This document shows positions 1 through 64,000 of a stretch of 64,000 bases of DNA, piece by piece. The translations under genes and the position numbers were made by a program. Positions within the stretch are counted from its first letter, which is position 1; every line of letters starts with the position of its first letter. The notes beneath the pieces are model-generated. The model was not told the DNA's origin. It made no database searches and worked only from the letters and a program-made list of their open reading frames with translations. Source of the stretch: Sinorhizobium sojae CCBAU 05684 (GTDB taxonomy: Bacteria > Pseudomonadota > Alphaproteobacteria > Rhizobiales > Rhizobiaceae); the NCBI RefSeq assembly GCF_002288525.1, contig NZ_CP023067.1, positions 2,108,001-2,172,000 on the forward strand, given 5' to 3'.

Positions 1-13
1 ATTATGAAAGCCA

Positions 14-45
14 AAAGCCGGGGTAATTCCCGGCTTTGCTTTTTA
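14..45 (-). terminator. Terminator after the prophage tail gene
   Basis: A 9-bp perfect stem (14-22 with 29-37) closes a 6-nt loop. It lies directly after the stop codon of the leftward tail gene. T-rich stretches on both sides suggest it can work in both directions. Confidence 0.6.
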
Positions 46-1668
46 TGCCAACCAAGCAGTGATTTTGTCGGACATGGCTTTATTCAAGATGGCTTGACCG
101 CCTAAGCTGCTACCCGTCCCGCCCGCAACACGCGGGTGTGTGCCGTCGTCCGAACAGTAGCTAACGCCCGGAATTGCATAGAACTGGTCTCCGATTGCCG
201 GATTGCTCGGCAGTGCTGAAGACATCGTAATATCGCCATTCGTGTTGCCGTTGCCGCTCCGGGTTAGACCAATATGCGTGCCGGTTTTCATCTGGACGAA
301 GCCGTTTGAAATGGTGGAGCTTCCCCGCGAATAGTTCGAATTGAAGCGAGACGCGGATGTAACGGAACTAATCGTGCCTTCTTGAATCGCAGGCAACAAT
401 GCATTCTCACCTTGGATGACCCAACGTCCAGCATCCCGCGTAGGTTCGAACGGATCGGACCATTCAACATAGTCGTCAAAGTAGGTTCCGCCACGAACAG
501 CCGCGTTGAAAAGACCGCGTTGCGAAGTCGGACCCGGATCAAAATGACCGTTGGTGAAGCCGTTCGTCCAAGTCGGCTGAAACTCGGCTGTATTGGTTGC
601 CTTCCACGGCTGAATGGTTGGACTGCCTGTTGCCGGGGATGTGGCAGAGCCGGGAAACAGGAAGCTCACCACATCGGTATCAGTGTCGATTGCGGTACAG
701 ATGAAGTTGCCGATATATTCGGTCTCGGTCGCGCCAAGGATGCGATAGGGAACCCCAACTACGTATTTGCTGGCATCAGCAACCGTTGCAAACAGCGTTG
801 TGCCGCTTGATGTAAGGGTTGTTGCCACTGCCGCTGTAGCCAAGGTCCGGGGAAGCATGGTCGCTTGTGTGAACTTGATGCCGTCCGCATTGGCGCGGGT
901 CCGCATGTTGGTAAGATAGCCAAGCGTGCCTGTTGCCGTCGTCCCTTCCCCGAAGTCATTGGTGCCGAAGTTGGAAACGAACCGAGTGATATTCAGCTTC
1001 TTGGCAAGATCAACCTGTTTGGCGAAGTTGGCGGCGCCCGTGTCGCCATAAACTTTTGCCGTCGTGCCGGAAATGCTGGCGTGATAGGCGGGGCACTTGC
1101 CAGCCGCAGCCGTGTACACCGCACCGTTGTTGTTGGTGGCGATGGAGTCGCCAACCGCGTACAAGGCTTCCTTCTTCAGCAGCGATCTTTTCTTGTGCGT
1201 CCGGAGACCGGCAAAGCCAAGGTTTGCAATATAGGTCTGCCCGTTCGGAACGGTCGAACTGAAGTTGACCTTGAACGATGCACCAGCGGGAATAACCGTT
1301 GCCGGAATCAAGTTTACGCCTTCGACATTCCCGCCGCTGGTAACGACAATCGAGCCAATATCGGTCGTGGTGCCGCCGACCGGATATTCAACGTTGCCGG
1401 TGACGGTAAAGCTTCCGCCCGCATTCGTTGTGCCTGTCGTGCGAAGCGTCCAGCCTTGGAACACAAGGGACATCTCGGTAATGTCCGCACCGCTATCGTT
1501 GACGAAGGTTGCCGAATAGGTCTTAGCGGTTCCGTCGCCAGTCGGTGGAGCAGCGCCAGAACTGTGTCCCGGTCCATAGAGACGATGTGCCAGCCTTTTG
1601 ACGACAGCGTCAAACGAACGGCGCTTCCACAAGCCCTTCGAAAAGCCGTTACCGAAGCCGATCTTCAT
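43..1668 (-). CDS. Phage SGNH/GDSL-like hydrolase tail protein
   Basis: This 541-residue protein carries the SGNH esterase signature blocks in order: GDSI at about 173-176 (nucleophile Ser), GTND at about 235-238, and a D-x-x-H pair near 508-511 (DDGTHP). The first 160 residues are rich in Thr, Gly and Ser with beta-type repeats, as expected of a tail-fibre or virion adaptor. A likely role is trimming acetyl groups on host surface polysaccharide during adsorption. It heads a leftward group of phage genes and the next gene starts 3 nt upstream of it. The link to tail structure is inferred from the N-terminal composition and the neighbours; substrate is unknown. The base composition is lower in GC than the chromosome to the right. 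Confidence 0.65.
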   Translation of the reverse strand: MKIGFGNGFSKGLWKRRSFDAVVKRLAHRLYGPGHSSGAAPPTGDGTAKTYSATFVNDSGADITEMSLVFQGWTLRTTGTTNAGGSFTVTGNVEYPVGGTTTDIGSIVVTSGGNVEGVNLIPATVIPAGASFKVNFSSTVPNGQTYIANLGFAGLRTHKKRSLLKKEALYAVGDSIATNNNGAVYTAAAGKCPAYHASISGTTAKVYGDTGAANFAKQVDLAKKLNITRFVSNFGTNDFGEGTTATGTLGYLTNMRTRANADGIKFTQATMLPRTLATAAVATTLTSSGTTLFATVADASKYVVGVPYRILGATETEYIGNFICTAIDTDTDVVSFLFPGSATSPATGSPTIQPWKATNTAEFQPTWTNGFTNGHFDPGPTSQRGLFNAAVRGGTYFDDYVEWSDPFEPTRDAGRWVIQGENALLPAIQEGTISSVTSASRFNSNYSRGSSTISNGFVQMKTGTHIGLTRSGNGNTNGDITMSSALPSNPAIGDQFYAIPGVSYCSDDGTHPRVAGGTGSSLGGQAILNKAMSDKITAWLA

Positions 1669-1671
1669 GGA

Positions 1672-1953
1672 TCAAGCCGCGATAACGGTAACTTTTACAC
1701 CGCTTCGGATCGAAAACGGAAACGACGACCCGGCAAGGATTTTGACTCGTGGCGTTACCGATGCATTAGGCGTCGTGTTGTTGCTCGTGAAGGCAACATA
1801 AATGTCTACCAAGGCGTTAACGATCAGATATTTCCGGGAAGCATTTGTGAAGGTATGTGTCTCTCCGGTATTCAGTTCTGCGGACTCGAAATCTGCGGTC
1901 AAAACGTCGGATTCGGAATCAATATTCCCGTAAAGCAGTTGGGCAATCGCCAT
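1672..1953 (-). CDS. Small phage protein, unknown function
   Basis: This 93-residue protein has no family that I recognise. It is beta-rich with alternating hydrophobic residues and many Thr and Ser, and has no signal peptide or membrane segment, which fits a small virion or tail-associated protein. A clear AGGAG ribosome site sits 8 nt before the ATG. Its stop is 3 nt from the SGNH-type gene, so the two are probably translated from one message. The function is not known; a head-tail or tail decoration role is only a guess from position. Confidence 0.6.
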   Translation of the reverse strand: MAIAQLLYGNIDSESDVLTADFESAELNTGETHTFTNASRKYLIVNALVDIYVAFTSNNTTPNASVTPRVKILAGSSFPFSIRSGVKVTVIAA

Positions 1954-2085
1954 TTTAGTAGCTCCTAAGTTTCAGGCTTTAAGGCTATTTAGCTGCCGAT
2001 GAACCTTCGAAGCGGGCGAACCCCGAAATGAGAGAATGCTAAATATGGATACTTCCTTTGGATGGGAATCGTCATGCGCATGACA

Positions 2086-2124
2086 AAGCCGCTGTAGGGT
2101 TTTCCTGTTGCCCTACAGCGGCTT
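2086..2124 (-). terminator. Terminator hairpin overlapping the end of a phage gene
   Basis: A 14-bp perfect inverted repeat (2086-2099 with 2111-2124) has an 11-nt loop. The last codons and the stop of the GIY-YIG-like gene lie inside the stem, so translation to the end would compete with folding. The trailing T-run is short on either strand. Confidence 0.55.
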
Positions 2125-2553
2125 CTTTCTGTCTGGCGTCTTCAGGCTCTTCAGATGGCTGCGATTGAGCCGAACCATGATTAGATCATTGTGGTAATCG
2201 TCGCTAAGAAGCACGTCATATTCGAACTGTAATTTGGCTTCGAAATATGAGGCTTCGGAAGCCGTCTTACACAGCCTTAGAATGGTCCTTTCGAAGCGTT
2301 CACTTCCGTGCTTCTCGACAAGGGCCTTAAGTGTCTCATTGCTGCCGAAATATTCACGCCAGTTTGAATCGGTGACCTGTTTCCGCTTGCGGGTCTTGCC
2401 CTTCAACGGCTTTAGCGTCTTGGTGTTCCGGAAGCACTTCTTCCCGATGTATCGCTTCCCCGTTTCCCGATCCCGGATGCAGTAGACGAAGCCGTAATGA
2501 TTGCCGATCAATTCCGGATCGAACGGCTTGCCGTCGAAAATCCAACCGGTCAT
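2113..2553 (-). CDS. GIY-YIG-like phage endonuclease
   Basis: The 146-residue product begins with a GIY-YIG-type fold signature: GFVY at 21-24 and YIGKK at 35-39, followed by a basic stretch (residues 45-60) and a WREYFGSN block near 65-72. That arrangement is typical of small Seg-like putative homing endonucleases in phages. The canonical GIY is degenerate (FVY), so activity is uncertain. Its start overlaps the stop of the endolysin gene by 4 nt (ATGA), so it is translationally coupled to lysis. Its last residues and stop codon are encoded within a terminator stem. It may be a free-standing homing endonuclease lodged in the lysis module. Confidence 0.6.
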   Translation of the reverse strand: MTGWIFDGKPFDPELIGNHYGFVYCIRDRETGKRYIGKKCFRNTKTLKPLKGKTRKRKQVTDSNWREYFGSNETLKALVEKHGSERFERTILRLCKTASEASYFEAKLQFEYDVLLSDDYHNDLIMVRLNRSHLKSLKTPDRKKPL

Positions 2554-3014
2554 TTGCCCGCGAACAGAGCGAATTCAGCCTTACGACGCTTGGTCAATCC
2601 GGCAAGCGGCTTCAGGACGCCATTCACACGAGCCTTGTTCCAAGCCAGCCAAGAACGCTCGATTTCAGCCAATGGGGCTTTGGCATTGATCTTCTTCAGC
2701 AGTGTGGAAGATGCGAGCGCACCAATACCGAGATTGTACGCGAAGGAAACCATCGCGCCGAACTGATCGTCATTCAGCGGCACCTTTACGAGCTTGCGGA
2801 CCCCGGCTTCAAACTCGACAAGATCGGCTTTCAGCAGTCGTTCGGCTTCAGCTTCGGTAATGGTCTTTCGGCGCTTTACGTCATCCTTGGTGACGGTCTT
2901 CGTGTGACCGAATCCGATTGTTGGAATGCCAGCGGGACAGAGATACGTCCGAAGTTCGCAGCCTTCGGACGTCTTGATTAGTGAGATTGCTTTTTGGGAA
3001 GTTGTGTTTGTCAT
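2550..3014 (-). CDS. Phage endolysin, GH24 lysozyme
   Basis: This 154-residue protein is a T4/P22-type muramidase that cleaves the beta-1,4 link between N-acetylmuramic acid and N-acetylglucosamine. The catalytic block reads SEGCELRTYLCPAGIPTIGF, giving the E-x8-C-x5-T form of the triad (Glu17, Cys26, Thr32), with Cys in place of the T4 Asp as in many phage lysozymes of this subfamily. The length is normal for a single-domain enzyme. No signal-arrest-release segment is visible, so export should need a holin, but no holin is seen in the window. The downstream GIY-YIG-like gene overlaps it by 4 nt. Confidence 0.88.
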   Translation of the reverse strand: MTNTTSQKAISLIKTSEGCELRTYLCPAGIPTIGFGHTKTVTKDDVKRRKTITEAEAERLLKADLVEFEAGVRKLVKVPLNDDQFGAMVSFAYNLGIGALASSTLLKKINAKAPLAEIERSWLAWNKARVNGVLKPLAGLTKRRKAEFALFAGK

Positions 3015-3068
3015 CCACTATGTAGCGGCGGATGACGAAAAGACTCCGCTTGGCAGGGTCTTAGACGA

Positions 3069-3245
3069 TCAGGAAAGGTGCTTCTTGCTCGCCTCAACAA
3101 GCTTCTCGATAGCGGCGGCAGACTCACGAATTCTCGTGAGATTGTCTGCAACCTCTTCCTGCCAAGCTTCAATGATCATCATGCGTTCAAACAGGGAAAG
3201 CTCTTCGAATTCGGGAAACGATGGAAATTCAATCACATTAGACAT
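3069..3245 (-). CDS. Small acidic phage protein (58 aa)
   Basis: This short gene encodes 58 residues, starting MSNVIEFPSFPEFEELS and ending KKHLS. The sequence is acidic in the first half and predicted helical after residue 18. An AAGGAG ribosome site lies 9 nt before the ATG. It sits between the HNH-like gene and the endolysin on the same strand, in the position where phages often carry a lysis accessory gene, but it has no membrane segment and so is not a holin. I do not recognise a family. Start, ribosome site and phage context make it a likely real gene. Confidence 0.6.
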   Translation of the reverse strand: MSNVIEFPSFPEFEELSLFERMMIIEAWQEEVADNLTRIRESAAAIEKLVEASKKHLS

Positions 3246-3281
3246 ATTTGAATTCTCCTTGATTTGTTGATTGACCCCGCC

Positions 3282-3803
3282 TTAGTGCAGGGCCTTTTCC
3301 TTATGCTTCCACGGACCTTTTGGACCCCTCTTGCCCGCACCCGCACTGCATGGCTTCGGCGGACGACGATTATTCGCTTGTTCTTCCCACGTAGCCCAAC
3401 GCACGTTTCCGGGTTCATAACCGCGCGAATTATCGATGCGGTCTACCGTATGCCGTGGCGACGGACGGAAGCCCATATGACGAGCGAATTCTTCGAAATC
3501 CCGGAATGAATTTTTGATGCCGCGACCGCCGTAGTTCTTGTATGCGGGATGGTTCGGGTTGTTGCATCGTGCGTTGATGTTCTGCCACGCAATATAGATC
3601 GCGCGTTTTTCCGGATCATTGGTGGACGAAAACTTTGGATACACCCCGCCTTTTGCATGGAACTCGTCAAAGATTTCATTGATATCCGGATGCTTCGACG
3701 CGGTCTCTTGTAGAGTCGCAATCACGTTTTCGAGGCGTTCAATCGTGCTTTCGAGTTTGGTGATACGTGCGTGAAAATCTGTGTTGGCAATAGCAATGGT
3801 CAT
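3282..3803 (-). CDS. HNH-like phage endonuclease
   Basis: The 173-residue product has an N-terminal helix/coiled coil (about 14-36) followed by a conserved block from residue 70 to 146: W-x-x-I-N-x-R-C, YKNYGGRGI, then HTVDRIDNSRGYEPGNVRWA and EQANNRR. These motifs mark a common family of phage and intron-associated HNH-type nicking enzymes. The His and Asp-Arg-Ile-Asp pair plus Asn-Val-Arg-Trp correspond to the beta-beta-alpha metal core. The C-terminus is basic. An AGGAG site precedes the ATG. With the GIY-YIG-like gene it brackets the endolysin, so two selfish-type nucleases occur within 1.7 kb. A packaging-associated HNH is a possible alternative role. Confidence 0.62.
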   Translation of the reverse strand: MTIAIANTDFHARITKLESTIERLENVIATLQETASKHPDINEIFDEFHAKGGVYPKFSSTNDPEKRAIYIAWQNINARCNNPNHPAYKNYGGRGIKNSFRDFEEFARHMGFRPSPRHTVDRIDNSRGYEPGNVRWATWEEQANNRRPPKPCSAGAGKRGPKGPWKHKEKALH

Positions 3804-3892
3804 TTAAAATCTCCTGTTGTTATCAGAGCGCTTCTCCTTTCGTTCGCTCTGAATCTATTTATGGAATTTCGGATTGCTGAATTGCCGATTTC

Positions 3893-4045
3893 GTGGATTT
3901 CTCAGAAGAAATTCTAAAAAAGTTGATGCTGAAATCGCATGAACAACAGCGACTTGATGAGCTATTGCATGATCTTCACCGGCTCTCAAAATTTGTTTTG
4001 GCTACATATTCCAGACACCAAAACAGGAGAGAACCCCGCCCATGA
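3893..4045 (+). CDS. Possible small protein coupled to the next ORF (50 aa)
   Basis: An open frame starting at GTG encodes about 50 residues with two helix-like charged segments (SEEILKKLMLKSHEQQRLDE, then LLHDLHRLSKF) and an Arg-rich end. An internal ATG at 3926 would give 39 residues. Its TGA overlaps the ATG of the following gene (ATGA), the arrangement expected of a translationally coupled pair. No strong ribosome site is visible for either start. Composition looks protein-like but the gene is short, so this is tentative. It opens the rightward accessory block of the prophage. Confidence 0.4.
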   Translation: MDFSEEILKKLMLKSHEQQRLDELLHDLHRLSKFVLATYSRHQNRREPRP

Positions 4046-4413
4046 TCGATTTCATTATTTTGCCCGACACCCCGGACGTAACGGCGCTCGAATTCGTTCG
4101 CGCGTACATTTCGTACGATTGCAAAGCCGCCCGCTATTCACCGGAAGTGCGCGATTATTCGCCCGATCAAATCGACGCGTTTCAGCGCAAAGCGATGTCA
4201 GTTAAGTGCCCGGAGACGGGCGAAGCGTGGCGGATTGTTCCCTTGAAGATCAGCGACAAGATTAGGGAACACGAGGAAGGTCAAGCGATCTTCAAGGCGC
4301 ATGTCGGCGGTTATCTGAACCACCCGCTAAGAACCGTGTTGGCAAGAGAGATTGAGCGGAGTACCGCCAACCACGGAAAATCATCCGGGGTTTCTTATGG
4401 ACAACGTCCGTAG
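4042..4413 (+). CDS. Prophage accessory protein, unknown function
   Basis: The 123-residue product has no recognised domain. It is soluble-looking and mixed alpha/beta; residues 50-75 contain an SVKCPETGEAWRIVPL segment whose single Cys gives no zinc motif. It is transcribed opposite to the late phage genes. Its ATG overlaps the stop of a 50-residue ORF and an AGGAG lies 12 nt upstream. Position at the prophage edge and opposite orientation are typical of cargo (moron) genes. Function cannot be assigned. Confidence 0.55.
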   Translation: MIDFIILPDTPDVTALEFVRAYISYDCKAARYSPEVRDYSPDQIDAFQRKAMSVKCPETGEAWRIVPLKISDKIREHEEGQAIFKAHVGGYLNHPLRTVLAREIERSTANHGKSSGVSYGQRP

Positions 4414-4482
4414 GCTTCTTGCTCGGTAGGTTGTGCAGCTTTAGCTTGCCATCCACGGTTATGGGCGGGGAGCTTCGGGCGG

Positions 4483-5235
4483 ATGGCATTTCGAGACACT
4501 TGGAAGCGCATGAACTGGTTGGTGGTGGCTGGCGTGGCGACTACCGGATATGGCGTTTTCGTAGGTTACACGTTGGGCTGGTCGCGAACGTGGACCTTCC
4601 TATCAGGAGACACGGACCTGAACGCGGTAGGCGACTTCACAGCCGGTATGTTTGCTCCGGTTGCCTTGATTTGGCTCGTCGCGGCTGTTTTCACGCAACG
4701 GCAGGAATTGAACGAAACTCGCGTCCAGTTCGCTGAAAACCAAAAGGTGGTCGATAAGCAGCTAAAGACGATTGACAGTCAAAACAAACTGTTAGTGCTC
4801 CAACATCAACAGGCTTTTGAGAACGCCAAGCAGGCGTACAAGCTAAACCTCTTCGACAAGCGCTTTGAGATTTATCAGAAGTTCATAAACTTCGATAACG
4901 AGCACAACCACAAAGACTATGACCTTGGGTCTTTTTCGGAAATGGTCAATCTGTCACATGAGGCGTCGTTCGTGTTTGATCGGTCCATTACAGAGTGGTT
5001 CTTGGATATCGCTAGACAGATCGATGATTACCTGACGTTCAAGGAACAGAACCCTTACGAAGATGGTCCGGACGGGCACGGCAATATACTGCGGCTTAAC
5101 AACGAACGAAATGTGGAACTCCAACAAGCGTATGCTCGACAAAAATCACGCATTCGCGAACTGTTTCGCCCGGAAGAGCGGATCGAGAGATTTTGGAGCT
5201 ACATGAACGTAACCGATCAGCCGCTTGTGACTTAG
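4483..5235 (+). CDS. Two-TM coiled-coil membrane protein, prophage cargo
   Basis: This 250-residue protein has membrane segments at about 11-29 and 53-70, then a long heptad-rich coiled coil (about 72-110) and a soluble alpha-helical domain to the C-terminus. The order 'GDFxxGMFAPVALIWLVAAV, Q-x-x-EL' resembles small two-TM proteins grouped as putative phage abortive-infection (AbiC-like) proteins, but this is a resemblance in layout and not a firm assignment. The last gene before the prophage edge is a common site for defence cargo. It may share a message with the 123-residue gene 69 nt upstream. Two hairpins follow its stop codon. Confidence 0.6.
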   Translation: MAFRDTWKRMNWLVVAGVATTGYGVFVGYTLGWSRTWTFLSGDTDLNAVGDFTAGMFAPVALIWLVAAVFTQRQELNETRVQFAENQKVVDKQLKTIDSQNKLLVLQHQQAFENAKQAYKLNLFDKRFEIYQKFINFDNEHNHKDYDLGSFSEMVNLSHEASFVFDRSITEWFLDIARQIDDYLTFKEQNPYEDGPDGHGNILRLNNERNVELQQAYARQKSRIRELFRPEERIERFWSYMNVTDQPLVT

Positions 5236-5240
5236 CAGCA

Positions 5241-5304
5241 GACCCGCACACCATCCGACAGCGGGTCACCCGTGCCCCGGCTCTTCAGTGATCGGGGTTT
5301 TCTT
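5241..5304 (+). terminator. Double hairpin terminator at the prophage edge
   Basis: The first stem is 7 bp and perfect (5241-5247 with 5261-5267). The second is CCCCG with CGGGG (5275-5279 with 5293-5297) and is followed by TTTTCTTT. Together they close the rightward accessory transcript just after the membrane protein. Confidence 0.6.
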
Positions 5305-5344
5305 TGTCTGGGTGCCCCCGTCGAGCCGTCCAAAGCGGACGATT

Positions 5345-5368
5345 TGTGAACTTTTGTGTGAACTTTTG
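5345..5368. repeat. Tandem 12-bp repeat at the prophage/host junction
   Basis: Two perfect back-to-back copies of TGTGAACTTTTG lie between the last prophage gene and nthB. They could be recombinase or excisionase arm sites, or part of an att region. No tRNA gene is visible as the attachment target, so the exact junction cannot be fixed from one end. Confidence 0.45.
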
Positions 5369-5410
5369 CGACAGGGGCGCTTGACAGCAGCCCGACATAT
5401 CAGCGAATGT

Positions 5411-6070
5411 TCATGCGGGAAAAATGTAGGATTCCCAAAGGTCTAGGGCGATTGTAAGCGACGGATCAGCGCCGTCACCCCAAATTTCTACCGCATCAAA
5501 AACGACACTGTACACCCATTGCGGGTTCTCGCCCTTTCCGTGGGCATTGTCGTCCGGGAAGACGAAACTCCCCTGAACCGCCTCCACCACACCCGTCCTG
5601 CCGCGGGCATAGCGCGGCAGCCGCGTGTGCGTTTCCGGATTGAAGTTCTTCGTGCGCACCCTCTCGCCGACGGCAAAACGCGGCGGCGCTTCGACCGGGC
5701 GGTCGCAGGGGCCGCCCCTGGCGAGCACGTCCGCGACCATCTCGGCTTTCAACACCCCTCTCGGTTCGCGTCCCTGCCCCAGGCCATGGCCCGCGTCGAG
5801 TTCGGCCTGCGTCGCGAAACCATGCCGTTTCAAGAGCGTCTCGAGCGCACGCGTCCAGATCTCGTAATAGCTTGCCGAAAGATAGGTCGCAGGAGGCAGG
5901 CATTCGCGCGCATGCCGGCTCTCATCCAGCGTCCAGGCACCGAAGGCGCCGCAGGAAAGCGTGATGCCGAGCGCCCGCTTCTCCCATTCCGCATGGAAAA
6001 TGGGTTCGTCCTTCTCCGGCGCGATCGAACCGAACCCCTGCTGCCCGCCGAGATCGTGCGGCCCGTTCAT
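5411..6070 (-). CDS. nthB: Nitrile hydratase beta subunit
   Basis: This 219-residue protein is the beta subunit of nitrile hydratase, which hydrates nitriles to amides in the cytosol as an alpha-beta heterodimer. It starts with the family's MNGPHDLGG signature and continues with HAEWEKRA. Its C-terminal half carries the beta-barrel block [30 protein letters not shown] and [10 protein letters not shown] that is diagnostic of NthB. Its ATG overlaps the stop of nthA (ATGA), so the subunits are translated in step. The usual downstream activator gene (P14K/NhlE type) is not present; prophage sequence begins within about 170 nt of its stop. Confidence 0.93.
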
Positions 6071-6708
6071 CGCACCGCCTCAGGGGAAAGGGCAAGCCCC
6101 GTGCCGATCATCGAGTCGCGCGTGACCAGCGCAGCAAGCGCCGCTTCGCTGAAGCCCTCCGTGCCGTCGGGCCGCTCCGGCACCACGAGATAACGCAATT
6201 CCGCCGTCGAATCCCAGACGCGGACTTTCTTGTCGGCCGGAAGGTCAAGCCCGAATTCCGCAAGCACGCCGCGCGGATCGATTACGGCACGAGAACGATA
6301 GGGCGGCGCCTTGTACCAGACCGGCGGCAGGCCGAGCACCGACCACGGATAGCAGGAGCAGAGCGTGCAGACGACGAGATTATGCGTCGCGGGCGTGTTG
6401 AAAACGGCGCGCATATGCTCGCCTTGCCTTCCGGCAAAGCCGAGGCTCGCAATCGCCGCCGTCGCATCGTGCCGCAGCCACTCGGCAAAAGCCGGATCGA
6501 CCCACGCTTTGGCGACGACGCCGGCGCCGTTCCGCGGCCCCACCTTTGTCTCATACGTCTCGACGATCGCATCGATTGCCGCCGGATCGATTAACCCCTT
6601 CTCCGTCAACAGGGTCTCCAGCGCCTTCACCCGCGCTTCCATGTCGCTGAAATGGTTGTCGTGATGGTGGCCATGCTCAGACAAATCGCCGTGGCGGTGC
6701 TCGGACAT
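6067..6708 (-). CDS. nthA: Nitrile hydratase alpha subunit, cobalt type
   Basis: The 213-residue alpha subunit holds the metal centre. The motif [10 protein letters not shown] (Cys114, Cys117, Cys119) has Thr between the first Cys and Leu, which in this family marks non-corrin cobalt enzymes; iron enzymes have CSLCSC. Two of these cysteines are normally oxidised to sulfinic and sulfenic acids. The N-terminus is His-rich (EHGHHHDNH), as in many rhizobial alpha subunits, and may bind metal. A GGGGAG ribosome site precedes the ATG by 7 nt. Transcription reads leftwards into nthB. Cobalt uptake and activator genes are not in this window. Confidence 0.94.
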
Positions 6709-6849
6709 TTCATCACTCCCCTGCCGGAATCAGTATCATTTCTAGTCCACTACGACGGAAACCGGAATCGATTTCTGAACGGTGGCGACCTGCGAGCAGG
6801 TTGCAATCAGTCACTTTCGCGCGCCGGAGTTTTGGCTAAGGTTCGGCAC

Positions 6850-8208
6850 ATGGACATCCTGATTCTCGGCGCGACCGGCTTCATCGGCTCCGCCATCGCC
6901 AGCAAGCTCGCGGAAGACGGCCACCGGGTCACCGGCCTTGGCCGCGATCCCGCGCGCGCCGCACGGAAGATGCCACAGCTTCAATGGCTGAGGGCGGATC
7001 TCGCACGTCTCACACGAAGCGCCGACTGGCGCGAGATACTTGCCGGCCACGAGGTGGTCGTCAACTGTGCCGGCGCGCTGCAGGACGGCCTTGCCGATGA
7101 CCTCGTCGCGGCACAGGAACGGGCGATGCTGGCGCTCTACGAGGCCGCGCGCAACTGCCGGCTCAAGCTTGTCGTTCAGGTCTCCGCCGACACGGAGAGT
7201 TCAGGGCGCGACCTTCCCTTTCTGGCCACGAAGCGAAAGGCGGATGCGGCACTCGCCGCAAGCGGCCTTCCTTACGTGATCTTGCGGCCGGCACTGGTGC
7301 TCGGACGCAATGCCCATGGCGGTTCGGCGCTGCTCAGAGCGCTTGCCGCCCTGCCCTTCGCCATCCCGCTCGTTCATGGGGCAAGCCCGGTCGCAACGGT
7401 CGCGCTCGATAATGTTGGAGATGCCGTAAGCAAGGCCATCGACGGCACGTTCCCGGCCGGGAGCGATCTTGTGCTTGGCCACGGCGACAGCCTGACCTTG
7501 CAGGAACTCGTCCTCCTTCATCGCCGCTGGCTGGGCCTGCGGCCGGCGTCTGCAATCCCGCTGCCGGTTGGCCTTGCGCGACCAGTAACATGGCTCGCAG
7601 ATCTGGCCGGCAGGCTCGGCTGGCGCTCGCCACTCAGATCGACCGCCATGGCGGTCATGTCCGGCGGAGTAAAAGTGCGCATCGGCCCGCAAATCGGAAC
7701 CGATTTGCGGGGAGCTCGATGCGCAAATTCAAAGAGTAGCGATCTTTGCGCGTCTGAAAAGACGCGTGGCGCCGTAGAGCTGCAGTCAGCGGCCGAAATG
7801 CTCGATGCCGCTCCGTCGGGCGTTCAGGATCTCTGGTTTGCGCGGCTCTATCTATTGAAGCCGCTGATCATCGGCACTCTGTCGATTTTTTGGCTGCTCT
7901 CTGGCGTCCTGCCTTTCCTCGCCTTCGATGCGGCGCGGAGCCACTTCGCCGCCTTGCTGCCGCCGCCATTCGCAGGCCTCATGACCCTCGCGGCCTGTCT
8001 TGCGGATGTCGCACTCGGTCTTGCCGTGCTCGTACAACCGTGGGCGAAGCGCGCGCTCATCGGAATGCTATGCCTGACGCTTGCCTATCTGGCGGCCGCG
8101 ACCCTTGCCGAGCCCGGGCTCTGGCTCGATCCGCTCGGGCCGCTCGTGAAGGTATTCCCGTCGATCCTGCTGACCCTCGTCGCTCTCGCCATACTGGATG
8201 AACGCTGA
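6850..8208 (+). CDS. NAD-epimerase with DoxX-like C-terminus and translated RIME
   Basis: The 452-residue protein begins with a Rossmann fold (GATGFIG at 7-13) and follows the atypical SDR/NmrA-like pattern to about residue 275. From about 330 to the end it has four hydrophobic segments of DoxX-like type, so it is probably a membrane-anchored NAD(P)-binding protein. Residues 276-309 (VRIGPQIGTDLRGARC to TRGA) are not part of the family; they are the translation of a RIME repeat at 7675-7777 lying in frame between the two domains. The ATG at 6850 was chosen because MDILILGATG is the family start. Its TGA overlaps the next gene's ATG by one base. Substrate unknown. Confidence 0.82.
   Translation: MDILILGATGFIGSAIASKLAEDGHRVTGLGRDPARAARKMPQLQWLRADLARLTRSADWREILAGHEVVVNCAGALQDGLADDLVAAQERAMLALYEAARNCRLKLVVQVSADTESSGRDLPFLATKRKADAALAASGLPYVILRPALVLGRNAHGGSALLRALAALPFAIPLVHGASPVATVALDNVGDAVSKAIDGTFPAGSDLVLGHGDSLTLQELVLLHRRWLGLRPASAIPLPVGLARPVTWLADLAGRLGWRSPLRSTAMAVMSGGVKVRIGPQIGTDLRGARCANSKSSDLCASEKTRGAVELQSAAEMLDAAPSGVQDLWFARLYLLKPLIIGTLSIFWLLSGVLPFLAFDAARSHFAALLPPPFAGLMTLAACLADVALGLAVLVQPWAKRALIGMLCLTLAYLAAATLAEPGLWLDPLGPLVKVFPSILLTLVALAILDER
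7675..7777 (-). repeat. RIME element inside a coding sequence
   Basis: This copy matches intergenic RIMEs elsewhere in the window: CGCATCGGCCC, the AAATCGG/CCGATTT stem, GCTCGATGCGCA, then a TTTGCGCGTC-TGAAAA-GACGCG palindrome. It lies wholly within the epimerase gene and keeps its frame. Where other copies begin TAG CGC ATC, this one reads GTG CGC ATC, so no stop arises. Confidence 0.85.
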
Positions 8209-8687
8209 TGACCCTCGAGGATCTGCTCCGCCTTCTTCACGTCCTTGGCGCCACCGTACTCTTCGGCACCGGTGCGGGCATCGCCTTCTTTCTGGTCATG
8301 GCCGAACGGACCCGCGATCCGCACATCATCGCCGCCGTCTCCGGCATCGTGGTCATTGCGGACACCGTCTTCACCGCCACCGCCGTCGTGCTGCAGCCCC
8401 TCACCGGCTACGGGCTGGCAAGCATCATCGGTTGGCCGCTCGGCGAGGGCTGGATCGTGCTCTCGCTGGCGCTCTATGTTTTTGTCGGCCTCTTCTGGCT
8501 GCCAGTCGTCTGGATCCAGATTCGCCTGCGCGATCTTGCCAAGCAGGCCGCAGTAAACAAGGCACCGATTCCGCCTGCCTTCGACCGGCTCTATCGCATC
8601 TGGTTCGCCTTCGGATTTCCGGCCTTCTTCGCCGTCATCGCCATTTTCTGGCTGATGCTGACGAAGCCGGAGATCCGGCTGTTCTGA
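8208..8687 (+). CDS. DUF2269 family membrane protein
   Basis: The 159-residue protein has four predicted transmembrane helices (about 7-26, 43-65, 80-102, 133-152) and conserved DUF2269 features: an N-terminal RLLHVLGATVLFGTG and an internal PLTGYGL. The family is of unknown biochemical role in the inner membrane. It is translationally coupled to the epimerase/DoxX gene by TGATG, which suggests that the two membrane proteins work together. The DUF call is firm; any function would be a guess. Confidence 0.8.
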   Translation: MTLEDLLRLLHVLGATVLFGTGAGIAFFLVMAERTRDPHIIAAVSGIVVIADTVFTATAVVLQPLTGYGLASIIGWPLGEGWIVLSLALYVFVGLFWLPVVWIQIRLRDLAKQAAVNKAPIPPAFDRLYRIWFAFGFPAFFAVIAIFWLMLTKPEIRLF

Positions 8688-8696
8688 CGCCGGCTC

Positions 8697-8802
8697 CATG
8701 CATGCTGCCGAAAAATGTGCAGCGGTTTTGGGACACGACAGGCATAAATACAAAGAGCTAAAGCGCGTTGCACGGATACGATTGAACGCGACGCGCTTTA
8801 GC
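8697..8802. repeat. Rhizobial intergenic palindromic repeat
   Basis: The left part (ATGC.GCCG...GCGGTTTTGGGACACGACA) resembles a second copy at 28962-29046. The right part is a hairpin with a 12-bp perfect stem, GCTAAAGCGCGT (8757-8768) with ACGCGCTTTAGC (8791-8802). It fills most of the gap between two convergent genes and may end both transcripts. Confidence 0.65.
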
Positions 8803-8865
8803 CATCCGGCGACCTACTTCGTCTCATCGTCTGCTCAGGCAGATGCTGACGAAATCGACATCGCG

Positions 8866-9459
8866 TCAGTTCAGCATTGGCCAGAGACTGATGACGAGCA
8901 GCACCGCCATGGTGACGTTGAACCATTTGAGCCGCGCCGGCTCGGAGAGCCATTGCCGGAGCGCCGTACCGAAGCCCGCCCAAGTCGAAACGCTAGGCAC
9001 GTTGACGAGCGCGAAGACAAGGCCGACGACGAGCACGCTGAAGAGATAGCTGTCGCTGCTGGTATAGGTCGCCATCGCCGAGACGGCCATGACCCAGGCC
9101 TTGGGATTGACCCATTGGAAGGCGGCCGCCTGCAGGAATGTCATCGGTGCGGCGCTTGTCCTTCCCTCGCCGAGCGAGCGCGACGAGCCGATCTTCCAGG
9201 CGATCCAGACGAGATAGGCGCCGCCCGCGATTTTGAGCGCCGTATAGAGCAACGGCACCGAATGCAGCAGGGCGCCGAGCCCAAGGCCGACGGCGATCAG
9301 GAGAACGAAGAAGCCGCTGCCGATTCCGAGCATATGCGGGATGGTGCGCACAAAGCCGAAGTTCACGCCCGAGGCGAACAGCATCATATTGTTCGGACCG
9401 GGCGTGATCGAGGTCGTGAAGGCAAACAGGAACAAGGCCAGAAGCGTATCCGGTTGCAT
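8866..9459 (-). CDS. LysE/RhtB family amino-acid exporter
   Basis: This 197-residue inner-membrane protein has about six hydrophobic segments and the LysE/RhtB signature near the N-terminus (SITPGPNNMMLFASG), plus FLQAAAFQWVNPKAW in the middle. The family exports amino acids or their analogues by proton antiport. I chose the ATG at 9459 (MQPDTL) because GGGAG lies 5 nt before it. An ATG 12 nt further upstream (MGDV) has no ribosome site. No LysG-type regulator is adjacent. The substrate cannot be told from sequence. Confidence 0.88.
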   Translation of the reverse strand: MQPDTLLALFLFAFTTSITPGPNNMMLFASGVNFGFVRTIPHMLGIGSGFFVLLIAVGLGLGALLHSVPLLYTALKIAGGAYLVWIAWKIGSSRSLGEGRTSAAPMTFLQAAAFQWVNPKAWVMAVSAMATYTSSDSYLFSVLVVGLVFALVNVPSVSTWAGFGTALRQWLSEPARLKWFNVTMAVLLVISLWPMLN

Positions 9460-9986
9460 GACATCTCCCATTAAGCGCCGCGCGTCTTTTCAGACAGACG
9501 CGACCCAGCCCGGTATTCTCAATCGCTGCCGTCCGGCGACCAAAAGGCGCCATTTAGGTCAGCTTAGCTGACCTATTTGTAATGACCAGTGCATTCTTGT
9601 CACGGTGACAAGACTTGCACCTGCTACGCGCTCGCAATCGGCACGAAAAAAGGTCGGGCGAACCCGACCTTCCTTCTCGTCTCAACCTGCCGATGCCAGT
9701 ACATCCGTGGTCAAAGGCGGGGAGACGTCATTTCCGTCGACGACCCGCCACTCGCGGAGGCCCGTCGCCGATCGACTTTGATGTCCCCCATGTAGGAAGC
9801 GCTTGCGCCGCCCGCAAGGGCAGAGATCGCGTCTTCCTTGCGCTTCCGGCGTGTTGCTGCCGCCATGGACATTTATCCGCGCGAGTTCCATTCTTGCATT
9901 GCCGAAACCTGTCCTGCGGCACTGCGCGTCTTTTCGGGCGCGCAACCGCTGCAGCGCTTCGATGACAATGCAGAGGATATCCGACG
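9460..9986. other. 527-bp gene-free stretch
   Basis: No convincing protein gene is seen. The stretch holds a strong minus-strand terminator (9645-9671). Just before it there is an open minus frame ending GLREWRVVDGNDVSPPLTT that looks like the decayed 3' end of a gene. Near 9918-9975 there is a degraded RIME-like segment (GCGCGTCTTTTCGGGCGCGCAA). A small RNA ending at the terminator is possible. Confidence 0.4.
9645..9671 (-). terminator. Orphan minus-strand intrinsic terminator
   Basis: A 9-bp perfect stem, AAGGTCGGG with CCCGACCTT (9650-9658 with 9663-9671), has a TTCG loop on the minus strand and is followed by T6. No intact leftward protein gene precedes it, so it ends either a lost gene or a small RNA. 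Confidence 0.7.
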
Positions 9987-10832
9987 ATGCACGATCCGAT
10001 CCCGACCACCGCCTTCCCCGACGGCCGCACGGTTCCGGTGCTCGGACAGGGAACCTGGCGAATGGGCGAGAGCCGGGCAAAGGCGGCCGACGAGATCCGC
10101 AGTCTGCAGCTTGGGCTCGATCTCGGCATGACGCTCATCGACACGGCGGAGATGTATGGCGACGGCAGTGCCGAGCGCATTGTCGGCGAGGCCGTTCGCG
10201 GGCGGCGCGACGAAGCGTTCATCGTCAGCAAGGTGCTACCGTCGAATGCCAGCCGATCGGGGACGATCGCCGCCTGCGAGCGCAGCCTTAAAAATCTCGG
10301 CACCGATCGTATCGATCTCTATCTGTTGCATTGGCGCGGCGGGCATCCGCTCGACGGGACCGTCGCCGCCTTCGAGGAATTGAAGAAGGCCGGCAAGATC
10401 CTCGCCTGGGGCGTCTCCAACTTCGATGTCGACGACCTGGAGGAACTGATCGCGGCGCCGGATGGCGGTCACGTCGCGACCAATCAGGTGCTCTATAATC
10501 TCGGCCGCCGCGGCATCGAATATGATCTCCTGCCCTGGTGCCGCGACCGGCATGTGCCGGTCATGGCCTATTCGCCGCTCGACGAGGGACGGCTGCTCCA
10601 CGATGCCGATCTGATCCACATCGCCAAGGCGCATCAGGCGACGCCAGCACAGGTGGCGCTTGCCTTCCTGAAAACCCGCTCCGGCGTCATTTCGATCCCC
10701 AAGACCGGCTCCGCCGAGCGCGCCCGCGAAAACCGCGACGCGATGGACATCCACCTGACGGCGGAGAACCTCGCCGAACTCGACCGGACTTTTCCGCCGC
10801 CGAAAAGGAAGGTGCGGCTGGAAGTCATTTGA
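9987..10832 (+). CDS. Aldo/keto reductase
   Basis: The 281-residue protein is an NADPH-dependent oxidoreductase of TIM-barrel type. The catalytic tetrad is visible: Asp and Tyr in DTAEMYG, Lys in IVSKVLP, His in LLHWRG. The cofactor-binding loop [16 protein letters not shown] lies near the C-terminus. It resembles the DkgB/YeaE-like group of bacterial reductases that act on ketoacids and methylglyoxal; the exact substrate is open. GAGGATATCC precedes the ATG. The gene stands alone, convergent with ilvH. Confidence 0.88.
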
Positions 10833-10872
10833 GGCGAGAGGATGTAGTCCCCGCAGAAAAGGCCCCTCGCCC

Positions 10873-11445
10873 TCACATCCCCTGATGGCCGCGGTTCATT
10901 GCGGCGATGCCGGTGCGGCAGACCTCGATCAGCCCGAGCGGCTTCATGATGGCGATGAACTGCTCGATCTTCGACGGCTTGCCGGTGATCTCGAAGACGA
11001 AGTGCTCGATATTGGCGTCGATGACAGAGGCGCGGAAAGCATCCGCAAGCCTGAGCGCCTCCACCCGGTGCTCGCCCGAGCCATGCACCTTGACGAGTGC
11101 CAGCTCGCGTTCGATCGGACGGTCATGACCGAGGCTCGCCGCGCGTACGGTGAGGTCGACGACGCGATGAACGGGCACCAGCCGTTCGAGCTGGTTCTTG
11201 ATCTGCTCGAGCACATGCGGCGTGCCGCGCGTGACGATGGTGATGCGCGACAGGTGCGCCTCGTGCTCGGTCTCGGAGACCGTCAGGCTTTCGATGTTGT
11301 AGCCGCGGCCGGAAAACAGACCGATGACGCGGGCAAGCACGCCAGGCTCGTTGTCGACGAGAACGGAAAGTGTGTGCGTCTCCGCAAGCTCCGTCTCCTT
11401 GGCGATGAAATAGGCAGAGCCCGTCGGCTGAAGATGTGCACTCAT
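10873..11445 (-). CDS. ilvH: Acetolactate synthase small (regulatory) subunit
   Basis: The 190-residue product is the valine-sensing regulatory subunit of acetohydroxyacid synthase. It has an N-terminal ACT domain (HTLSVLVDNEPGVLARVIGL, then FSGRGYNIESLTV) and the family's C-terminal domain (EITGKPSKIEQFI). It lies 22 nt after ilvI on the same strand and is expressed from the attenuated ilvI promoter. Length and domain layout match the proteobacterial norm. Confidence 0.97.
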   Translation of the reverse strand: MSAHLQPTGSAYFIAKETELAETHTLSVLVDNEPGVLARVIGLFSGRGYNIESLTVSETEHEAHLSRITIVTRGTPHVLEQIKNQLERLVPVHRVVDLTVRAASLGHDRPIERELALVKVHGSGEHRVEALRLADAFRASVIDANIEHFVFEITGKPSKIEQFIAIMKPLGLIEVCRTGIAAMNRGHQGM

Positions 11446-11467
11446 TATTGGTCCTCTACCCTTGTCC

Positions 11468-13246
11468 TTAAACGAGCTGTCGGCCCTTGGCGTCGATCGC
11501 CGTGGCGACCGCCTCGTCCGTCGCCTCGTCGGGCAACAACATCTCGTTATGCGCCTTGCCGGAGGGAATCATCGGGAAGCAGTTGGCGAGATTGGCGACG
11601 CGGCAGTCGAATATGACGGGCGCCGGCGTATCGATCATCCGGCGGATCGCCTCGTCGAGCTCACCCGGCTTTTCGCAGCGGATGCCGACGCCGCCATAGG
11701 CTTCGGCAAGCTTGACGAAATCCGGCATCGCCTCCGTATAGGAATGCGACAGGCGGTTGCCGTGCAGCAGCTGCTGCCACTGGCGGACCATGCCCATATA
11801 TTGATTGTTCAGGATGAAGATCTTGACCGGCAGGCCGTATTGCACCGCGCAGGACATTTCCTGGATGCACATCTGGATCGAGGCGTCGCCGGCAATATCG
11901 ATGACGAGGCTTTCCGGATGCGCGACCTGAACGCCGATCGCGGCCGGGAAGCCGTAGCCCATGGTGCCGAGGCCACCAGAGGTCATCCACCGGTTCGGTT
12001 CCTCGAAACCGAAGAACTGTGCCGCCCACATCTGATGTTGGCCGACTTCCGTGGTGATGTAGGTGTCGCGGCCCTTGCTGAGTTCATAAAGCCGCTGGAT
12101 CGCATATTGCGGCATGATGACGTCGTCGCTCGGCGTGTAGGCGAGAGAATTGCGGGCGCGCCACTTGGCGATCGATCTCCACCAGTCATCGAGCCGTGCC
12201 GTGTCGACCGTCTTGGCGGCGGCCCGCCAGAGGCGGACCATGTCTTCGAGAACGGTCGCGACATCGCCGACGATCGGAACGTCGGCGCGGACGTTCTTGT
12301 TGATCGAGGACGGATCGATATCGATGTGAATCTTCTTCGAATTCGGCGAGAAGGCATTGAGCCGGCCGGTGATGCGGTCGTCGAAGCGCGCCCCGATGCA
12401 GACCATGACGTCGCAATCATGCATCGCCATGTTGGCCTCGTAGGTGCCGTGCATGCCGAGCATACCGAGCCAGTTCTTGCCGGAGGCCGGATAGGCGCCG
12501 AGGCCCATCAGTGTCGAGGTGATCGGAAAGCCGGTGAGATCGACCAGCTCACGCAGGAGATGGGCGGCCTGCGGGCCGGAATTAATGACGCCGCCGCCGG
12601 AATAGATGATCGGCTGGCGCGCCGCCTTCATCAGCGCGATCGCCTCTTCGATCTTCGTCAGTTCGCCCTGCGTCTTCGGCTGATAGCTCTTCTGAGTCGG
12701 AACGGCCGAAGCCGGCGTGTAGGTGCCGGTCGCAAACTGGATGTCTTTCGGGATATCGACGACGACCGGACCCGGGCGGCCGGATTGCGCGATGCGGAAG
12801 GCTTCATGAATAATGCGCGCAAGATCGTTGACGTCCTTGACCAGCCAATTGTGCTTGGTGCAAGGGCGGGTGATGCCGACCGTATCGCACTCCTGGAAGG
12901 CGTCGGAGCCGATCAGCGCGGTCGGAACCTGGCCGGAGATGCAAACGAGCGGGATCGAGTCCATCAAGGCGTCCTGCAGCGCCGTGACCGCATTGGTCGC
13001 GCCCGGCCCGGAGGTGACGAGCATGACGCCGACCTTGCCGGTGGAGCGGGCATATCCTTCGGCCATATGGCCGGCGCCCTGCTCGTGACGGACGAGGATA
13101 TGCTCGATCTCTTCCTGCTGGAAAATCTCGTCATAGATCGGAAGCACGGCGCCGCCGGGATAGCCGAAGATATGCTTGACGCCGTTGTCTTTCAGAGCCT
13201 GGAGAACGATCTCCGCCCCGGTCATCTGGTTTTCAGTTCCGCTCAT
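11468..13246 (-). CDS. ilvI: Acetolactate synthase large (catalytic) subunit
   Basis: The 592-residue enzyme condenses pyruvate with pyruvate or 2-ketobutyrate, the first shared step in valine, leucine and isoleucine synthesis. It has three domains: the N-terminal ThDP domain with the catalytic Glu in RHEQGAGHMAEGYARSTG, a central FAD-like domain (about 200-340), and the C-terminal ThDP/Mg domain with GDASIQM and the Asn of ILNNQYMGMVRQWQ. It begins the ilvIH operon. About 55 nt upstream of its ATG is a complete transcription attenuator with leader peptide. Confidence 0.97.
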   Translation of the reverse strand: MSGTENQMTGAEIVLQALKDNGVKHIFGYPGGAVLPIYDEIFQQEEIEHILVRHEQGAGHMAEGYARSTGKVGVMLVTSGPGATNAVTALQDALMDSIPLVCISGQVPTALIGSDAFQECDTVGITRPCTKHNWLVKDVNDLARIIHEAFRIAQSGRPGPVVVDIPKDIQFATGTYTPASAVPTQKSYQPKTQGELTKIEEAIALMKAARQPIIYSGGGVINSGPQAAHLLRELVDLTGFPITSTLMGLGAYPASGKNWLGMLGMHGTYEANMAMHDCDVMVCIGARFDDRITGRLNAFSPNSKKIHIDIDPSSINKNVRADVPIVGDVATVLEDMVRLWRAAAKTVDTARLDDWWRSIAKWRARNSLAYTPSDDVIMPQYAIQRLYELSKGRDTYITTEVGQHQMWAAQFFGFEEPNRWMTSGGLGTMGYGFPAAIGVQVAHPESLVIDIAGDASIQMCIQEMSCAVQYGLPVKIFILNNQYMGMVRQWQQLLHGNRLSHSYTEAMPDFVKLAEAYGGVGIRCEKPGELDEAIRRMIDTPAPVIFDCRVANLANCFPMIPSGKAHNEMLLPDEATDEAVATAIDAKGRQLV

Positions 13247-13301
13247 TAGCCTGCTTCCGTCCCTTTTTCAGGTTTTGGGTGATTAGCGTGTTTGAAGACA
13301 T

Positions 13302-13379
13302 AAAAAAAGGCCCCATCAGGAGCCTCGTTCAGCGCATGGGTGGCTACCGCCGGATGGTTACACCATCCTGCCCATGCGC
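13302..13379 (-). promoter_or_regulatory. ilvIH transcription attenuator
   Basis: On the minus strand, the leader peptide codons run into an extended hairpin (13371-13379 with 13332-13340, inner stem 13363-13368 with 13352-13357). This is followed by a terminator: AGGCTCC (13319-13325) with GGGGCCT (13308-13314), loop TGAT, then a run of T. The peptide contains consecutive Ile-Leu-Val-Val codons. Ribosome stalling there when branched-chain tRNAs are uncharged should prevent the terminator from forming. Attenuation of ilv operons is known in alphaproteobacteria; the assignment here is from the sequence. Confidence 0.88.
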
Positions 13380-13414
13380 CGCCCCACCACAAGAATAACC
13401 GCGAATTTTTTCAT
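13358..13414 (-). CDS. ilvIH leader peptide
   Basis: The 18-residue peptide reads MKKFAVILVVGRRMGRMV and ends in TAA. The run V-I-L-V-V supplies the regulatory codons for all three branched-chain amino acids. The stop codon lies in the loop of the first leader hairpin, the usual position in attenuators. Only the act of translation matters for control, though small alphaproteobacterial leader peptides can have other roles. Confidence 0.85.
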   Translation of the reverse strand: MKKFAVILVVGRRMGRMV

Positions 13415-13527
13415 GGGGCGATTTGATAAACAGAAAACACCGGACCGTCAACGCCGTTTTCGAATAATCGCAACCACTTATTAAAGTCGTTCCTTTATCC
13501 TTCGGGACAATTCGCCCGAGGTGTCAA

Positions 13528-15570
13528 TTGCTCAACAGTGACCTGCAGTCCCCGAACCGAGCTGGGGAGAAGGATCGTCGCGACGGCATGAAGCCGGGGA
13601 ACCGTTTCCTCGGCCGGGTTGTCGCGTGCAACGGTTCGCGGGCAACGATCGCGACGGTCGCCGAAAATGGCGAGACCTCACTGACCGAGCTTTGGTCCGT
13701 CGGCCGGCTGATCTCCATTTCCGTCGGCGAGAACCGGGTCGTGGCCCTGGTCTGCTCGATGCACACCGCATCCGAGGAATGGAGCGAGGAGACGAACAAC
13801 ACCATCCGCATCGAAGTCGAATTGATGGGCGAGGTCTTTGTTGGGTCCGACGGGCGGGAGGAGTTCTCCGCTGGCATCAGCCGCTATCCCTATCTCGGCG
13901 CGATCGCCCACCGCATCCGTGCCTCCGACCTCGCCCGCATCTATGATTCCAAGCAGGCGGACAGCTGTGTCATCGGCAAGCTGACGCAGGACGAGAGCCT
14001 CGACGCGACGATCCACGTGCCATCGATGCTTGCCAAGCACTTCGCCATCGTCGGCACGACCGGCGTCGGCAAGTCGACCGCCGTGACGCTACTGCTCAAC
14101 AAGGCGATCGCCGCCGATCCGAAGCTGCGCGTGCTCATCCTCGATCCGCACAACGAGTTCGCCGCCGCCTTTCCGGACCATTCGGTCGTCATCGAGACCG
14201 ACACGCTCGAGCTGCCCTTCTGGCTCTTCCGCCTGGAGGAACTGGCCGAGGTGATCTTCCGTGGCCGCCCCCCGGTGCCGGAAGAGCTCGATATCCTGCG
14301 CGACGTCATCCCCGATGCCAAAAAGACCTTCAAGGGCGGCGACTCGGGCCTGATGCGCCGGCAGACGGAAAAGAGCTCGATCACCGCGGACACCCCGGTG
14401 CCCTACCGCATAGCCGACCTTCTGGCGATGATCGACGAGCGTATCGGCCGGCTCGAGGGGCGCACCGACAAGCCGCATCTGCGCTCCCTCAAAGTCAGAA
14501 TCGTCTCGGCGATCAACGATCCGCGCTATCATTTCATGTTCTCTTCGAACACGATCACCGACACGATCCAGGACACGATCGCCAAGATCTTCCGCATACC
14601 GGGAGAGGGCAAGCCGATCGCCACCTTCGAGCTTGCCGGCATCCCTTCGGAAGTCGTCAATTCGGTCGCCTCGGTGCTCTGCCGCATGGCCTTCGAAATC
14701 GGCCTCTGGGGCAATGGCGGCATCCATATGCTGGTCGTCTGCGAGGAGGCGCACCGCTACGTGCCGGCCGACCCCTCTTTCGGCTTCCTGCCGACGCGTC
14801 AGGCGATCGCCCGCATCGCCAAGGAGGGCCGCAAATACGGCGTGTCGCTCGGCATCATCACCCAGCGCCCCGGCGAACTCGATCCGACGATCCTGTCGCA
14901 GTGCTCGACGGTCTTTGCCATGCGGCTCGCAAACGACCGCGACCAGGAGATCATCCGCTCGGCCATCTCCAACTCCTCCATCTCGACCACCAGCTTCATC
15001 TCGTCGATCGGCAATGGCGAGGCGATCGCCTTCGGCGAAGCCGTGGCGGTGCCGATGCGCATGCGCTTCAGCCGCGTGGAAGAGGCGAGGCTGCCGCGCG
15101 CACACGGCATCACCGACAGGGTCGAAGAGGATGCGCCGCCCGTCGATCTCCGTTCGATCGTCAGCCGCATGCGTGCCATGAACGGACCGGATATTTCAAG
15201 TTTCCAGCAGAGCTATCTGGCTGCGGAAAGCGCTCACACGCCCGCCGACGAAGAGGAAGCGTGGGACGAACCGGGCACCGATGCCGCTCCCTCCCGCGCC
15301 GAAGGCATGCGGGAGCCGGCGCTGGAGTCCTATCGGCCGGAGATGCTTCCGCACGCACCCGAACCGGTCAATCCCCAGCTCGAGCGCTTCAACCAGATCC
15401 GCGAGCAGATCCTTTTCGGTCAGGCGGAAAGGGATGCCGCTCGGCAGCAGCAGCGCCCGCCATTGCAGCCGGAGCGGAGCTTCGGCTCGCCCGCCCCCGA
15501 AGGGCAGCGTCAAGGATCGCTGCGCGAAAGCCTGCTAAAGCGTCCACTCGGAAGCATCATCCGCAAATAG
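13528..15570 (+). CDS. HerA/FtsK-type ATPase (DUF87)
   Basis: The 680-residue protein has an N-terminal HAS-barrel-like domain (about 25-130), then an ATPase core of the HerA group: Walker A GTTGVGKST at 176-184, Walker B region LVVCEEAHRY near 402-411, and the sensor GIITQRPGELDP near 443-454. The C-terminal 150 residues are Pro/Glu-rich and disordered. HerA proteins are hexameric DNA translocases, often paired with a NurA nuclease; no nuclease gene adjoins here, as is usual for this rhizobial group. The TTG start has GAGGT 6 nt before it; an ATG at 13588 is the alternative. A DNA-processing role is inferred. Confidence 0.82.
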   Translation: MLNSDLQSPNRAGEKDRRDGMKPGNRFLGRVVACNGSRATIATVAENGETSLTELWSVGRLISISVGENRVVALVCSMHTASEEWSEETNNTIRIEVELMGEVFVGSDGREEFSAGISRYPYLGAIAHRIRASDLARIYDSKQADSCVIGKLTQDESLDATIHVPSMLAKHFAIVGTTGVGKSTAVTLLLNKAIAADPKLRVLILDPHNEFAAAFPDHSVVIETDTLELPFWLFRLEELAEVIFRGRPPVPEELDILRDVIPDAKKTFKGGDSGLMRRQTEKSSITADTPVPYRIADLLAMIDERIGRLEGRTDKPHLRSLKVRIVSAINDPRYHFMFSSNTITDTIQDTIAKIFRIPGEGKPIATFELAGIPSEVVNSVASVLCRMAFEIGLWGNGGIHMLVVCEEAHRYVPADPSFGFLPTRQAIARIAKEGRKYGVSLGIITQRPGELDPTILSQCSTVFAMRLANDRDQEIIRSAISNSSISTTSFISSIGNGEAIAFGEAVAVPMRMRFSRVEEARLPRAHGITDRVEEDAPPVDLRSIVSRMRAMNGPDISSFQQSYLAAESAHTPADEEEAWDEPGTDAAPSRAEGMREPALESYRPEMLPHAPEPVNPQLERFNQIREQILFGQAERDAARQQQRPPLQPERSFGSPAPEGQRQGSLRESLLKRPLGSIIRK

Positions 15571-15691
15571 CGGGAGCCCACATGGCCTGGGAGGCGACGG
15601 TTCCAAACCGGACACGGAAAGCTGCGCGGATCGGAAAACCTGTTCGAACGTTGATGCATGGCAAGAATGCCACAGCACGACGGAGGCAAAC

Positions 15692-16036
15692 ATGGATGAT
15701 GATGAGGCATGGGAACTGGAACGCAGGTTGTGGCTCGAAGGTCCCGGCGTATACCGATCACTTGTCGATGACGAATGCCTGATGGCGTTCCAGCCGCTGG
15801 GCATCCTCGCCGGGCCAGAGATCATTCGATCTCTCGACGGCGCCCCGCGTTGGCGGGATGTGACAATGACGGAGAGACGGATTGCCCGGCCGGCCGAAGC
15901 AATCATCGTCCTCGCCTACCGCGCCCACAGCCGGCGCGATGCCGAGGCGCCATATGCAGCCCATTGCACGTCCACCTATGCGAAAATCGGCGACGACTGG
16001 CGGATGGTGCAGCATCAGCAGGCGCCGGCGCCCTGA
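15692..16036 (+). CDS. SnoaL/DUF4440-like NTF2-fold protein
   Basis: The 114-residue protein has the pattern of a small cone-shaped NTF2-fold domain: an N-terminal helix ending RLWLEGPGVYRSLVDDECLM, a central strand-rich part, and a closing TSTYAKIGDDWRMVQHQ typical of DUF4440. Such proteins are single-domain binders or enzymes of unknown substrate in most bacteria. The ATG has a GGAGGCAAAC ribosome site upstream. The gene is not in an operon; degraded repeats follow it. Confidence 0.68.
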   Translation: MDDDEAWELERRLWLEGPGVYRSLVDDECLMAFQPLGILAGPEIIRSLDGAPRWRDVTMTERRIARPAEAIIVLAYRAHSRRDAEAPYAAHCTSTYAKIGDDWRMVQHQQAPAP

Positions 16037-16041
16037 TCGCC

Positions 16042-16121
16042 AGCGCATCGGCCCGAAAATCGTAATCGATTTCCGGAAAGCTCGATGCGTAGATCCAAGG
16101 AGTTGCAACGTCCTTTGCTGC
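16042..16121 (-). repeat. RIME element, degraded
   Basis: The sequence CGCATCGGCCCGAAAATCG-TAATCGATTTCC, then AAGCTCGATGCGTAGATC, matches the first half of RIME. The second palindrome is eroded. It follows the NTF2-fold gene directly. The rest of the gap to miaA shows only short decayed open frames. Confidence 0.7.
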
Positions 16122-16325
16122 GCTTCCTCGTTCGCGTCGAATGGCGCTCTGTCCGTGGGGTGAAGGACTGCCTCAAGATCAAGCCAACCGGTCTGCAAAG
16201 GCCGACTTCACAACGACTTCAAGGTCTACTACTTCCCTCAACTGCGCGATGAGTGAAGATCTTGGGCTGGGTCAGCGGTGGCGAGGAAGCTGTGCTGAAG
16301 GTAAACGGCTCGGGTTAGCGCTTTG

Positions 16326-17237
16326 CTACAGCACCTCGTGGGGGCTCTCGACCCGCTGCCAGCTTTCGTCGAGCTGGTTGCGGAACCATGTCATCTGCCG
16401 CTTGGCGTATTGCCTCGTGGCGGCCGCCCCGGCGGCGATCACGTCCGCCTCGGTGATGTCGCCACGCAGCATCGCTGCGATCTGCTGAACGCCGATTGCC
16501 TTCATCACCGGCATCTCCGGCGAAAGTTTGAGCGCAAGGAGCGCGCGGACCTCTTCCACGGCACCGCTTGCGAGCATCGTCTCGAAGCGCCTGTCAATTC
16601 GATCGTGCAGGAGCGCTCGATCCGGTAGCACGACCAACTTCATCGATTGCTCGGGATCGATAATCACCGGGCCGCGGCCCTGCTGATAATGGCGAATGGA
16701 ATTGCCCGTCGCCTCGATTACTTCGAGCGCCCGGACGATGCGCTGCCCGTCCCCCGGCCGCAGCTGTGCGGCGGTCTCCGGATCGCGCGCGGCAAGCTCG
16801 GCATGGAGTACCTCGGCACCCTCCGCCTTCAGCCCGTAGCGCAGCCGCGCGCGGATGTCCGGCGGGATCTCCGGCATGTCCGAGAGCCCGCCCGTCAGCG
16901 CCTTGAAATAGAGGCCGGTGCCGCCGACGAAGACCGGCAGCCGTCCCTCTTCCCGCAAACGCGCAACCAGCGCTTCCGCCTCTCGCAGCCAGGCGCCGGT
17001 CGAATAGGGCTGCCCTGCCGGTACGTGGCCATAGAGGAAGTGGTCGATACCGCTCATCTCCGACTCGTCGGGGCGCGCGGTCAGGACCTTCAGCGTGTCG
17101 TAGACCTGCATGCTGTCGGCGTTGATGACCACGCCGCCGTGCCGGCGGGCCAGCTTCACGGCAAGTGCGGACTTGCCGCTGGCCGTCGGCCCGGTTATCA
17201 GGATCGCGTCCATATCTTGCTCAAGGTTCTCAATCAT
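16326..17237 (-). CDS. miaA: tRNA dimethylallyltransferase
   Basis: The 303-residue enzyme transfers a dimethylallyl group to N6 of adenosine 37 in tRNAs reading UNN codons. It has the P-loop GPTASGKSALAVKLARRHGG, the NADSMQVY motif with the catalytic Asp, the FVGGTGLYFKAL block and the C-terminal GDITEADVIAAGAAATRQYA with KRQMTWFRNQL. I chose the ATG at 17237, which has GAGAG upstream. Later (17213) and earlier (17264) starts are possible. Its start codon and that of serB share the bases CATG, so the two genes diverge with no gap and the promoters must lie within each other's coding sequence. Confidence 0.95.
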   Translation of the reverse strand: MIENLEQDMDAILITGPTASGKSALAVKLARRHGGVVINADSMQVYDTLKVLTARPDESEMSGIDHFLYGHVPAGQPYSTGAWLREAEALVARLREEGRLPVFVGGTGLYFKALTGGLSDMPEIPPDIRARLRYGLKAEGAEVLHAELAARDPETAAQLRPGDGQRIVRALEVIEATGNSIRHYQQGRGPVIIDPEQSMKLVVLPDRALLHDRIDRRFETMLASGAVEEVRALLALKLSPEMPVMKAIGVQQIAAMLRGDITEADVIAAGAAATRQYAKRQMTWFRNQLDESWQRVESPHEVL

Positions 17238-18123
17238 GGCTCTCGTTGCCACGCTTATCGCCAATCCGTCAAATCCTGTGCTGACGCCCGCATTGGCGGA
17301 GGCGGCGGCGGAAACCGTCAGAGCATCCGGCCTCTATTGGCTCGCCGACGGAATTGCCTGCGACATCGCGCTCGCGGACGGCAGCGATGCGGACGCGGCC
17401 GAGGGGCAGTTGCGCGCCGTCCTCGGCGATGCCTCCGTCGACGTCGCCGTGCAGGATGCCGAGAGCCGCCGCAAGCGATTTCTCATCGCCGACATGGACT
17501 CGACCATGATTGGCCAGGAATGCATCGACGAGCTTGCCGTCGAAGTAGGCCTGAAGGAAAAGGTCGCCGCCATCACCGCCCGTGCCATGAACGGCGAGAT
17601 CGCCTTCGAGCCGGCGCTGATCGAGCGCGTCGCCCTGCTCAAGGGCATGCCGGCAGCGGTCATCGGCGAGGTCATCACCAAGCGCATCACGCTGACGCCC
17701 GGCGGGCGCGAGCTGATCGCCACGATGCGGGCGAAGGGTCATTACACGGCGCTTGTTTCCGGCGGCTTCACGGTTTTCACCGGCCCGATCGCGGAAAGGC
17801 TCGGCTTTCACGAGAACCGCGCCAACATCCTTCTTGAAGAGAACGGCAAACTGACCGGCGAAGTGGCCCGGCCGATCCTCGGCAAGCAGGCGAAGGTCGA
17901 TGCGCTGATCGACATTTCCGAACGGCTCGGCATCTCGACCGCTGACGTAATAGCCGTCGGCGACGGGGCGAACGACCTCGGCATGCTGCAGCTTGCCGGC
18001 AGCGGCGTGGCTCTGCACGCCAAGCCCGTCGTCGCCGAACAGGCGAAGATCCGCATCGACCACGGCGACCTCACCGCGCTCCTCTACCTCCAGGGCTACC
18101 GCAAGACGGACTTCGTCACGTGA
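17236..18123 (+). CDS. serB: Phosphoserine phosphatase
   Basis: The 295-residue HAD-family enzyme makes serine from phosphoserine, the last step of the phosphorylated pathway. Motif I DMDSTMIGQECIDELA carries both Asp residues, motif II is SGGF (in LVSGGFTVFTG), motif III K is in LGKQAKVDAL, and motif IV is VGDGANDLGML. The N-terminal 80 residues form an ACT-like region as in other SerB proteins. The ATG at 17236 gives the usual length; no strong ribosome site is seen because the region is shared with miaA. The following acetyltransferase overlaps it by 4 nt. Confidence 0.95.
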   Translation: MALVATLIANPSNPVLTPALAEAAAETVRASGLYWLADGIACDIALADGSDADAAEGQLRAVLGDASVDVAVQDAESRRKRFLIADMDSTMIGQECIDELAVEVGLKEKVAAITARAMNGEIAFEPALIERVALLKGMPAAVIGEVITKRITLTPGGRELIATMRAKGHYTALVSGGFTVFTGPIAERLGFHENRANILLEENGKLTGEVARPILGKQAKVDALIDISERLGISTADVIAVGDGANDLGMLQLAGSGVALHAKPVVAEQAKIRIDHGDLTALLYLQGYRKTDFVT

Positions 18124-18692
18124 TCATTCACGAGACCGAACGGCTGCGGATCCGCAACTGGCGCGAAACCGACCGGGATCTCTTTGCCGAGATCAACAGC
18201 GATCAGAAGGTGATGGAGTTCTTCCCCTTCCGCCGCAGTCGCTGTGAGGCCGACGCCCTCCTCGATCGCCTCGCCCTCACCATCGAAGAGACCGGCTTCG
18301 GCTTCTTCGCCCTCGCACTTCGCGACGGCGACGCGCCGATCGGCTTCTGCGGCCTTGCACGGACCGACCTCGAACCGCATCTGCCGGACGGCACCTTCGA
18401 GATCGGCTGGCGGCTCGCCATCCCCCACTGGGGCAAGGGCTATGTCACCGAGGCGGCCCGCGCACTGCTCGCCTACGGCTTTGCTGAAAAGAATCTCGAA
18501 GAGATCGTCTCCTTCGCGGTGCCGGTAAACACGCGCTCCACCGCCGTCATGCATCGCCTTGGCATGCGGCCTGATCCGGCGCGCGACTTCGATCATCCGC
18601 GCGTGCCCGACACCCACCGTCATTTGAAGCGCCACGTGCTCTACACGATCACGGCCGACGAGTGGACGCGCCACGCCCGGCGGACGGATTAG
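18120..18692 (+). CDS. GNAT acetyltransferase, RimJ/RimL type
   Basis: This 190-residue protein is a single GNAT domain of the RimJ/RimL-like (Acetyltransf_3) group: ETERLRIRNWRETDRDLFAE at the start, FEIGWRLAIPHWGKGYVTEA over the acetyl-CoA-binding A motif, and SFAVPVNTRSTAVMHRLGMR at the B motif. The target is unknown. It starts with GTG inside the serB stop (GTGA), so it is coupled to serB. Its TAG stop is the first codon of a RIME repeat, so the natural C-terminus may have been set by the insertion. Confidence 0.86.
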   Translation: MIIHETERLRIRNWRETDRDLFAEINSDQKVMEFFPFRRSRCEADALLDRLALTIEETGFGFFALALRDGDAPIGFCGLARTDLEPHLPDGTFEIGWRLAIPHWGKGYVTEAARALLAYGFAEKNLEEIVSFAVPVNTRSTAVMHRLGMRPDPARDFDHPRVPDTHRHLKRHVLYTITADEWTRHARRTD

Positions 18693-18742
18693 CGCATCGA
18701 GCTTTCCGAAAATCCGGTACGATTTTCGGGCGCGATACGCTG
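18690..18742 (-). repeat. RIME half-element supplying a stop codon
   Basis: TAGCGCATCGAGCTTTCCGA and the AAAATCC-GGTAC-GATTTT hairpin correspond to the first half of RIME. The TAG at its outer edge is the stop codon of the GNAT gene. Confidence 0.75.
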
Positions 18743-18755
18743 AGAGCCGAGCGGC

Positions 18756-20258
18756 CTACTCCACCCGCACTGTTATGAACCGCAACTCGCCACTCTTGTT
18801 GGCGATCATCAGCAACGCATTGCGCCGGCCGTCCGCTTTCAGCGCCGCGACCCGAGCCGTCACGTCTTCAGGCGTTGCCATCGCCTCCTGGCCGACTTCG
18901 ACGATAACGTCCCCGGGCTCGAGGCGGCGCTCGGCCGCGGGGGAGTTCGGCCTGACCTCCGTCACGACCACACCCTCTATCTCTTCTGCAATGCCGAAAG
19001 TCTTGCGGCTTTCCTCATCGAGCACCGCGAGCTTCATGCCAAGCACGGCGTCGCTTGCAGGCAATGATGCAGCCGGCGGTTCGCCGGGCTCCGCTCCCTC
19101 GCCCTCCGGCGCCGTCACCGCCTTTGCCAGTTGCTCCCCATCTTCGAGCCTGCCGAGCGTGATGCGGACCGTCTGCTCCTTGCCCTCGCGGATGATCACC
19201 ACATCGACCGCCTTGCCCACCGGGCTTTCGCCGACCGCGCGGATGAGGTCGCGGATTTCGGCAATATCCGCCCCATCGAAGCGGGTGATGATGTCGCCGG
19301 CCTTGATTTCGCCATGGGAGATCGGACCGCCTTCGATGATGCCGGAGACGAGTGCGCCATGCGGTCTTTCCATCTTCAGGCTTTCGGCGATGTCGTCACT
19401 CACCGGTTGAATGCGCACGCCAAGCCAGCCGCGCCGCGTCTCGCCGAACTCCTTGAGCTGGTTGACGACATTGACCGCCAGTTCCGTCGGCACCGCAAAG
19501 CCGATGCCGACCGACATGCCGGTCTGCGACAGGATCGCCGTATTGATGCCGATCACCTCGCCGTGCATGTTGAACAGCGGTCCGCCGGAATTGCCTCGGT
19601 TGATCGCCGCATCCGTCTGGATGAAATTGTCGTAGGGACCGGCATTGATGTTGCGGCCGCGGGCGGAAACGACGCCGACGGAGACGGAAACGCCGAGGCC
19701 GAAAGGATTGCCGACGACCATAACCCAGTCGCCAATCCTGATCTGGCGCGAATCGCCGAAGGCAACGGCCTTGAGCGGCCTCTGCGGCTCGACCTTGAGC
19801 AGGGCGAGATCGGTCTTGGTATCCATGCCGACCAGCTTCGCCTTCATCGTCGTGCCGTCCGAAAAATTGATCTCGATCTCGTCCGCGTCCTGGACGACGT
19901 GATTGTTGGTGACGATATAGCCGTCGGGATCGATGACGAAGCCGGAGCCGAGCGAATTGACCGTGCGCGGACGGGCGCCCCCGCCGCGCTGGCCCTTGAA
20001 GAATTCTTCGAAGAACTCCTGATGCGGCGAGCCCTCCGGCACCTGCGGCATCGGGGCATTGTCCTCGCTGGATTTCACGTTCTGCGAGATCGATATGTTG
20101 ACGACGGCATCGAGGATCCCTTCCGCGAGATCGGCGACCGAGGGAGGCCCGATCAATGGCCGCGGCATCGCTGTCTCGGCATATGCGCTGTTGGAGAGGA
20201 TCAGTGCCGTCGCGGCCGCCAGCACCACGCTGCGGAAATATTGGGGTCGTTTGGACAA
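18756..20258 (-). CDS. Do-type (DegP-like) periplasmic serine protease
   Basis: The 500-residue protein has a signal peptide (residues 1-28, cleavage after SAYA-ET), a trypsin-like domain with the triad His in TNNHVV, Asp in TKTDLALLK and Ser in RGNSGGPLF, and two PDZ domains (about 270-360 and 400-495). It degrades or refolds damaged envelope proteins. An acidic-Pro linker joins the PDZ domains. It follows the hflKC-DUF2065-ACT group on the same strand after a 306-nt gap with repeat DNA, as Do proteases commonly do beside hflKC in Rhizobiales, so a shared role in membrane protein quality control is likely. Confidence 0.95.
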   Translation of the reverse strand: MSKRPQYFRSVVLAAATALILSNSAYAETAMPRPLIGPPSVADLAEGILDAVVNISISQNVKSSEDNAPMPQVPEGSPHQEFFEEFFKGQRGGGARPRTVNSLGSGFVIDPDGYIVTNNHVVQDADEIEINFSDGTTMKAKLVGMDTKTDLALLKVEPQRPLKAVAFGDSRQIRIGDWVMVVGNPFGLGVSVSVGVVSARGRNINAGPYDNFIQTDAAINRGNSGGPLFNMHGEVIGINTAILSQTGMSVGIGFAVPTELAVNVVNQLKEFGETRRGWLGVRIQPVSDDIAESLKMERPHGALVSGIIEGGPISHGEIKAGDIITRFDGADIAEIRDLIRAVGESPVGKAVDVVIIREGKEQTVRITLGRLEDGEQLAKAVTAPEGEGAEPGEPPAASLPASDAVLGMKLAVLDEESRKTFGIAEEIEGVVVTEVRPNSPAAERRLEPGDVIVEVGQEAMATPEDVTARVAALKADGRRNALLMIANKSGELRFITVRVE

Positions 20259-20410
20259 GTCGCTAGGCTCCCATCATTGCTTTTGCGTCGCGCCGACCCG
20301 GACCCTTGCCGGGCCCCGCATGTCGACCGCCATACGCTTTTGCGAATTATACCGCCTACTGCATGTCTCCTTAAGTCGAATTTGACCTAAGCACAAAGAC
20401 ATGCAGAAAT

Positions 20411-20460
20411 TTCAAAGCGCTACAGCAACCTTTGCGCGTTTCAGACGCGCGGTGCTGTAG
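20411..20460. repeat. RIME second-half palindrome
   Basis: GCTACAGCAACCTTTGCGCG with CGCGCGGTGCTGTAG is the second RIME palindrome alone, without the CGCATCGG half. It lies in the 306-bp gap between the ACT gene and the protease gene, where no other feature is seen. Confidence 0.7.
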
Positions 20461-20564
20461 GCGACGTGTAGCAGCAGGCCCGCGCGACACATTCTTCCCC
20501 TGAAGATACGGCGGAATTCCGGACCGTCCAGACACGATTTCCTGATCCGGTGCGGAGCATCCCT

Positions 20565-20957
20565 TCAGGTGGTGATTTCGTGCCCATACTCCTTCAGCGC
20601 CTGCAAGGCCTTTTCGAGATCCGATCCCGCCACGAAGACGTAATCGGTGCTGAATGTGGAATTGGCAAAGATACCGACCCCTGCGGTCGTAAGCGGATCG
20701 AGAACGGAAGCCAGGACGCCGGGCACATCGAAGCTGAAATGCTGCTCGATACGCAAGCAGCGCCAGCCAAGCGAACTCTGCACGCTGGAGGGGACGCGGG
20801 CCGCTCGACAGACGAGAGTCATCTCTTCGCGGGAACTCGAGACGGTCCAGAACCCCGGCCCGGGCAGCCACTCCGGAATAGCAGACCCGATCGTGAAACG
20901 GGTAATGGCATATTCGGCGTCGACCAGCCGGATCAGCAGTCTTTGTGGCATTCGCAT
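20565..20957 (-). CDS. ACT-domain protein in the hflKC operon
   Basis: The 130-residue protein has an N-terminal segment (MRMPQRLLIRLVDAEYAITRF) followed by an ACT-like region at about 60-125 ending FVAGSDLEKALQALKEYGHE. This matches small stand-alone ACT proteins related to the CASTOR-type amino-acid sensors. It probably binds an amino acid; which one is unknown. The ATG at 20957 overlaps the TAA of the DUF2065 gene (TAATG) and GAGG lies upstream, so it is co-translated with the hflK-hflC-DUF2065 group. Confidence 0.72.
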   Translation of the reverse strand: MRMPQRLLIRLVDAEYAITRFTIGSAIPEWLPGPGFWTVSSSREEMTLVCRAARVPSSVQSSLGWRCLRIEQHFSFDVPGVLASVLDPLTTAGVGIFANSTFSTDYVFVAGSDLEKALQALKEYGHEITT

Positions 20958-21142
20958 TATCCTCGAACCAACCAAACAAGTCCGACGCCCATGGCCACCG
21001 AAGTGACTCCGGCCAATCGGAGCTGATACTCCGGGACATACGGCAATCGCTTCGCCATTTCCACAAGAACCAAAGGGGCCAGTGCGTACACCAGCCCCTC
21101 GATGATCAGGAAAAAAGCCAATCCGGTCAGAAAATCGGACAT
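20957..21142 (-). CDS. DUF2065 family membrane protein
   Basis: The 61-residue protein has two hydrophobic helices (about 6-28 and 42-59) around a short polar loop with KRLPYVPEYQLRLAG, which is the DUF2065 pattern. This family is characteristically found right after hflC in proteobacteria, as here (7-nt gap), and is thought to accompany the HflKC complex in the inner membrane. The start was set at the ATG giving MSDFLTGLAFFL. Confidence 0.85.
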   Translation of the reverse strand: MSDFLTGLAFFLIIEGLVYALAPLVLVEMAKRLPYVPEYQLRLAGVTSVAMGVGLVWLVRG

Positions 21143-21149
21143 CGTCCGC

Positions 21150-22100
21150 TCAGTCTGCCGCCACCGGGGCAGCCGGGGCAGCCGGTGCCGGCGGTGTGGC
21201 CGGCGCCTCCCCTTGTTCGGGCCCGTTTGCGTTATTGAAATAGCGGAAGAACTCTGACTGCGGCGACAGCACCATGGTCGTGTCGGGACTGCCGATCGCC
21301 TGCGAGTAGGCCGACATCGAGCGGTAGAACTCGAAGAAGCTCGGATCGCGCTGGAACGCGTCGGCAAAGATCCTCGTGCGCTCGCCCTCGCCTTCACCGC
21401 GCAGGATCTCCGAATCGCGTTGCGCTTCGGCAACGATTTCGACGACCTGCCGGTCGGCGATCGCGCGCCGACGCTGGCCCTCTTCGTTACCGCGCGCGCG
21501 GATGAGCTCGGCCTCCGCCAGGCGTTCGGCCTTCATTCGCTCATAGGTCTGCTGCGAGACCTCCTGCGTCAGATCCGTGCGGCGGATGCGAACGTCCTCG
21601 ATAGTGAGGCCGAGCGATTCCGCATCTGGCCTGAGGTCCGCACCCACCTCTCGCATCATCGACGCGCGCTCGTCGGAGAGCGCCGCCTCGAAACCCCTCT
21701 GACCGTAGACGCGACGCAGCGATGCATCAAGACGGGTCCTGAGCCGCGCTTCGGCCGATTCGCGGTCGCCGGAAACCGTTTCACGGAAGCGGCGGGGATC
21801 GGCGATCTTGTAGACCACGAAGGCGTCGACCTCATAGAACTTGCCACCCGAGACCTGCACGCGGATGTCGTCGAGATCGAAGCGAAGCGCCTGGTCAAGA
21901 ACGTATTGCACGCGGTCGGCATCCATGAAGCCAAAGGGCAGCTTGAAATAGATGCCCGGCTCGGTCTTCACGTCGCGGATTTCACCGAAGCGAACGACGA
22001 TCGCCTGCTGGCGTTCATTGACGACGAAGACCGACGAATAGGCGATGAACAGCACCGCGGCGAGCGCGATGAGGATGATGGAACTGCGATTGTTGATCAT
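21150..22100 (-). CDS. hflC: HflC, modulator of FtsH protease
   Basis: The 316-residue SPFH/prohibitin-family protein has an N-terminal membrane anchor (residues 7-25) and a band-7 domain (VNERQQAIVVRFGEI onwards). A helical coiled coil with the conserved RMKAERLAEAELIRARGNEE follows. With HflK it forms a periplasmic-facing cage around FtsH and restrains its proteolysis of membrane proteins. The C-terminus is a Pro/Ala tail. Its ATG overlaps the hflK stop (ATGA). Confidence 0.95.
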   Translation of the reverse strand: MINNRSSIILIALAAVLFIAYSSVFVVNERQQAIVVRFGEIRDVKTEPGIYFKLPFGFMDADRVQYVLDQALRFDLDDIRVQVSGGKFYEVDAFVVYKIADPRRFRETVSGDRESAEARLRTRLDASLRRVYGQRGFEAALSDERASMMREVGADLRPDAESLGLTIEDVRIRRTDLTQEVSQQTYERMKAERLAEAELIRARGNEEGQRRRAIADRQVVEIVAEAQRDSEILRGEGEGERTRIFADAFQRDPSFFEFYRSMSAYSQAIGSPDTTMVLSPQSEFFRYFNNANGPEQGEAPATPPAPAAPAAPVAAD

Positions 22101-23179
22101 TGCGTACCTCCCGACTGCGCGGGCCTGCCGATTTCATTGAGCGGCAAATAGGGCAGGACGCCCTGGCTGTTCGTTTCGCCAAGAATAATTTTCCTCGACT
22201 TGCCGAAAACGCCCTGCATCGTCTCGAGATAGAGCCGCTTGCGGGTGACGTCCGGCGCCTTGGAATACTCGTCGTGAACGGAGATGAAGCGCTGCGCCTC
22301 ACCCTCCGCCTCCTTGACGATGCGGTCCTTGTAGGCCGCCGCCTCTTCGCGGATCTGCGCCCCCTGGCCACGCGCGCGACCGAGCACCTGGTTGGCGTAC
22401 TGGTTGGCTTCCTCGACGAAGCGGTCCTCGTCCTGTTCGGCGCGCTGTACCTCGTCAAAGGCATCAGCGACCTCGCGCGGCGGTGCTGCGTCCTCGATTG
22501 CGACCGTGTTCACGGAGATGCCGGCGCCGTAGCTGTCCAGAGTCGCCTGGATCGTGTTGCGGACATCCGTTGCGATCGCCTGACGGTTATCGCGGAAGAT
22601 GTCCTGCGCCGGGCGCCTGCCGACGACTTCGCGCATGGCGCTTTCTCCCACCTGCTGCAGCGTGTCGACGGGGTTTTCCACGTTGAAGAGAAAGGCCTTC
22701 GGATCGGTAACCGCGAAGAGCACTGCGAATTGGACATTGACGATGTTCTGGTCGCTGCTCAACATCAGCCCCGAGCTCGACTGACTGCCTCCACGGCTGC
22801 CGATGTTCAATTGCTGTTCCGTCACCTTGGCATATTCGACGGTCTCGAACGGCCAGAAGTGATAATGCAGGCCGGGCATCGAGATCTCGTCCTTAGGCTT
22901 ACCGAAGCGCATTTCGACGCCGCGTTCGTCCGGCTGAACGGTGTAGATGGAATTGAGCAAGACAAATCCGGCGATCAACAGGCCGGCTATGACGAAGATG
23001 CCGCCGTTGAAGCCGCCGGGGACGACACTCTTCAACTGATCCTGGCCGCGCCGGATGATCTCCTCGAGATCCGGCGGCCCGCCTTTTCCGCCCCGCGGCC
23101 TGTTCCCCTGGCCCCACGGTCCTTGATTGCCGCCGCCGCCCCAAGGGCCGCCGCCGCCATTCTGATTGCTCCAGGGCAT
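22097..23179 (-). CDS. hflK: HflK, modulator of FtsH protease
   Basis: The 360-residue partner of HflC starts with a Gly/Trp-rich cytosolic segment (NQNGGGGPWGGGGNQGPWGQ), then a membrane helix at about 65-87 and the band-7 domain (TVQPDERGVEMRFGK). A coiled coil follows from about 230. The start at 23179 (MPWSNQ) has GAGAGG upstream and is the conserved family start; an upstream in-frame start has no support. It opens the four-gene run hflK-hflC-DUF2065-ACT. Confidence 0.95.
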   Translation of the reverse strand: MPWSNQNGGGGPWGGGGNQGPWGQGNRPRGGKGGPPDLEEIIRRGQDQLKSVVPGGFNGGIFVIAGLLIAGFVLLNSIYTVQPDERGVEMRFGKPKDEISMPGLHYHFWPFETVEYAKVTEQQLNIGSRGGSQSSSGLMLSSDQNIVNVQFAVLFAVTDPKAFLFNVENPVDTLQQVGESAMREVVGRRPAQDIFRDNRQAIATDVRNTIQATLDSYGAGISVNTVAIEDAAPPREVADAFDEVQRAEQDEDRFVEEANQYANQVLGRARGQGAQIREEAAAYKDRIVKEAEGEAQRFISVHDEYSKAPDVTRKRLYLETMQGVFGKSRKIILGETNSQGVLPYLPLNEIGRPAQSGGTQ

Positions 23180-23355
23180 CAAAACCTCTCTTGAAATAAG
23201 ACTCCCAGATTGACCTCGCCTCATGCGGCCGGTCAAAGATGTGACCCCGTTATAGGTACCAACTGCATTGCTTTCAACGCGATACGGCCGAGTTCACGGT
23301 AAATGACTTAAATTTAATGACGCACCTGCATGGGAAGAGGGAAACCAGAGCCGGC

Positions 23356-23922
23356 TCAGGGGCCCGCACCGTTCATGCTGGCGTCGCCAGCCGCCCTCTC
23401 GCGCCGCCGCCAAGTGACGAAATGCATCGCATGGCTGTCCTTCTCGCTGCGCGGCAGGTCTTCCTCGAACACTTTTTCGAATATGGTGGAGTCGATCGCC
23501 GGAAAGGCCGTGTCACCCTCCACCTCCGCCTGCACCTCGGTCACATGCAGCACATCGGCAATGCCGATCGACTGACGGTAGATCTCGCCACCGCCGATGA
23601 CACAGATCTCGTCGACGCCTTGGGCCGCCGCATGGTGCCGCGCTCTATCGAGCGCCGCCTCCAGCGAGGACGCGAGCTCCGCCCCTTGCGCCGCAAAGAC
23701 GGGATCGCGGCTGATGACGATGTTCGGGCGGCCGGGCAAGGGGCGCCCGAGCGAAGCCCAGGTCTTGCGGCCCATCACCACGGGCTTGCCCATGGTCAGC
23801 GCCTTGAAACGTTTGAGATCGGTCGAAAGCCGCCATGGCAGCTCCCCTTCCCGGCCGATGACCCCGTTCGCCGCGATCGCAACGACGATGACGATTTTCG
23901 GATCGCTCTTCACTTCAGTCAT
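23356..23922 (-). CDS. folA: Dihydrofolate reductase
   Basis: The 188-residue enzyme reduces dihydrofolate to tetrahydrofolate with NADPH. Family blocks are present: IAANGVIGREGELPWRL, the KPVVMGRKTW cofactor strand and IGGGEIYRQSI. The ATG at 23922 is inside the end of the GST gene (8-nt overlap). An in-frame GTG at 23931 is less likely. It regenerates the folate consumed by ThyA, encoded just upstream in the same direction. Confidence 0.94.
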   Translation of the reverse strand: MTEVKSDPKIVIVVAIAANGVIGREGELPWRLSTDLKRFKALTMGKPVVMGRKTWASLGRPLPGRPNIVISRDPVFAAQGAELASSLEAALDRARHHAAAQGVDEICVIGGGEIYRQSIGIADVLHVTEVQAEVEGDTAFPAIDSTIFEKVFEEDLPRSEKDSHAMHFVTWRRRERAAGDASMNGAGP

Positions 23923-24520
23923 GAAAACCACTCGGTCTGCTGTCGATTTCGCGGGCCCGCAGAAGCGCGGGACGATCGGTCACCACGCGCACATAGCGGT
24001 CGATGACCTCGCTGTCCGGCAGGATCCCGCGCATCCACTGTAATGCGCTCGCGAGCAGGAGGTCGGCAGCGCTCATCCTCTCACCAATGAGATAGGGCTG
24101 GCGTGTGAGCACGTCGATCACATGCGCGCACATTTCCGTATGGAGCCTCGCCAAAACCGGATTATTAGCCGTCACGCCAGCGACATGGGCGCTGGCCGCC
24201 GGCTCGATCACGCCGGCATAATAGGCAAGCCAGGACAGGTAGGCGCCGCGCTCGGGATGGCCCGGCGGCCGGCCAAGGCCGGAATCGGGGTAGAGGTCGG
24301 TCAGATATTGCACGACGGCGACCGACTCCCAGATCAGCGCTCCATTGTGCAGCAGGGCCGGCACCTGTTTGTGGGGATGAGGATTGTTTTCGTCCGGCCC
24401 GCCCGAACCGTCCCACCGCCGGATGTCGACGTAGCGGATTTCAAATTCGGCGCCGATTTCCTCCAGCAGCCAAATGATCCGCGAGGAACGTGACAAGGGC
24501 GCGTGAATCAGCGTCAGCAT
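23915..24520 (-). CDS. Glutathione S-transferase family protein
   Basis: The 201-residue protein has an N-terminal thioredoxin-like domain (LIHAPLSRSSRIIWLLEEIG; KQVPALLHNGALIWESVAVV with the Glu-Ser that binds glutathione) and an all-helical C-terminal domain from about 85, with ERMSAADLLLASAL. The presumed active-site Ser is in the LSRSSR stretch. The substrate is unknown. It is placed between thyA and folA, overlapping folA, an arrangement that separates the usual thyA-folA pair. Confidence 0.88.
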   Translation of the reverse strand: MLTLIHAPLSRSSRIIWLLEEIGAEFEIRYVDIRRWDGSGGPDENNPHPHKQVPALLHNGALIWESVAVVQYLTDLYPDSGLGRPPGHPERGAYLSWLAYYAGVIEPAASAHVAGVTANNPVLARLHTEMCAHVIDVLTRQPYLIGERMSAADLLLASALQWMRGILPDSEVIDRYVRVVTDRPALLRAREIDSRPSGFHD

Positions 24521-24606
24521 CGTAACCTCCCATCTCTGCCGGAACGGCCGCCCTTGTGAAACAGCCGACTCCGCGGCGACCTACCGACAGCGATCCGCAA
24601 CCTCGG

Positions 24607-25401
24607 TCAGACCGCGACCGGCGCCTTGATATGTGAATCGGCCTCGTAGCCGACCAGCGTTAAGTCCTCGGCCTTAAAGGAAAACAGGTCATTGACCGCT
24701 GGGTTGATTTCCATCTTCGGCAGCGGCTTCGGCGTGCGCGCCAGTTGCAGCCGCGCCTGGTCGAAATGGTTGTGGTAGATATGCGCGTCGCCGAGCGTGT
24801 GCACGAAATCGCCGGGCTTGAGCCCCGTCACCTGCGCCACCATCATCGTCAGCAGGGCATAGGAGGCGATGTTGAACGGCACACCCAGGAAAATGTCGCC
24901 GGAGCGCTGGTAGAGCTGGCAGGAGAGCTTGCCGTCCGACACATAGAACTGGAACAGGCAATGACAGGGCGGCAGCGCCATCTCGTCGACAAGCGCCGGG
25001 TTCCAGGCCGAAACGATGTGGCGACGGGAATTCGGATTGGTCTTCAGCCCTTCGATCAGCCGGGCGATCTGGTCGATATGGCCGCCGTCGGGCGTCGGCC
25101 ACGAGCGCCATTGATAACCATAGACCGGCCCCAGCTCGCCATTCTCGTCCGCCCATTCGTCCCAGATGCTGACGCCGTTTTCCTTGAGATAGGCGATGTT
25201 GGTGTCGCCTTTCAGAAACCAGAGAAGCTCATGGATGATCGAGCGCAGATGCAGCTTCTTCGTCGTCAGCACCGGAAAGCCTTCGGAGAGATCGAAGCGC
25301 ATCTGGTAGCCGAAGACGGAACGCGTGCCGGTACCGGTCCGGTCGCCGCGATCGCTGCCGTTGCTCATCACATGATCGAGAAGCTCAAGATATTGCCGCA
25401 T
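24607..25401 (-). CDS. thyA: Thymidylate synthase
   Basis: The 264-residue enzyme methylates dUMP to dTMP using methylene-tetrahydrofolate. It starts [15 protein letters not shown], has [11 protein letters not shown], the catalytic Cys in [32 protein letters not shown], and the C-terminal PVAV. Length equals that of the E. coli enzyme. The start at 25401 was chosen by family alignment; the frame remains open further upstream without meaning. The GST and folA follow on the same strand. Confidence 0.97.
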
Positions 25402-25549
25402 TAGTTGCTCGCCGCCGATTCGTTCCTCTTCAAAATAGGGCGAACTCCGCCAGGAACCAACGGGGCAATGGGTTTTACACCACCGCCGCCTGCGCCGCCG
25501 GAACATCGCCGCCTTCCGGCGATTGGAGGGAGAGATCCTGGAGATGACA

Positions 25550-26092
25550 ATGACGAGCAAGCCTAGCACCCGATTCTTTCCCAACCGGCGCACCGTCTGG
25601 GCACACCAGGAGGAGGGGTCGTTTGAAAACCTGAAGGAAGCTGCGCTGGCGGCCGCGGCGAGCGGCACGGTTGCAAGCCTGGTGACGACGGCCGCGCTGG
25701 CGCTGCTCGCGACATCGGAGGGAAAAAGCGTATTCCAGCCGACCAACGCCACCAGCCATTGGCTCTACGGTGAGCAGGCCGGCCGCGTCAGAAAGCTGGA
25801 CGCGCGCCATACGCTGCTTGGCTATGGCACGCATCATCTGTCTTCGATCTTCTGGGCCCTGCCCTTTGAAGTGTGGCTGGCCTCCGGACGCTCCAAGTCC
25901 CCCGCGACGGTGCTCAGGAAAGCCGCGCTGACTGCGACGCTGGCGGCGCTCGTCGACTATGGCTTTATGCCGAAGCGGCTGACGCCCGGCTGGGAAACGG
26001 TTTTGTCCAGGCGATCGGTCGGCGTGACCTTTGCGGCAATGGCGATCGGCCTTGCGGCGGGCGGCCTGATTTCGCGGAGGCGGCAGCCTTAG
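25550..26092 (+). CDS. Putative membrane protein
   Basis: The 180-residue protein has hydrophobic segments at about 30-58 (Ala-rich), 96-110 and 150-172. It contains a His-rich loop with [21 protein letters not shown] do not recognise a named family; it looks like small rhizobial inner-membrane proteins of unknown role. The ATG at 25550 has GGAG 6 nt upstream; ATG 25544 and TTG 25523 are alternatives. It stands alone next to a group of stress-type small genes. Confidence 0.6.
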
Positions 26093-26145
26093 GCCGGAGA
26101 TGATTTCCTCTCACTGCACCGAGCAGCCCTTCGCAGGGCCCGCGG

Positions 26146-26183
26146 AAAAAGCAAGCACCGCCGTCGCTTGCGGCGGTGCTTGC
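26146..26183 (-). terminator. Terminator of the small-protein operon
   Basis: A 13-bp perfect stem (26151-26163 with 26171-26183) has a 7-nt loop and is followed on the minus strand by T5. It lies 5 nt after the stop of the last gene of the three-gene group. Confidence 0.85.
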
Positions 26184-26187
26184 CCCA

Positions 26188-26406
26188 TCATTTCTCGGGC
26201 CGCCGGTTGGCGGCGTGGTCCTGATACTGCCCGGTCTTCACGGCGTTGCCGTCGAGGCCCCGCGCGTCCGAGTGCTGCTTTTTGTCGCGGTTCGAAAGAA
26301 CGTCGTTTTCACCGAGCATTTCCTGCTGCACCTCGGTCTGCGCCCCGCTTCCCGAGCCCTTGCCCTTGTCGGGCTTGCCGATATTCTTCTTGCTGGCGTG
26401 AGCCAT
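26188..26406 (-). CDS. Small hydrophilic protein (72 aa)
   Basis: The protein begins MAHASKKNIGKPDKGKGSGS and is rich in Lys, Gly, Gln and Asp with almost no hydrophobic residues, so it is probably disordered. AAGGAGAT lies 4 nt before the ATG at 26406. It is the last of three small genes in one direction, followed at once by a terminator. The composition resembles desiccation- or stress-induced hydrophilic proteins, and the group has an EcfG-type promoter, but no function is known. Confidence 0.68.
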   Translation of the reverse strand: MAHASKKNIGKPDKGKGSGSGAQTEVQQEMLGENDVLSNRDKKQHSDARGLDGNAVKTGQYQDHAANRRPEK

Positions 26407-26443
26407 GGCGATCTCCTTTATCCTGACATCCGGATGCGGCCGC

Positions 26444-26686
26444 TCAGCTTCCGGAATCCTTGTGGTGCCTGCTCTCCTGATTTTCACCTCTCAGAATGCT
26501 GCGGTCATCCTCCTCACGGGCATCGGCATGTTCGGTATCGAGGCTTCGCCCCTTGCGTTGCGCCCTGCGTAGGGCGTCGGAGCGTTTCAGCTCCGCCTCC
26601 GCGTCGAAGTCCTTGCCCGCATTGGATGTGTCCTCGCGGCCCTGAATAATGCGCTGCTGCTGTTCATGCGTCTTCCTGCCGACCAT
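26444..26686 (-). CDS. Small charged protein (80 aa)
   Basis: The product starts MVGRKTHEQQQRIIQGREDT and is dominated by Arg, Glu, Asp and Gln, suggesting a helical or disordered soluble protein. AGGAG precedes the ATG by 8 nt. It is the middle gene of the small-protein group, 11 nt after the first and 37 nt before the third. I do not recognise the family beyond similar rhizobial hypothetical proteins. Confidence 0.68.
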   Translation of the reverse strand: MVGRKTHEQQQRIIQGREDTSNAGKDFDAEAELKRSDALRRAQRKGRSLDTEHADAREEDDRSILRGENQESRHHKDSGS

Positions 26687-26697
26687 GGTTGTCGCTC

Positions 26698-26904
26698 CTA
26701 TTTGTTGGTTCGCCCGCGCTGGGCAGGATTTGCGCCACCCTGGGCCGTGGCGTCGTTCGCCACATCACCTTCCACGGTACTGTCGCGCTTCAGGCGCTCG
26801 TAGTCGGAGGGGCTTTTGATGCCCTTTGACTGGCCGATGCCGGGGTCCTGTTTCAGGTCCTTGTCGCTCGGGCGCCGCGTCTTCGGGTGTTTGGATGTGA
26901 TCAT
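26698..26904 (-). CDS. Small hydrophilic protein (68 aa)
   Basis: The protein begins MITSKHPKTRRPSDKDLKQD and contains GIGQSKGIKSPSDYERLKRD, a pattern of small hydrophilic proteins common in Rhizobiaceae. It is strongly charged and probably disordered. GAGG lies upstream of the ATG. It is the first gene behind the GGAAC-N16-GGTT promoter, so it heads a likely general-stress operon of three genes. Confidence 0.7.
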   Translation of the reverse strand: MITSKHPKTRRPSDKDLKQDPGIGQSKGIKSPSDYERLKRDSTVEGDVANDATAQGGANPAQRGRTNK

Positions 26905-26946
26905 GAGACTGCCTCTCTCGCTGTCGGATCTGCCGTCTTGGAGCTT

Positions 26947-26971
26947 AACCGGGGCCGGCGCCTAAAGTTCC
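26947..26971 (-). promoter_or_regulatory. EcfG/RpoE2-type promoter
   Basis: On the minus strand GGAAC (26967-26971) is followed by a 16-nt spacer and GGTT (26947-26950). The alphaproteobacterial general-stress consensus is GGAAC-N16/17-CGTT, so there is one mismatch in the -10 box. It lies about 43 nt before the ATG of the first small gene. Confidence 0.65.
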
Positions 26972-27116
26972 CCGAATGTCCGGGCCGGCAAGGACCCAGC
27001 CGGCCGGCGCCTTCATGCGGTCGAGGCTCTTTCCAGAGGAAACAATCTCAAGCAATCGCAGTTAGGTCCTAGACATCCATGAATGAGACAGCCGGACAGT
27101 TGAAAGGAGGTCAGCC

Positions 27117-27725
27117 ATGAGCGCGACAGGTCTCGACGTGTTCGACAAGACCCTGCAAACCACCAATATTTGGCTCTCCGAAATCATGGAGGACCACGGA
27201 CCCGACCGGAGGGTGGCATGGCACATTCTGAACGTGGTGCTGCGCGCCCTGCGTGACCGCCTGCCCCTGGAAGTGTCCGCCCATCTCGGCGCAGAGCTTC
27301 CGCTGCTCGTGCGAGGGGCGTTTTATGACCAATTCCGCCCCTCGCTCCAGCCGGACAAGACAACCCGATCGCTCGACGACTTCCTCGCGATCATCGCCGA
27401 GGGGATGAAGGACAGCAGGCCCGTCAATCCAGCGGAAGCGGCGAAATCGGTGTTTAAGGTCCTGACGCGGCATATCGACCTTGGCCAGTCGGCAAAGGTT
27501 CGCAATGCCCTGCCGAAGGAGATCCGAGCATTGTGGCCGATAGCGTCGGCGCCGCGGAATAACGGCAGCGAAGGTCTGCTGCGGCCTCTGCGCGTCTCGA
27601 AAGTCGCGCAGGGGCGGTCGGTGCCTGTCATATTCCCGTCAGCCCCCCTTTTCTTGGGGCCCGGAAAGACCTATATGACGGGTGCCGTCTTCGGCGGCTA
27701 TGGCAATAAACGGGCGATGCAATAA
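27117..27725 (+). CDS. DUF2267 protein running into ssrA
   Basis: Residues 1 to about 140 are a DUF2267 domain (LDVFDKTLQTTNIWLSEIME, AWHILNVVLRALRDRLPLEV, LPLLVRGAFYDQFRP). That family normally ends soon after a sequence like LPKEIRALWP, which is present here at about residues 138-147. The frame then stays open for some 55 more residues of different composition and stops at 27725, inside the tmRNA acceptor piece. The natural end was probably lost by mutation, giving readthrough into the ssrA promoter and RNA. AAAGGAGGT precedes the ATG. DUF2267 genes are often stress-induced; only a weak promoter match (GGAAAC-N17-GTTA) is seen. Confidence 0.75.
   Translation: MSATGLDVFDKTLQTTNIWLSEIMEDHGPDRRVAWHILNVVLRALRDRLPLEVSAHLGAELPLLVRGAFYDQFRPSLQPDKTTRSLDDFLAIIAEGMKDSRPVNPAEAAKSVFKVLTRHIDLGQSAKVRNALPKEIRALWPIASAPRNNGSEGLLRPLRVSKVAQGRSVPVIFPSAPLFLGPGKTYMTGAVFGGYGNKRAMQ
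27671..27676 (+). promoter_or_regulatory. Probable ssrA -10 box
   Basis: CTATAT lies about 7 nt before the inferred 5' end of the tmRNA acceptor piece and matches the rhizobial RpoD -10 consensus. The -35 region is not obvious. It sits inside the 3' part of the DUF2267 frame. Confidence 0.45.
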
Positions 27726-28015
27726 ACCCATTGGACCCGGGGGCGGTACCCGGCGCCTCCACCAAAAACCGGTCGTCTCAAGCGCTCGACCGGCTTTTGA
27801 TGGGGGCGAAATAGGATCGACAAGGGCGTAAAGATCGACTTTTTGCTCGGCATTGTACCACCGTTATCGGGCTAAACTTATAGTTGCAAACGACAACTAT
27901 GCTGAAGCACGTCTCGCTGCCTAACGGCGGTGCGACACTTCAAATCAAGTCCTTCCGGGTAGCACCGTAAGGCGGGGTCCGAAGGCACCTGGCAACAGAA
28001 GCCTTCACCTTCTCC
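27683..28015 (+). ncRNA. ssrA: Permuted two-piece tmRNA
   Basis: The acceptor piece comes first and ends with CGCCTCCACCA (CCA at 27762-27764), with a T-arm stem CCGGG/CCCGG just before. A spacer with a 7-bp hairpin (27769-27775 with 27787-27793) is processed out. The coding piece starts GGGGGCG (27802-27808), which pairs with CGCCTCC to rebuild the acceptor stem. The tag ORF at 27886-27924 reads ANDNYAEARLAA then TAA. This circular permutation is the known alphaproteobacterial form. The outer ends (27683 and 28015) are estimates from the usual piece sizes. SspB, the adaptor for this tag, is encoded next. Confidence 0.93.
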
Positions 28016-28197
28016 CCCGCGATGAAATGGTCTATAGATGCTCGAGAATGACTCGCCATAAACGGGCGGGGCAATGGAGCACAGAAAGGCTTCCACGCAT
28101 CGAACCGATGCCGAAGCCGTCTTGAATGGCTGCATGATTCGAGAGTACGACGATCGAGCCATGCCGCACGAAGAGATTGAAGAAAGACGGGGACCAC

Positions 28198-28713
28198 ATG
28201 GGCCAGGACCACATCCGCTACGATATTCTGGCGCAGGACGCGCTTCGCGGCGTCATTCGTAAGGTTTTGGCCGAAGTCGCCGCAACGGGTCACCTGCCCG
28301 GCGACCATCACTTCTTCATCACCTTCCTGACCGGCGCTCCCGGCGTTCGCATCTCGCAGCATCTCAAGGCGAAATATCCCGAGCAGATGACCATCGTGGT
28401 CCAGCACCAGTTCTGGGAGCTCAAGGTTTCGGAGACTGGCTTCGAAATCGGTCTTTCCTTCTCCGACACGCCAGAGAAGCTGGTGATCCCTTTCAACGCC
28501 ATCCGCGGCTTCTATGACCCGTCGGTGAATTTCGAGCTGGAGTTCGACGTGGCCGCCGGCGAAGAGGACGAGTCGGAATCGGCGGAGATCACCGCCTATC
28601 CGGTGAGCGAAACCGACGATGCCCCTGAGGCAAACGTCGACAAGCCCGGCGACGGCCAAAAGGGCGGCGGCGCCTCTGTTGTCTCGCTCGATTCCTTCCG
28701 CAAGAAGAATTGA
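28198..28713 (+). CDS. sspB: SspB, ClpXP adaptor for ssrA-tagged proteins
   Basis: The 171-residue alpha-type SspB starts MGQDHIRYDILAQDALRGVI and has the substrate-binding core FFITFLTGAPGVRISQHLK and EIGLSFSDTPEKLVIPFNAI. The acidic linker (about 115-155) leads to a short C-terminal peptide ending SFRKKN that docks on ClpX. It recognises the tag encoded by the adjacent ssrA gene. The ATG at 28198 is the family start. The DUF4169 gene follows after 17 nt. Confidence 0.93.
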   Translation: MGQDHIRYDILAQDALRGVIRKVLAEVAATGHLPGDHHFFITFLTGAPGVRISQHLKAKYPEQMTIVVQHQFWELKVSETGFEIGLSFSDTPEKLVIPFNAIRGFYDPSVNFELEFDVAAGEEDESESAEITAYPVSETDDAPEANVDKPGDGQKGGGASVVSLDSFRKKN

Positions 28714-28730
28714 AATCAGGAACGAGGGAA

Positions 28731-28961
28731 ATGGCTGGCGACGTCGTCAATCTGCGTCAGTTTCGCAAGCGCCAGGCCCGCGCCGCGAGCGAGAAGCAGG
28801 CTGAACAGAACCGGATCTCCTTTGGCCGTACCAAGGCGGAGAAATCCCTGACGAAAGCCTTGAACGAGAAGGCGACGAAGTCGCTCGATCAAGGTAGGCT
28901 GGAGACCGCTCCGTCGAGGACGCCCGGGAAAGATGAGTCCGACGGAAAAGAGCGGCCCTGA
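28731..28961 (+). CDS. DUF4169 family protein
   Basis: The 76-residue basic protein starts MAGDVVNLRQFRKRQARA, the hallmark of DUF4169, followed by NRISFGRTKAEKSLTKA. It is probably largely helical. The family occurs with sspB and a ribbon-helix-helix protein across Rhizobiales, as here, but has no known function. GAGGG is close to the ATG. It shares the sspB message (17-nt gap). Confidence 0.82.
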   Translation: MAGDVVNLRQFRKRQARAASEKQAEQNRISFGRTKAEKSLTKALNEKATKSLDQGRLETAPSRTPGKDESDGKERP

Positions 28962-29046
28962 TGCAGGCCGCCCCAAGAGTGCGCGGCGGTTTTGCAACCA
29001 CGACATGCATTACCTTTGAATGGCTTTAGGCGCGACGCGCTTATAA
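28962..29046. repeat. Rhizobial intergenic repeat, second copy
   Basis: ATGCAGGCCGCC...GCGGCGGTTTTG..ACCACGACATGCATTACC is related to 8697-8760. It lacks the left arm of the long hairpin and joins a RIME directly on its right side, making a mosaic. Confidence 0.6.
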
Positions 29047-29143
29047 GCCGTGCGTCCTTACGGACGCACAAAGGACGCTGTAGGCCTTTGAATCTACGCA
29101 TCGTGCTTTCCGAAAATCGGGTTCGATTTTCGGGCCGATGCGC
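29046..29143 (+). repeat. RIME element, complete
   Basis: Both palindromes are present: GTGCGTCC-TTAC-GGACGCAC and CGAAAATCGGGTTCGATTTTCG, ending GGCCGATGCGCC. It lies between the DUF4169 and ribbon-helix-helix genes, so a likely common transcript would carry two RNA hairpins. Confidence 0.85.
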
Positions 29144-29240
29144 CAAGCCGCCCGTCCCGAAATGCGATTCTGCAGCAAGGACTTGGCTCCGCTTCCGGAA
29201 TCGGGTTGCGAAGAACTTGAATCAACCTGTGAGGCAAGGA

Positions 29241-29471
29241 ATGATCGCCAAGCATTCGGCGACGCTGCACGGACACCGCACCAGCTTCACCCTTGAAGAC
29301 CCCTTTTGGCAGGAGTTGAAATCGATCGCGAAGAGCCGCGGTATTCCCTTGGCACGGCTGATTGCCGAGATTGACGACAACCGCGACCCGGAGGGCAACC
29401 TCTCCTCCGCGCTTCGGCTCTATGTTCTTGCCTGGGTCAAGAGGCGCGCAGACGCAGCGGGCCCGTCGTAA
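29241..29471 (+). CDS. Ribbon-helix-helix domain protein
   Basis: The 76-residue protein has the RHH_4 pattern: a short strand with GHRTSFTLEDPFWQELKSIA, then SRGIPLARLIAEIDDNRD and a C-terminal helix LSSALRLYVLAWVKRRA. Such proteins are small dimeric DNA-binders in Rhizobiales, usually beside sspB-DUF4169, as here. GAGG lies upstream of the ATG at 29241. It may form the third gene of the sspB operon despite the intervening RIME. Confidence 0.8.
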   Translation: MIAKHSATLHGHRTSFTLEDPFWQELKSIAKSRGIPLARLIAEIDDNRDPEGNLSSALRLYVLAWVKRRADAAGPS

Positions 29472-29488
29472 GCCTGCCGGCGGGCATT

Positions 29489-29583
29489 TACAGCGCCGTG
29501 CGTCCATTTAGGACGCTGCAATTCTTTGAAACTACGCATCGTGCTTTCCGAAAATCGGATACGATTTTCGGGCCGATGCGCTA
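29489..29583 (+). repeat. RIME element, complete
   Basis: ACAGCGCCGTGCGTCC starts the element, AAAATCGGATACGATTTTCG forms the second stem and GGCCGATGCGCTAG ends it. It is followed immediately by another composite palindrome. Confidence 0.85.
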
Positions 29584-29584
29584 G

Positions 29585-29697
29585 ATCACGATGATTTTAA
29601 GGTCGGATCGACCTAAAATCATAAACGTGATCGATTCTAGGAAGTTAGCGCGGGCTGCGGGCGGAAAACCGCGCACAATTTTCCTCATCCCGCGCTT
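29585..29697. repeat. Composite palindrome, full form
   Basis: The left unit is ATCACGATGATTTTAAGGTC with its complement ACCTAAAATCATAAACGTGAT. The right unit is AGCGCGGG...GGCGGAAAACCG...TTTTCCTCAT-CCCGCGCT. A shortened copy occurs at 46493-46562. It lies just after the asmA stop codon on the other strand and could end that transcript. Confidence 0.7.
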
Positions 29698-29700
29698 GCT

Positions 29701-32700
29701 TTATTGAACCGTGATGTCGGGCAACATCTCGAAATTGAGCCCTTGGCCGGCCGGCGGCCCCGCATTCTCCCCAGCGCCCGGCGGCGACAGGACGTCTCCT
29801 CGCTGCACGTCCTCGATCGGCGCCGCCCGTGGCTGAGATGGCGGCAGCTGCCGCATGCGCAGGCGCTCTTCCTCCGCAGCACGCCGTTCTTCAGCCGCCC
29901 GCGCTTCCGCCATGGCCTTCATCCGCGCCGCCTCTGCCGCAGCAGCCTCGCGCCGGCGCTCCTCGGCAATGGCCCGCCGCCGCTCGATCTCTCGCTTCTC
30001 CGCCTGCGCCTTGTAAAGCTGGACCTCCCGGCGCAGGCGCTGCTTTTCGAGCACGTTCGCCTGCAGCCTCTCCACGCGCCGCCGCTCCTGTTCGTAAGCC
30101 CGAAGCGACAGGAAATTCGCCAGATCGGTGACATCTAAGGAGACGCCGGGCGATTTCAGCAGGCCGGCATAGTTGATGCGCACCCGCGGTTCGGCACCGG
30201 CAAGCGCTTCGTCGCCTGGGCCAAAGGCGAGTTCGATCGCACCATTCATGCGCCCGGCCGGAAGGTCGATTGACGCCTCGCCGGTAAGCTTCGCCTTGCC
30301 GTCGGCGGCGGTGACGTTCTGCATCCGGACCGTACCGCCGGCTATGCTGAACGGCACCTTGACGCTTTCGACTACCGACTGCCCGCTGAATATCTCGTTC
30401 TCGGCGACCTTGCGGATGTTATCGGCCGAGATCTGCGTCTTCGTCGCATCGGCCACCGCCATCAGTTTCGGCAACGCCGCCGTATTGATCCCCTTGAGCG
30501 TCACGCCGCTGAAGACTGCCGTTCCCGAGCCGCTTGCCGATTGCGCCATTGCCTGCGGCGTGCCACCCGAGGCTTCCATGGCCACGGCGAGATCGAAGCG
30601 ACCGGTTGCCACCGGCCCGTCCTGCCGCGTCCATCCCGCCGCAGCCAAATCGCCGCCCTTGAGGTCGAAACGCGAGCGCAGGAAGCCCGAGCCGTTGGCA
30701 TTGCCAAGTTGCAGCCGTCCCGTGAGCTTGCCTCCCAGCCAGTCGCCGGTTGCCTCGCTGAGCGCCACCTCCTCGCCCTTCCATTCGAGCTTTCCACTGA
30801 AGTCGGTCACGGCGTCGTAGACGCCCGGCCAGAAACGCCTCGCCTTGACGTTGACGTTGACGTCGAGGTTCGTCCAGGCCGGCTGCGGAACCGGCGCCGT
30901 CGACAATTCGCCGGTGGAGGCATCCTGCACCTGACCGAGAATTGCCTCGCCGATCCAGCCGAAATCGAGCGCATCAAGTGCGAGTTCGCCCTGAGCCTTG
31001 CCCGGCACCCTGCGGTCGATAGACAGGGCTCCGGCAAAGCCGTTGCGGTCGGCCTTGCCTTCAACATTCAAAAGCGTGACGCGCTCCGGGTCGGACGTTA
31101 TTTCCGCCGCCAGCGTCATGGGAAGGCCGCTTCCCATCTGCGGCAGGGCGATTCCCTTAAGCAGGAGATAAGGTTCAAGATCCTGGGTCTGAAGCGTCAG
31201 CTTCCCCTGCCCTTCGAAGAAATGATCGCGGGCGAGATCGACGGTGCCCTTGGCGGCAAGCGACGTCCTTTCCGTGGTGAAGGTCAGCGTGCCGTTGGCC
31301 TTGGTATCGTCCCCGCCCTGCAGCTTCACCGCGAGGATCCCGTTGGCATCCGCGTCGAACGGCAGCGGGTCGAGACCGGCTTGGCCGAGAAGAACCGGCG
31401 TCCTCGGATTCTCCAGCGTCGCCTCCAGCAGCATGTTCCTGCCGGCGAGCGCCTGGGCGACGTCCGGCGCCTGATAGCTCGCGGCGATCTTGCTGCCGTT
31501 GGCCGTGCCGATCACACCGAAGGTAACCGGCGCATCGCCTTCCTTGCTGCCGGCGGTGAGCGTCACGTCGAGAGCTGCGTCGGCGAAATACGGGCCGGCC
31601 TCCATCAGCCGGCGTAGTGCCGGATGGTCGGCCATATGCCGCCCGATCATTTGCAGGAAAGGCGTCATTTCCTCGGCTGCGAGCTTCATCTTTGCCGAAA
31701 TCACCGGCTTTTCGAGACCGCCGCTCATCCGCCCGGAAAAGGCGAGCTTGGCACCGGAAAGCGCTCCGACCGCCACCCGCTCCGCCTGTAGCTGGCCATT
31801 CTTCAGCGTCAGCACCGCCTGAACATCCTCCGCCTCCTCACCGAAGGCGGAAAATCTATCGGCGGAGAGCTCGGCGGCGATCGCATGCTTGAGCAGCGTT
31901 CCCGTCGACGCATCGCCGGCAACGAGCCCGGCTAGCGCCTGTAGTGCCTCCAGGTCGATATGGTTGCCCTTGAGCTGCAGCGACAGCGACGGCTGCTGCT
32001 CCGGGAAGGACAGACGCTCTATCCTGCCCTTCAACGTCGCGGGACCCGCTGCCACCTCAAGGTTCTCGAACTGTTGGAGCGTATCCGTCAGGTTCACGGT
32101 GGCCGCGAAGCCTGCCGATTTCAGCCGGCGTATGGCCGGATCCACCGATCCTGCCAGCCAGTTGGCGAGCCCCGATGGTTGGTTCGAGGCCATGACGATG
32201 TCGCCGCGGAAAGCGCGGTCGTCGCGGAGGTTCAAGCGCCCTTTCGCCTCCAGTTGAGTGCGGCCGGGCAAGAGCGCCACGGCATCGTCGATGATCCATC
32301 CCGCACCATCCGGCCTGACGTCGAGACGCACGTCGCGAACGGTGGTGTCGCCGATGACGATCGCCGGGAGCCTGAGGCTGGCGCGGCCGGGCACCTGCGG
32401 GATCGGGATATCGGCGGCGAACGCCATCATGGTTTCCAGCCGCTGGCGGAGCGATGTCGCCGGATCACGATCGGTTTTGCCATTGCGCCCGGAACTGCCG
32501 ATCCGGCTGACATCGATCTGCTGCCCGTCGGCGATCAGGAGGAATTTCTGCTCCTTGCCGGTATCGAGCGTCGCCTCGCCGGTGACGATATAGGGATCGT
32601 CCGGCGGGCCGATCTCGGAGCGGTATTCCGGCACACGAATGCTTTCATTGGTCAGCTGAAAATCGCCATTGATGCGCAGCGCTCCGCTTGCCTTGACCTC

Positions 32701-33447
32701 GTCGGCAGGACGGTTTTCCGTCAGCGTGAAGCGGCCGGCATAGACCGGCTTGAGATCGACGATCTTGAGCTCGCCGTCGAGCTCGACGCCGAAGGGCCGT
32801 TCGTCGGGCGTCAACTTTGCCCGGAGGCTCAGCACCCCCCTCTCGTCCACTTCATTGGTTGAAAAGGAAAAGCTGCCCGCCTCGCCGTCGAGCACCGCTC
32901 CACCTTCTATCTTCCAGGGGCCGGCGAGCGTGCGCGCCGAAACGTCGGCGGAAAGATCGGTCACCCGGCGCGTACGGCCGGTCTGCTCGTCGACGAACTC
33001 GATCTCGCCATCGACGATCTCGATCTTCTCCAGTGTCACGGTTCTGGCCGGGATCTCCGCTCGCGGGCCACGCGCCCAATCGAGCGTGCCGTCGGGCTGC
33101 AGGCGGATGCGTGCCTTGGGCCGGTCGAGCCGCATGTCGTAAATCAGGGCCTCGCCGCTCAGGAAAGGCGCAAGCTCGGCACTCATTGCGAAATGCTCGA
33201 CCCGGATCAGCGGCTCGCCTCCGTCTGTCGACCCGACACGCACATCGTTGAGCGTCACCGTCGGGAAGGGAATAAGACGCGCGTCGACGCTGCCATGCAC
33301 CACCACGGGCTTGCCCATGATCCGGCTTGCCTCACGCTCGAAATCGGCGCGGAAATTGGTCCAATCGATGAACAGAGGTGCGATCAGCGCCGCAAACAGC
33401 GCGACAACCAACAGGCCGCCAATGATTACGAAGATACGCGCCAGCAC
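29701..33447 (-). CDS. AsmA family protein
   Basis: The 1248-residue protein has an N-terminal membrane anchor (about 5-27) followed by the AsmA signature near FIDWTNFRADFEREASRIMG and a very long repeated beta-groove region. The AsmA_2 block lies near 950-1110. Such bridge-like proteins span the periplasm and are thought to move phospholipids to the outer membrane. The last 130 residues are unusual: a long Arg/Glu/Ala coiled coil (about 1115-1195) followed by a Pro-rich end. It starts 45 nt after the upstream flavoprotein gene and could share its transcript. Confidence 0.88.
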   Translation of the reverse strand: MLARIFVIIGGLLVVALFAALIAPLFIDWTNFRADFEREASRIMGKPVVVHGSVDARLIPFPTVTLNDVRVGSTDGGEPLIRVEHFAMSAELAPFLSGEALIYDMRLDRPKARIRLQPDGTLDWARGPRAEIPARTVTLEKIEIVDGEIEFVDEQTGRTRRVTDLSADVSARTLAGPWKIEGGAVLDGEAGSFSFSTNEVDERGVLSLRAKLTPDERPFGVELDGELKIVDLKPVYAGRFTLTENRPADEVKASGALRINGDFQLTNESIRVPEYRSEIGPPDDPYIVTGEATLDTGKEQKFLLIADGQQIDVSRIGSSGRNGKTDRDPATSLRQRLETMMAFAADIPIPQVPGRASLRLPAIVIGDTTVRDVRLDVRPDGAGWIIDDAVALLPGRTQLEAKGRLNLRDDRAFRGDIVMASNQPSGLANWLAGSVDPAIRRLKSAGFAATVNLTDTLQQFENLEVAAGPATLKGRIERLSFPEQQPSLSLQLKGNHIDLEALQALAGLVAGDASTGTLLKHAIAAELSADRFSAFGEEAEDVQAVLTLKNGQLQAERVAVGALSGAKLAFSGRMSGGLEKPVISAKMKLAAEEMTPFLQMIGRHMADHPALRRLMEAGPYFADAALDVTLTAGSKEGDAPVTFGVIGTANGSKIAASYQAPDVAQALAGRNMLLEATLENPRTPVLLGQAGLDPLPFDADANGILAVKLQGGDDTKANGTLTFTTERTSLAAKGTVDLARDHFFEGQGKLTLQTQDLEPYLLLKGIALPQMGSGLPMTLAAEITSDPERVTLLNVEGKADRNGFAGALSIDRRVPGKAQGELALDALDFGWIGEAILGQVQDASTGELSTAPVPQPAWTNLDVNVNVKARRFWPGVYDAVTDFSGKLEWKGEEVALSEATGDWLGGKLTGRLQLGNANGSGFLRSRFDLKGGDLAAAGWTRQDGPVATGRFDLAVAMEASGGTPQAMAQSASGSGTAVFSGVTLKGINTAALPKLMAVADATKTQISADNIRKVAENEIFSGQSVVESVKVPFSIAGGTVRMQNVTAADGKAKLTGEASIDLPAGRMNGAIELAFGPGDEALAGAEPRVRINYAGLLKSPGVSLDVTDLANFLSLRAYEQERRRVERLQANVLEKQRLRREVQLYKAQAEKREIERRRAIAEERRREAAAAEAARMKAMAEARAAEERRAAEEERLRMRQLPPSQPRAAPIEDVQRGDVLSPPGAGENAGPPAGQGLNFEMLPDITVQ

Positions 33448-33492
33448 CGTGTCACATTCCCATCTGCTCAGGGCCCTATGCGAGCCTCTGCC

Positions 33493-34899
33493 TCAGGCAA
33501 AAATCTTGCCCGGATTGAAGATATCGTCGGGATCGAGCGAATGCTTGATCTGCCGCATCAGATCCACCGCCTCGCCGAGTTCGGCCGCGAGGAACGGCAT
33601 CTTGCCCTGGCCGATCCCGTGTTCCCCCGTACAAGTACCATCCATTGCCAATGCGCGGCTATTCAGCCGTTCGATGAACGCCTCGACCCGCTCCACATCG
33701 GCGGCATCCTTGTCGTCGAAAACCACGCCGACGTGGAAATTGCCGTCGCCGACATGGCCGACGATCGGTGCGATCAAACCGTTCGCGGCAATATCCTCTT
33801 GCGTCGCCGCAACGCAATCGGCAAGACGCGAGATCGGCACGCAGACATCGGTCGCCAGGATGGCGGCGCCGGGCTTCAGGCTCTTCTGCGCCCAATAGGC
33901 GTTGTGCCGCGCTTTCCAGAGCCGCGCCCGCTCCTCCGGATTTGTCGTCCAGACGAAGCCTTTAGAACCGAATTCCGACGCTATTTCGGCGAAGTGGCGC
34001 GATTGCAGCTCGACGCCGTCGGCGCTGCCGTGAAACTCGACGAAAAGCGTTGGCGTCTCCGCGTAGCCCAGGCCGGAATAGGCATTGCAGGCCTTCATCT
34101 GCAGCGCGTCGAGCAACTCGATGCGCGCCACGGGAATGCCGGACTGGATCGTCAGGATCACGGCGTTGCAAGCATCCGCGATGGTCGGGAACGGGCAGAC
34201 ACCGCCGGAAATCACCTCCGGAATACCCTGCAGGCGCAGCGTGACCGAAGTGATGATGCCGAGCGTGCCCTCGGCCCCGACGAAGAGCCGCGTCAGATCG
34301 TAACCGGCCGAGGACTTGCGTGCGCGGTGTCCGGTGCGGATCTCGCGCCCGCCGGCAACGACCGCCGTCACCGCGAGCACATTTTCCCGCATGGTGCCGT
34401 AACGCACCGCATTGGTGCCCGAGGCACGCGTCGATGCCATTCCGCCGATCGAGGCATTCGCACCGGGATCGATCGGAAAGAAAAGTCCTGTATCGCGCAG
34501 ATAGGTATTCAGTTCCTCACGCGTCACGCCCGGCTCGACGGTGCAGTCGAGATCCTCCGGATTGACCTCGACGACGCGGTTCATTCGCGACATGTCGACC
34601 GATATGCCGCCGTGCGGCGCATTGATATGGCCCTCGAGCGAGGAGCCGGTCCCGAAGGCGATGAGCGGTACGCGATGCGCCGAGGCGATCTCGACGATCT
34701 CGCGCACTTCGACGGCATCCTCGGGAAAGACGACCCCGTCCGGCAATTGCGCCGGAATATAGGTCGTGGTGTGAGCATGCTGGGCCCGGATCGCCTCTCC
34801 CGTCTGGAAGCGGTCGCCGAAGCGGGCGCCGAGAAGTGCCTTGGCCGCCGCGATCCCGCTATCGTTTCTCGCGCCCTGCTTGATCGCCTTCAACGCCAC
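33493..34899 (-). CDS. FAD-linked oxidase, D-lactate dehydrogenase type
   Basis: The 468-residue flavoprotein has a PCMH-type FAD domain (about 55-235), with PLIAFGTGSSLEGHINAPHG and the glycine-rich SIGGMASTRASGTNAVRYGT, and a C-terminal FAD-oxidase domain with VGHVGDGNFHVGVVF and TGEHGIGQGK. This matches cytochrome-linked D-lactate dehydrogenases (Dld/GlcD group), which feed electrons to the quinone or cytochrome pool; glycolate or 2-hydroxyglutarate are possible substrates. The start is GTG with AAGGG upstream. A 20-bp perfect palindrome lies 20 nt before it. asmA follows closely. Confidence 0.87.
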   Translation of the reverse strand: MALKAIKQGARNDSGIAAAKALLGARFGDRFQTGEAIRAQHAHTTTYIPAQLPDGVVFPEDAVEVREIVEIASAHRVPLIAFGTGSSLEGHINAPHGGISVDMSRMNRVVEVNPEDLDCTVEPGVTREELNTYLRDTGLFFPIDPGANASIGGMASTRASGTNAVRYGTMRENVLAVTAVVAGGREIRTGHRARKSSAGYDLTRLFVGAEGTLGIITSVTLRLQGIPEVISGGVCPFPTIADACNAVILTIQSGIPVARIELLDALQMKACNAYSGLGYAETPTLFVEFHGSADGVELQSRHFAEIASEFGSKGFVWTTNPEERARLWKARHNAYWAQKSLKPGAAILATDVCVPISRLADCVAATQEDIAANGLIAPIVGHVGDGNFHVGVVFDDKDAADVERVEAFIERLNSRALAMDGTCTGEHGIGQGKMPFLAAELGEAVDLMRQIKHSLDPDDIFNPGKIFA

Positions 34900-34918
34900 T
34901 CGTTTTCCCTTCCACCAA

Positions 34919-34938
34919 CGCGTATCCCGGGATACGCG
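34919..34938. promoter_or_regulatory. 20-bp perfect palindrome, candidate operator
   Basis: CGCGTATCCC followed by GGGATACGCG is perfectly self-complementary with no spacer. It lies just upstream of the ribosome site of the D-lactate dehydrogenase-type gene, the place expected of a repressor operator. The regulator is not adjacent and is unknown. Confidence 0.55.
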
Positions 34939-35440
34939 AGAACCGCCATAGCGGTCGAACAGCCGTGCAACCTATCCTCAATTCGACGCAGAATTAAGGA
35001 GTATGCGGCCGGACGGAACGCGACCAGCATCCGCGCCGCTTTCAGCCGGCGCCGCCGATCATCGCCGCCGTCTTCCTTCAATTCGGCCTGCAACCATACC
35101 CGGTCTTGCCGCCGCCTCCTCGGCCACTCGGCCTGGAAGCGCTTTCATTTCAATGCGCTACTGTGCAAATCGGAATCGATTTGTCCAGAAGTTCGAGCCG
35201 ATTCGCGCACTGGCGGCGCCGAAATGGCCGGCGGTGATACCCGCTTGTCACAAGCTGCCCCGGAGGAGCCGACAGGGCCGCGCGTGCTATCAGCGCGAAG
35301 GTCGCTGTCGTCACTGTGAAGCGCCGCATGCCATTGTCCTCAAGGCGTGTGTCGGCTCCAGGAGACATGCGGTACGCCAAAGATGCAGCTTTTGTTTGCG
35401 GGTCCATGGGGTATCATGTCCGAAAACGGGAGAACGTATC
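34939..35440. other. 502-bp stretch without a clear gene
   Basis: The stretch separates divergent genes. It contains a small hairpin (ACCGC-CATA-GCGGT near 34942-34955) and a degraded RIME half near 35150-35212 (GTGCAAATCGGAATCGATTTGT). A short minus frame starts MRRFTVTTATFALIARAALS and looks like a stranded signal peptide, but it soon loses protein character. Confidence 0.4.
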
Positions 35441-35878
35441 ATGTTCGGCCTGCTCGCTTTGCTCACCGCTTCCGTCTTCATTGGCGCCGCCATCTACATC
35501 AACATCGCCGAACAGCCGGCAAGGCTTCGGCTCGATCATCGGTCCGCGCTTGCGGAGTGGGTTCCGGCCTATCGCCGGGGCTTCGAGATGCAGGCTTCTC
35601 TCGCGATCCTTTCCGGCCTTCTGGGCGCCGCCGCCTGGTGGCAGACCGGCAACGCGCTGTGGGGCCTCGGCGCCGCCGTCATCATCATGAACTGGCCCTA
35701 CACTCTCTATGTCATCATGCCGATCAACAAGCGCCTGGAGACGACGCCTGCGGACCAGGCGAACGGCGAAACCCGCGAGTTGATCACCCGCTGGGGCAAG
35801 CTCCATGCCGGGCGCAGCGCTCTCGGCGCCGTCGCCGCGGTCATTTACCTCGCCGCCGCCTATGCAATGATAGCCTGA
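35441..35878 (+). CDS. DUF1772 family membrane protein
   Basis: The 145-residue protein has four hydrophobic helices (about 2-20, 50-68, 74-92, 125-143) and the DUF1772 features YINIAEQPARL, WVPAYRRGFEMQASLAI, NWPYTLYVIMPINKRL. The family is of unknown function. The ATG at 35441 has GGGAGA 9 nt upstream. It is convergent with the RND transporter gene, whose stop lies only 8 nt away. Confidence 0.82.
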   Translation: MFGLLALLTASVFIGAAIYINIAEQPARLRLDHRSALAEWVPAYRRGFEMQASLAILSGLLGAAAWWQTGNALWGLGAAVIIMNWPYTLYVIMPINKRLETTPADQANGETRELITRWGKLHAGRSALGAVAAVIYLAAAYAMIA

Positions 35879-35886
35879 AGCCGCGC

Positions 35887-38800
35887 TCAACCGGCCTTGG
35901 GCGCATTTTCAAGCAGGACCGCCGCATCCATCTCCTCGTGCAACTTGCGCTCTTCGTCCGCGTGAGGCCTGGTGAAGCGGGCGATCACGAGATAGGCGAC
36001 TGGCGTCAGATAGAGCGTGACGACCGCCGCAAGACCCAGGCCGCCGACGAGGACCCAACCGAGTGCGGTTCGGGCTTCCGCTCCAGCCCCGCTTGCCAGC
36101 ACCAGCGGCACCGCGCCGACGACGGTCGCGATCATGGTCATCATCACCGGCCGCAAACGAATATTGGCCGCATCCTCGATAGCGCTGCGCACGTCCTGCC
36201 CCCGGTCGCGCAACTGATTGGCGAATTCAACGATCAGAATGCCGTTCTTCGCCATGATGCCGACGAGCATGACGAGCCCGATCTGGCTGTAGATGTTCAG
36301 CGTGTTGCCGGTCAGGATCATCGCGAAGACGGCGCAGGCAAGCCCGAGCGGCACCGTCGACATGATGATGATGCCGCTGACGAAGCTCTCGAACTGCGCC
36401 GCCAGAACCAGGAAGATGATGACGATCGCAAAGCCGAAGGTGATGAAGAGGCCGCTGGCGTTCTCGTCGAGCGTCGCCGCCTCCGCAAGCGGCATCAGCC
36501 GCGAGCCGGGTGGCAGGAGCGGCTCGGCCATTTCCTCCACCATCGCCAGGGCTTCCCCGAGCGCCAGGTCGTCTTTCAGGCCGGCCGAAAGCGAGACCGC
36601 ACGCAACTGGCTCTCGCGCGAGAGCTGCGGCGCCACGGCCTTCTCCTCGACGGTTGCGATCGTCGACATCGGGACGATGCGGCCGTCCCCGGTCTTGACG
36701 AAGATATTCTGTAGATCCGTCGGATCGTTGAGCGGCGTCGTCGAAGAGAGCAGCTTGACCGGGTAGGACTCGCCCTCCACGAAGATGTCGACGACGCTGC
36801 TGCCGTCGAGCATGGCCGGCAACGCCCAGGCCAGGCCGCTGATGTCGACGCCAAGGTCGGAGGCCCGCTCGCGATCGATCGTCACCGACAATTGCGCCTG
36901 GTTGGCCTCATAGTTCAGCCGAACGTTCTCGAACCGGCCGCTGTCCTCGATCGCGCGCACGAGTTTCGCCGCCGCATCGCCGAGCTTCGTGTAGTCATTG
37001 CCGACGAGCGCCACCTGAAGGCCGCTGCCGGCGCCGCGAATGCCGAGGCTGTTCGACTGGATCGTGAAGGCGCGGACGGAGGGTATGGCGGCCGTCGCCT
37101 TGTTGATATCGGCGACGATCTGCTGTTGCGTGCGCTCGCGATCCTCCCAGGGCGTCAGCCTCAAGACCATGAAGCCGCTATTGGCCGAACCACCCTGCCC
37201 GGAAATCGAGAATACGTTGCCGACCTCGCCCGATTTCACAAGCGGCTGCAGCGCATCCTCGATCCGCCGCATCTGCGCCTGCGTGTATTCGAGCGAGACG
37301 CCCTGGGGCGCGTTGACCCTGAGCATCACCAGCGAGCGGTCCTCGGAGGGCGTCAATTCCGATTTCAGCGTCAGGAAACCAGTTGCACCCGCCGCGGTGA
37401 AGAAGGCGGCCACGACGAAGACGACGAGCGGCGCGTTGAGGCAGGACCGGAGCGTTGCCCGATAGAAGGCGGAAGCGCGGGCGCCGAAGCGGTGCATGAA
37501 ACCATGATGTGCATGCCCCTCGCTCGTCAGCATGCGCGACGCCAGCATCGGGCAGAGCGTCAGGGAGACGAAGGACGAGAGGAGCACGGCGAAGGCAAGC
37601 ACGAAGCCGAACTCGCGGAAAAGCCCGCCGGTCTGCCCCGGCAGGAAGGAGAGCGGCACGAAAACCGCCGCCAGCGTCGCGGTGGTCGCCAGCACCGCGA
37701 AGAATACCTCAAGCGTGCCGTGCACCGCCGCCGCCCGCGGTCCGAGCCCGCCGGCCCTCCGCCGCACGATATTCTCGAGCACGACGATGGCATCGTCCAC
37801 GACGAGGCCGGTGGCGAGCACGATCGCAAGCAGCGTCAGGATATTGATCGAGAAGCCGGCGAGATAGACTGCCGCAAGCGTCCCTATCAGCGCGATCGGC
37901 ATTGTGATCGTCGGGATCAGCGTTGCCCGCCAGTCGAGCAGGAAGAGATAGATGACGAGCGTGACGATGGAGATCGCAACCATGAGCGCGATCTCCACCT
38001 CGTGGATTGCGCCATTGATGAAGATCGCATCGTCGCTCGTTACCTGCAGATCGGTTCCCTGCGGCAGGATATCCGACGAGATCGTATCGACCACTCTGCG
38101 GACGCCCTCCGATATGTCGAGGGTGTTCGATTGCGCCTGGCGAATGACGCCGAGGCCGATGCCTTGGCGGGCGTTGGAACGCAAGGCTGAGGTGCCCGTG
38201 TCCGGACCCAGCGTCACCGTCGCCACGTCGCCGAGCCTGACATTGTCGCCGAGGATCAGGTTTTCGAATTGCTCGGGCGTCTGCAGGTCGGCCGTTGCCC
38301 GGACCGAGATGTCCTGGCTCGAACTCGTCAGCGACCCCGCCGGCACGTCATAGGAAGCGGTGGCGAGAGCCTCGCGCAGGTTGGCGACGGTAATGCCGCG
38401 CCCGGCAAGCTTGGCCTGGTTCAGGTCGATGCGGAAGATCTTCTCCTGCTCGCCATAGACGGTAACGTCGGCAACGCCCTCCACGGCCGCCAGCCGGTCG
38501 CTGATCTCGTTCTCGACCAGAAGCGTCATGTCTTCCATCGACATCGTGTCGGAGGTCAGCGCCAGGCGCATGATCGGCTGGCTGTCCGAATCCGCCTTTA
38601 CGATCCGCGGCTCGTCGGCATCGTCCGGCAGCTGGTTGGTGATGCGGCCCAATGCGTCGCGCACGTCGTTGGCGGCCTGGCCGATATCGGTCGTGTCGGA
38701 GAAATCGAGCGTGACGCGGCTGCGGCCAAAGGAAGACGTGGACGAGATGCCCTTGATGCCCTGGACGCGGGAAACAGCGCCTTCGATGACCGAGGTGACC

Positions 38801-39045
38801 TCGCGGTCGATCGTTTCAGGGGACGCTCCGTCGAAATTCGTCGTCACCGAGATGACGGGCTGGTCGACTTGGGGCAGTTCGCGAATTTCGATGCCGTTCC
38901 AGGCGGCAAGACCTGCCACCACGATCAGCATGTTGACGACGAGCGCAAAAATCGGACGCCGGATGAAAAGCGCGGTAAAACCGGTCTTCCCACCCTCTCC
39001 CGCGCCTGGCAATCCTCCGGGATGACCGCCGAAGCCGATGTTCAT
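35887..39045 (-). CDS. RND efflux inner-membrane transporter
   Basis: The 1052-residue protein is an AcrB/MexF-type (HAE1) proton-driven pump with twelve membrane helices and two large periplasmic loops. It begins FIRRPIFALVVNMLIVVAGL with the usual ELPQVDQPVISVTT. Helix 4 carries the proton-relay Asp pair in LATGLVVDDAIVVLENIVRR, and the second half repeats the fold with GIMAKNGILIVEFANQLRD. The start at 39045 overlaps the stop of the adaptor gene by 4 nt. No outer-membrane channel or regulator gene adjoins, so it probably uses a TolC elsewhere. The substrate is unknown. Confidence 0.94.
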   Translation of the reverse strand: MNIGFGGHPGGLPGAGEGGKTGFTALFIRRPIFALVVNMLIVVAGLAAWNGIEIRELPQVDQPVISVTTNFDGASPETIDREVTSVIEGAVSRVQGIKGISSTSSFGRSRVTLDFSDTTDIGQAANDVRDALGRITNQLPDDADEPRIVKADSDSQPIMRLALTSDTMSMEDMTLLVENEISDRLAAVEGVADVTVYGEQEKIFRIDLNQAKLAGRGITVANLREALATASYDVPAGSLTSSSQDISVRATADLQTPEQFENLILGDNVRLGDVATVTLGPDTGTSALRSNARQGIGLGVIRQAQSNTLDISEGVRRVVDTISSDILPQGTDLQVTSDDAIFINGAIHEVEIALMVAISIVTLVIYLFLLDWRATLIPTITMPIALIGTLAAVYLAGFSINILTLLAIVLATGLVVDDAIVVLENIVRRRAGGLGPRAAAVHGTLEVFFAVLATTATLAAVFVPLSFLPGQTGGLFREFGFVLAFAVLLSSFVSLTLCPMLASRMLTSEGHAHHGFMHRFGARASAFYRATLRSCLNAPLVVFVVAAFFTAAGATGFLTLKSELTPSEDRSLVMLRVNAPQGVSLEYTQAQMRRIEDALQPLVKSGEVGNVFSISGQGGSANSGFMVLRLTPWEDRERTQQQIVADINKATAAIPSVRAFTIQSNSLGIRGAGSGLQVALVGNDYTKLGDAAAKLVRAIEDSGRFENVRLNYEANQAQLSVTIDRERASDLGVDISGLAWALPAMLDGSSVVDIFVEGESYPVKLLSSTTPLNDPTDLQNIFVKTGDGRIVPMSTIATVEEKAVAPQLSRESQLRAVSLSAGLKDDLALGEALAMVEEMAEPLLPPGSRLMPLAEAATLDENASGLFITFGFAIVIIFLVLAAQFESFVSGIIIMSTVPLGLACAVFAMILTGNTLNIYSQIGLVMLVGIMAKNGILIVEFANQLRDRGQDVRSAIEDAANIRLRPVMMTMIATVVGAVPLVLASGAGAEARTALGWVLVGGLGLAAVVTLYLTPVAYLVIARFTRPHADEERKLHEEMDAAVLLENAPKAG

Positions 39046-40235
39046 TGCGCCTCTCCCGCCACCTTCTGCTCCGGTTCGGCCGGGGCTTCGCCGGCAATCC
39101 GCACCGTGCCGCCGTCGCGCAGCCGCTGCACACCCTCCGTCACGACGCGGTCGCCCTCGGCGAGCTTGGCCTCGACGAGAACCGTGTCGGAGTTGCGCTG
39201 GATGATCCTGATCGGCACACGCTCGCTCTTGTCGCCCTGGATCCGCCAGACATAGGCCCCTTCCGAGCTCCATTGGATCGCCAGCGGATCGACGGTCGGA
39301 TAGCGGTCGCCGTCAAAGGCCATGGTGACCGAGAACGACATGCCGGCGCGCAGCATGTCGTCCGGGTTTTCAATTCGCGCCCGCACTCGGAGCGTTCGGC
39401 TCGCCTGGTCGAGGCGGTTGTCGATCGCATGGATGACGCCGTCGAGCGGCCGGCCGGGCTGGGCGATCGCGCTCGCGGTCACCGGCTGGCCGACGAAGAT
39501 CTTGCTGGCGAAACGTTCCGGCACCCAGAAATCAACGAGGATTTCGGACCGGTCGTCGACGACGGCAATCGGCGTCGATGTGGTGACGTAATCCCCGATA
39601 TTGACCGTGATGATTCCGACCATTCCCTTCGAAGGGGCAACGATGTCGCGGCGCTTGAGATCGAGTTCCGCCGTGTTCAACGCCAGCTCGGCCGCCTGCA
39701 GCGCGATCTCCGCGTCACGCACGTCGACCGCCGTCACGACGCGGGCGCTGCCGAGATTGCGGTAGCGCTCAACCTTTTCGCGGGCGCTGTCGCGGGCCAG
39801 CCGCGCCTGTTCGGCGGCGATCATCTGCTCGTCGCTGTCGAGCCGCGCGATCACCTGGCCCGCCTCGACCCGGTCGCCGGACCGGACGATAATCTGGGTG
39901 AGGTTGCCGGTTGCCGCCGGCGTCACGGTGACGGATTGGATGGCCTCGCCGCTGCCGATGACGTTCAGCCTGTCGTTGGCGACTGCCGTGGCGGCGGGCT
40001 TGACCACCACCAGAGCCGCCCCGCCCGGGCCGCCGCGTCCGCCCTGGCCGCGCCCGCCATTGCCTTGGCCGCCCCCTCCGTCGCCGCCCTGCGGAGGCGA
40101 CAGCGCATCGATGAGAGGGTGGGAAACCCCGATCGCCGCCAGCGTTTCCCCCGCACCGGGGGCAAAACGTATCCAGGCAGCGCCCCCGACGACGAGAACG
40201 ACGAGGCTGACCGCGAGTTGCTTCCAAAAGCGCAT
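39042..40235 (-). CDS. RND efflux periplasmic adaptor
   Basis: The 397-residue membrane-fusion protein has an N-terminal anchor (about 7-27), a Gly/Gln/Arg-rich stretch (GGGGQGNGGRGQGGRGGPGG) at about 47-70, then lipoyl, hairpin and beta-barrel domains (SVTVTPAATGNLTQIIVRSG; GRPLDGVIHAIDNRLDQASR). It links the RND pump to an outer-membrane channel. The Gly-rich insert is longer than usual for the family and probably flexible. GGAG lies upstream of the ATG at 40235. It heads a two-gene operon. Confidence 0.92.
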   Translation of the reverse strand: MRFWKQLAVSLVVLVVGGAAWIRFAPGAGETLAAIGVSHPLIDALSPPQGGDGGGGQGNGGRGQGGRGGPGGAALVVVKPAATAVANDRLNVIGSGEAIQSVTVTPAATGNLTQIIVRSGDRVEAGQVIARLDSDEQMIAAEQARLARDSAREKVERYRNLGSARVVTAVDVRDAEIALQAAELALNTAELDLKRRDIVAPSKGMVGIITVNIGDYVTTSTPIAVVDDRSEILVDFWVPERFASKIFVGQPVTASAIAQPGRPLDGVIHAIDNRLDQASRTLRVRARIENPDDMLRAGMSFSVTMAFDGDRYPTVDPLAIQWSSEGAYVWRIQGDKSERVPIRIIQRNSDTVLVEAKLAEGDRVVTEGVQRLRDGGTVRIAGEAPAEPEQKVAGEAQ

Positions 40236-40523
40236 CCATGTCTCCGATTTATGTGCACGCGACCGCGCGGTGCGCACCGGGAGGAACGTTCCGAGTTGTC
40301 GTGAGTATGGTTGTTCGCGCGCCCTCGGGCAATCTCGGAACGCCAATCATTACGCAATTGTAATGAAAGCAAAATTTGTTGGCCGCAAGATGGCGTCTGC
40401 CATAATGGGAGAAGACGCGGTCACCCTGGAAAAGCATTGTTTACAGCCGCCACGGCTCGGCTATCCTGCTTCTTGACTGCGGCATTTCCAATCAGGTTTC
40501 GCTCAATCAGGGGAGCAGGGGCA

Positions 40524-41345
40524 ATGTGCGATGCGTGCGTCATTCAATCGGTAAAGGAGCGGATGCTTTCGAGGCGAGACTTCTTCCGCGCGGCCGCGGT
40601 CGGCACGGCCGGGATTGCGGCGGCAAGCATGGGAGCCGCGCCGCCGGCGCTTGCCGAGGGCCACGCCCGCGTTACCGACCTCACGCATGAGCTTCACGAG
40701 GAATTTCCGACCTACTTCGGTCAGCAGCAATTCTTCCGCGAGCAGAAGTTCAGCTTCGCCGAACACAAGTTCAACCTGTTCGAGCTCCGCGTGAACGAGC
40801 ACACGGGCACTCATGTCGATGCACCGCTGCATTTCTCGGCCGACGGGCTGTCGGTTGCCGAACTTCCCGTCGAAAAGCTCGTCGTGCCGCTCTGCGTCGT
40901 CGACATCCGCAACAAGGCCGCGGCCGATCCGGAAGCCCAGGTGACCCCGGACGACATCAAGTCCTGGATGGCTGCAAACGGCGAGATCCCGGAAAACGCC
41001 TGTATCGCCATGCTCTCCGGCTGGGCCGATCATGTCGGCACGGACAAGTTCCGAAATGCCGATGCCGACGGCAAGATGCACTTCCCGGGCTTCCATGTAG
41101 AGGCCGCCAAATTTCTGCTGGAGGAAACGCAGGCCGCCGGCATCGCCGTCGACACGCTCTCGCTCGACCACGGGATTTCGCCCGATTTTGCCACGCATTA
41201 CGCCTGGCTTCCCGGGGGCCGCTGGGGGCTCGAGGCCGCAGCCAATCTCGATCAGCTGCCGGCCAAAGGCGCAACACTCGTTCTCGGCGCCCCGAAGCAC
41301 AGGGGCGGTACCGGCGGCCCGGCCCGCGTCTTCGCACTCGTCTGA
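40524..41345 (+). CDS. Tat-exported cyclase-family metal hydrolase
   Basis: The 273-residue protein belongs to the kynurenine formamidase-like cyclase family (PF04199). It has a twin-arginine signal with SRRDFFRAAAVGTAGIAAAS and cleavage after ALAEG, then the metal motif HTGTHVDAPLHF and a C-terminal GAPKHRGGTGGPARVFA. It is thus a periplasmic metal-dependent amidohydrolase; substrate unknown. The segment before the twin arginines contains two Cys (MCDACVIQS). The next gene starts 14 nt downstream, suggesting an operon. Confidence 0.88.
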   Translation: MCDACVIQSVKERMLSRRDFFRAAAVGTAGIAAASMGAAPPALAEGHARVTDLTHELHEEFPTYFGQQQFFREQKFSFAEHKFNLFELRVNEHTGTHVDAPLHFSADGLSVAELPVEKLVVPLCVVDIRNKAAADPEAQVTPDDIKSWMAANGEIPENACIAMLSGWADHVGTDKFRNADADGKMHFPGFHVEAAKFLLEETQAAGIAVDTLSLDHGISPDFATHYAWLPGGRWGLEAAANLDQLPAKGATLVLGAPKHRGGTGGPARVFALV

Positions 41346-41359
41346 GCAAAGGAGAGCGC

Positions 41360-41833
41360 ATGAGCACCGTCGCGCCACCGTCCGATCCCGAAGCAAACCC
41401 TCGCGTCAAGGCGGTCTTCGACGACATCCGCGAGACACGCAAATCGGACTTCGTCAACAATATGTGGCTCTGGCTCGCTTTCGACCCGGATCTGCTGGAG
41501 CGCACCTGGGCGGAGGTCAAGGCGGTGATGGCGACGCCGTCGGCCCTCGATCCCCTTGTCAAGGAGATGCTTTATATCGCAGTTTCCGTCACCAACGGCT
41601 GCGGCTACTGCATTCATTCCCATACGGCTTCAGCCAAGGCGAAGGGTATGACGGAGGTGCAACACGCCGAGCTACTGCGGGTCATCTCGCTTGCCGCCAA
41701 GACCAATCAGCTCGCGACCGCGCTGCAGGTGCCGGTCGATGCGGTCTTCGACGCGAACGGCAACAATGATGCGCGCGGTGAAAATGCCAGTCTTTCCACA
41801 GGCTTGCTGAGCCCGGCAGAGAATCCGGAATAA
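41360..41833 (+). CDS. Carboxymuconolactone decarboxylase-like (AhpD-type) protein
   Basis: The 157-residue protein has the CMD/AhpD core: PLVKEMLYIAVSVTNGCGYC followed by IHSHTASAKAKGMT. Its CGYC motif plus His is the redox or proton-relay centre of peroxidase-like members. It is probably a small oligomeric cytosolic enzyme in peroxide or radical handling. GGAG precedes the ATG. It follows the cyclase gene by 14 nt; the functional link is unknown. Confidence 0.85.
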   Translation: MSTVAPPSDPEANPRVKAVFDDIRETRKSDFVNNMWLWLAFDPDLLERTWAEVKAVMATPSALDPLVKEMLYIAVSVTNGCGYCIHSHTASAKAKGMTEVQHAELLRVISLAAKTNQLATALQVPVDAVFDANGNNDARGENASLSTGLLSPAENPE

Positions 41834-41876
41834 AAGAGGAACATCCTTTCTGGCCTTTCGGCCCCGAATCACTACA

Positions 41877-44489
41877 TTGGGCCGCATGAGCAAAGGTTTC
41901 GACGACATTCCCTTCTTCGACGAGGAGCCGGCACTGCGCAAGCCGCCCCCCGCCACAGGCGGGATCGCCGCGCGTGCCATGGCTGCCCGCGACAGGTCCA
42001 AGCGCCCGGATTATCTCTCCGGCCTCAACCCGGAACAGACGGACGCCGTCGAAACGCTCGAGGGCCCGGTATTGGTGCTCGCCGGCGCCGGCACCGGCAA
42101 GACGCGCGTGCTGACCACCCGCATCGCCCATATCCTTTCTACCGGCCGTGCCTATCCCTCGCAGATCCTCGCCGTCACCTTCACCAACAAGGCAGCGCGC
42201 GAGATGAAGGAGAGGATCGGCGTGCTCGTCGGCCATGCGGTCGAGGGCATGCCCTGGCTCGGCACCTTCCACTCGATCGGCGTCAAGCTCCTGCGCCGCC
42301 ACGCGGAACTGGTGGGCCTGAGGTCCGATTTCACGATCCTCGACACCGACGACGTGGTGCGTCTCATCAAGCAGCTGATCCAGGCGGAAGGCCTCGACGA
42401 CAAGCGCTGGCCGGCCAAGCAATTCGCCGGCATGATAGACAGCTGGAAGAACAAGGGCCTCGACCCCTCGCAGATTCCCGAGGGCGACGCCCGCGCCTTC
42501 GCCAACGGTAAGGGCCGCGAGCTCTACGCCGCCTATCAGAACCGGCTTCTGACGCTGAACGCCTGCGACTTCGGCGACCTGCTGCTGCACCCGATCCGGA
42601 TGTTCCGCGCCAATCCGGACGTGCTCAAGGACTATCACGACAAGTTCCGCTACATCCTCGTCGACGAGTACCAGGACACCAACACGGCGCAGTATATGTG
42701 GCTGAGGCTCTTGGCACAGCGGCCGCAGGCCAAGTCCGGAGAGATATCTTCCAGTTCGAACAAGAACGGCGACGGTATAAACGTCCCGGGCGAAGCCCGA
42801 GCCAGCGAACGCTGGCCGGACGACGTTTCGTCCGCCCCCGCGGAGCGTAGCCGCGCAAGCGGCGACAGCGTGAGCGCGAAGAAACCCACACAACAAATCA
42901 ATATTTGTTGTGTGGGCGACGACGACCAGTCGATCTATGGCTGGCGCGGGGCGGAGGTCGACAACATTCTGCGCTTCGAAAAGGACTTTCCCGGCGCCAA
43001 GGTCATCAAGCTGGAGCGCAACTACCGCTCGACCGAGCACATTCTCGGCGCCGCGTCGCACCTGATCGCCCACAATGAAGGCCGCCTAGGCAAGACGCTC
43101 TTCACCGAGCGCAGCAATCCGGACGACGAGAAGGTGCATGTGCACGCCGCCTGGGACTCCGAGGAGGAGGCCCGCGCCATCGGCGAAGAGATCGAGCAGC
43201 TCCAGCGGGGCAAGCACAATCTGAACGACATGGCGATCCTGGTGCGCGCCTCGTTCCAGATGCGCGAGTTCGAAGACCGCTTCGTCACCCTCGGCCTCAA
43301 TTATCGCGTCATCGGCGGCCCGCGCTTCTATGAGCGGCTCGAGATCCGTGACGCCATGGCCTATTTCCGCCTGGTCTGCCAGCCGGCCGACGACCTTGCC
43401 TTCGAGCGCATCGTCAACACGCCAAAGCGCGGCCTTGGCGAAACCACGGTGCGCACGCTGCACGACTATGCGCGCAGCCGCGACATTCCGATGCTCGCTG
43501 CGGCAAGCGAAATCATCGAAACGGACGAGGTAAAGCCGAAGGCGCGCAAGGCCCTCTTCGACGTGGTCACCGATTTCCGCCGCTGGCAGACGCTGCTCGA
43601 GACGACGCCGCATACGGAACTTGCCGAACAGATTCTCGAGGAAAGCGGCTACACGGCGATGTGGCAGGCGGACAAGTCGGCCGAAGCCCCCGGACGCCTC
43701 GAAAACCTCAAGGAACTCATCCGCTCCATGGAGGCCTTCGAGTCGATGCGCGGCTTCCTGGAGCACGTCGCGCTGGTCATGGATGCCGAGCAGAACGAGG
43801 ACATGGATGCCGTCTCGATCATGACGCTGCATTCGGCCAAGGGCCTGGAGTTCGATACGATCTTCCTGCCGGGCTGGGAGGAAGGGCTCTTCCCGCACCA
43901 GCGCGCGCTCGACGAGGGCGGCCGCGCCGGGCTCGAGGAGGAACGCCGCCTCGCCTATGTCGGCATCACCCGCGCCAAGCGACGCTGCCATATCTGGTTC
44001 GTCTCGAACCGTCGCATCCACGGCCTCTGGCAATCGACCATGCCGTCGCGCTTCCTCGACGAGCTGCCGATCGATCATGTGGAAGTGGCCGAGCAGGAAG
44101 CCTCCTATGGCGGCTATGGCCGCGGCGGCTACGGCCAGTCGCGCTTCGACAAGGCCGATCCTTTCGAGAACAGCTACCAGACGCCCGGCTGGAAGCGCGC
44201 CCAGCAGCACCGCTCGGATGCCACCCGCGACAACTGGGGCACCCGCTCCGGCCACGCCGTCGAACGCATCGGCTACGGCGAGTCCGGTCCGCGCACCCGC
44301 ACCATCGACGGCGAGCTCGTCGCCAAGTCGACGACCGCGGAACCTTCCCGCTTCCAGGTCGGCGACCGCGTCTTCCACCTGAAATTCGGCAATGGCAACA
44401 TCGCCGCCATCGAGGGCAACAAGCTGACGATCGACTTCGACCGTGCAGGACAGAAGCGGGTTTTGGACGGGTTTGTGGAAAGGGTGTGA
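41877..44489 (+). CDS. UvrD/PcrA-type DNA helicase with inserted hairpin array
   Basis: The 870-residue SF1A helicase has motif I GAGTGKTR at 67-74, motif Ia TFTNKAAREMKERI, motif II VDEYQD near 261-266, motif III GDDDQSIYGWRG near 347-358, motif IV RNYRST, and VI (YVGITRAKRRCHI). A PcrA-like C-terminal domain (VGDRVFHLKFGNGNIAAIEG) closes it. It unwinds DNA 3' to 5' in repair and removes blocked complexes. Between motifs II and III, where relatives run directly from LLAQRP to NICCVGDDDQ, about 60 extra residues (284-343) of low complexity are present. They are encoded by the tandem hairpins at 42787-42916. Confidence 0.92.
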   Translation: MGRMSKGFDDIPFFDEEPALRKPPPATGGIAARAMAARDRSKRPDYLSGLNPEQTDAVETLEGPVLVLAGAGTGKTRVLTTRIAHILSTGRAYPSQILAVTFTNKAAREMKERIGVLVGHAVEGMPWLGTFHSIGVKLLRRHAELVGLRSDFTILDTDDVVRLIKQLIQAEGLDDKRWPAKQFAGMIDSWKNKGLDPSQIPEGDARAFANGKGRELYAAYQNRLLTLNACDFGDLLLHPIRMFRANPDVLKDYHDKFRYILVDEYQDTNTAQYMWLRLLAQRPQAKSGEISSSSNKNGDGINVPGEARASERWPDDVSSAPAERSRASGDSVSAKKPTQQINICCVGDDDQSIYGWRGAEVDNILRFEKDFPGAKVIKLERNYRSTEHILGAASHLIAHNEGRLGKTLFTERSNPDDEKVHVHAAWDSEEEARAIGEEIEQLQRGKHNLNDMAILVRASFQMREFEDRFVTLGLNYRVIGGPRFYERLEIRDAMAYFRLVCQPADDLAFERIVNTPKRGLGETTVRTLHDYARSRDIPMLAAASEIIETDEVKPKARKALFDVVTDFRRWQTLLETTPHTELAEQILEESGYTAMWQADKSAEAPGRLENLKELIRSMEAFESMRGFLEHVALVMDAEQNEDMDAVSIMTLHSAKGLEFDTIFLPGWEEGLFPHQRALDEGGRAGLEEERRLAYVGITRAKRRCHIWFVSNRRIHGLWQSTMPSRFLDELPIDHVEVAEQEASYGGYGRGGYGQSRFDKADPFENSYQTPGWKRAQQHRSDATRDNWGTRSGHAVERIGYGESGPRTRTIDGELVAKSTTAEPSRFQVGDRVFHLKFGNGNIAAIEGNKLTIDFDRAGQKRVLDGFVERV
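42787..42916. repeat. Five tandem hairpins inside the helicase gene
   Basis: Five perfect inverted repeats follow one another. They are CGGGC/GCCCG (42787-42799), GCCAGCG/CGCTGGC (42801-42816), CGGACGA/TCGTCCG (42817-42834), GCCGC-GCAA-GCGGC (42850-42863) and a 14-bp stem CCCACACAACAAAT/ATTTGTTGTGTGGG (42885-42916). All are in frame with the gene. The last one spans the right junction with conserved helicase sequence. Confidence 0.8.
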
Positions 44490-44497
44490 ACCCGCAC

Positions 44498-44959
44498 TCA
44501 AATCACCATCCGATACATCACGAACCCCGACTTCTCGGCGAGCTTGTCATAAAGCTGCATCGCCGTGAGATTCGACTCGTGTGTCAGCCAGTAGACGCGT
44601 GACGTGCCGGCGCGTCGTGCGGCGTCGAACACGCCGTTGATCAGGGCCTGGCCGACCCCCCTCGCCTGGACGGCCTCACTGGTGAAGAGGTCCTGGAGAT
44701 AGCAGTTCGGCTGGATTGCCGTGGTGCTGTGGTGAAAGATGTAGTGGGTGAGCCCGACCAGCCGGCCATTGTTTTCCGCGACCAGCGCATACATCGGCTC
44801 ATAGGCATCGAAGAAGCGCGACCAGGTCATGAGGGTTATGTCCGCGTCGAGCGCCCTTTCACCGGAACGTCCGTTGGAGGCGTTGTAGTGCTCCCAGAGG
44901 ACCAGCCACTGATCGTAGTCGTTGCGAACGACCGGACGGATGGAGACGTTTTCGCTCAT
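44498..44959 (-). CDS. GNAT acetyltransferase
   Basis: The 153-residue single-domain acetyltransferase has an acetyl-CoA site reading YLQDLFTSEAVQARGVGQAL, then LINGVFDAARRAGTSRVYW and THESNLTAMQLYDKLAEKSG. This layout is typical of the diamine-acetyltransferase-like GNAT group. The substrate is unknown. I set the start at 44959 (MSENVSIRPV); an upstream ATG at 45004 would add 15 residues and neither has a strong ribosome site. It is convergent with the helicase gene. Confidence 0.85.
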   Translation of the reverse strand: MSENVSIRPVVRNDYDQWLVLWEHYNASNGRSGERALDADITLMTWSRFFDAYEPMYALVAENNGRLVGLTHYIFHHSTTAIQPNCYLQDLFTSEAVQARGVGQALINGVFDAARRAGTSRVYWLTHESNLTAMQLYDKLAEKSGFVMYRMVI

Positions 44960-45258
44960 CGTCGAACCCACAGGAAAGACCACCCTTTGCGGGGGCGCCA
45001 GCATAAACCCTCGAAATGACGCGGTCCATCAGCCGCTCATCACACATTGTCACCTCCGCGCGCCATTCGCGCGTGGCCTAAAGCCCATGAAATTGTCCTG
45101 GCGTTGAACCGCGCGTTAACCGCGGCTCAAGTCGCTGTCCACTAAAATTGCAGTGAATTTCTCCGACCTTCGTTAAGACCCCACCGGTACGAATCGGCAT
45201 TGCTTATCGGCTGGAACTCAAGCCGCTTTTGATTTTTAGCACGACAGGCCGTTTCGAA

Positions 45259-46491
45259 ATGACCTTTCTCCCTGCCGTATCCGTACTTGCGCTGTTGGCC
45301 ATACTGCCGGTTCTCCTGTCCCTTGAACGCACTGCCGCCGGAACCCATGAGCTTTCGGCCGCCTGCGCTCTGTCGGCGGTTGCGATCGGACTTATGACCG
45401 TGGCGGCGGCGCTCGGAATGCCGCTTGCCGCGGTGTTCGGCTATGCGGCACTGATAGCCGCCGTCGTCTTCAAATTCCTCGCCTTCCGGCGTCTCCTCGC
45501 CCTGACGGCACCACCGGCTGTTTTCATAGCCGTCGCCCTTGCTGCCGGCACCGCCGGCCTCGTCGTTGCGATCGGCAGTCACGACGGTACCGCCGCGCGC
45601 GTGATCGTCGGCACCGGCCTCGGCGGCTGCCTTCTTCTCGTGATCGGTCTTCCGACCCTCGATCGCCGGGCGGCGGCCAAGCCCGCCTTCCGCCTTGCCG
45701 CCGTGGCAGCGCTGACGATCGCCTGTGTTTCCCTCATCCACGCCCTCGGCCCCATGTCCGCGGTGGCGCTCCAAGCTGCGCCCTCCCCCGCCGTCGCCTA
45801 TGATTTCTCGCTGGCAGTCCTGCAGACGCTCGGCCTGCCGTCCCTTTTCCTGGCGTTGATTCTCACGCTCCAGAACCGCATGATCGCCGACCTCAAGACG
45901 GCGATCGCTCGCGACGAGCTCACGGGCGTTCTGTCGCGCGGGGCGCTGATCGAGAAGGGCGAGCGGATTCTCGCCTTCTGTCTTTCGCGCGATTGTCCGG
46001 CTTCGTTCCTGCTGCTCGATCTCGACTATTTCAAGCAGATCAACGATCACTACGGCCACGCCTGCGGCGACATGGCACTTGCCCATTTTGCCGAGACGGT
46101 CTCGGGCTTCCTTGGCGATCGCGGCGCCTTTGGGCGGATCGGCGGCGAGGAATTCGGCATCGTCCTGCCGAACCACACGGAGGAACAGGCGGCCGCTCTC
46201 GCCGAGGCGATCTGCCGCCTCGTGCGCGAAACACCGGCCGGCCGGACGCACCAGCGCGTCCGACTGACGGTCAGTATCGGTATCGCCGCCGCCGAGCCCG
46301 GCGATTCGTTCATGGACGTGATGATCCGCGCCGACATGGCGCTCTACGTGTCCAAGGCGGATGGCCGCGACCGCTGTTCGCGTGCCAGACACCGCCATGC
46401 CGACGCCAGTGCCCGCGCGCTCGCGGCGGCCGCCGCCCAATTGCGCCAGGCCGATATCTCCGGCCAGGAGCGAATGCGCCAGAGCGCATAG
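45259..46491 (+). CDS. Membrane diguanylate cyclase
   Basis: The 410-residue protein has about six hydrophobic segments in the first 210 residues and a C-terminal GGDEF domain (about 225-385) with DELTGVLSRGALI, LLLDLDYFKQINDHYGHACG and the active-site GGEEF. It should make cyclic di-GMP at the inner membrane. No inhibitory RxxD site is present five residues before GGEEF (the sequence there is RGAFGRI), so product inhibition may be lacking. ATG 45259 was chosen; TTG 45229 is an alternative. Signal sensed unknown. Confidence 0.88.
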   Translation: MTFLPAVSVLALLAILPVLLSLERTAAGTHELSAACALSAVAIGLMTVAAALGMPLAAVFGYAALIAAVVFKFLAFRRLLALTAPPAVFIAVALAAGTAGLVVAIGSHDGTAARVIVGTGLGGCLLLVIGLPTLDRRAAAKPAFRLAAVAALTIACVSLIHALGPMSAVALQAAPSPAVAYDFSLAVLQTLGLPSLFLALILTLQNRMIADLKTAIARDELTGVLSRGALIEKGERILAFCLSRDCPASFLLLDLDYFKQINDHYGHACGDMALAHFAETVSGFLGDRGAFGRIGGEEFGIVLPNHTEEQAAALAEAICRLVRETPAGRTHQRVRLTVSIGIAAAEPGDSFMDVMIRADMALYVSKADGRDRCSRARHRHADASARALAAAAAQLRQADISGQERMRQSA

Positions 46492-46492
46492 A

Positions 46493-46562
46493 CACGATGA
46501 TTTTAAGAAGTTAGCGCGGGATGCGGGCGGAAAACCGGGCACAGTTTTCCTCAACCCGCGCT
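46493..46562. repeat. Composite palindrome, shortened form
   Basis: ACGATGATTTTAAG is joined directly to AAGTTAGCGCGGGATGCGGG and its complement CAACCCGCGCTA. Compared with 29585-29697, the internal part between ATTTTAAG and GAAGTTAGCG is missing. It begins at the stop codon of the diguanylate cyclase gene. Confidence 0.7.
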
Positions 46563-46576
46563 AGCGGCGCGAGAGC

Positions 46577-46680
46577 GCTACAGCGCCGCGTCTTTTTAGA
46601 CGCGCAAAGGTCGCTGTAACTCTTTGAATCTGCGCATCGTGCTTTCCGAAAATCGGTCGCGATCTTCGGGCCGATGCGCT
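46577..46680 (+). repeat. RIME element, complete
   Basis: CGCTACAGCGCCGCGTCTTT with its palindrome, then CTCTTTGAATCTGCGCATCG and the GAAAATCGG/CGATCTTCG stem to GGCCGATGCGCTA. It lies between the diguanylate cyclase and CreA genes. Confidence 0.88.
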
Positions 46681-46737
46681 ATCGCAATCGGCGCCGTTTC
46701 CACCTATGTGAAAGCTATCGCCCATAGGAGGATAATC

Positions 46738-47235
46738 ATGTTCCGCCGCATCCGCATCTTGGCCGTCGCCGCCCTCGCCCTTTCTGCCGCGGCCGTCGTC
46801 GCCGCCCGCGCCGAGACCGTCGGCGAAGTTGGTGTCGACTGGCTCGGCAACGACATCAAAATCGATGCCGTGCGCGATCCGAAAATCGGCGGCGTGACCT
46901 GCCACGTCACCTATTTCGACCGCAGCGTCATCGATCGCCTCAAGAACGGCAATTGGTTCGAGGATCCTTCGAACAATTCGATCGCCTGCCGGCAAACGGG
47001 TCCCATCACGATCGGCGGCATCGATCTGTCGAAAGAGGGAGAAGAGGTCTTTCGCTCCGGACTGTCGCTGATCTGGAAGGACCTGCTCGTGACCCGCATC
47101 TACGACAGGGCCAACGACACGCTCATCTATTTGGCGCATTCGCGCCAGGTGACGGATGGATCCGCCAAGATGTCGATCTCCACGGTTCCGCTTTTCGGAC
47201 AGTCGGTCACCTGGGAAAACGGGCGTCCCGACTGA
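46738..47235 (+). CDS. CreA family exported protein
   Basis: The 165-residue protein has a signal peptide (cleavage after AARA-ET at about 25) and the CreA family pattern: VGEVGVDWLGNDIKIDAVRD, GVTCHVTYFDRS, WFEDPSNNSIACRQTGPI. CreA-like proteins are conserved periplasmic proteins of unknown role. The two Cys in CHV and ACR probably form a disulfide. AGGAGG lies 6 nt before the ATG. Confidence 0.9.
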   Translation: MFRRIRILAVAALALSAAAVVAARAETVGEVGVDWLGNDIKIDAVRDPKIGGVTCHVTYFDRSVIDRLKNGNWFEDPSNNSIACRQTGPITIGGIDLSKEGEEVFRSGLSLIWKDLLVTRIYDRANDTLIYLAHSRQVTDGSAKMSISTVPLFGQSVTWENGRPD

Positions 47236-47254
47236 TCCAGTCTCAGGACCCCGG

Positions 47255-47283
47255 AAAAAAGGGATGGCGAATGCCGCCATCCC
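47255..47283 (-). terminator. Terminator between convergent genes
   Basis: GGGATGGCG (47261-47269) pairs with CGCCATCCC (47275-47283) over a 5-nt loop. On the minus strand T6 follows. It ends the leftward transcript of the small exported protein gene at 47310. Confidence 0.85.
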
Positions 47284-47309
47284 GCTTCGTAGGATTCCCG
47301 TTTAAAGCG

Positions 47310-47633
47310 TCACCGCCTCGGGGGAACGATTCCGCGATAATACTGGCCCTCACCGGGCGTGTACTCCGGATAAGGATCGCGATCGATGGTCCGGCCATCG
47401 AAGATGCTGCCCGTGGGCATGAGGTCGATGCTGCCGGTCGGCATGCGATCGACATCGGCATCCGGTGTCACCGTAACCGGCGGCAACGACATCAGCGGCC
47501 GGCTCTCTGTTACCGGACGATTATGGGGATCGATGCCCTGATAATAACCGTCCGCGAAGGCCGGTGCAGCGCCTCCAACGAGCGCGGACGAGAGGACAAG
47601 TACGGGGATTGACGTCTTCAGAGATAGTCTCAT
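47310..47633 (-). CDS. Small exported protein, paralogue A
   Basis: The 107-residue protein has a signal peptide (cleavage after AFADG, about 29). The mature part opens GYYQGIDPHNRPVTESRP, contains two MPTGSI repeats (DRMPTGSIDLMPTGSIFDG) and ends YYRGIVPPRR. It is paralogous to the gene at 47977, with which it shares the signal sequence pattern and both end motifs. AAAGGAG lies upstream of the ATG at 47633. The family is not known to me; Pro- and Gly-rich composition suggests an extended periplasmic or surface protein. Confidence 0.7.
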   Translation of the reverse strand: MRLSLKTSIPVLVLSSALVGGAAPAFADGYYQGIDPHNRPVTESRPLMSLPPVTVTPDADVDRMPTGSIDLMPTGSIFDGRTIDRDPYPEYTPGEGQYYRGIVPPRR

Positions 47634-47976
47634 AGCGTTCACACTCCTTTGTCCGTTAAGCATCCGGCCACCTACGAATGCCGAAATTCACACCGCCGCT
47701 GCCCTCGTCGGGCGCGCAAGACGGGCTACCGTTCTTTGCTTGTCGCGCATACTGTCCTTAAATCGGGTAACGATTTAAAGGGACGCGCAATGAGCTAACG
47801 CCACATTGTGGCGGATGTTTCGGCGCGAGCGTTGACGTTTGGTCACGTATGCTCATACGAGCGTGATGACATTTGCGCGGTATTTAGCTTGACGCACCTC
47901 CAAGGCGGGGCGATCCGCCCCCCGCCGCAATCGTTGCGGCACGAGCGGTTCAAATCGGCGGTCCGGAACTGTCCAT
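47634..47976. other. Structured intergenic region between the paralogues
   Basis: The 343-bp gap holds a RIME-like hairpin CTTAAATCG-GGTAA-CGATTTAAAG near 47755-47780 and then CGCCAC-ATT-GTGGCG. Further on are two adjacent hairpins, GGGGCG-ATC-CGCCCC and GCCGCAA-TCG-TTGCGGC, near 47905-47945. A small RNA is possible but no T-run follows. No protein gene is convincing. Confidence 0.4.
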
Positions 47977-48363
47977 TCACGGAACGGGCGCCGGAGGGAT
48001 GATGCCCTGGTAATAATCGCCTTCTCCGCCCGCATGATATTCATTCAGATGCCGCTCACGGATCTCTGAGGGCGTCAGGTTGTAGATCGGCGCTGGACGA
48101 ACATAGACCGGTCCCATGAGCGCCGGATCAACGTAAATGCTGCCCGTCGGCATCGTGTCCACGTAGACGCTTCCGGTGGGTGCGGGGTCGACATAATACG
48201 GGCTCACTGCCCGCGGCACGACAATGACCCTGTTCTGGGTTCCCGGCGGGTTATGCGGATCGATGCCGGTATAAAAACCGTTGGCAATGGCCGTGGTGGT
48301 AGCGCCAGCAAGGGCGCTAGTAAGTGCGAAGGCCGCTAAGGATGTTCTGAGCGATATACTCAT
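47977..48363 (-). CDS. Small exported protein, paralogue B
   Basis: The 128-residue protein has a signal peptide ending IANG (about 27). The mature part opens GFYTGIDPHNPPGTQNR, carries PTGSVYVDTMPTGSIYVD-like repeats in the middle and ends GDYYQGIIPPAPVP. The same framework is seen in the 107-residue paralogue 343 bp away. AGGAG lies 7 nt before the ATG at 48363. The repeats suggest slippage or duplication. No function is known. Confidence 0.7.
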   Translation of the reverse strand: MSISLRTSLAAFALTSALAGATTTAIANGFYTGIDPHNPPGTQNRVIVVPRAVSPYYVDPAPTGSVYVDTMPTGSIYVDPALMGPVYVRPAPIYNLTPSEIRERHLNEYHAGGEGDYYQGIIPPAPVP

Positions 48364-48519
48364 AGCGAAGCTCCTGTTCTGATCAGCACCCGCAGGCGTT
48401 GCGAATGCTGGGAGTAGTCGCCATGATAACTCGTTTCCCGCTCTAGGTGTTCCTGTCTGCATCGGCGATGTGTCTTTTCGGAGAAGGGCCGCTCTCGCGG
48501 CCCTAAACGTCAGTGACGT

Positions 48520-48621
48520 GACAGCCTACGGGACGCCGCGCGTCATCCGGGACGGACGGCGCCGTAGGGCTATTGAATGGTGATTTCCGAATAGCGGTGC
48601 CGATGTTCGGCCGATGCGCTA
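48520..48621 (+). repeat. RIME element, diverged, supplying the cheW stop
   Basis: The element runs from a degraded ACAGCCTACGGGACGCCGCG to GGCCGATGCGCTAG. Read on the minus strand its outer TAG is the stop codon of cheW. Confidence 0.65.
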
Positions 48622-49083
48622 GGCCGCCTGTGCCAGTTCGTCGGCGATAACCGTATCGAGATTGAGGAAGCAGACCATCGACTTCTCGAGCGCGACGATG
48701 CCGCGGCAGAAGGCGCGCTGGGCCTCCGGGATGATTTCCGGCGCCGGTTGCAGATCCTCTCCGCGAATGGTCATCATATCCGAGACCTGCTCGACGAGCA
48801 GGCCGACCAGCCTGCCGTTGATGTCGGTGACAATGATGGCCGCACGCTCCGACGGTTCCGTCATCTTCATGCCGAGGCGGCTCGCCATGTCGATAACCGG
48901 GATCACCGCGCCGCGCAGGTTGATGAGGCCGAGCACGTAGGGCGGCGTGTGCGGCATCGGCGTCACCGGCGCCCAGCCGCGGATTTCGCGGATGGCCATG
49001 ATGTCGATGCAGAACTCCTGGTCTCCGAGGTGGAAGGAGACGATTTCGAGATAGGCACCGGTCTGTTTGATTGCGTTGCTCAT
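48619..49083 (-). CDS. cheW: CheW chemotaxis coupling protein
   Basis: The 154-residue protein is a single CheW domain (EIVSFHLGDQEFCIDIMAIR, VLGLINLRGAVIPVIDMASR, LVGLLVEQVSDMMTI). It links receptors to the CheA kinase. It starts directly after the receptor gene (the receptor stop and this ATG are 2 nt apart), so this is a dedicated receptor-CheW pair, separate from a main che operon. Its TAG stop is the first codon of a RIME. Confidence 0.94.
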   Translation of the reverse strand: MSNAIKQTGAYLEIVSFHLGDQEFCIDIMAIREIRGWAPVTPMPHTPPYVLGLINLRGAVIPVIDMASRLGMKMTEPSERAAIIVTDINGRLVGLLVEQVSDMMTIRGEDLQPAPEIIPEAQRAFCRGIVALEKSMVCFLNLDTVIADELAQAA

Positions 49084-49085
49084 GA

Positions 49086-51155
49086 TTAGAATTCTTCCCA
49101 ATTGTCACTGGACGGCGCGGCCGCCGATGTGTTGCCGAATGCGCCCGCCAACTTGCCCATGAGCGCCTTGGCGGGGGATGGAGCGGGTCGGGCGGATGCC
49201 TGCACGGGCGCGGGTTTGCGCAGCGACACCGGTCGTGCGGGCGCCGCCGCTGTCGCCGGCGCCTTCTCTGCCTTGGCCCCGCCGGTCTTCATCGCCGGCT
49301 GCGCCAGAGATGCCGTCGGAGCCGCGACGCGCATGGGGGTTTCGCGCATCTCACCATTGCGGAACTGGTTGACGAGTGCACTCAGCCTTTCGGCGTCCTG
49401 TGCAAGGGTGTGGCTCGCCGCATTGGTCTGCTCGACCATCGCAGCGTTCTGCTGCGTCATTTGGTCGAGCTGACCGACGGCCGTGTTGATCTCGTTCAGT
49501 CCGGTCTGCTGCTCCCGGGCCGCCACCACGATCGAACTCATGTGTTCGTTGATGCGCGCGACATTGACGCCGATGCGGCCGAGCGCGTCGCCCGTTGCCT
49601 GCACCAGCTTGACGCCGCTTCCGACTTCTTCGCCCGAGCGCGTGACCAGCGCCTTGATGTCCTTCGCCGCGCCGGCGGCCCGTTGGGCGAGCTCGCGAAC
49701 CTCTTGGGCGACGACGGCAAAGCCCTTGCCCGCCTCGCCGGCCCGCGCCGCCTCAACGCCGGCGTTGAGCGCCAGCAGATTGGTCTGGAAGGCAATCTCG
49801 TCGATGACGTTGATGATCTTGCCGATTTCGTTGGACGCGCCTTCGATCCGCGCCATGGCGGCGATCGCTTCGCCGACGATACGGCCGGATTCCTCCGCAT
49901 TCACGCGCGTCTCGCCGACCATGCGGCTCGCCTCCTCGGCGCGTTGTGTCGCCGTTTTCACCGTGGCGGTGATCTCCTCGAGTGCGGCGGATGTCTGCTC
50001 CAGCGAGGCGGCCTGCCTTTCCGTCCGGCGCGCCAGATCGTCGGCGGCGCTGCGCATCTGACGGCCATTGGCCTCGATCGAAACCGTGTTTTCCTTCACA
50101 TCGGCAAGGGCATGGCTGAGCCGCTCGACCGCATTGTTGAAATCGCGCCGGAGCGCATCGAGGTCGCCCTCGAAGGGCTCGAGAATAGCAACGGCGAGGT
50201 TGCCCTCCGCGAGTTGATTGAGGGCACGTCCCAGGGCGTCGACGGCGGTCCTGATAAGGGCAACCGCCTGCTCGCGCTCGGTCGCCTGGCGCTCCCGCGC
50301 CCGGTCCATCTCCTGCCGGTCGGCGGCGGAGGATTGCTCGAGAGAGCGCGTTTCGATCGCCGCGGTACGGAACAGTTCGACCGAGCGCGCCATCTCGCCG
50401 ATCTCGTCGCCACGCTCAAGCGTCGGCACCGCTGCAGAAAGATCGCCCGACTGGATCCGCCGCATGCTGTCGCGCAGACCGAGTATGCCGCGGCGAAGCA
50501 CGCCACCGTGGAACCAGATCAGCGCAAGCATGCTGCCCATTGCCAGAATTCCGGCGATCGCCTGGAGGAACAGCGCATTGTTCGATTCCGCGCGCGCCTC
50601 GTCAATTCGTTCGGCGGCGAGTTCGCCGGCAGTTTCAGCTATTTCGGTCAGCACCGCGCCCATGCGCTCGCCGGCACCGTCGATCACGTCGTCGATGCGC
50701 GCGAAATCCGCCGCAGGCGCCCCAGCTTCCACCATCTGCTTCAGGTCGACCTCGACGGCCTTGCGCATTTCGGCAAGGTCGCTCCCGAATGTCGAAAGGA
50801 GCTGCTCCTTGCCGACAAGGCGCGCCAGCGCTTCCAGATCCTTCGTCTTCGCATCCAGCAAGGCGAGCGACGTCTTCATCCCTGTCAGGCGCTCCGGCCG
50901 TATCTGGCGCTCTTCGCGATCGATGATCGTATCCATGGCGATCAGCACGACCTCGATGCCGGCGAAGCGCATTTTCTCGGCCATGCTCATGCCGTGTTCC
51001 GCGACCAGCGCCTTCTCGAGGGCCTCCTCCGACCGGCTGTTCTGATACCAGCTTACCGCCAGCACGGAGCCGAAACCGAGCAAGGCGGCACCTGCAAGTG
51101 TCGCCAACCTCTGGCTGACCGAAAGGTGGCGCTTGGCGGTGGAATGTTCGTTCAT
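49086..51155 (-). CDS. Methyl-accepting chemotaxis protein
   Basis: The 689-residue receptor has membrane helices at about 17-36 and 205-228 around a helical periplasmic sensor region, then HAMP (SMRRIQSGDLSAAVPTLERG) and a second HAMP-like segment. The cytoplasmic signalling tip contains FAVVAQEVRELAQRAAGAAK. The last five residues are NWEEF, the tether that binds CheR/CheB in receptors able to serve as adaptation hubs. A Pro/Ala linker of about 70 residues precedes it. The ATG at 51155 (MNEHST) was chosen from the position of the first helix. The ligand is unknown. Confidence 0.93.
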   Translation of the reverse strand: MNEHSTAKRHLSVSQRLATLAGAALLGFGSVLAVSWYQNSRSEEALEKALVAEHGMSMAEKMRFAGIEVVLIAMDTIIDREERQIRPERLTGMKTSLALLDAKTKDLEALARLVGKEQLLSTFGSDLAEMRKAVEVDLKQMVEAGAPAADFARIDDVIDGAGERMGAVLTEIAETAGELAAERIDEARAESNNALFLQAIAGILAMGSMLALIWFHGGVLRRGILGLRDSMRRIQSGDLSAAVPTLERGDEIGEMARSVELFRTAAIETRSLEQSSAADRQEMDRARERQATEREQAVALIRTAVDALGRALNQLAEGNLAVAILEPFEGDLDALRRDFNNAVERLSHALADVKENTVSIEANGRQMRSAADDLARRTERQAASLEQTSAALEEITATVKTATQRAEEASRMVGETRVNAEESGRIVGEAIAAMARIEGASNEIGKIINVIDEIAFQTNLLALNAGVEAARAGEAGKGFAVVAQEVRELAQRAAGAAKDIKALVTRSGEEVGSGVKLVQATGDALGRIGVNVARINEHMSSIVVAAREQQTGLNEINTAVGQLDQMTQQNAAMVEQTNAASHTLAQDAERLSALVNQFRNGEMRETPMRVAAPTASLAQPAMKTGGAKAEKAPATAAAPARPVSLRKPAPVQASARPAPSPAKALMGKLAGAFGNTSAAAPSSDNWEEF

Positions 51156-51394
51156 GGATGGGGAGCCCGTGACACGGACCTGCCGCCGCCGGCATGGTCC
51201 TTGGTTGCGGTCGATGCGGAAGCCGGACTTGATCAAACCGGGTGACGTCATGTCAGAGGGAAGCGGTGCACTTCTCCGCACTGACGGACTTTGGCAAACA
51301 GACCTTAACCATTCGCTAAAACAAGCCCCCGATCATCGGAGACAATCTGCAAATTGCCGATTTCCTTCCCGCACGACGATGCTATGATCCGTGC

Positions 51395-51553
51395 ATGCGT
51401 ACGGAAACGAAGAAAGCGATCTCTCCCCTCGTCATTGCCTTCATCGGGGCGGTGCTCACGCTCGTCTCTCTGTTCGCGTTTCAGGGCTGGATTGCGCATG
51501 GCGCGGACATCTTCCTCTCGCTTGCGCAGGCCGGCCTTTCCTGGTGCTTCTGA
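51395..51553 (+). CDS. Small single-pass membrane protein (52 aa)
   Basis: The 52-residue peptide begins MRTETKKAISPLVIAFIGAV and has one strong membrane helix (about 11-30) followed by an amphipathic second segment, ending SWCF. A basic N-terminus predicts the N-in orientation. It lies upstream of the SCO-family gene in the same direction. No strong ribosome site is visible. The hydrophobic pattern and codon use favour a real gene; I do not recognise the family. Confidence 0.55.
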   Translation: MRTETKKAISPLVIAFIGAVLTLVSLFAFQGWIAHGADIFLSLAQAGLSWCF

Positions 51554-51722
51554 GCCGGGGGAAGGCTCCACACCTTTCGATCAGCCAGCGTTACGCCATT
51601 GCGGTAGAGCCTCTTTCCCGCGATGCCTGCGGCAATTGTACCTTTGCGCGGAACTGAGTGACACGGTATCAAGGCTTGCGCATTTTCGACGGCGGACGAT
51701 GGGCCGCAACGGACCGGTGGCA

Positions 51723-52325
51723 ATGATGAAATCCATACGTATCGTTCTCTGGGCAGCCATCCTCGTCATGGTGGCCGTTCTCGGCTGGCTGACCTACGAC
51801 ATGACGCAGTCCAGGCAGCAGGCATCCTCCGGCCCCTTCGGCGTGCCCTTCACGCTCGTGGCCGAGGACGGCCAGCCGATCACCGAAAAGGCGTTTGCCG
51901 GCAAGCCAACCGCGCTTTTCTTCGGCTTCACTCATTGCCCCGAAGTCTGCCCGACGACGCTGTTCGAATTGAACGGCTGGCTGGAGAAGGTCGACCCCGA
52001 GGGCGACAGGCTGCAGGCCTATTTCATCACCGTCGACCCGGAGCGCGACACGCCGGATATTCTCGCCCAGTACGTTTCGAACGTCTCCAACCGCATCACC
52101 GGTATTTCCGGCTCTCCCGACAAGGTCCTGGAAATGGTCAAGGGCTACCGCGTCTACTACAAGAAGGTGCCGACCGACGAGGCAACCCCAGACGGCGACT
52201 ACACTATGGACCACACCGCCTCGGTTTTCCTGCTCGACGCGAATGGACAGTTCAGCGGCACGATCGCCTATGGCGAGAACCCGGATACCGCCGTCAGGAA
52301 GCTTGAAAACCTGATCAAGGGCTGA
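51723..52325 (+). CDS. SCO1/SenC family copper chaperone
   Basis: The 200-residue protein has an N-terminal membrane anchor (about 7-24) and a periplasmic thioredoxin-like domain. The copper-binding motif is FTHCPEVCPTTL (CxxxC) and the distal His is in MDHTASVFLLD. Such proteins deliver copper to the CuA site of cytochrome oxidase or keep its thiols reduced. Two adjacent ATGs (51723, 51726) are possible starts, with GGTGG upstream. No oxidase gene is adjacent. Confidence 0.93.
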   Translation: MMKSIRIVLWAAILVMVAVLGWLTYDMTQSRQQASSGPFGVPFTLVAEDGQPITEKAFAGKPTALFFGFTHCPEVCPTTLFELNGWLEKVDPEGDRLQAYFITVDPERDTPDILAQYVSNVSNRITGISGSPDKVLEMVKGYRVYYKKVPTDEATPDGDYTMDHTASVFLLDANGQFSGTIAYGENPDTAVRKLENLIKG

Positions 52326-52329
52326 TTTC

Positions 52330-52535
52330 ACCCCGTTCCATTCCGCTCGAAAATCGAGTGCTTTGCCTTCGCGTCGCATTCGTGATAGCGGCGGATCGAC
52401 TCTACGGCGCCGCGCGTCTTATCAGCCGCGCAGAGCTTGCTGGAGCACTTGGAATTGCCGCATGCGTTTTCCTTGAATCGAAGGACATGCAGGTAGCGCT
52501 GCGCGCCCCGCAAGGGCGCTGCCGTAGCAGAAGGA
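52330..52535. repeat. Degraded RIME and palindrome mosaic
   Basis: CTACGGCGCCGCGCGTCTTA with GCCGCGCAGAGCTTGCTGGA is the second RIME palindrome in eroded form. It is followed by GCATGCGTTTTCCTTGAATC with GGACATGC, a hairpin of another repeat class, and GCGCCCCGCAAGGGCGC. The mosaic fills the gap before prmA. Confidence 0.55.
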
Positions 52536-52542
52536 AAGAAGC

Positions 52543-53418
52543 TTGAGCGAGATACGCCTTTTCGTCAGCACCACGGAGAAGCAGGCTGGGGCCGTTCTCG
52601 ACATCATGACCGCAGTCTTCGGAGAAGAGGACTTTGCGATCGCGACGATGGAGATCGACGAGACGCGCGACGTCTGGGAGGCCTCAATCTATATGATGGC
52701 GGACGAGGAAGCGGAGGTGAAGGCGCGGCTCGAAGAGGCGCTCCAGCCCGGCTTCTCCCATCTCCCGATCGAACGGGAGGTGTTGCCGGACATCGACTGG
52801 ATCGCCAAATCGCTTGAGGGCCTCGCTCCAGTGCGTGCCGGTCGCTTCGTCGTGCACGGCTCCCATGATCGCGACAAGGTGAAGACCGGCGAGGTCGCCA
52901 TTGAAATCGATGCCGGCCAGGCCTTCGGCACCGGCCATCACGGGACGACCGCCGGCTGTCTGGAAATGCTCGCTTCCGTCGCACGGACACGGCGCATCCG
53001 AAACGTCCTCGATCTCGGCACCGGCAGCGGCGTGCTGGCGATTGCCGCCCGGAAGCTCCTGCATGTGCCGGTGCTCGCGACCGATATCGATCCGATCGCA
53101 ACCCGCGTCGCCACCGAGAACGCACGCCGCAACGGTGTTGTGACGGGGCTTGCCTTCGCGACCGCGCCGGGCTTTCACTCCACGACCTTCAGCGCCAACG
53201 GCCCCTTTGATCTGATCATCGCCAATATCCTGGCGCGGCCGCTGATGAAGATGGCGCCTGAACTCGTCGCCAACCTCGCCCCCGGCGGCTCGGTCATTCT
53301 CTCCGGCATCCTGGCAGAGCAGCGCTGGAAAGTGCTCGCCGCCTATAACGGCCAGCATCTCGAACATGTGCGCACGATCTGGCGCAACGGCTGGGTGACG
53401 ATCCATCTGGCGAAGTAG
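52543..53418 (+). CDS. prmA: Ribosomal protein L11 methyltransferase
   Basis: The 291-residue enzyme trimethylates ribosomal protein L11 with S-adenosylmethionine. It has the N-terminal L11-recognition domain (1-100), the linker, then the catalytic fold with AFGTGHHGTTAGCLEML, DLGTGSGVLAIAARKL, the Asp of LATDIDPIA and the NILARPL motif. The start is TTG with AAGGA upstream, giving the family length. The terminator at 53523 follows. Confidence 0.95.
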   Translation: MSEIRLFVSTTEKQAGAVLDIMTAVFGEEDFAIATMEIDETRDVWEASIYMMADEEAEVKARLEEALQPGFSHLPIEREVLPDIDWIAKSLEGLAPVRAGRFVVHGSHDRDKVKTGEVAIEIDAGQAFGTGHHGTTAGCLEMLASVARTRRIRNVLDLGTGSGVLAIAARKLLHVPVLATDIDPIATRVATENARRNGVVTGLAFATAPGFHSTTFSANGPFDLIIANILARPLMKMAPELVANLAPGGSVILSGILAEQRWKVLAAYNGQHLEHVRTIWRNGWVTIHLAK

Positions 53419-53522
53419 CGTAAGTCGCAGGCGCCGGGCTTGCGTGCAACTTCCTCGGACTCGTTCCTTCCAGTGCTTGTCACAGAGATGAGAGTCCGAG
53501 AGGCTTGGCGGCCCCCGAAAGA

Positions 53523-53564
53523 CGAAAAGGCCACCCGGTCGATCATGAACGGGTGGCCTTTTCG
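53523..53564. terminator. Strong bidirectional terminator after prmA
   Basis: A 15-bp perfect stem (53523-53537 with 53550-53564, CGAAAAGGCCACCCG with its complement) has a 12-nt loop. A-tracts and T-tracts on the two sides allow termination in both directions. It insulates prmA from the structured region that follows. Confidence 0.85.
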
Positions 53565-53571
53565 AAACAAA

Positions 53572-53698
53572 GGCGATGCCGGAGCATCGCCCGCTGGCCG
53601 ATCGAGACCGACCAGTTGCCCGCGAGCCTGAGGAGGAGGAGCGCTCGAGCGGGCTCTACCGTTCCGAAGTTGGCCACCCTGAGGGAGGAGGAGAACAG
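53572..53698 (+). ncRNA. Candidate structured leader RNA
   Basis: A perfect GGCGATGC-CGGA-GCATCGCC hairpin (53572-53591) starts the region. Then GCCCGCGAGC (53618-53627) pairs with GCTC-GA-GCGGGC (53643-53654) around a loop containing GAGGAGGAGGAG. A second GGAGGAGGAG lies at 53685-53694 as the ribosome site of a 24-codon ORF. The sequence matches no riboswitch that I recognise. It could be a regulatory leader or a small RNA. Confidence 0.45.
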
Positions 53699-53773
53699 AT
53701 GACCAACCATTCTCGGAACTGCAGCTTTTTTGAACCGGGAACGGTCGTCCCTGTTCGTTGGGCGCGCTTATAA
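53699..53773 (+). CDS. 24-codon ORF with very strong ribosome site
   Basis: The peptide begins MTNHSRNCSFFEPGTVVPV and ends RWARL before TAA. GGAGGAGGAG lies 5 nt before the ATG, the strongest ribosome site in this stretch. It is preceded by a structured leader and followed by 190 nt before the aminopeptidase gene. It may be a leader peptide, an upstream ORF or a real small protein. Confidence 0.42.
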   Translation: MTNHSRNCSFFEPGTVVPVRWARL

Positions 53774-53964
53774 CCCATAAATTCTGTAGGGAAAGATGTT
53801 TTTCTCGCATGGGTGCCATGCGCCTGGCGCATAAATATGACAAATGGGCTCGATCAAGGACAAGCAGTCGGACCGGCAGGATATCGCCTCTTTCCCCTGA
53901 AGCGGGCTTTCCGCTAACATGGCGAACTCACCCGCGATCTCGCCAAACCTCACCGGACGTATCC

Positions 53965-55800
53965 ATGTTTCAATCCTTCGAAGTCACCTCCACGCCCCAG
54001 TTCGGCAGGGAGCGCATCGCGGCCTTGCGCTCTGCTTTCGCGCCGCTCGGCATCGACGGCTTTCTCGTGCCGCGCGCCGATGAATTCCAGGGCGAATACG
54101 TGCCAGCCTGCTCCGAGCGGCTTTCCTGGCTGACCGGCTTCACCGGCTCGGCCGGCGTCGCGCTCGTCACGGAGCGTGAGGCGATCGTCTTCGTCGACGG
54201 CCGTTACGTCACTCAGCTCAAGGAGCAGGTCGATGCAAGCGTCTTCACAGGAGGCGATCTCGTCGGCGAGCCGCCGCATGTCTGGCTGGAACGCCATGCG
54301 CCGACGCGCTTCCGTCTCGGCATCGATCCCTGGCTGCATACCGCGGCCGAAGTCCGCCGCCTGGAAAAGGCGCTTGCGGCGATCGACGGCAAGCTCGTCT
54401 TTCTGGGAGACAATCCGCTCGACCGGATCTGGACCGACCGACCCCCCGCCCCCCTCGGTCGCGTAACGATCCAGCCGCTCGAGCATGCCGGTCGGCTGGC
54501 GAAGGACAAGCTTGCGGAGATTGCCGCATCTGTCGGGAGGGCGAAGGCGGCGGCCGTCGTGCTGACCGATCCCTCCTCCGTCGCCTGGGCGTTCAATATC
54601 CGCGGGAGCGACGTGCCGCATACGCCGCATCCGCTGGCACGCGCCATCATCCAGGCGAATGGAAGCGCCGAAATCTTCCTCGACAAGCGGAAGACCGGGA
54701 TAGAACAGGAAGCCTACCTCACGCAGCTCGCCGACATCCTGCCGCCGGCCAGTTTCGAGGATCGCCTCGTGACGCTTGCTTCGAGCGGTGCAGCGATCAT
54801 GGTCGATCCGGATCTCTCGCCGTTCGCGATCGGCGAACTGATCCGCAGCAAGGGTGGCGTGGCCATCGAAGCAACCGATCCGGCCCGCCTGCCGCGCGCC
54901 TGCAAGAATGCGGCGGAGATCGCCGGAGCGGTCCGCGCCCACCTGCAGGACGGGGCCGCGATGGTCGAATTCCTAGCCTGGCTCGACATGGCCGACCCCG
55001 GCAGCATCACGGAAATCGGCGCGGCGAAGCGACTGGAGGCCCTGCGTACCGCAGTCGGCGAACGCATGCAGAACCCGTTGAGGGACATCTCCTTCGACAC
55101 CATCGCCGGCGCCGGTGGGCATGCGGCGATCATGCATTACCGGGTGACGACGGATACCGACCAGGCAATCGAGGCCGGGACCATGTTCCTGATCGATTCC
55201 GGCGCGCAATATGTCAACGGCACCACGGACATCACCCGCACGGTGGCAATCGGTTCCGTGCCGGAGGAGCAGAAGCGCTTCTTCACCCTGGTCCTGAAAG
55301 GCATGATCGCCATCAGCACTTCTCGCTTCCCAAAGGGCACGCGCGGCGTGGATCTCGATCCGCTCGCCCGCATCGCGCTATGGAAGGCCGGCGCCGACTA
55401 TGCCCACGGCACGGGCCACGGCGTCGGCTCCTATCTGTCCGTGCATGAGGGGCCGCAGCGGATCGCCCGCCTCGCGACCCAGGAATTGCTGCCGGGTATG
55501 ATCCTCTCGAACGAGCCGGGCTACTACCGCCCCGGTGCCTTCGGCATCCGCATCGAGAACCTCATCGCCGTCAGGGAGGCGGCCGAGATCGAAGGCGGCG
55601 ACCAGCCCATGCTCGGCTTCGACACCCTGACCTATTGCCCGATCGATCGCCGGCTGGTGCTGCCGGCGCTGCTGACGGACGAGGAACTGGCCTGGCTCAA
55701 CGATTATCACGCCGAGACGCGCGAAAAGCTGATGCCCTTGATTGCCGATGAGGAGACGCGCACTTGGCTGACGGCCGCTACGCAAGCGATCCGCCGCTGA
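53965..55800 (+). CDS. Aminopeptidase P family metalloprotease
   Basis: The 611-residue protein is a long (eukaryote-like, three-domain) Xaa-Pro aminopeptidase: two creatinase-type N-terminal domains (about 10-300) and a C-terminal pita-bread domain. Metal ligands are visible as Asp in FLIDSGAQY, Asp in TTDITRT, His in GTGHGVGSYL, Glu in LSNEPGYY and Glu in RIENLI. It removes N-terminal residues preceding proline. The ATG at 53965 (MFQSFEVTSTPQFGRERIAA) was chosen; the open frame upstream lacks support. A RIME follows its stop. Confidence 0.93.
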   Translation: MFQSFEVTSTPQFGRERIAALRSAFAPLGIDGFLVPRADEFQGEYVPACSERLSWLTGFTGSAGVALVTEREAIVFVDGRYVTQLKEQVDASVFTGGDLVGEPPHVWLERHAPTRFRLGIDPWLHTAAEVRRLEKALAAIDGKLVFLGDNPLDRIWTDRPPAPLGRVTIQPLEHAGRLAKDKLAEIAASVGRAKAAAVVLTDPSSVAWAFNIRGSDVPHTPHPLARAIIQANGSAEIFLDKRKTGIEQEAYLTQLADILPPASFEDRLVTLASSGAAIMVDPDLSPFAIGELIRSKGGVAIEATDPARLPRACKNAAEIAGAVRAHLQDGAAMVEFLAWLDMADPGSITEIGAAKRLEALRTAVGERMQNPLRDISFDTIAGAGGHAAIMHYRVTTDTDQAIEAGTMFLIDSGAQYVNGTTDITRTVAIGSVPEEQKRFFTLVLKGMIAISTSRFPKGTRGVDLDPLARIALWKAGADYAHGTGHGVGSYLSVHEGPQRIARLATQELLPGMILSNEPGYYRPGAFGIRIENLIAVREAAEIEGGDQPMLGFDTLTYCPIDRRLVLPALLTDEELAWLNDYHAETREKLMPLIADEETRTWLTAATQAIRR

Positions 55801-55802
55801 GC

Positions 55803-55907
55803 CACAGCGCCCGCGCGTCTTTTCAGACGCGCAAAGGTCGCTGTAGCTCTTTGATTCGGTGCATCGGGCTTTCCGAAAATCGGGTCCGATTTTCGGGCCG
55901 ATGCACC
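55803..55907 (+). repeat. RIME element, complete
   Basis: ACAGCGCCCGCGCGTCTTTT with its complement and CTGTAGCTCTTTGATTCGG lead to CGAAAATCGGGTCCGATTTT and GGCCGATGCACC. It lies directly behind the aminopeptidase stop. Confidence 0.88.
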
Positions 55908-55930
55908 ACGCGAAACTGAAAGAAGAGAAG

Positions 55931-55976
55931 GGAGGCCCGGCGGCGTGGGTGGGGCTACAGGGGCAACCGGGCCTCC
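55931..55976. repeat. Isolated 10-bp stem-loop
   Basis: GGAGGCCCGG (55931-55940) pairs perfectly with CCGGGCCTCC (55967-55976) over a 26-nt loop. No T-run follows. It lies in the 344-bp gap between the aminopeptidase and the small exported protein gene, where no other convincing gene is seen. Confidence 0.4.
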
Positions 55977-56144
55977 GTTGGGAGGTTCGATGTCTCAACC
56001 AACGCCACCGTCATATTTCACGCAGAGCCGTCGCGTAACCCGGGAATTCTACGGGTTCTGCACGATTTTTCGACGGAAATCGCAATTTCCGGTCCCGCAA
56101 TCCTTCAAGAAACGTGAAAAGCGCGGCGTTGCCGGCCTGCCGGG

Positions 56145-56384
56145 TCAGATTCCAAGCAAACGTTTCGCCTCGCCGAGCGCTGCCTCTGAACCGGCATGAT
56201 CGCCGGCATTGTGCAGCTCTTCCCCCTGCTGGCGCAATTGCTTGACCCTGTTCATGTCGGCCTCGGAAAGAGAAGCCGTCTGCAGGGCCGCGTCGATCTC
56301 CGCCATTTGGCTTGGGCAGGAATTTGCAAAAACAGTTACAGGCGCGAGCGCCAGAAAAAGGGCAATCGAGATCCTGGTCAACAT
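56145..56384 (-). CDS. Small exported helical protein (79 aa)
   Basis: The 79-residue protein has a signal peptide (MLTRISIALFLALAPVTVFA, cleavage near residue 20) and a helical mature part with SEADMNRVKQLRQQGEELHN and AGSEAALGEAKRLLGI. The repeated Ala/Glu/Leu pattern resembles a short helical hairpin. GGAGGAAG precedes the ATG at 56384. The family is one of small periplasmic proteins of unknown function in rhizobia. Confidence 0.72.
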   Translation of the reverse strand: MLTRISIALFLALAPVTVFANSCPSQMAEIDAALQTASLSEADMNRVKQLRQQGEELHNAGDHAGSEAALGEAKRLLGI

Positions 56385-56495
56385 GGTTGCTTCCTCCACA
56401 ACCGGCGGCCTGTTCCGCTCGCCGGCAACGGGAGCATGATAATCCGCGCCCGGCCCGTCGCCAAATCCCGATACCGTGATGTGCCGTAATGACGG

Positions 56496-56601
56496 CTACA
56501 GCGCCGCGCGTCTTTCTAAACGCGCAAAGGTCGCTGAAACTTTTTGAATCTGCGCATCGAGCTTTCCGGGAACCGGTTCCGATTTTCAGGCCGATGCGCT
56601 A
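56496..56601 (+). repeat. RIME element, complete, supplying the azlD stop
   Basis: CTACAGCGCCGCGCGTCTTT with CGCGCAAAGGTCGCTGAAAC, then AATCTGCGCATCGAGCTTTC, ending in GGCCGATGCGCTA. On the minus strand its outer TAG is the stop codon of azlD. Confidence 0.88.
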
Positions 56602-56910
56602 GAGGAAGCCATGCCGGATCGCCATCACCACAGCCCAGCCGACGACCAGCATCCGGAGCGTCGAAAAGCGGAGCCCGACGGCGAAGGCGACCAGCATCGA
56701 TGCCGCAACATCGATCCCGCCATAGACGAAGGCGGGCGCCACCAGCGTCGTCAGTACCGCCGCCGGCACGGCATTGAGCGCCGCTTCGAGGCGCGGCGGA
56801 ATGTGCTTCAACCGGGTGATCAGCACATAGCCGCCGACCCGGGTCGCAAAGGTCGCGACCGCCGCGGCAAGGATGACATAGATCAGATCGAGATGCTGGG
56901 CGGCGTCCAT
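56599..56910 (-). CDS. azlD: AzlD, branched-chain amino-acid exporter subunit
   Basis: The 103-residue protein has four hydrophobic helices and the AzlD pattern (ATFATRVGGYVLITRL, PPRLEAALNAVPAAVLTTL). It forms the small partner of AzlC in export of branched-chain amino acids or analogues. It starts 3 nt after azlC. The last codons GGC TTC CTC are followed by the TAG of a RIME, so the C-terminus may have been set by the repeat. Confidence 0.9.
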   Translation of the reverse strand: MDAAQHLDLIYVILAAAVATFATRVGGYVLITRLKHIPPRLEAALNAVPAAVLTTLVAPAFVYGGIDVAASMLVAFAVGLRFSTLRMLVVGWAVVMAIRHGFL

Positions 56911-56913
56911 GGC

Positions 56914-57630
56914 TCAGTTCTCCTGCTCCACCGGATCGCGTTTTCCCTCCGCCCGCTCATTAGGCAGGCAGGCGGCGAGGACGATGCCGGCGAGCGCGCC
57001 GATGCTGACATGCCAGGGCGAACCGACGAAATGCATGGCCGCGACCGAGGCGACCGCACTGGCCGCCACCACCGGCAGGAAGCGGTCGCGCCTGCGGAAG
57101 CCGAGCACGAGCCCGAGAAAATAGATCGGCAGCAGCACGTCGAGCCCGATCGCCTGCGGATCGCCGATCATCTGCCCGAAGACCGCGCCCACCGCCGTGG
57201 TGACGAGCCATAGGAAATAGATGACAAGGGCGAAGCCGAGATACCAGGAGAAGGTCACGGGAAGACCGCGCTCCGCCCGCCTTTCGCTCTCGGCATATTG
57301 AGGGTCGACGAGCAGGAAGAAAGCGAAGAACTTCTGAATTGGCGTGTAATGTTTGACGTGCCTCGCAAGCGAGGCCGAATAGAGCACGTGCCGGAAATTG
57401 ACCGCGAAGATCGAAAGCACGATCAGCCACGGCTGGACACGGTTGCCGAAAAGCTCGATGCCGACCATCTGACTGGCGCCCGCGTAGACGGTCGCGCTCA
57501 TCAGCACCGCGTCGGCAATCGAAAAGCCGTTTTCAACCGCCAGCGCACCGAACAAAGCGCCAAATGGCGATGCCGCCACGATAACGGGGAATCCCTCGCG
57601 CAGGCCCTCGCGAAATTCACCTCTGTTCAT
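56914..57630 (-). CDS. azlC: AzlC, branched-chain amino-acid exporter subunit
   Basis: The 238-residue inner-membrane protein has the AzlC signature: REGFPVIVAASPFGALFGAL, SATVYAGASQMVGIELFG, and NFRHVLYSASLARHVK. It has seven to eight predicted helices and works with AzlD. GGAGG lies 6 nt before the ATG at 57630. Its presence in the same region as ilvIH is of interest for branched-chain amino-acid balance, though they are 43 kb apart. Confidence 0.92.
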   Translation of the reverse strand: MNRGEFREGLREGFPVIVAASPFGALFGALAVENGFSIADAVLMSATVYAGASQMVGIELFGNRVQPWLIVLSIFAVNFRHVLYSASLARHVKHYTPIQKFFAFFLLVDPQYAESERRAERGLPVTFSWYLGFALVIYFLWLVTTAVGAVFGQMIGDPQAIGLDVLLPIYFLGLVLGFRRRDRFLPVVAASAVASVAAMHFVGSPWHVSIGALAGIVLAACLPNERAEGKRDPVEQEN

Positions 57631-57892
57631 GAGAATCCTCCGGCGGACACCAAGGGCGTTAAGGCGCATCGGCAAGCCGCTTCGGACAGATAGGAGCTAC
57701 GGCAGAAAACGACAATTCAATTAGGCTGATGCAATGATTGAATCTTCTGATGGTTGGAAAAGCGATCGTCGCCGCTGCTGTTCACAGCGACGCGACCGCG
57801 CATCCGCACAGATGGTGCCTTGCCGACGGTGACGCTTCTTTGGATGGCTGCGCCGTGGTGGGGGCGTCTCCCGCACCGCCTCCAGGCCTTGC

Positions 57893-58714
57893 TCAGCGCT
57901 TCACCTGGAACGTATGCTCGATTCCCGGAAACGTACGGGCCTTCACCTCGTTGGCATAGTCTTCCGCCGCCTTTGAGATCGCCGGAGCGAGCTCGGCGAA
58001 GTGCTTGACGAAGCGCGGCTTGAAATCGTTGAACAGCCCGAGCATGTCGTCGGAAACGAGGATCTGGCCGTCACAGGCGGGCGACGCGCCGATGCCGATC
58101 GTCGGCGACCGGAGCATTGCGGTGATCTCGCGGGCAACCGGCTCCACCGTGCCCTCGATGACGATCGCGAAGGCTCCGGCATCGTCGATCGCCTTGGCGT
58201 CACGACGGATCTTCGCCACTTCCTTGTCGTTGCGCCCGACCGAGCGATAGCCGCCGGTGGTGTTGACGAGTTGCGGCATCAGCCCGATATGGCCGAGCAC
58301 CGGAATGCCGCGGCAGACGAGGAAGTCGACCGTCTCGGCCATCTCCGCCCCGCCCTCGAGCTTGACCGCGCTGCACCCGGTTTCCTTCAGGACACGCGCG
58401 GCGCTGCGGAAGGCCTGTTCCTTCGATTCCTGATAGGAGCCGAACGGCAGGTCGACGACGACGCAGGCGCGCTCTGCGCCGCGCATCACCGCCTGGCCAT
58501 GAGCGATCATCATGTCGAGCGTCACGCCGACAGTGGTATCGAGGCCGTAGAGCACCATCCCGAGCGAATCGCCGACGAGCAGGAAATCGACGTGCGGATC
58601 GAGGAGCCGCGCAACCGGCGTCGTATAGGCCGTGAGGCTGACGATCGGCCGCTCACCCTTCAGGGCCTCGATATTGGCGGGGCTGAGCCGCCGCTTGGTG
58701 TTCTGGACGCTCAT
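57893..58714 (-). CDS. panB: Ketopantoate hydroxymethyltransferase
   Basis: The 273-residue enzyme makes ketopantoate from 2-oxoisovalerate and methylene-tetrahydrofolate, the first step to pantothenate. Family blocks are [56 protein letters not shown] and GHIGLMPQ, ending with [20 protein letters not shown]. It begins 2 nt after the panC stop, so the two genes form an operon. Confidence 0.96.
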
Positions 58715-58716
58715 TC

Positions 58717-59592
58717 TCAGGCTACCTTTGCATAACGGGCGGAGTTCGGTGCGATGACGCGATTGTCGAGCAGCTTCGTCGACCCGAAGCGAACGAAAAG
58801 CAGGAGCAGCACCGGCTTATCGCCGATCTCCCCGATCGGTTCGAGGCTCTCCGGGTCGCGCAACGCAACCACTTCGGGACAGGCGAGCGGCTCGGACGAA
58901 AGAAACGCTGTTACCCCCTTCTCGACCGTGCCGGGATCGGTCTCTCCGCTTGCAATCAGCCGCTCGGCCTCTTCCAGGGCCTTGGGCACGATCGCAGCGA
59001 CGCGGCGCTCCTCCGCGGTGAGATAGACATTGCGCGACGAACAGGCGAGCCCGTCGTCCTCCCGTACCGTCGGCACGCCGACGACGGTCACCGGCTGCGC
59101 CAGATCCTCCACCATGCGGCGGATGATCTGCAACTGCTGGAAGTCCTTCTCGCCGAAATAGGCGCGGTCGGGCTGGACGATGTTGAAGAGCTTGGTGACG
59201 ACGGTCGCAACGCCGGCGAAATGCCCGGGCCTGACCGAGCCCTCGAGCTCGGAACCCAGCTTCGGCAGGTCGACCACGGCCTCCATCGGCCGCGGATACA
59301 TGTCCGCAACGCCGGGTGCGAAAAGGAAGTCGACGCCGCCCTCTTCAAGCATCTTCTCGTCGCGGGCGAGATCGCGCGGGTATTTGGCAAGATCCTCGCT
59401 CGGCCCGAACTGCAGCGGGTTGACGAAGATGCTCGCGACGACCACGTCGTTTTCGCTGCGTGCGCGGCGCACCAGTTCCATGTGACCGACATGGAGATAG
59501 CCCATGGTGGGAACCAGTCCGATCGACTTCCCGGCGCGTCGGTGCTCGGCAAGCGCCGCACGCAATGCGGCGATGGTGGTGATGGTCTTCAT
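58717..59592 (-). CDS. panC: Pantothenate synthetase
   Basis: The 291-residue ATP-dependent ligase joins pantoate and beta-alanine. It has [20 protein letters not shown] with the HxGH motif, [47 protein letters not shown] and [12 protein letters not shown]. The start at 59592 (MKTITT) gives the family length. panC comes first in the operon, followed by panB. Confidence 0.96.
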
Positions 59593-59968
59593 CTCCGGAC
59601 CCTCCAATCCGCCGGGGCTGTGGCAAGATGCGCCCCGCTTCGCTGATATGGCTAGCCGCCAGCCCCGCGAAAAGGCAATTGCACAAAATTTGGCGGCAAA
59701 GCTCTATCTTGTGCGGCGCAAAAACACAAATGGAAATGGCGGAAGCGTGGCGACATCAAGGCGGGAGCGACAGGAGAACCCTGGGCTTGAAGCGCTGCGA
59801 GAGCGGCGTTTCAGGCAACCGGCTCGCCGATTGTGGCGGCGCAGTCCCGGATGACCGAGGCCTTGAAAGCCGTTGCCACCGCGCCAGATAAATTTCCCGC
59901 CACCTGTCGGCCAGCGGCCTCTGCCCGCGTCCTTGGCCAGTCACGTCAAACAATCACGAGGAAAATCC
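59593..59968. other. 376-bp divergent intergenic region
   Basis: The region lies between panC and the VOC gene. A sigma70-like rightward promoter is visible, with TTGCAC at 59679-59684, a 17-nt spacer and CTCTAT at 59702-59707. No repeat or convincing ORF is seen. The distance of about 260 nt to the VOC start leaves room for a long leader. Confidence 0.45.
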
Positions 59969-60370
59969 ATGCGCATGATCTTCGTCAACTTGCCGGTCAA
60001 GGACCTCAAGGCCTCCCGCGCCTTCTTCTCTGCCCTCGGCTTCACCTTCAACGAGCAGTTCTCCGACGACACCGCCGCCTGCACCGTCGTCGACGAGAAC
60101 ATCTTCGTCATGCTCCTGACCGAGCCGAAGTTCCGCGATTTCATCACCGGCGAGATCAGCGACACCGCCAAGGGCACCGAAGTCATCACCGCCCTCTCCG
60201 CTTCGAGCCGACAGGAGTGCGACGACATGCTGGAAAGGGCGCTTGCGGCAGGCGGCAAGCCCTGGAAGCCGGCCATCGACTACGGCTTCATGTACGGCGT
60301 CAGTTTCCAGGACCTCGATGGCCACGTCTGGGAATTCATGTGGATGGATATGTCAGCGCAGCAGGCGTGA
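59969..60370 (+). CDS. VOC (glyoxalase-fold) family protein
   Basis: The 133-residue protein has the two-beta-alpha-beta-beta-beta layout of VOC proteins, starting MRMIFVNLPVKDLKASRAFF and ending SFQDLDGHVWEFMWMDMSA. The last Glu and a few polar residues may bind metal. It belongs to the extradiol-dioxygenase-like group often annotated as lactoylglutathione lyase-like; no substrate is known. GAGGAAAATCC precedes the ATG. Confidence 0.87.
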   Translation: MRMIFVNLPVKDLKASRAFFSALGFTFNEQFSDDTAACTVVDENIFVMLLTEPKFRDFITGEISDTAKGTEVITALSASSRQECDDMLERALAAGGKPWKPAIDYGFMYGVSFQDLDGHVWEFMWMDMSAQQA

Positions 60371-60397
60371 GCGACGGGCGGGACCCGCAGCGCCTTC

Positions 60398-60437
60398 GGG
60401 GTCCCTCTACGCCGCCGACGCGGCGTAGAGGGACCCC
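60398..60437. terminator. 18-bp perfect inverted repeat between convergent genes
   Basis: GGGGTCCCTCTACGCCGC (60398-60415) pairs without mismatch with 60420-60437 over a CGAC loop. It lies between the convergent VOC and ligA genes. No T-run is present, so termination would be by a non-canonical route. Confidence 0.6.
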
Positions 60438-60550
60438 CTCCTTCAGGAAAAGCCGCGAAGGCTTTGCATACGATGCGAGCGACGGAATTCCTGGCGCGGC
60501 TGTGACTGCAATGCACCTCTCCGGCGCGGCATCCCCGCGCCCGCCGCGGC

Positions 60551-62776
<2,226 letters not shown>

Positions 62777-62799
62777 TCAACGCCTTTGCGTTGGAAAGA

Positions 62800-63999
62800 T
62801 CACCCATTCCCCGCCAGCAATCTTGCCGCGGCCGCTCTCGCTTCCTCGGTGATCGAAGCGCCGGCCAGCATGCGGGCAATCTCCTCGGTGCGCGCGTCGT
62901 CGTCCATGCGGGCGACACGAGTCGCGATCGTTTCGGCCCTCTCCGCCGACGGCCCCTTGGAGATCAGGAGGTGTGTCGCCGCGCGGGCGGCGACCTGCGG
63001 CGCATGGGTGACGGAAAGCACCTGAACGGTCTTCGAGAGCCGCTTCAGCCGCTGGCCGATGGCATCCGCAACCGCGCCGCCGACGCCGGTGTCGATCTCG
63101 TCGAAGACGAGCGTCGGCGCCGAGCCGCGATCGGCCAGCGCCACCTTGAGCGCCAGCAGGAAACGCGAAAGCTCGCCGCCCGAGGCGACCTTCATGATCG
63201 GCCCCGGACGGGTGCCGGGATTGGTCTGCACATGGAACTCGACGACGTCGATACCTTCTGCCGTCGGCGTGGCCGGGTCGGTGGCGACCTCGACCATGAA
63301 GCGCGCCCGCTCGAGCTTCAGCGCCGGCAACTCTTCCATCACGGCGGCCGAGAGCGCCGCCGCCGTGTTGCGGCGCTTCTCCGAAAGCGCGCGGGCTGCC
63401 GCGTCGAAGGCGGCCCGTGCCTCCGCGACTTGCACCTCGAACTGCTTCAACTTCTCTTCGCCCGCATCGAGATCGGCGAGGTCGGAAATCATCCGTACGG
63501 CGAGAGCCGGCAGTTCGACGACCGGGACGGAATATTTGCGGCTCGCGGCACGCAACGCAAACAGCCGCTCCTCGACGCGCTCCAGTTCCTTCGGGTCGAA
63601 CTCTGTATTGCGCAGTGCCCGTTCCACTGCCATCTGCGCGTCGGAAAGCTGATTGAGCGCGCCGTCCAGAAGCTCGACGGTTTCTTCGAGCAGGCCCGGC
63701 GCCTCGTGACTCTTGCGCTCGAGCCGCCGGACGAGCGAGGCGATCAGAGGCACTGGCGAGGCGTTGCCGTTCAGGAAATCGGACGCCTCGCTGATATCGC
63801 CTGCGATGCGCTCCACCTTCATCATCCGCGCCCGGGCTTCCGCCAGCTCCTCCTCTTCGCCGTCGCGCGGTGACAGCGTTTCCAGTTCCTCCACGGAGGA
63901 GCGCAGGTAATCCGCCTCCCGCGCCGCCGCTTCCACCTTTTCACGATGCTTCTTCAGGCCGCGCTCCGCATCCTTCCAGGCACGGTAGAGCGCCGCCAC
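62800..63999 (-). CDS. recN: DNA repair ATPase RecN, 3' part
   Basis: Only the last 399 or so residues are in the window; the 5' part, with the Walker A, lies beyond the right edge. The visible part has the end of the first coiled coil, the second coiled coil (about 160-200), ASGGELSRFLLALKVAL as the ABC signature and LVFDEIDTGVGGAVADAIGQ as Walker B and D-loop, then VLSVTHAPQVAARA. RecN is the SMC-like protein that holds DNA ends in double-strand break repair. ligA lies downstream. Confidence 0.93.
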   Translation of the reverse strand: MAALYRAWKDAERGLKKHREKVEAAAREADYLRSSVEELETLSPRDGEEEELAEARARMMKVERIAGDISEASDFLNGNASPVPLIASLVRRLERKSHEAPGLLEETVELLDGALNQLSDAQMAVERALRNTEFDPKELERVEERLFALRAASRKYSVPVVELPALAVRMISDLADLDAGEEKLKQFEVQVAEARAAFDAAARALSEKRRNTAAALSAAVMEELPALKLERARFMVEVATDPATPTAEGIDVVEFHVQTNPGTRPGPIMKVASGGELSRFLLALKVALADRGSAPTLVFDEIDTGVGGAVADAIGQRLKRLSKTVQVLSVTHAPQVAARAATHLLISKGPSAERAETIATRVARMDDDARTEEIARMLAGASITEEARAAAARLLAGNG

Positions 64000-64000
64000 C

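Follow-up and report, generated by a model that had tools for sequence, protein, structure and literature searches.

A copy of the palindromic repeat RIME lies in frame, as predicted coding sequence, inside a gene of Sinorhizobium sojae CCBAU 05684 that encodes an epimerase-like protein of the SDR type with a DoxX-like membrane domain at its C terminus. The presence of the repeat in this gene is real and not a chance resemblance, and the copy is the only convincing intragenic, in-frame RIME among the 219 matches found in the genome. We are fairly confident that the repeat was inserted into the loose linker between the SDR and DoxX domains, that a deletion at the left junction restored the reading frame, and that the resulting peptide is tolerated without a specific function. 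The acronym stands for Rhizobium-specific intergenic mosaic element (Osteras, Stanley and Finan 1995). We take the repeat to be RIME; the sequence match is to a repeat family of the same genome and not to a published RIME sequence. The window, that is, the whole 64,000-nt stretch of DNA analysed here, spans positions 2,108,001-2,172,000 of a 3.67-Mb contig in a 6.09-Mb genome, and the features that bear on the argument are collected in Table 1.

Table 1. Host gene, protein domains and RIME features (positions are those of the window)
Feature	Positions	Strand	Evidence
Host gene, SDR/NAD-dependent epimerase-like with C-terminal DoxX-like membrane domain	6850-8208	+	ORF of 452 aa, stop included; Pfam; orthologues
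NAD(P)-binding Rossmann domain, residues 7-151	6868-7302	+	PF13460 (NAD_binding_10), E 2.4e-17
GT in place of the left TA of most other copies; GTG replaces the TAG stop	7675-7676	+	Alignment of copies
Left palindrome, long hairpin	7676-7725	+	Fold, z -4.7 for 7670-7782
RIME core of 98 nt, against 101 nt in the consensus, in frame with the host ORF	7677-7774	+	nhmmer, 97 bits; alignment to consensus
Right palindrome	7749-7766	+	Fold
Right TA, kept	7775-7776	+	Junction sequence
DoxX-like membrane domain, residues 346-442, in the frame of the SDR domain	7885-8175	+	PF13781 (DoxX_3), E 8.3e-17; dN/dS about 0.2

The original prediction placed a RIME in frame between the Rossmann and DoxX-like domains, with the order and palindromes of the intergenic copies and with GTG at the codon that reads TAG elsewhere, and all of this is borne out. 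A DNA profile made from 30 RIME copies of this genome, including the one under study, matches positions 7676-7776 over model positions 3-106 of 106 (97 bits, E 3e-28), and the open reading frame runs without a stop or frameshift between the SDR and DoxX domains. When the window copy itself was the query, 39 other places were found at 80-89% identity (40 scored of 296 candidates), namely, 83-89% for the next 29 copies and 80-86% for ten more. Both palindromes are present in the same order as in the other copies (fold -53.7 kcal/mol, z -4.7). The RIME core, together with the flanking codons GTG (7675-7677) and GTA (7774-7776), corresponds to residues 276-309; the left junction reads GT-GCGC, and the codon that is GTG here is TAG in 59 of the 110 near-complete copies. 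Compared with the 101-nt consensus core, the window copy carries 8 substitutions and one 3-nt deletion. As read from the consensus alignment, five of the substitutions are nonsynonymous and three synonymous, and no sign of selection on the RIME-coded peptide is apparent at the sequence level; the left stem has one compensatory change, A-T to C-G, which by our estimate is within chance for eight substitutions. No Pfam family fits the RIME peptides, and an NCBIfam match of these peptides to burhizin (E 0.04, 13.8 bits vs a cut-off of 45) was dismissed as chance. Over the repeat, at window positions 7663-7736, there is also a sub-threshold Rfam match to the Brucella sRNA BASRCI27 (20.8 bits vs a cut-off of 59.8, E 0.013).

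The domains on both sides of the repeat resemble those of an ordinary functional protein in their rates of substitution. Compared with five Sinorhizobium/Ensifer orthologues, the SDR part, which is also matched by PF01370 (Epimerase) over residues 3-154, shows dN of 0.15-0.17 and dS of 0.69-0.89, and the DoxX part dN of 0.14-0.17 and dS of 0.77-0.84. Judging from these alignments, the two domains that flank the repeat both appear to be under constraint (dN/dS about 0.2), the DoxX domain after the RIME as much as the SDR domain before it, and part of this constraint may be older than the insertion. An AlphaFold2 model, built on an alignment with 53 of the 80 orthologues described below, has a mean pLDDT of 88; the RIME-coded residues 281-294 and 296-303 fall below 50, as do residues 76-81 in another part of the protein. 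The RIME-coded peptide, predicted to be disordered, is most likely a disordered extension of the linker, and the expectation that the insertion lengthens a linker agrees with this model. The Foldseek neighbours of the model, among 50 matches listed, are mainly SDR/epimerase proteins and complex I subunits. A paralogue of the SDR-DoxX protein, 39% identical, is encoded on the second contig of the same genome (G000:C2:36530-37810), where its open frame spans 428 codons.

The comparison with orthologues by which the original prediction was to be checked gave a uniform answer: RIME is absent from all 80 aligned orthologues (the best 80 of 122 confirmed named loci from a search of the genome collection, aligned in one orientation), the closest of which come from Sinorhizobium/Ensifer, Mesorhizobium and Rhizobium. 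These proteins are 421-431 residues long, and the five closest Sinorhizobium/Ensifer ones 426-427, compared with 452 here; across the 80, the linker that follows the MSGG/MSEG motif is short and highly variable. The starts of VMSG and DLWF are 58 residues apart here and 32-33 apart in 11 of the 12 nearest orthologues; in the twelfth (L069), the anchor was not found. For the full-length orthologues within the genus, the alignment either stops at residues 274-279 and restarts at 308-311 or has a gap. A junction probe of 137 residues, searched at E 1e-20 against 33 genus genomes including that of the host, matched in full in the host genome, and in 3 of the 32 others it matched only as far as probe residues 55-59, where the RIME starts; at this threshold, a RIME at this junction was found in none of the 32. 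Together, the orthologues and the probe make the insertion lineage-specific among the genomes examined. An apparent RIME-plus-SDR match in genome G015 was discarded because its RIME stands behind the stop of another gene.

Comparison of filled and empty sites points to a simple rule for RIME insertion. In an ABC permease gene of Rhizobium plasmids, the empty site CAC-TAA-AGA (both of two relatives) corresponds to the filled site CAC-TAG-RIME-TAA-AGA, and in kdpB, GCC-TAA-GGCC (in one relative, the other having TGA) corresponds to GCC-TAG-RIME-TAA-GGCC. An acyl-CoA dehydrogenase gene (empty TAG) and an MBL-fold gene (empty TAA) follow the same rule, with nearby substitutions. TA is duplicated at four of the five polymorphic loci compared, the fifth, RidA, having TGA in both empty relatives. 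RIME appears, on the evidence of these pairs, to duplicate TA on insertion, its own first G making TAG when the TA starts a codon. Of 143 copies with a left edge, 80 have TA there, as do 128 of 175 at the right edge, the background frequency being 1.7%; TA is present on both sides in 55 of the 110 near-complete copies. Duplication of TA in paired filled and empty sites, as expected of TA-inserting MITEs of the IS630/Tc1-mariner type, was observed, exactly so at the ABC permease and kdpB loci, and RIME is most likely a non-autonomous, TA-inserting palindromic element. Among the 55 copies with two TAs, 21 add 103 nt, and the added length leaves a remainder of 1, 0 and 2 on division by three in 28, 18 and 9 copies, respectively. 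With 103 nt as the most frequent length, the commonest insertion into a gene shifts the frame by +1 and, where the TA begins a codon, ends translation immediately. At window positions 29633-29699 and 46499-46565 there is another repeat, of 67 nt and 90% alike between the two places, which adjoins RIME copies at both and is possibly a companion or part of a composite element.

The window copy has to be reconciled with this rule. The linker is 25 codons longer here than in most close orthologues; given a core of 98 nt, the host part of the linker is then 23 nt short. Under the scenario that we prefer, RIME would have been inserted into the linker-coding part between the SDR and DoxX domains, where the original insertion would have both introduced a stop and shifted the frame; the loss of some 25 nt at the left junction in one event, comprising the left TA and about 23 nt of the linker, would then have removed the stop and restored the frame, so that the gene ended up 25 codons longer. 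The extra peptide, most likely devoid of a specific function, would be tolerated because it falls in an unstructured linker whose sequence varies greatly. We infer the deletion from length and frame, no sister genome with the empty site having been found. Alternatively, the left copy of the target could be the TA at 7670-7671, five bases upstream, which would make the insertion 105 nt long and in frame from the start. In principle, such an insertion needs no special event, given that 18 of the 55 two-TA copies are of a length divisible by three, but it implies an ancestral linker about ten codons shorter than those of the close orthologues. The RIME in this gene looks like a rare accident.

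Two readings deny that the gene, with its repeat, yields one functional protein, and we regard both as unlikely. The gene could be decaying, with the RIME marking a neutral or broken allele. The host gene is indeed patchy in the genus, fragments in two genus members (G002:C1:2867731-2868054 and G024:C150:192-509) suggest repeated loss, and the paralogue on the second contig is a further point in favour of decay, as is a slight excess of dN to seven Mesorhizobium sequences over that of five other Sinorhizobium/Ensifer proteins in both domains (0.198 vs 0.170-0.194 in one domain and 0.187 vs 0.158-0.182 in the other). Such decay is, however, hard to square with 452 codons free of stops and frameshifts and with a dN/dS of about 0.2 on both sides of the repeat. 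Marginally less probable still, in our estimation, is that the gene is split in practice, translation halting at the hairpin or a second start giving rise to a separate DoxX protein: the hairpin in the message is very stable and an in-frame ATG lies at 7798, ahead of the DoxX domain, but no stop separates the domains, no clear ribosome-binding site precedes 7798 by eye, and the orthologues are single proteins.

A broader claim of the original prediction was that RIMEs can encode a peptide generally, as do the palindromic elements of Rickettsia, and this did not hold up. RIME positions were pooled from four genome searches, each of which scored or listed part of its candidates, so that more copies are possible; at least 219 distinct matches were obtained, 138 of them near full length, and with five pairs overlapping on opposite strands they represent about 214 places. 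Whether the flanks are coding was judged by a periodic Markov score over 180 nt and 300 nt, single-codon scores having failed to separate coding from non-coding sequence. One open frame that scored best on both sides at both flank lengths was present in three matches, the window copy, L238 and L152. The latter two were rejected: in L238, the RIME (about 36-70 of the open frame) precedes the probable ATG of a TPR protein with its Pfam domain at 101-293, and both flanks of L152 score far below non-coding. Eight other matches passed with the 180-nt flanks alone and two with the 300-nt flanks alone. The best of these weaker candidates, L232, has no Pfam match, and, of the 28 genus genomes that match the stretch following its RIME, several have relatives of that stretch with stops or a broken frame, so that its open frame behaves as a shadow frame would, which suggests but does not prove that it is one. 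In L250 and in L019, the latter taken from the single-codon list, which presumably correspond to adenylate cyclase and mfd, respectively, the RIME is upstream of the probable start; L174, L276, L023, L179 and L285 do not look genic by eye; and L178, L204 and the match at window positions 29047-29145 were rejected on low scores alone. None of 24 loci with long open frames from other genus genomes, among the matches listed, has one open coding frame on both sides; for two of these, L333 and L343, the coding flanks share a strand and differ in frame.

The idea that RIME is a general coding module, its frame kept open by selection as proposed for the Rickettsia palindromic elements, draws on the open frames of the repeat itself. 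The original prediction that the frame used here is open in most complete copies is correct in part: past the leading CTAG, the RIGPKI..SDLCASEKTRG frame is open in 75 of the 110 near-complete copies, but with the leading codon included it is open in only 28, and a reverse frame, LQRRASF.., is open in 77 of the 110. The consensus core has three of its six frames open, which is the commonest value in 2000 dinucleotide shuffles; open frames being no more numerous than in shuffled sequence, they look like a by-product of composition. Set against this idea, too, are the single convincing case among the 219 genome matches, the absence of any among the 24 loci from other genus genomes, the commonest insertion shifting the frame by +1, and the left end often supplying a stop. 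We consider a general coding role highly improbable.

The ends of RIMEs often coincide with the ends of genes. In plasmid records, 11 distinct annotated genes overlapping a RIME match were compared, from a longer list of rows with features that also has, for example, H169, H242, H281 and H288. All 11 end exactly at the RIME end with TAG, ten of them at the left end; the remaining one (IS481) does so at the right end, in a copy of variant form. Many of the plasmid matches listed have no feature beneath them (54 of 60 in one listing, with 5 more lacking annotation). One plasmid with a RIME match, CP070278.1 (246,192 bp), is labelled Dysgonomonadaceae bacterium zrk40 and is nearly equal in length to the Martelella lutilitoris plasmid NZ_CP066788.1 (246,197 bp), both from a cold seep, which makes the organism label doubtful. 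Among the 143 copies in the S. sojae genome that retain the left end, the left flank is unclear in 89, coding on the other strand in 21 and clearly coding on the same strand in 33, and in 28 of these 33 the first stop of the RIME is the stop of the gene. In a test free of any coding model, 32 of the 74 copies with a stop there have an open frame of 100 codons or more upstream, in the frame of the stop, compared with 6 and 11 of 74 for the other two frames and 221 of 1831 (12%) for other TAG/TAA sites. Left RIME ends likewise coincide with the stop of the upstream gene at L301:1501-1606, L302:2501-2606 and L304:1501-1607.

We lean towards the view that, in GC-rich rhizobial genomes, RIME is often found in host stop codons, rewriting TAA or TAG to its own TAG and becoming a ready-made hairpin 3' UTR, and that the gene in the window is an exceptional escape in which loss of the stop turned the repeat into protein. 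Insertion inside a stop codon is harmless, and purifying selection can account for the pattern; it may also come from a preference of the transposition machinery. If this view is correct, the RIME family offers a natural experiment in the conversion of a 3'-end element with a stop into coding sequence. The TA/TAG rule accounts for the exact coincidence of gene end and RIME in a number of rhizobial genes, and with it the word intergenic in the name of the element becomes a consequence, open to test, of the choice of target and of the reading frame. For annotation, the warning cuts both ways: RIME ends supply stop codons, and an open reading frame that runs across a RIME may nonetheless belong to a genuine gene.

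A literature search covering mostly material outside subscription papers, with the original 1995 article known through citation, brought up neither an in-frame RIME nor TA duplication by RIME, in line with the statement in the original prediction that no coding RIME was known. Relative to the literature searched, the window copy is the first in-frame RIME, and its rarity has an explanation in the TA target, the commonest length of 103 bp and the possible stop. In PMC2573895 and PMC2245857, RIMEs are treated as intergenic repeats, and the 1995 paper is cited in PMC2873474, PMC1273637, PMC3687685 and PMC10459465. The family studied here is likewise a dispersed palindromic repeat of Rhizobiaceae, but the window copy differs from the RIMEs described in those texts in being intragenic and in frame, with the left TA/TAG lost.

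Among other systems, the closest parallel is with the Rickettsia palindromic elements (RPEs), which also lie in frame in conserved protein genes and are absent from homologues (Ogata 2000, reviewed in PMC2229807 and PMC10969869), with 19 reading frames affected in the first study (PMC2229807). Unlike RPEs, in-frame RIME amounts to 1 of 219 matches and does not recur in unrelated genes, and its commonest insertion shifts the frame and can carry a stop. REPs, according to the main text of PMC3733652, in which the word RIME does not occur, are present in many genomes and resemble RIME in that their termini (GTAG or CGTC tags) frequently provide neighbouring ORFs with a TAG stop, and some are intragenic; they are, however, 20-40 bp long, in contrast to about 100 bp with TA duplication for RIME. 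The ERIC/RU-1, YPAL/RU-2 and RU-3 repeats are MITE-like, contain open frames and take part in gene fusions at 24 annotated loci (Delihas 2007, PMC2759123), but they are enterobacterial, and their likeness to RIME is one of description. In-frame palindromic repeats are therefore already known from RPE, ERIC/RU and REP; what may be new is the TA target-site rule for RIME.
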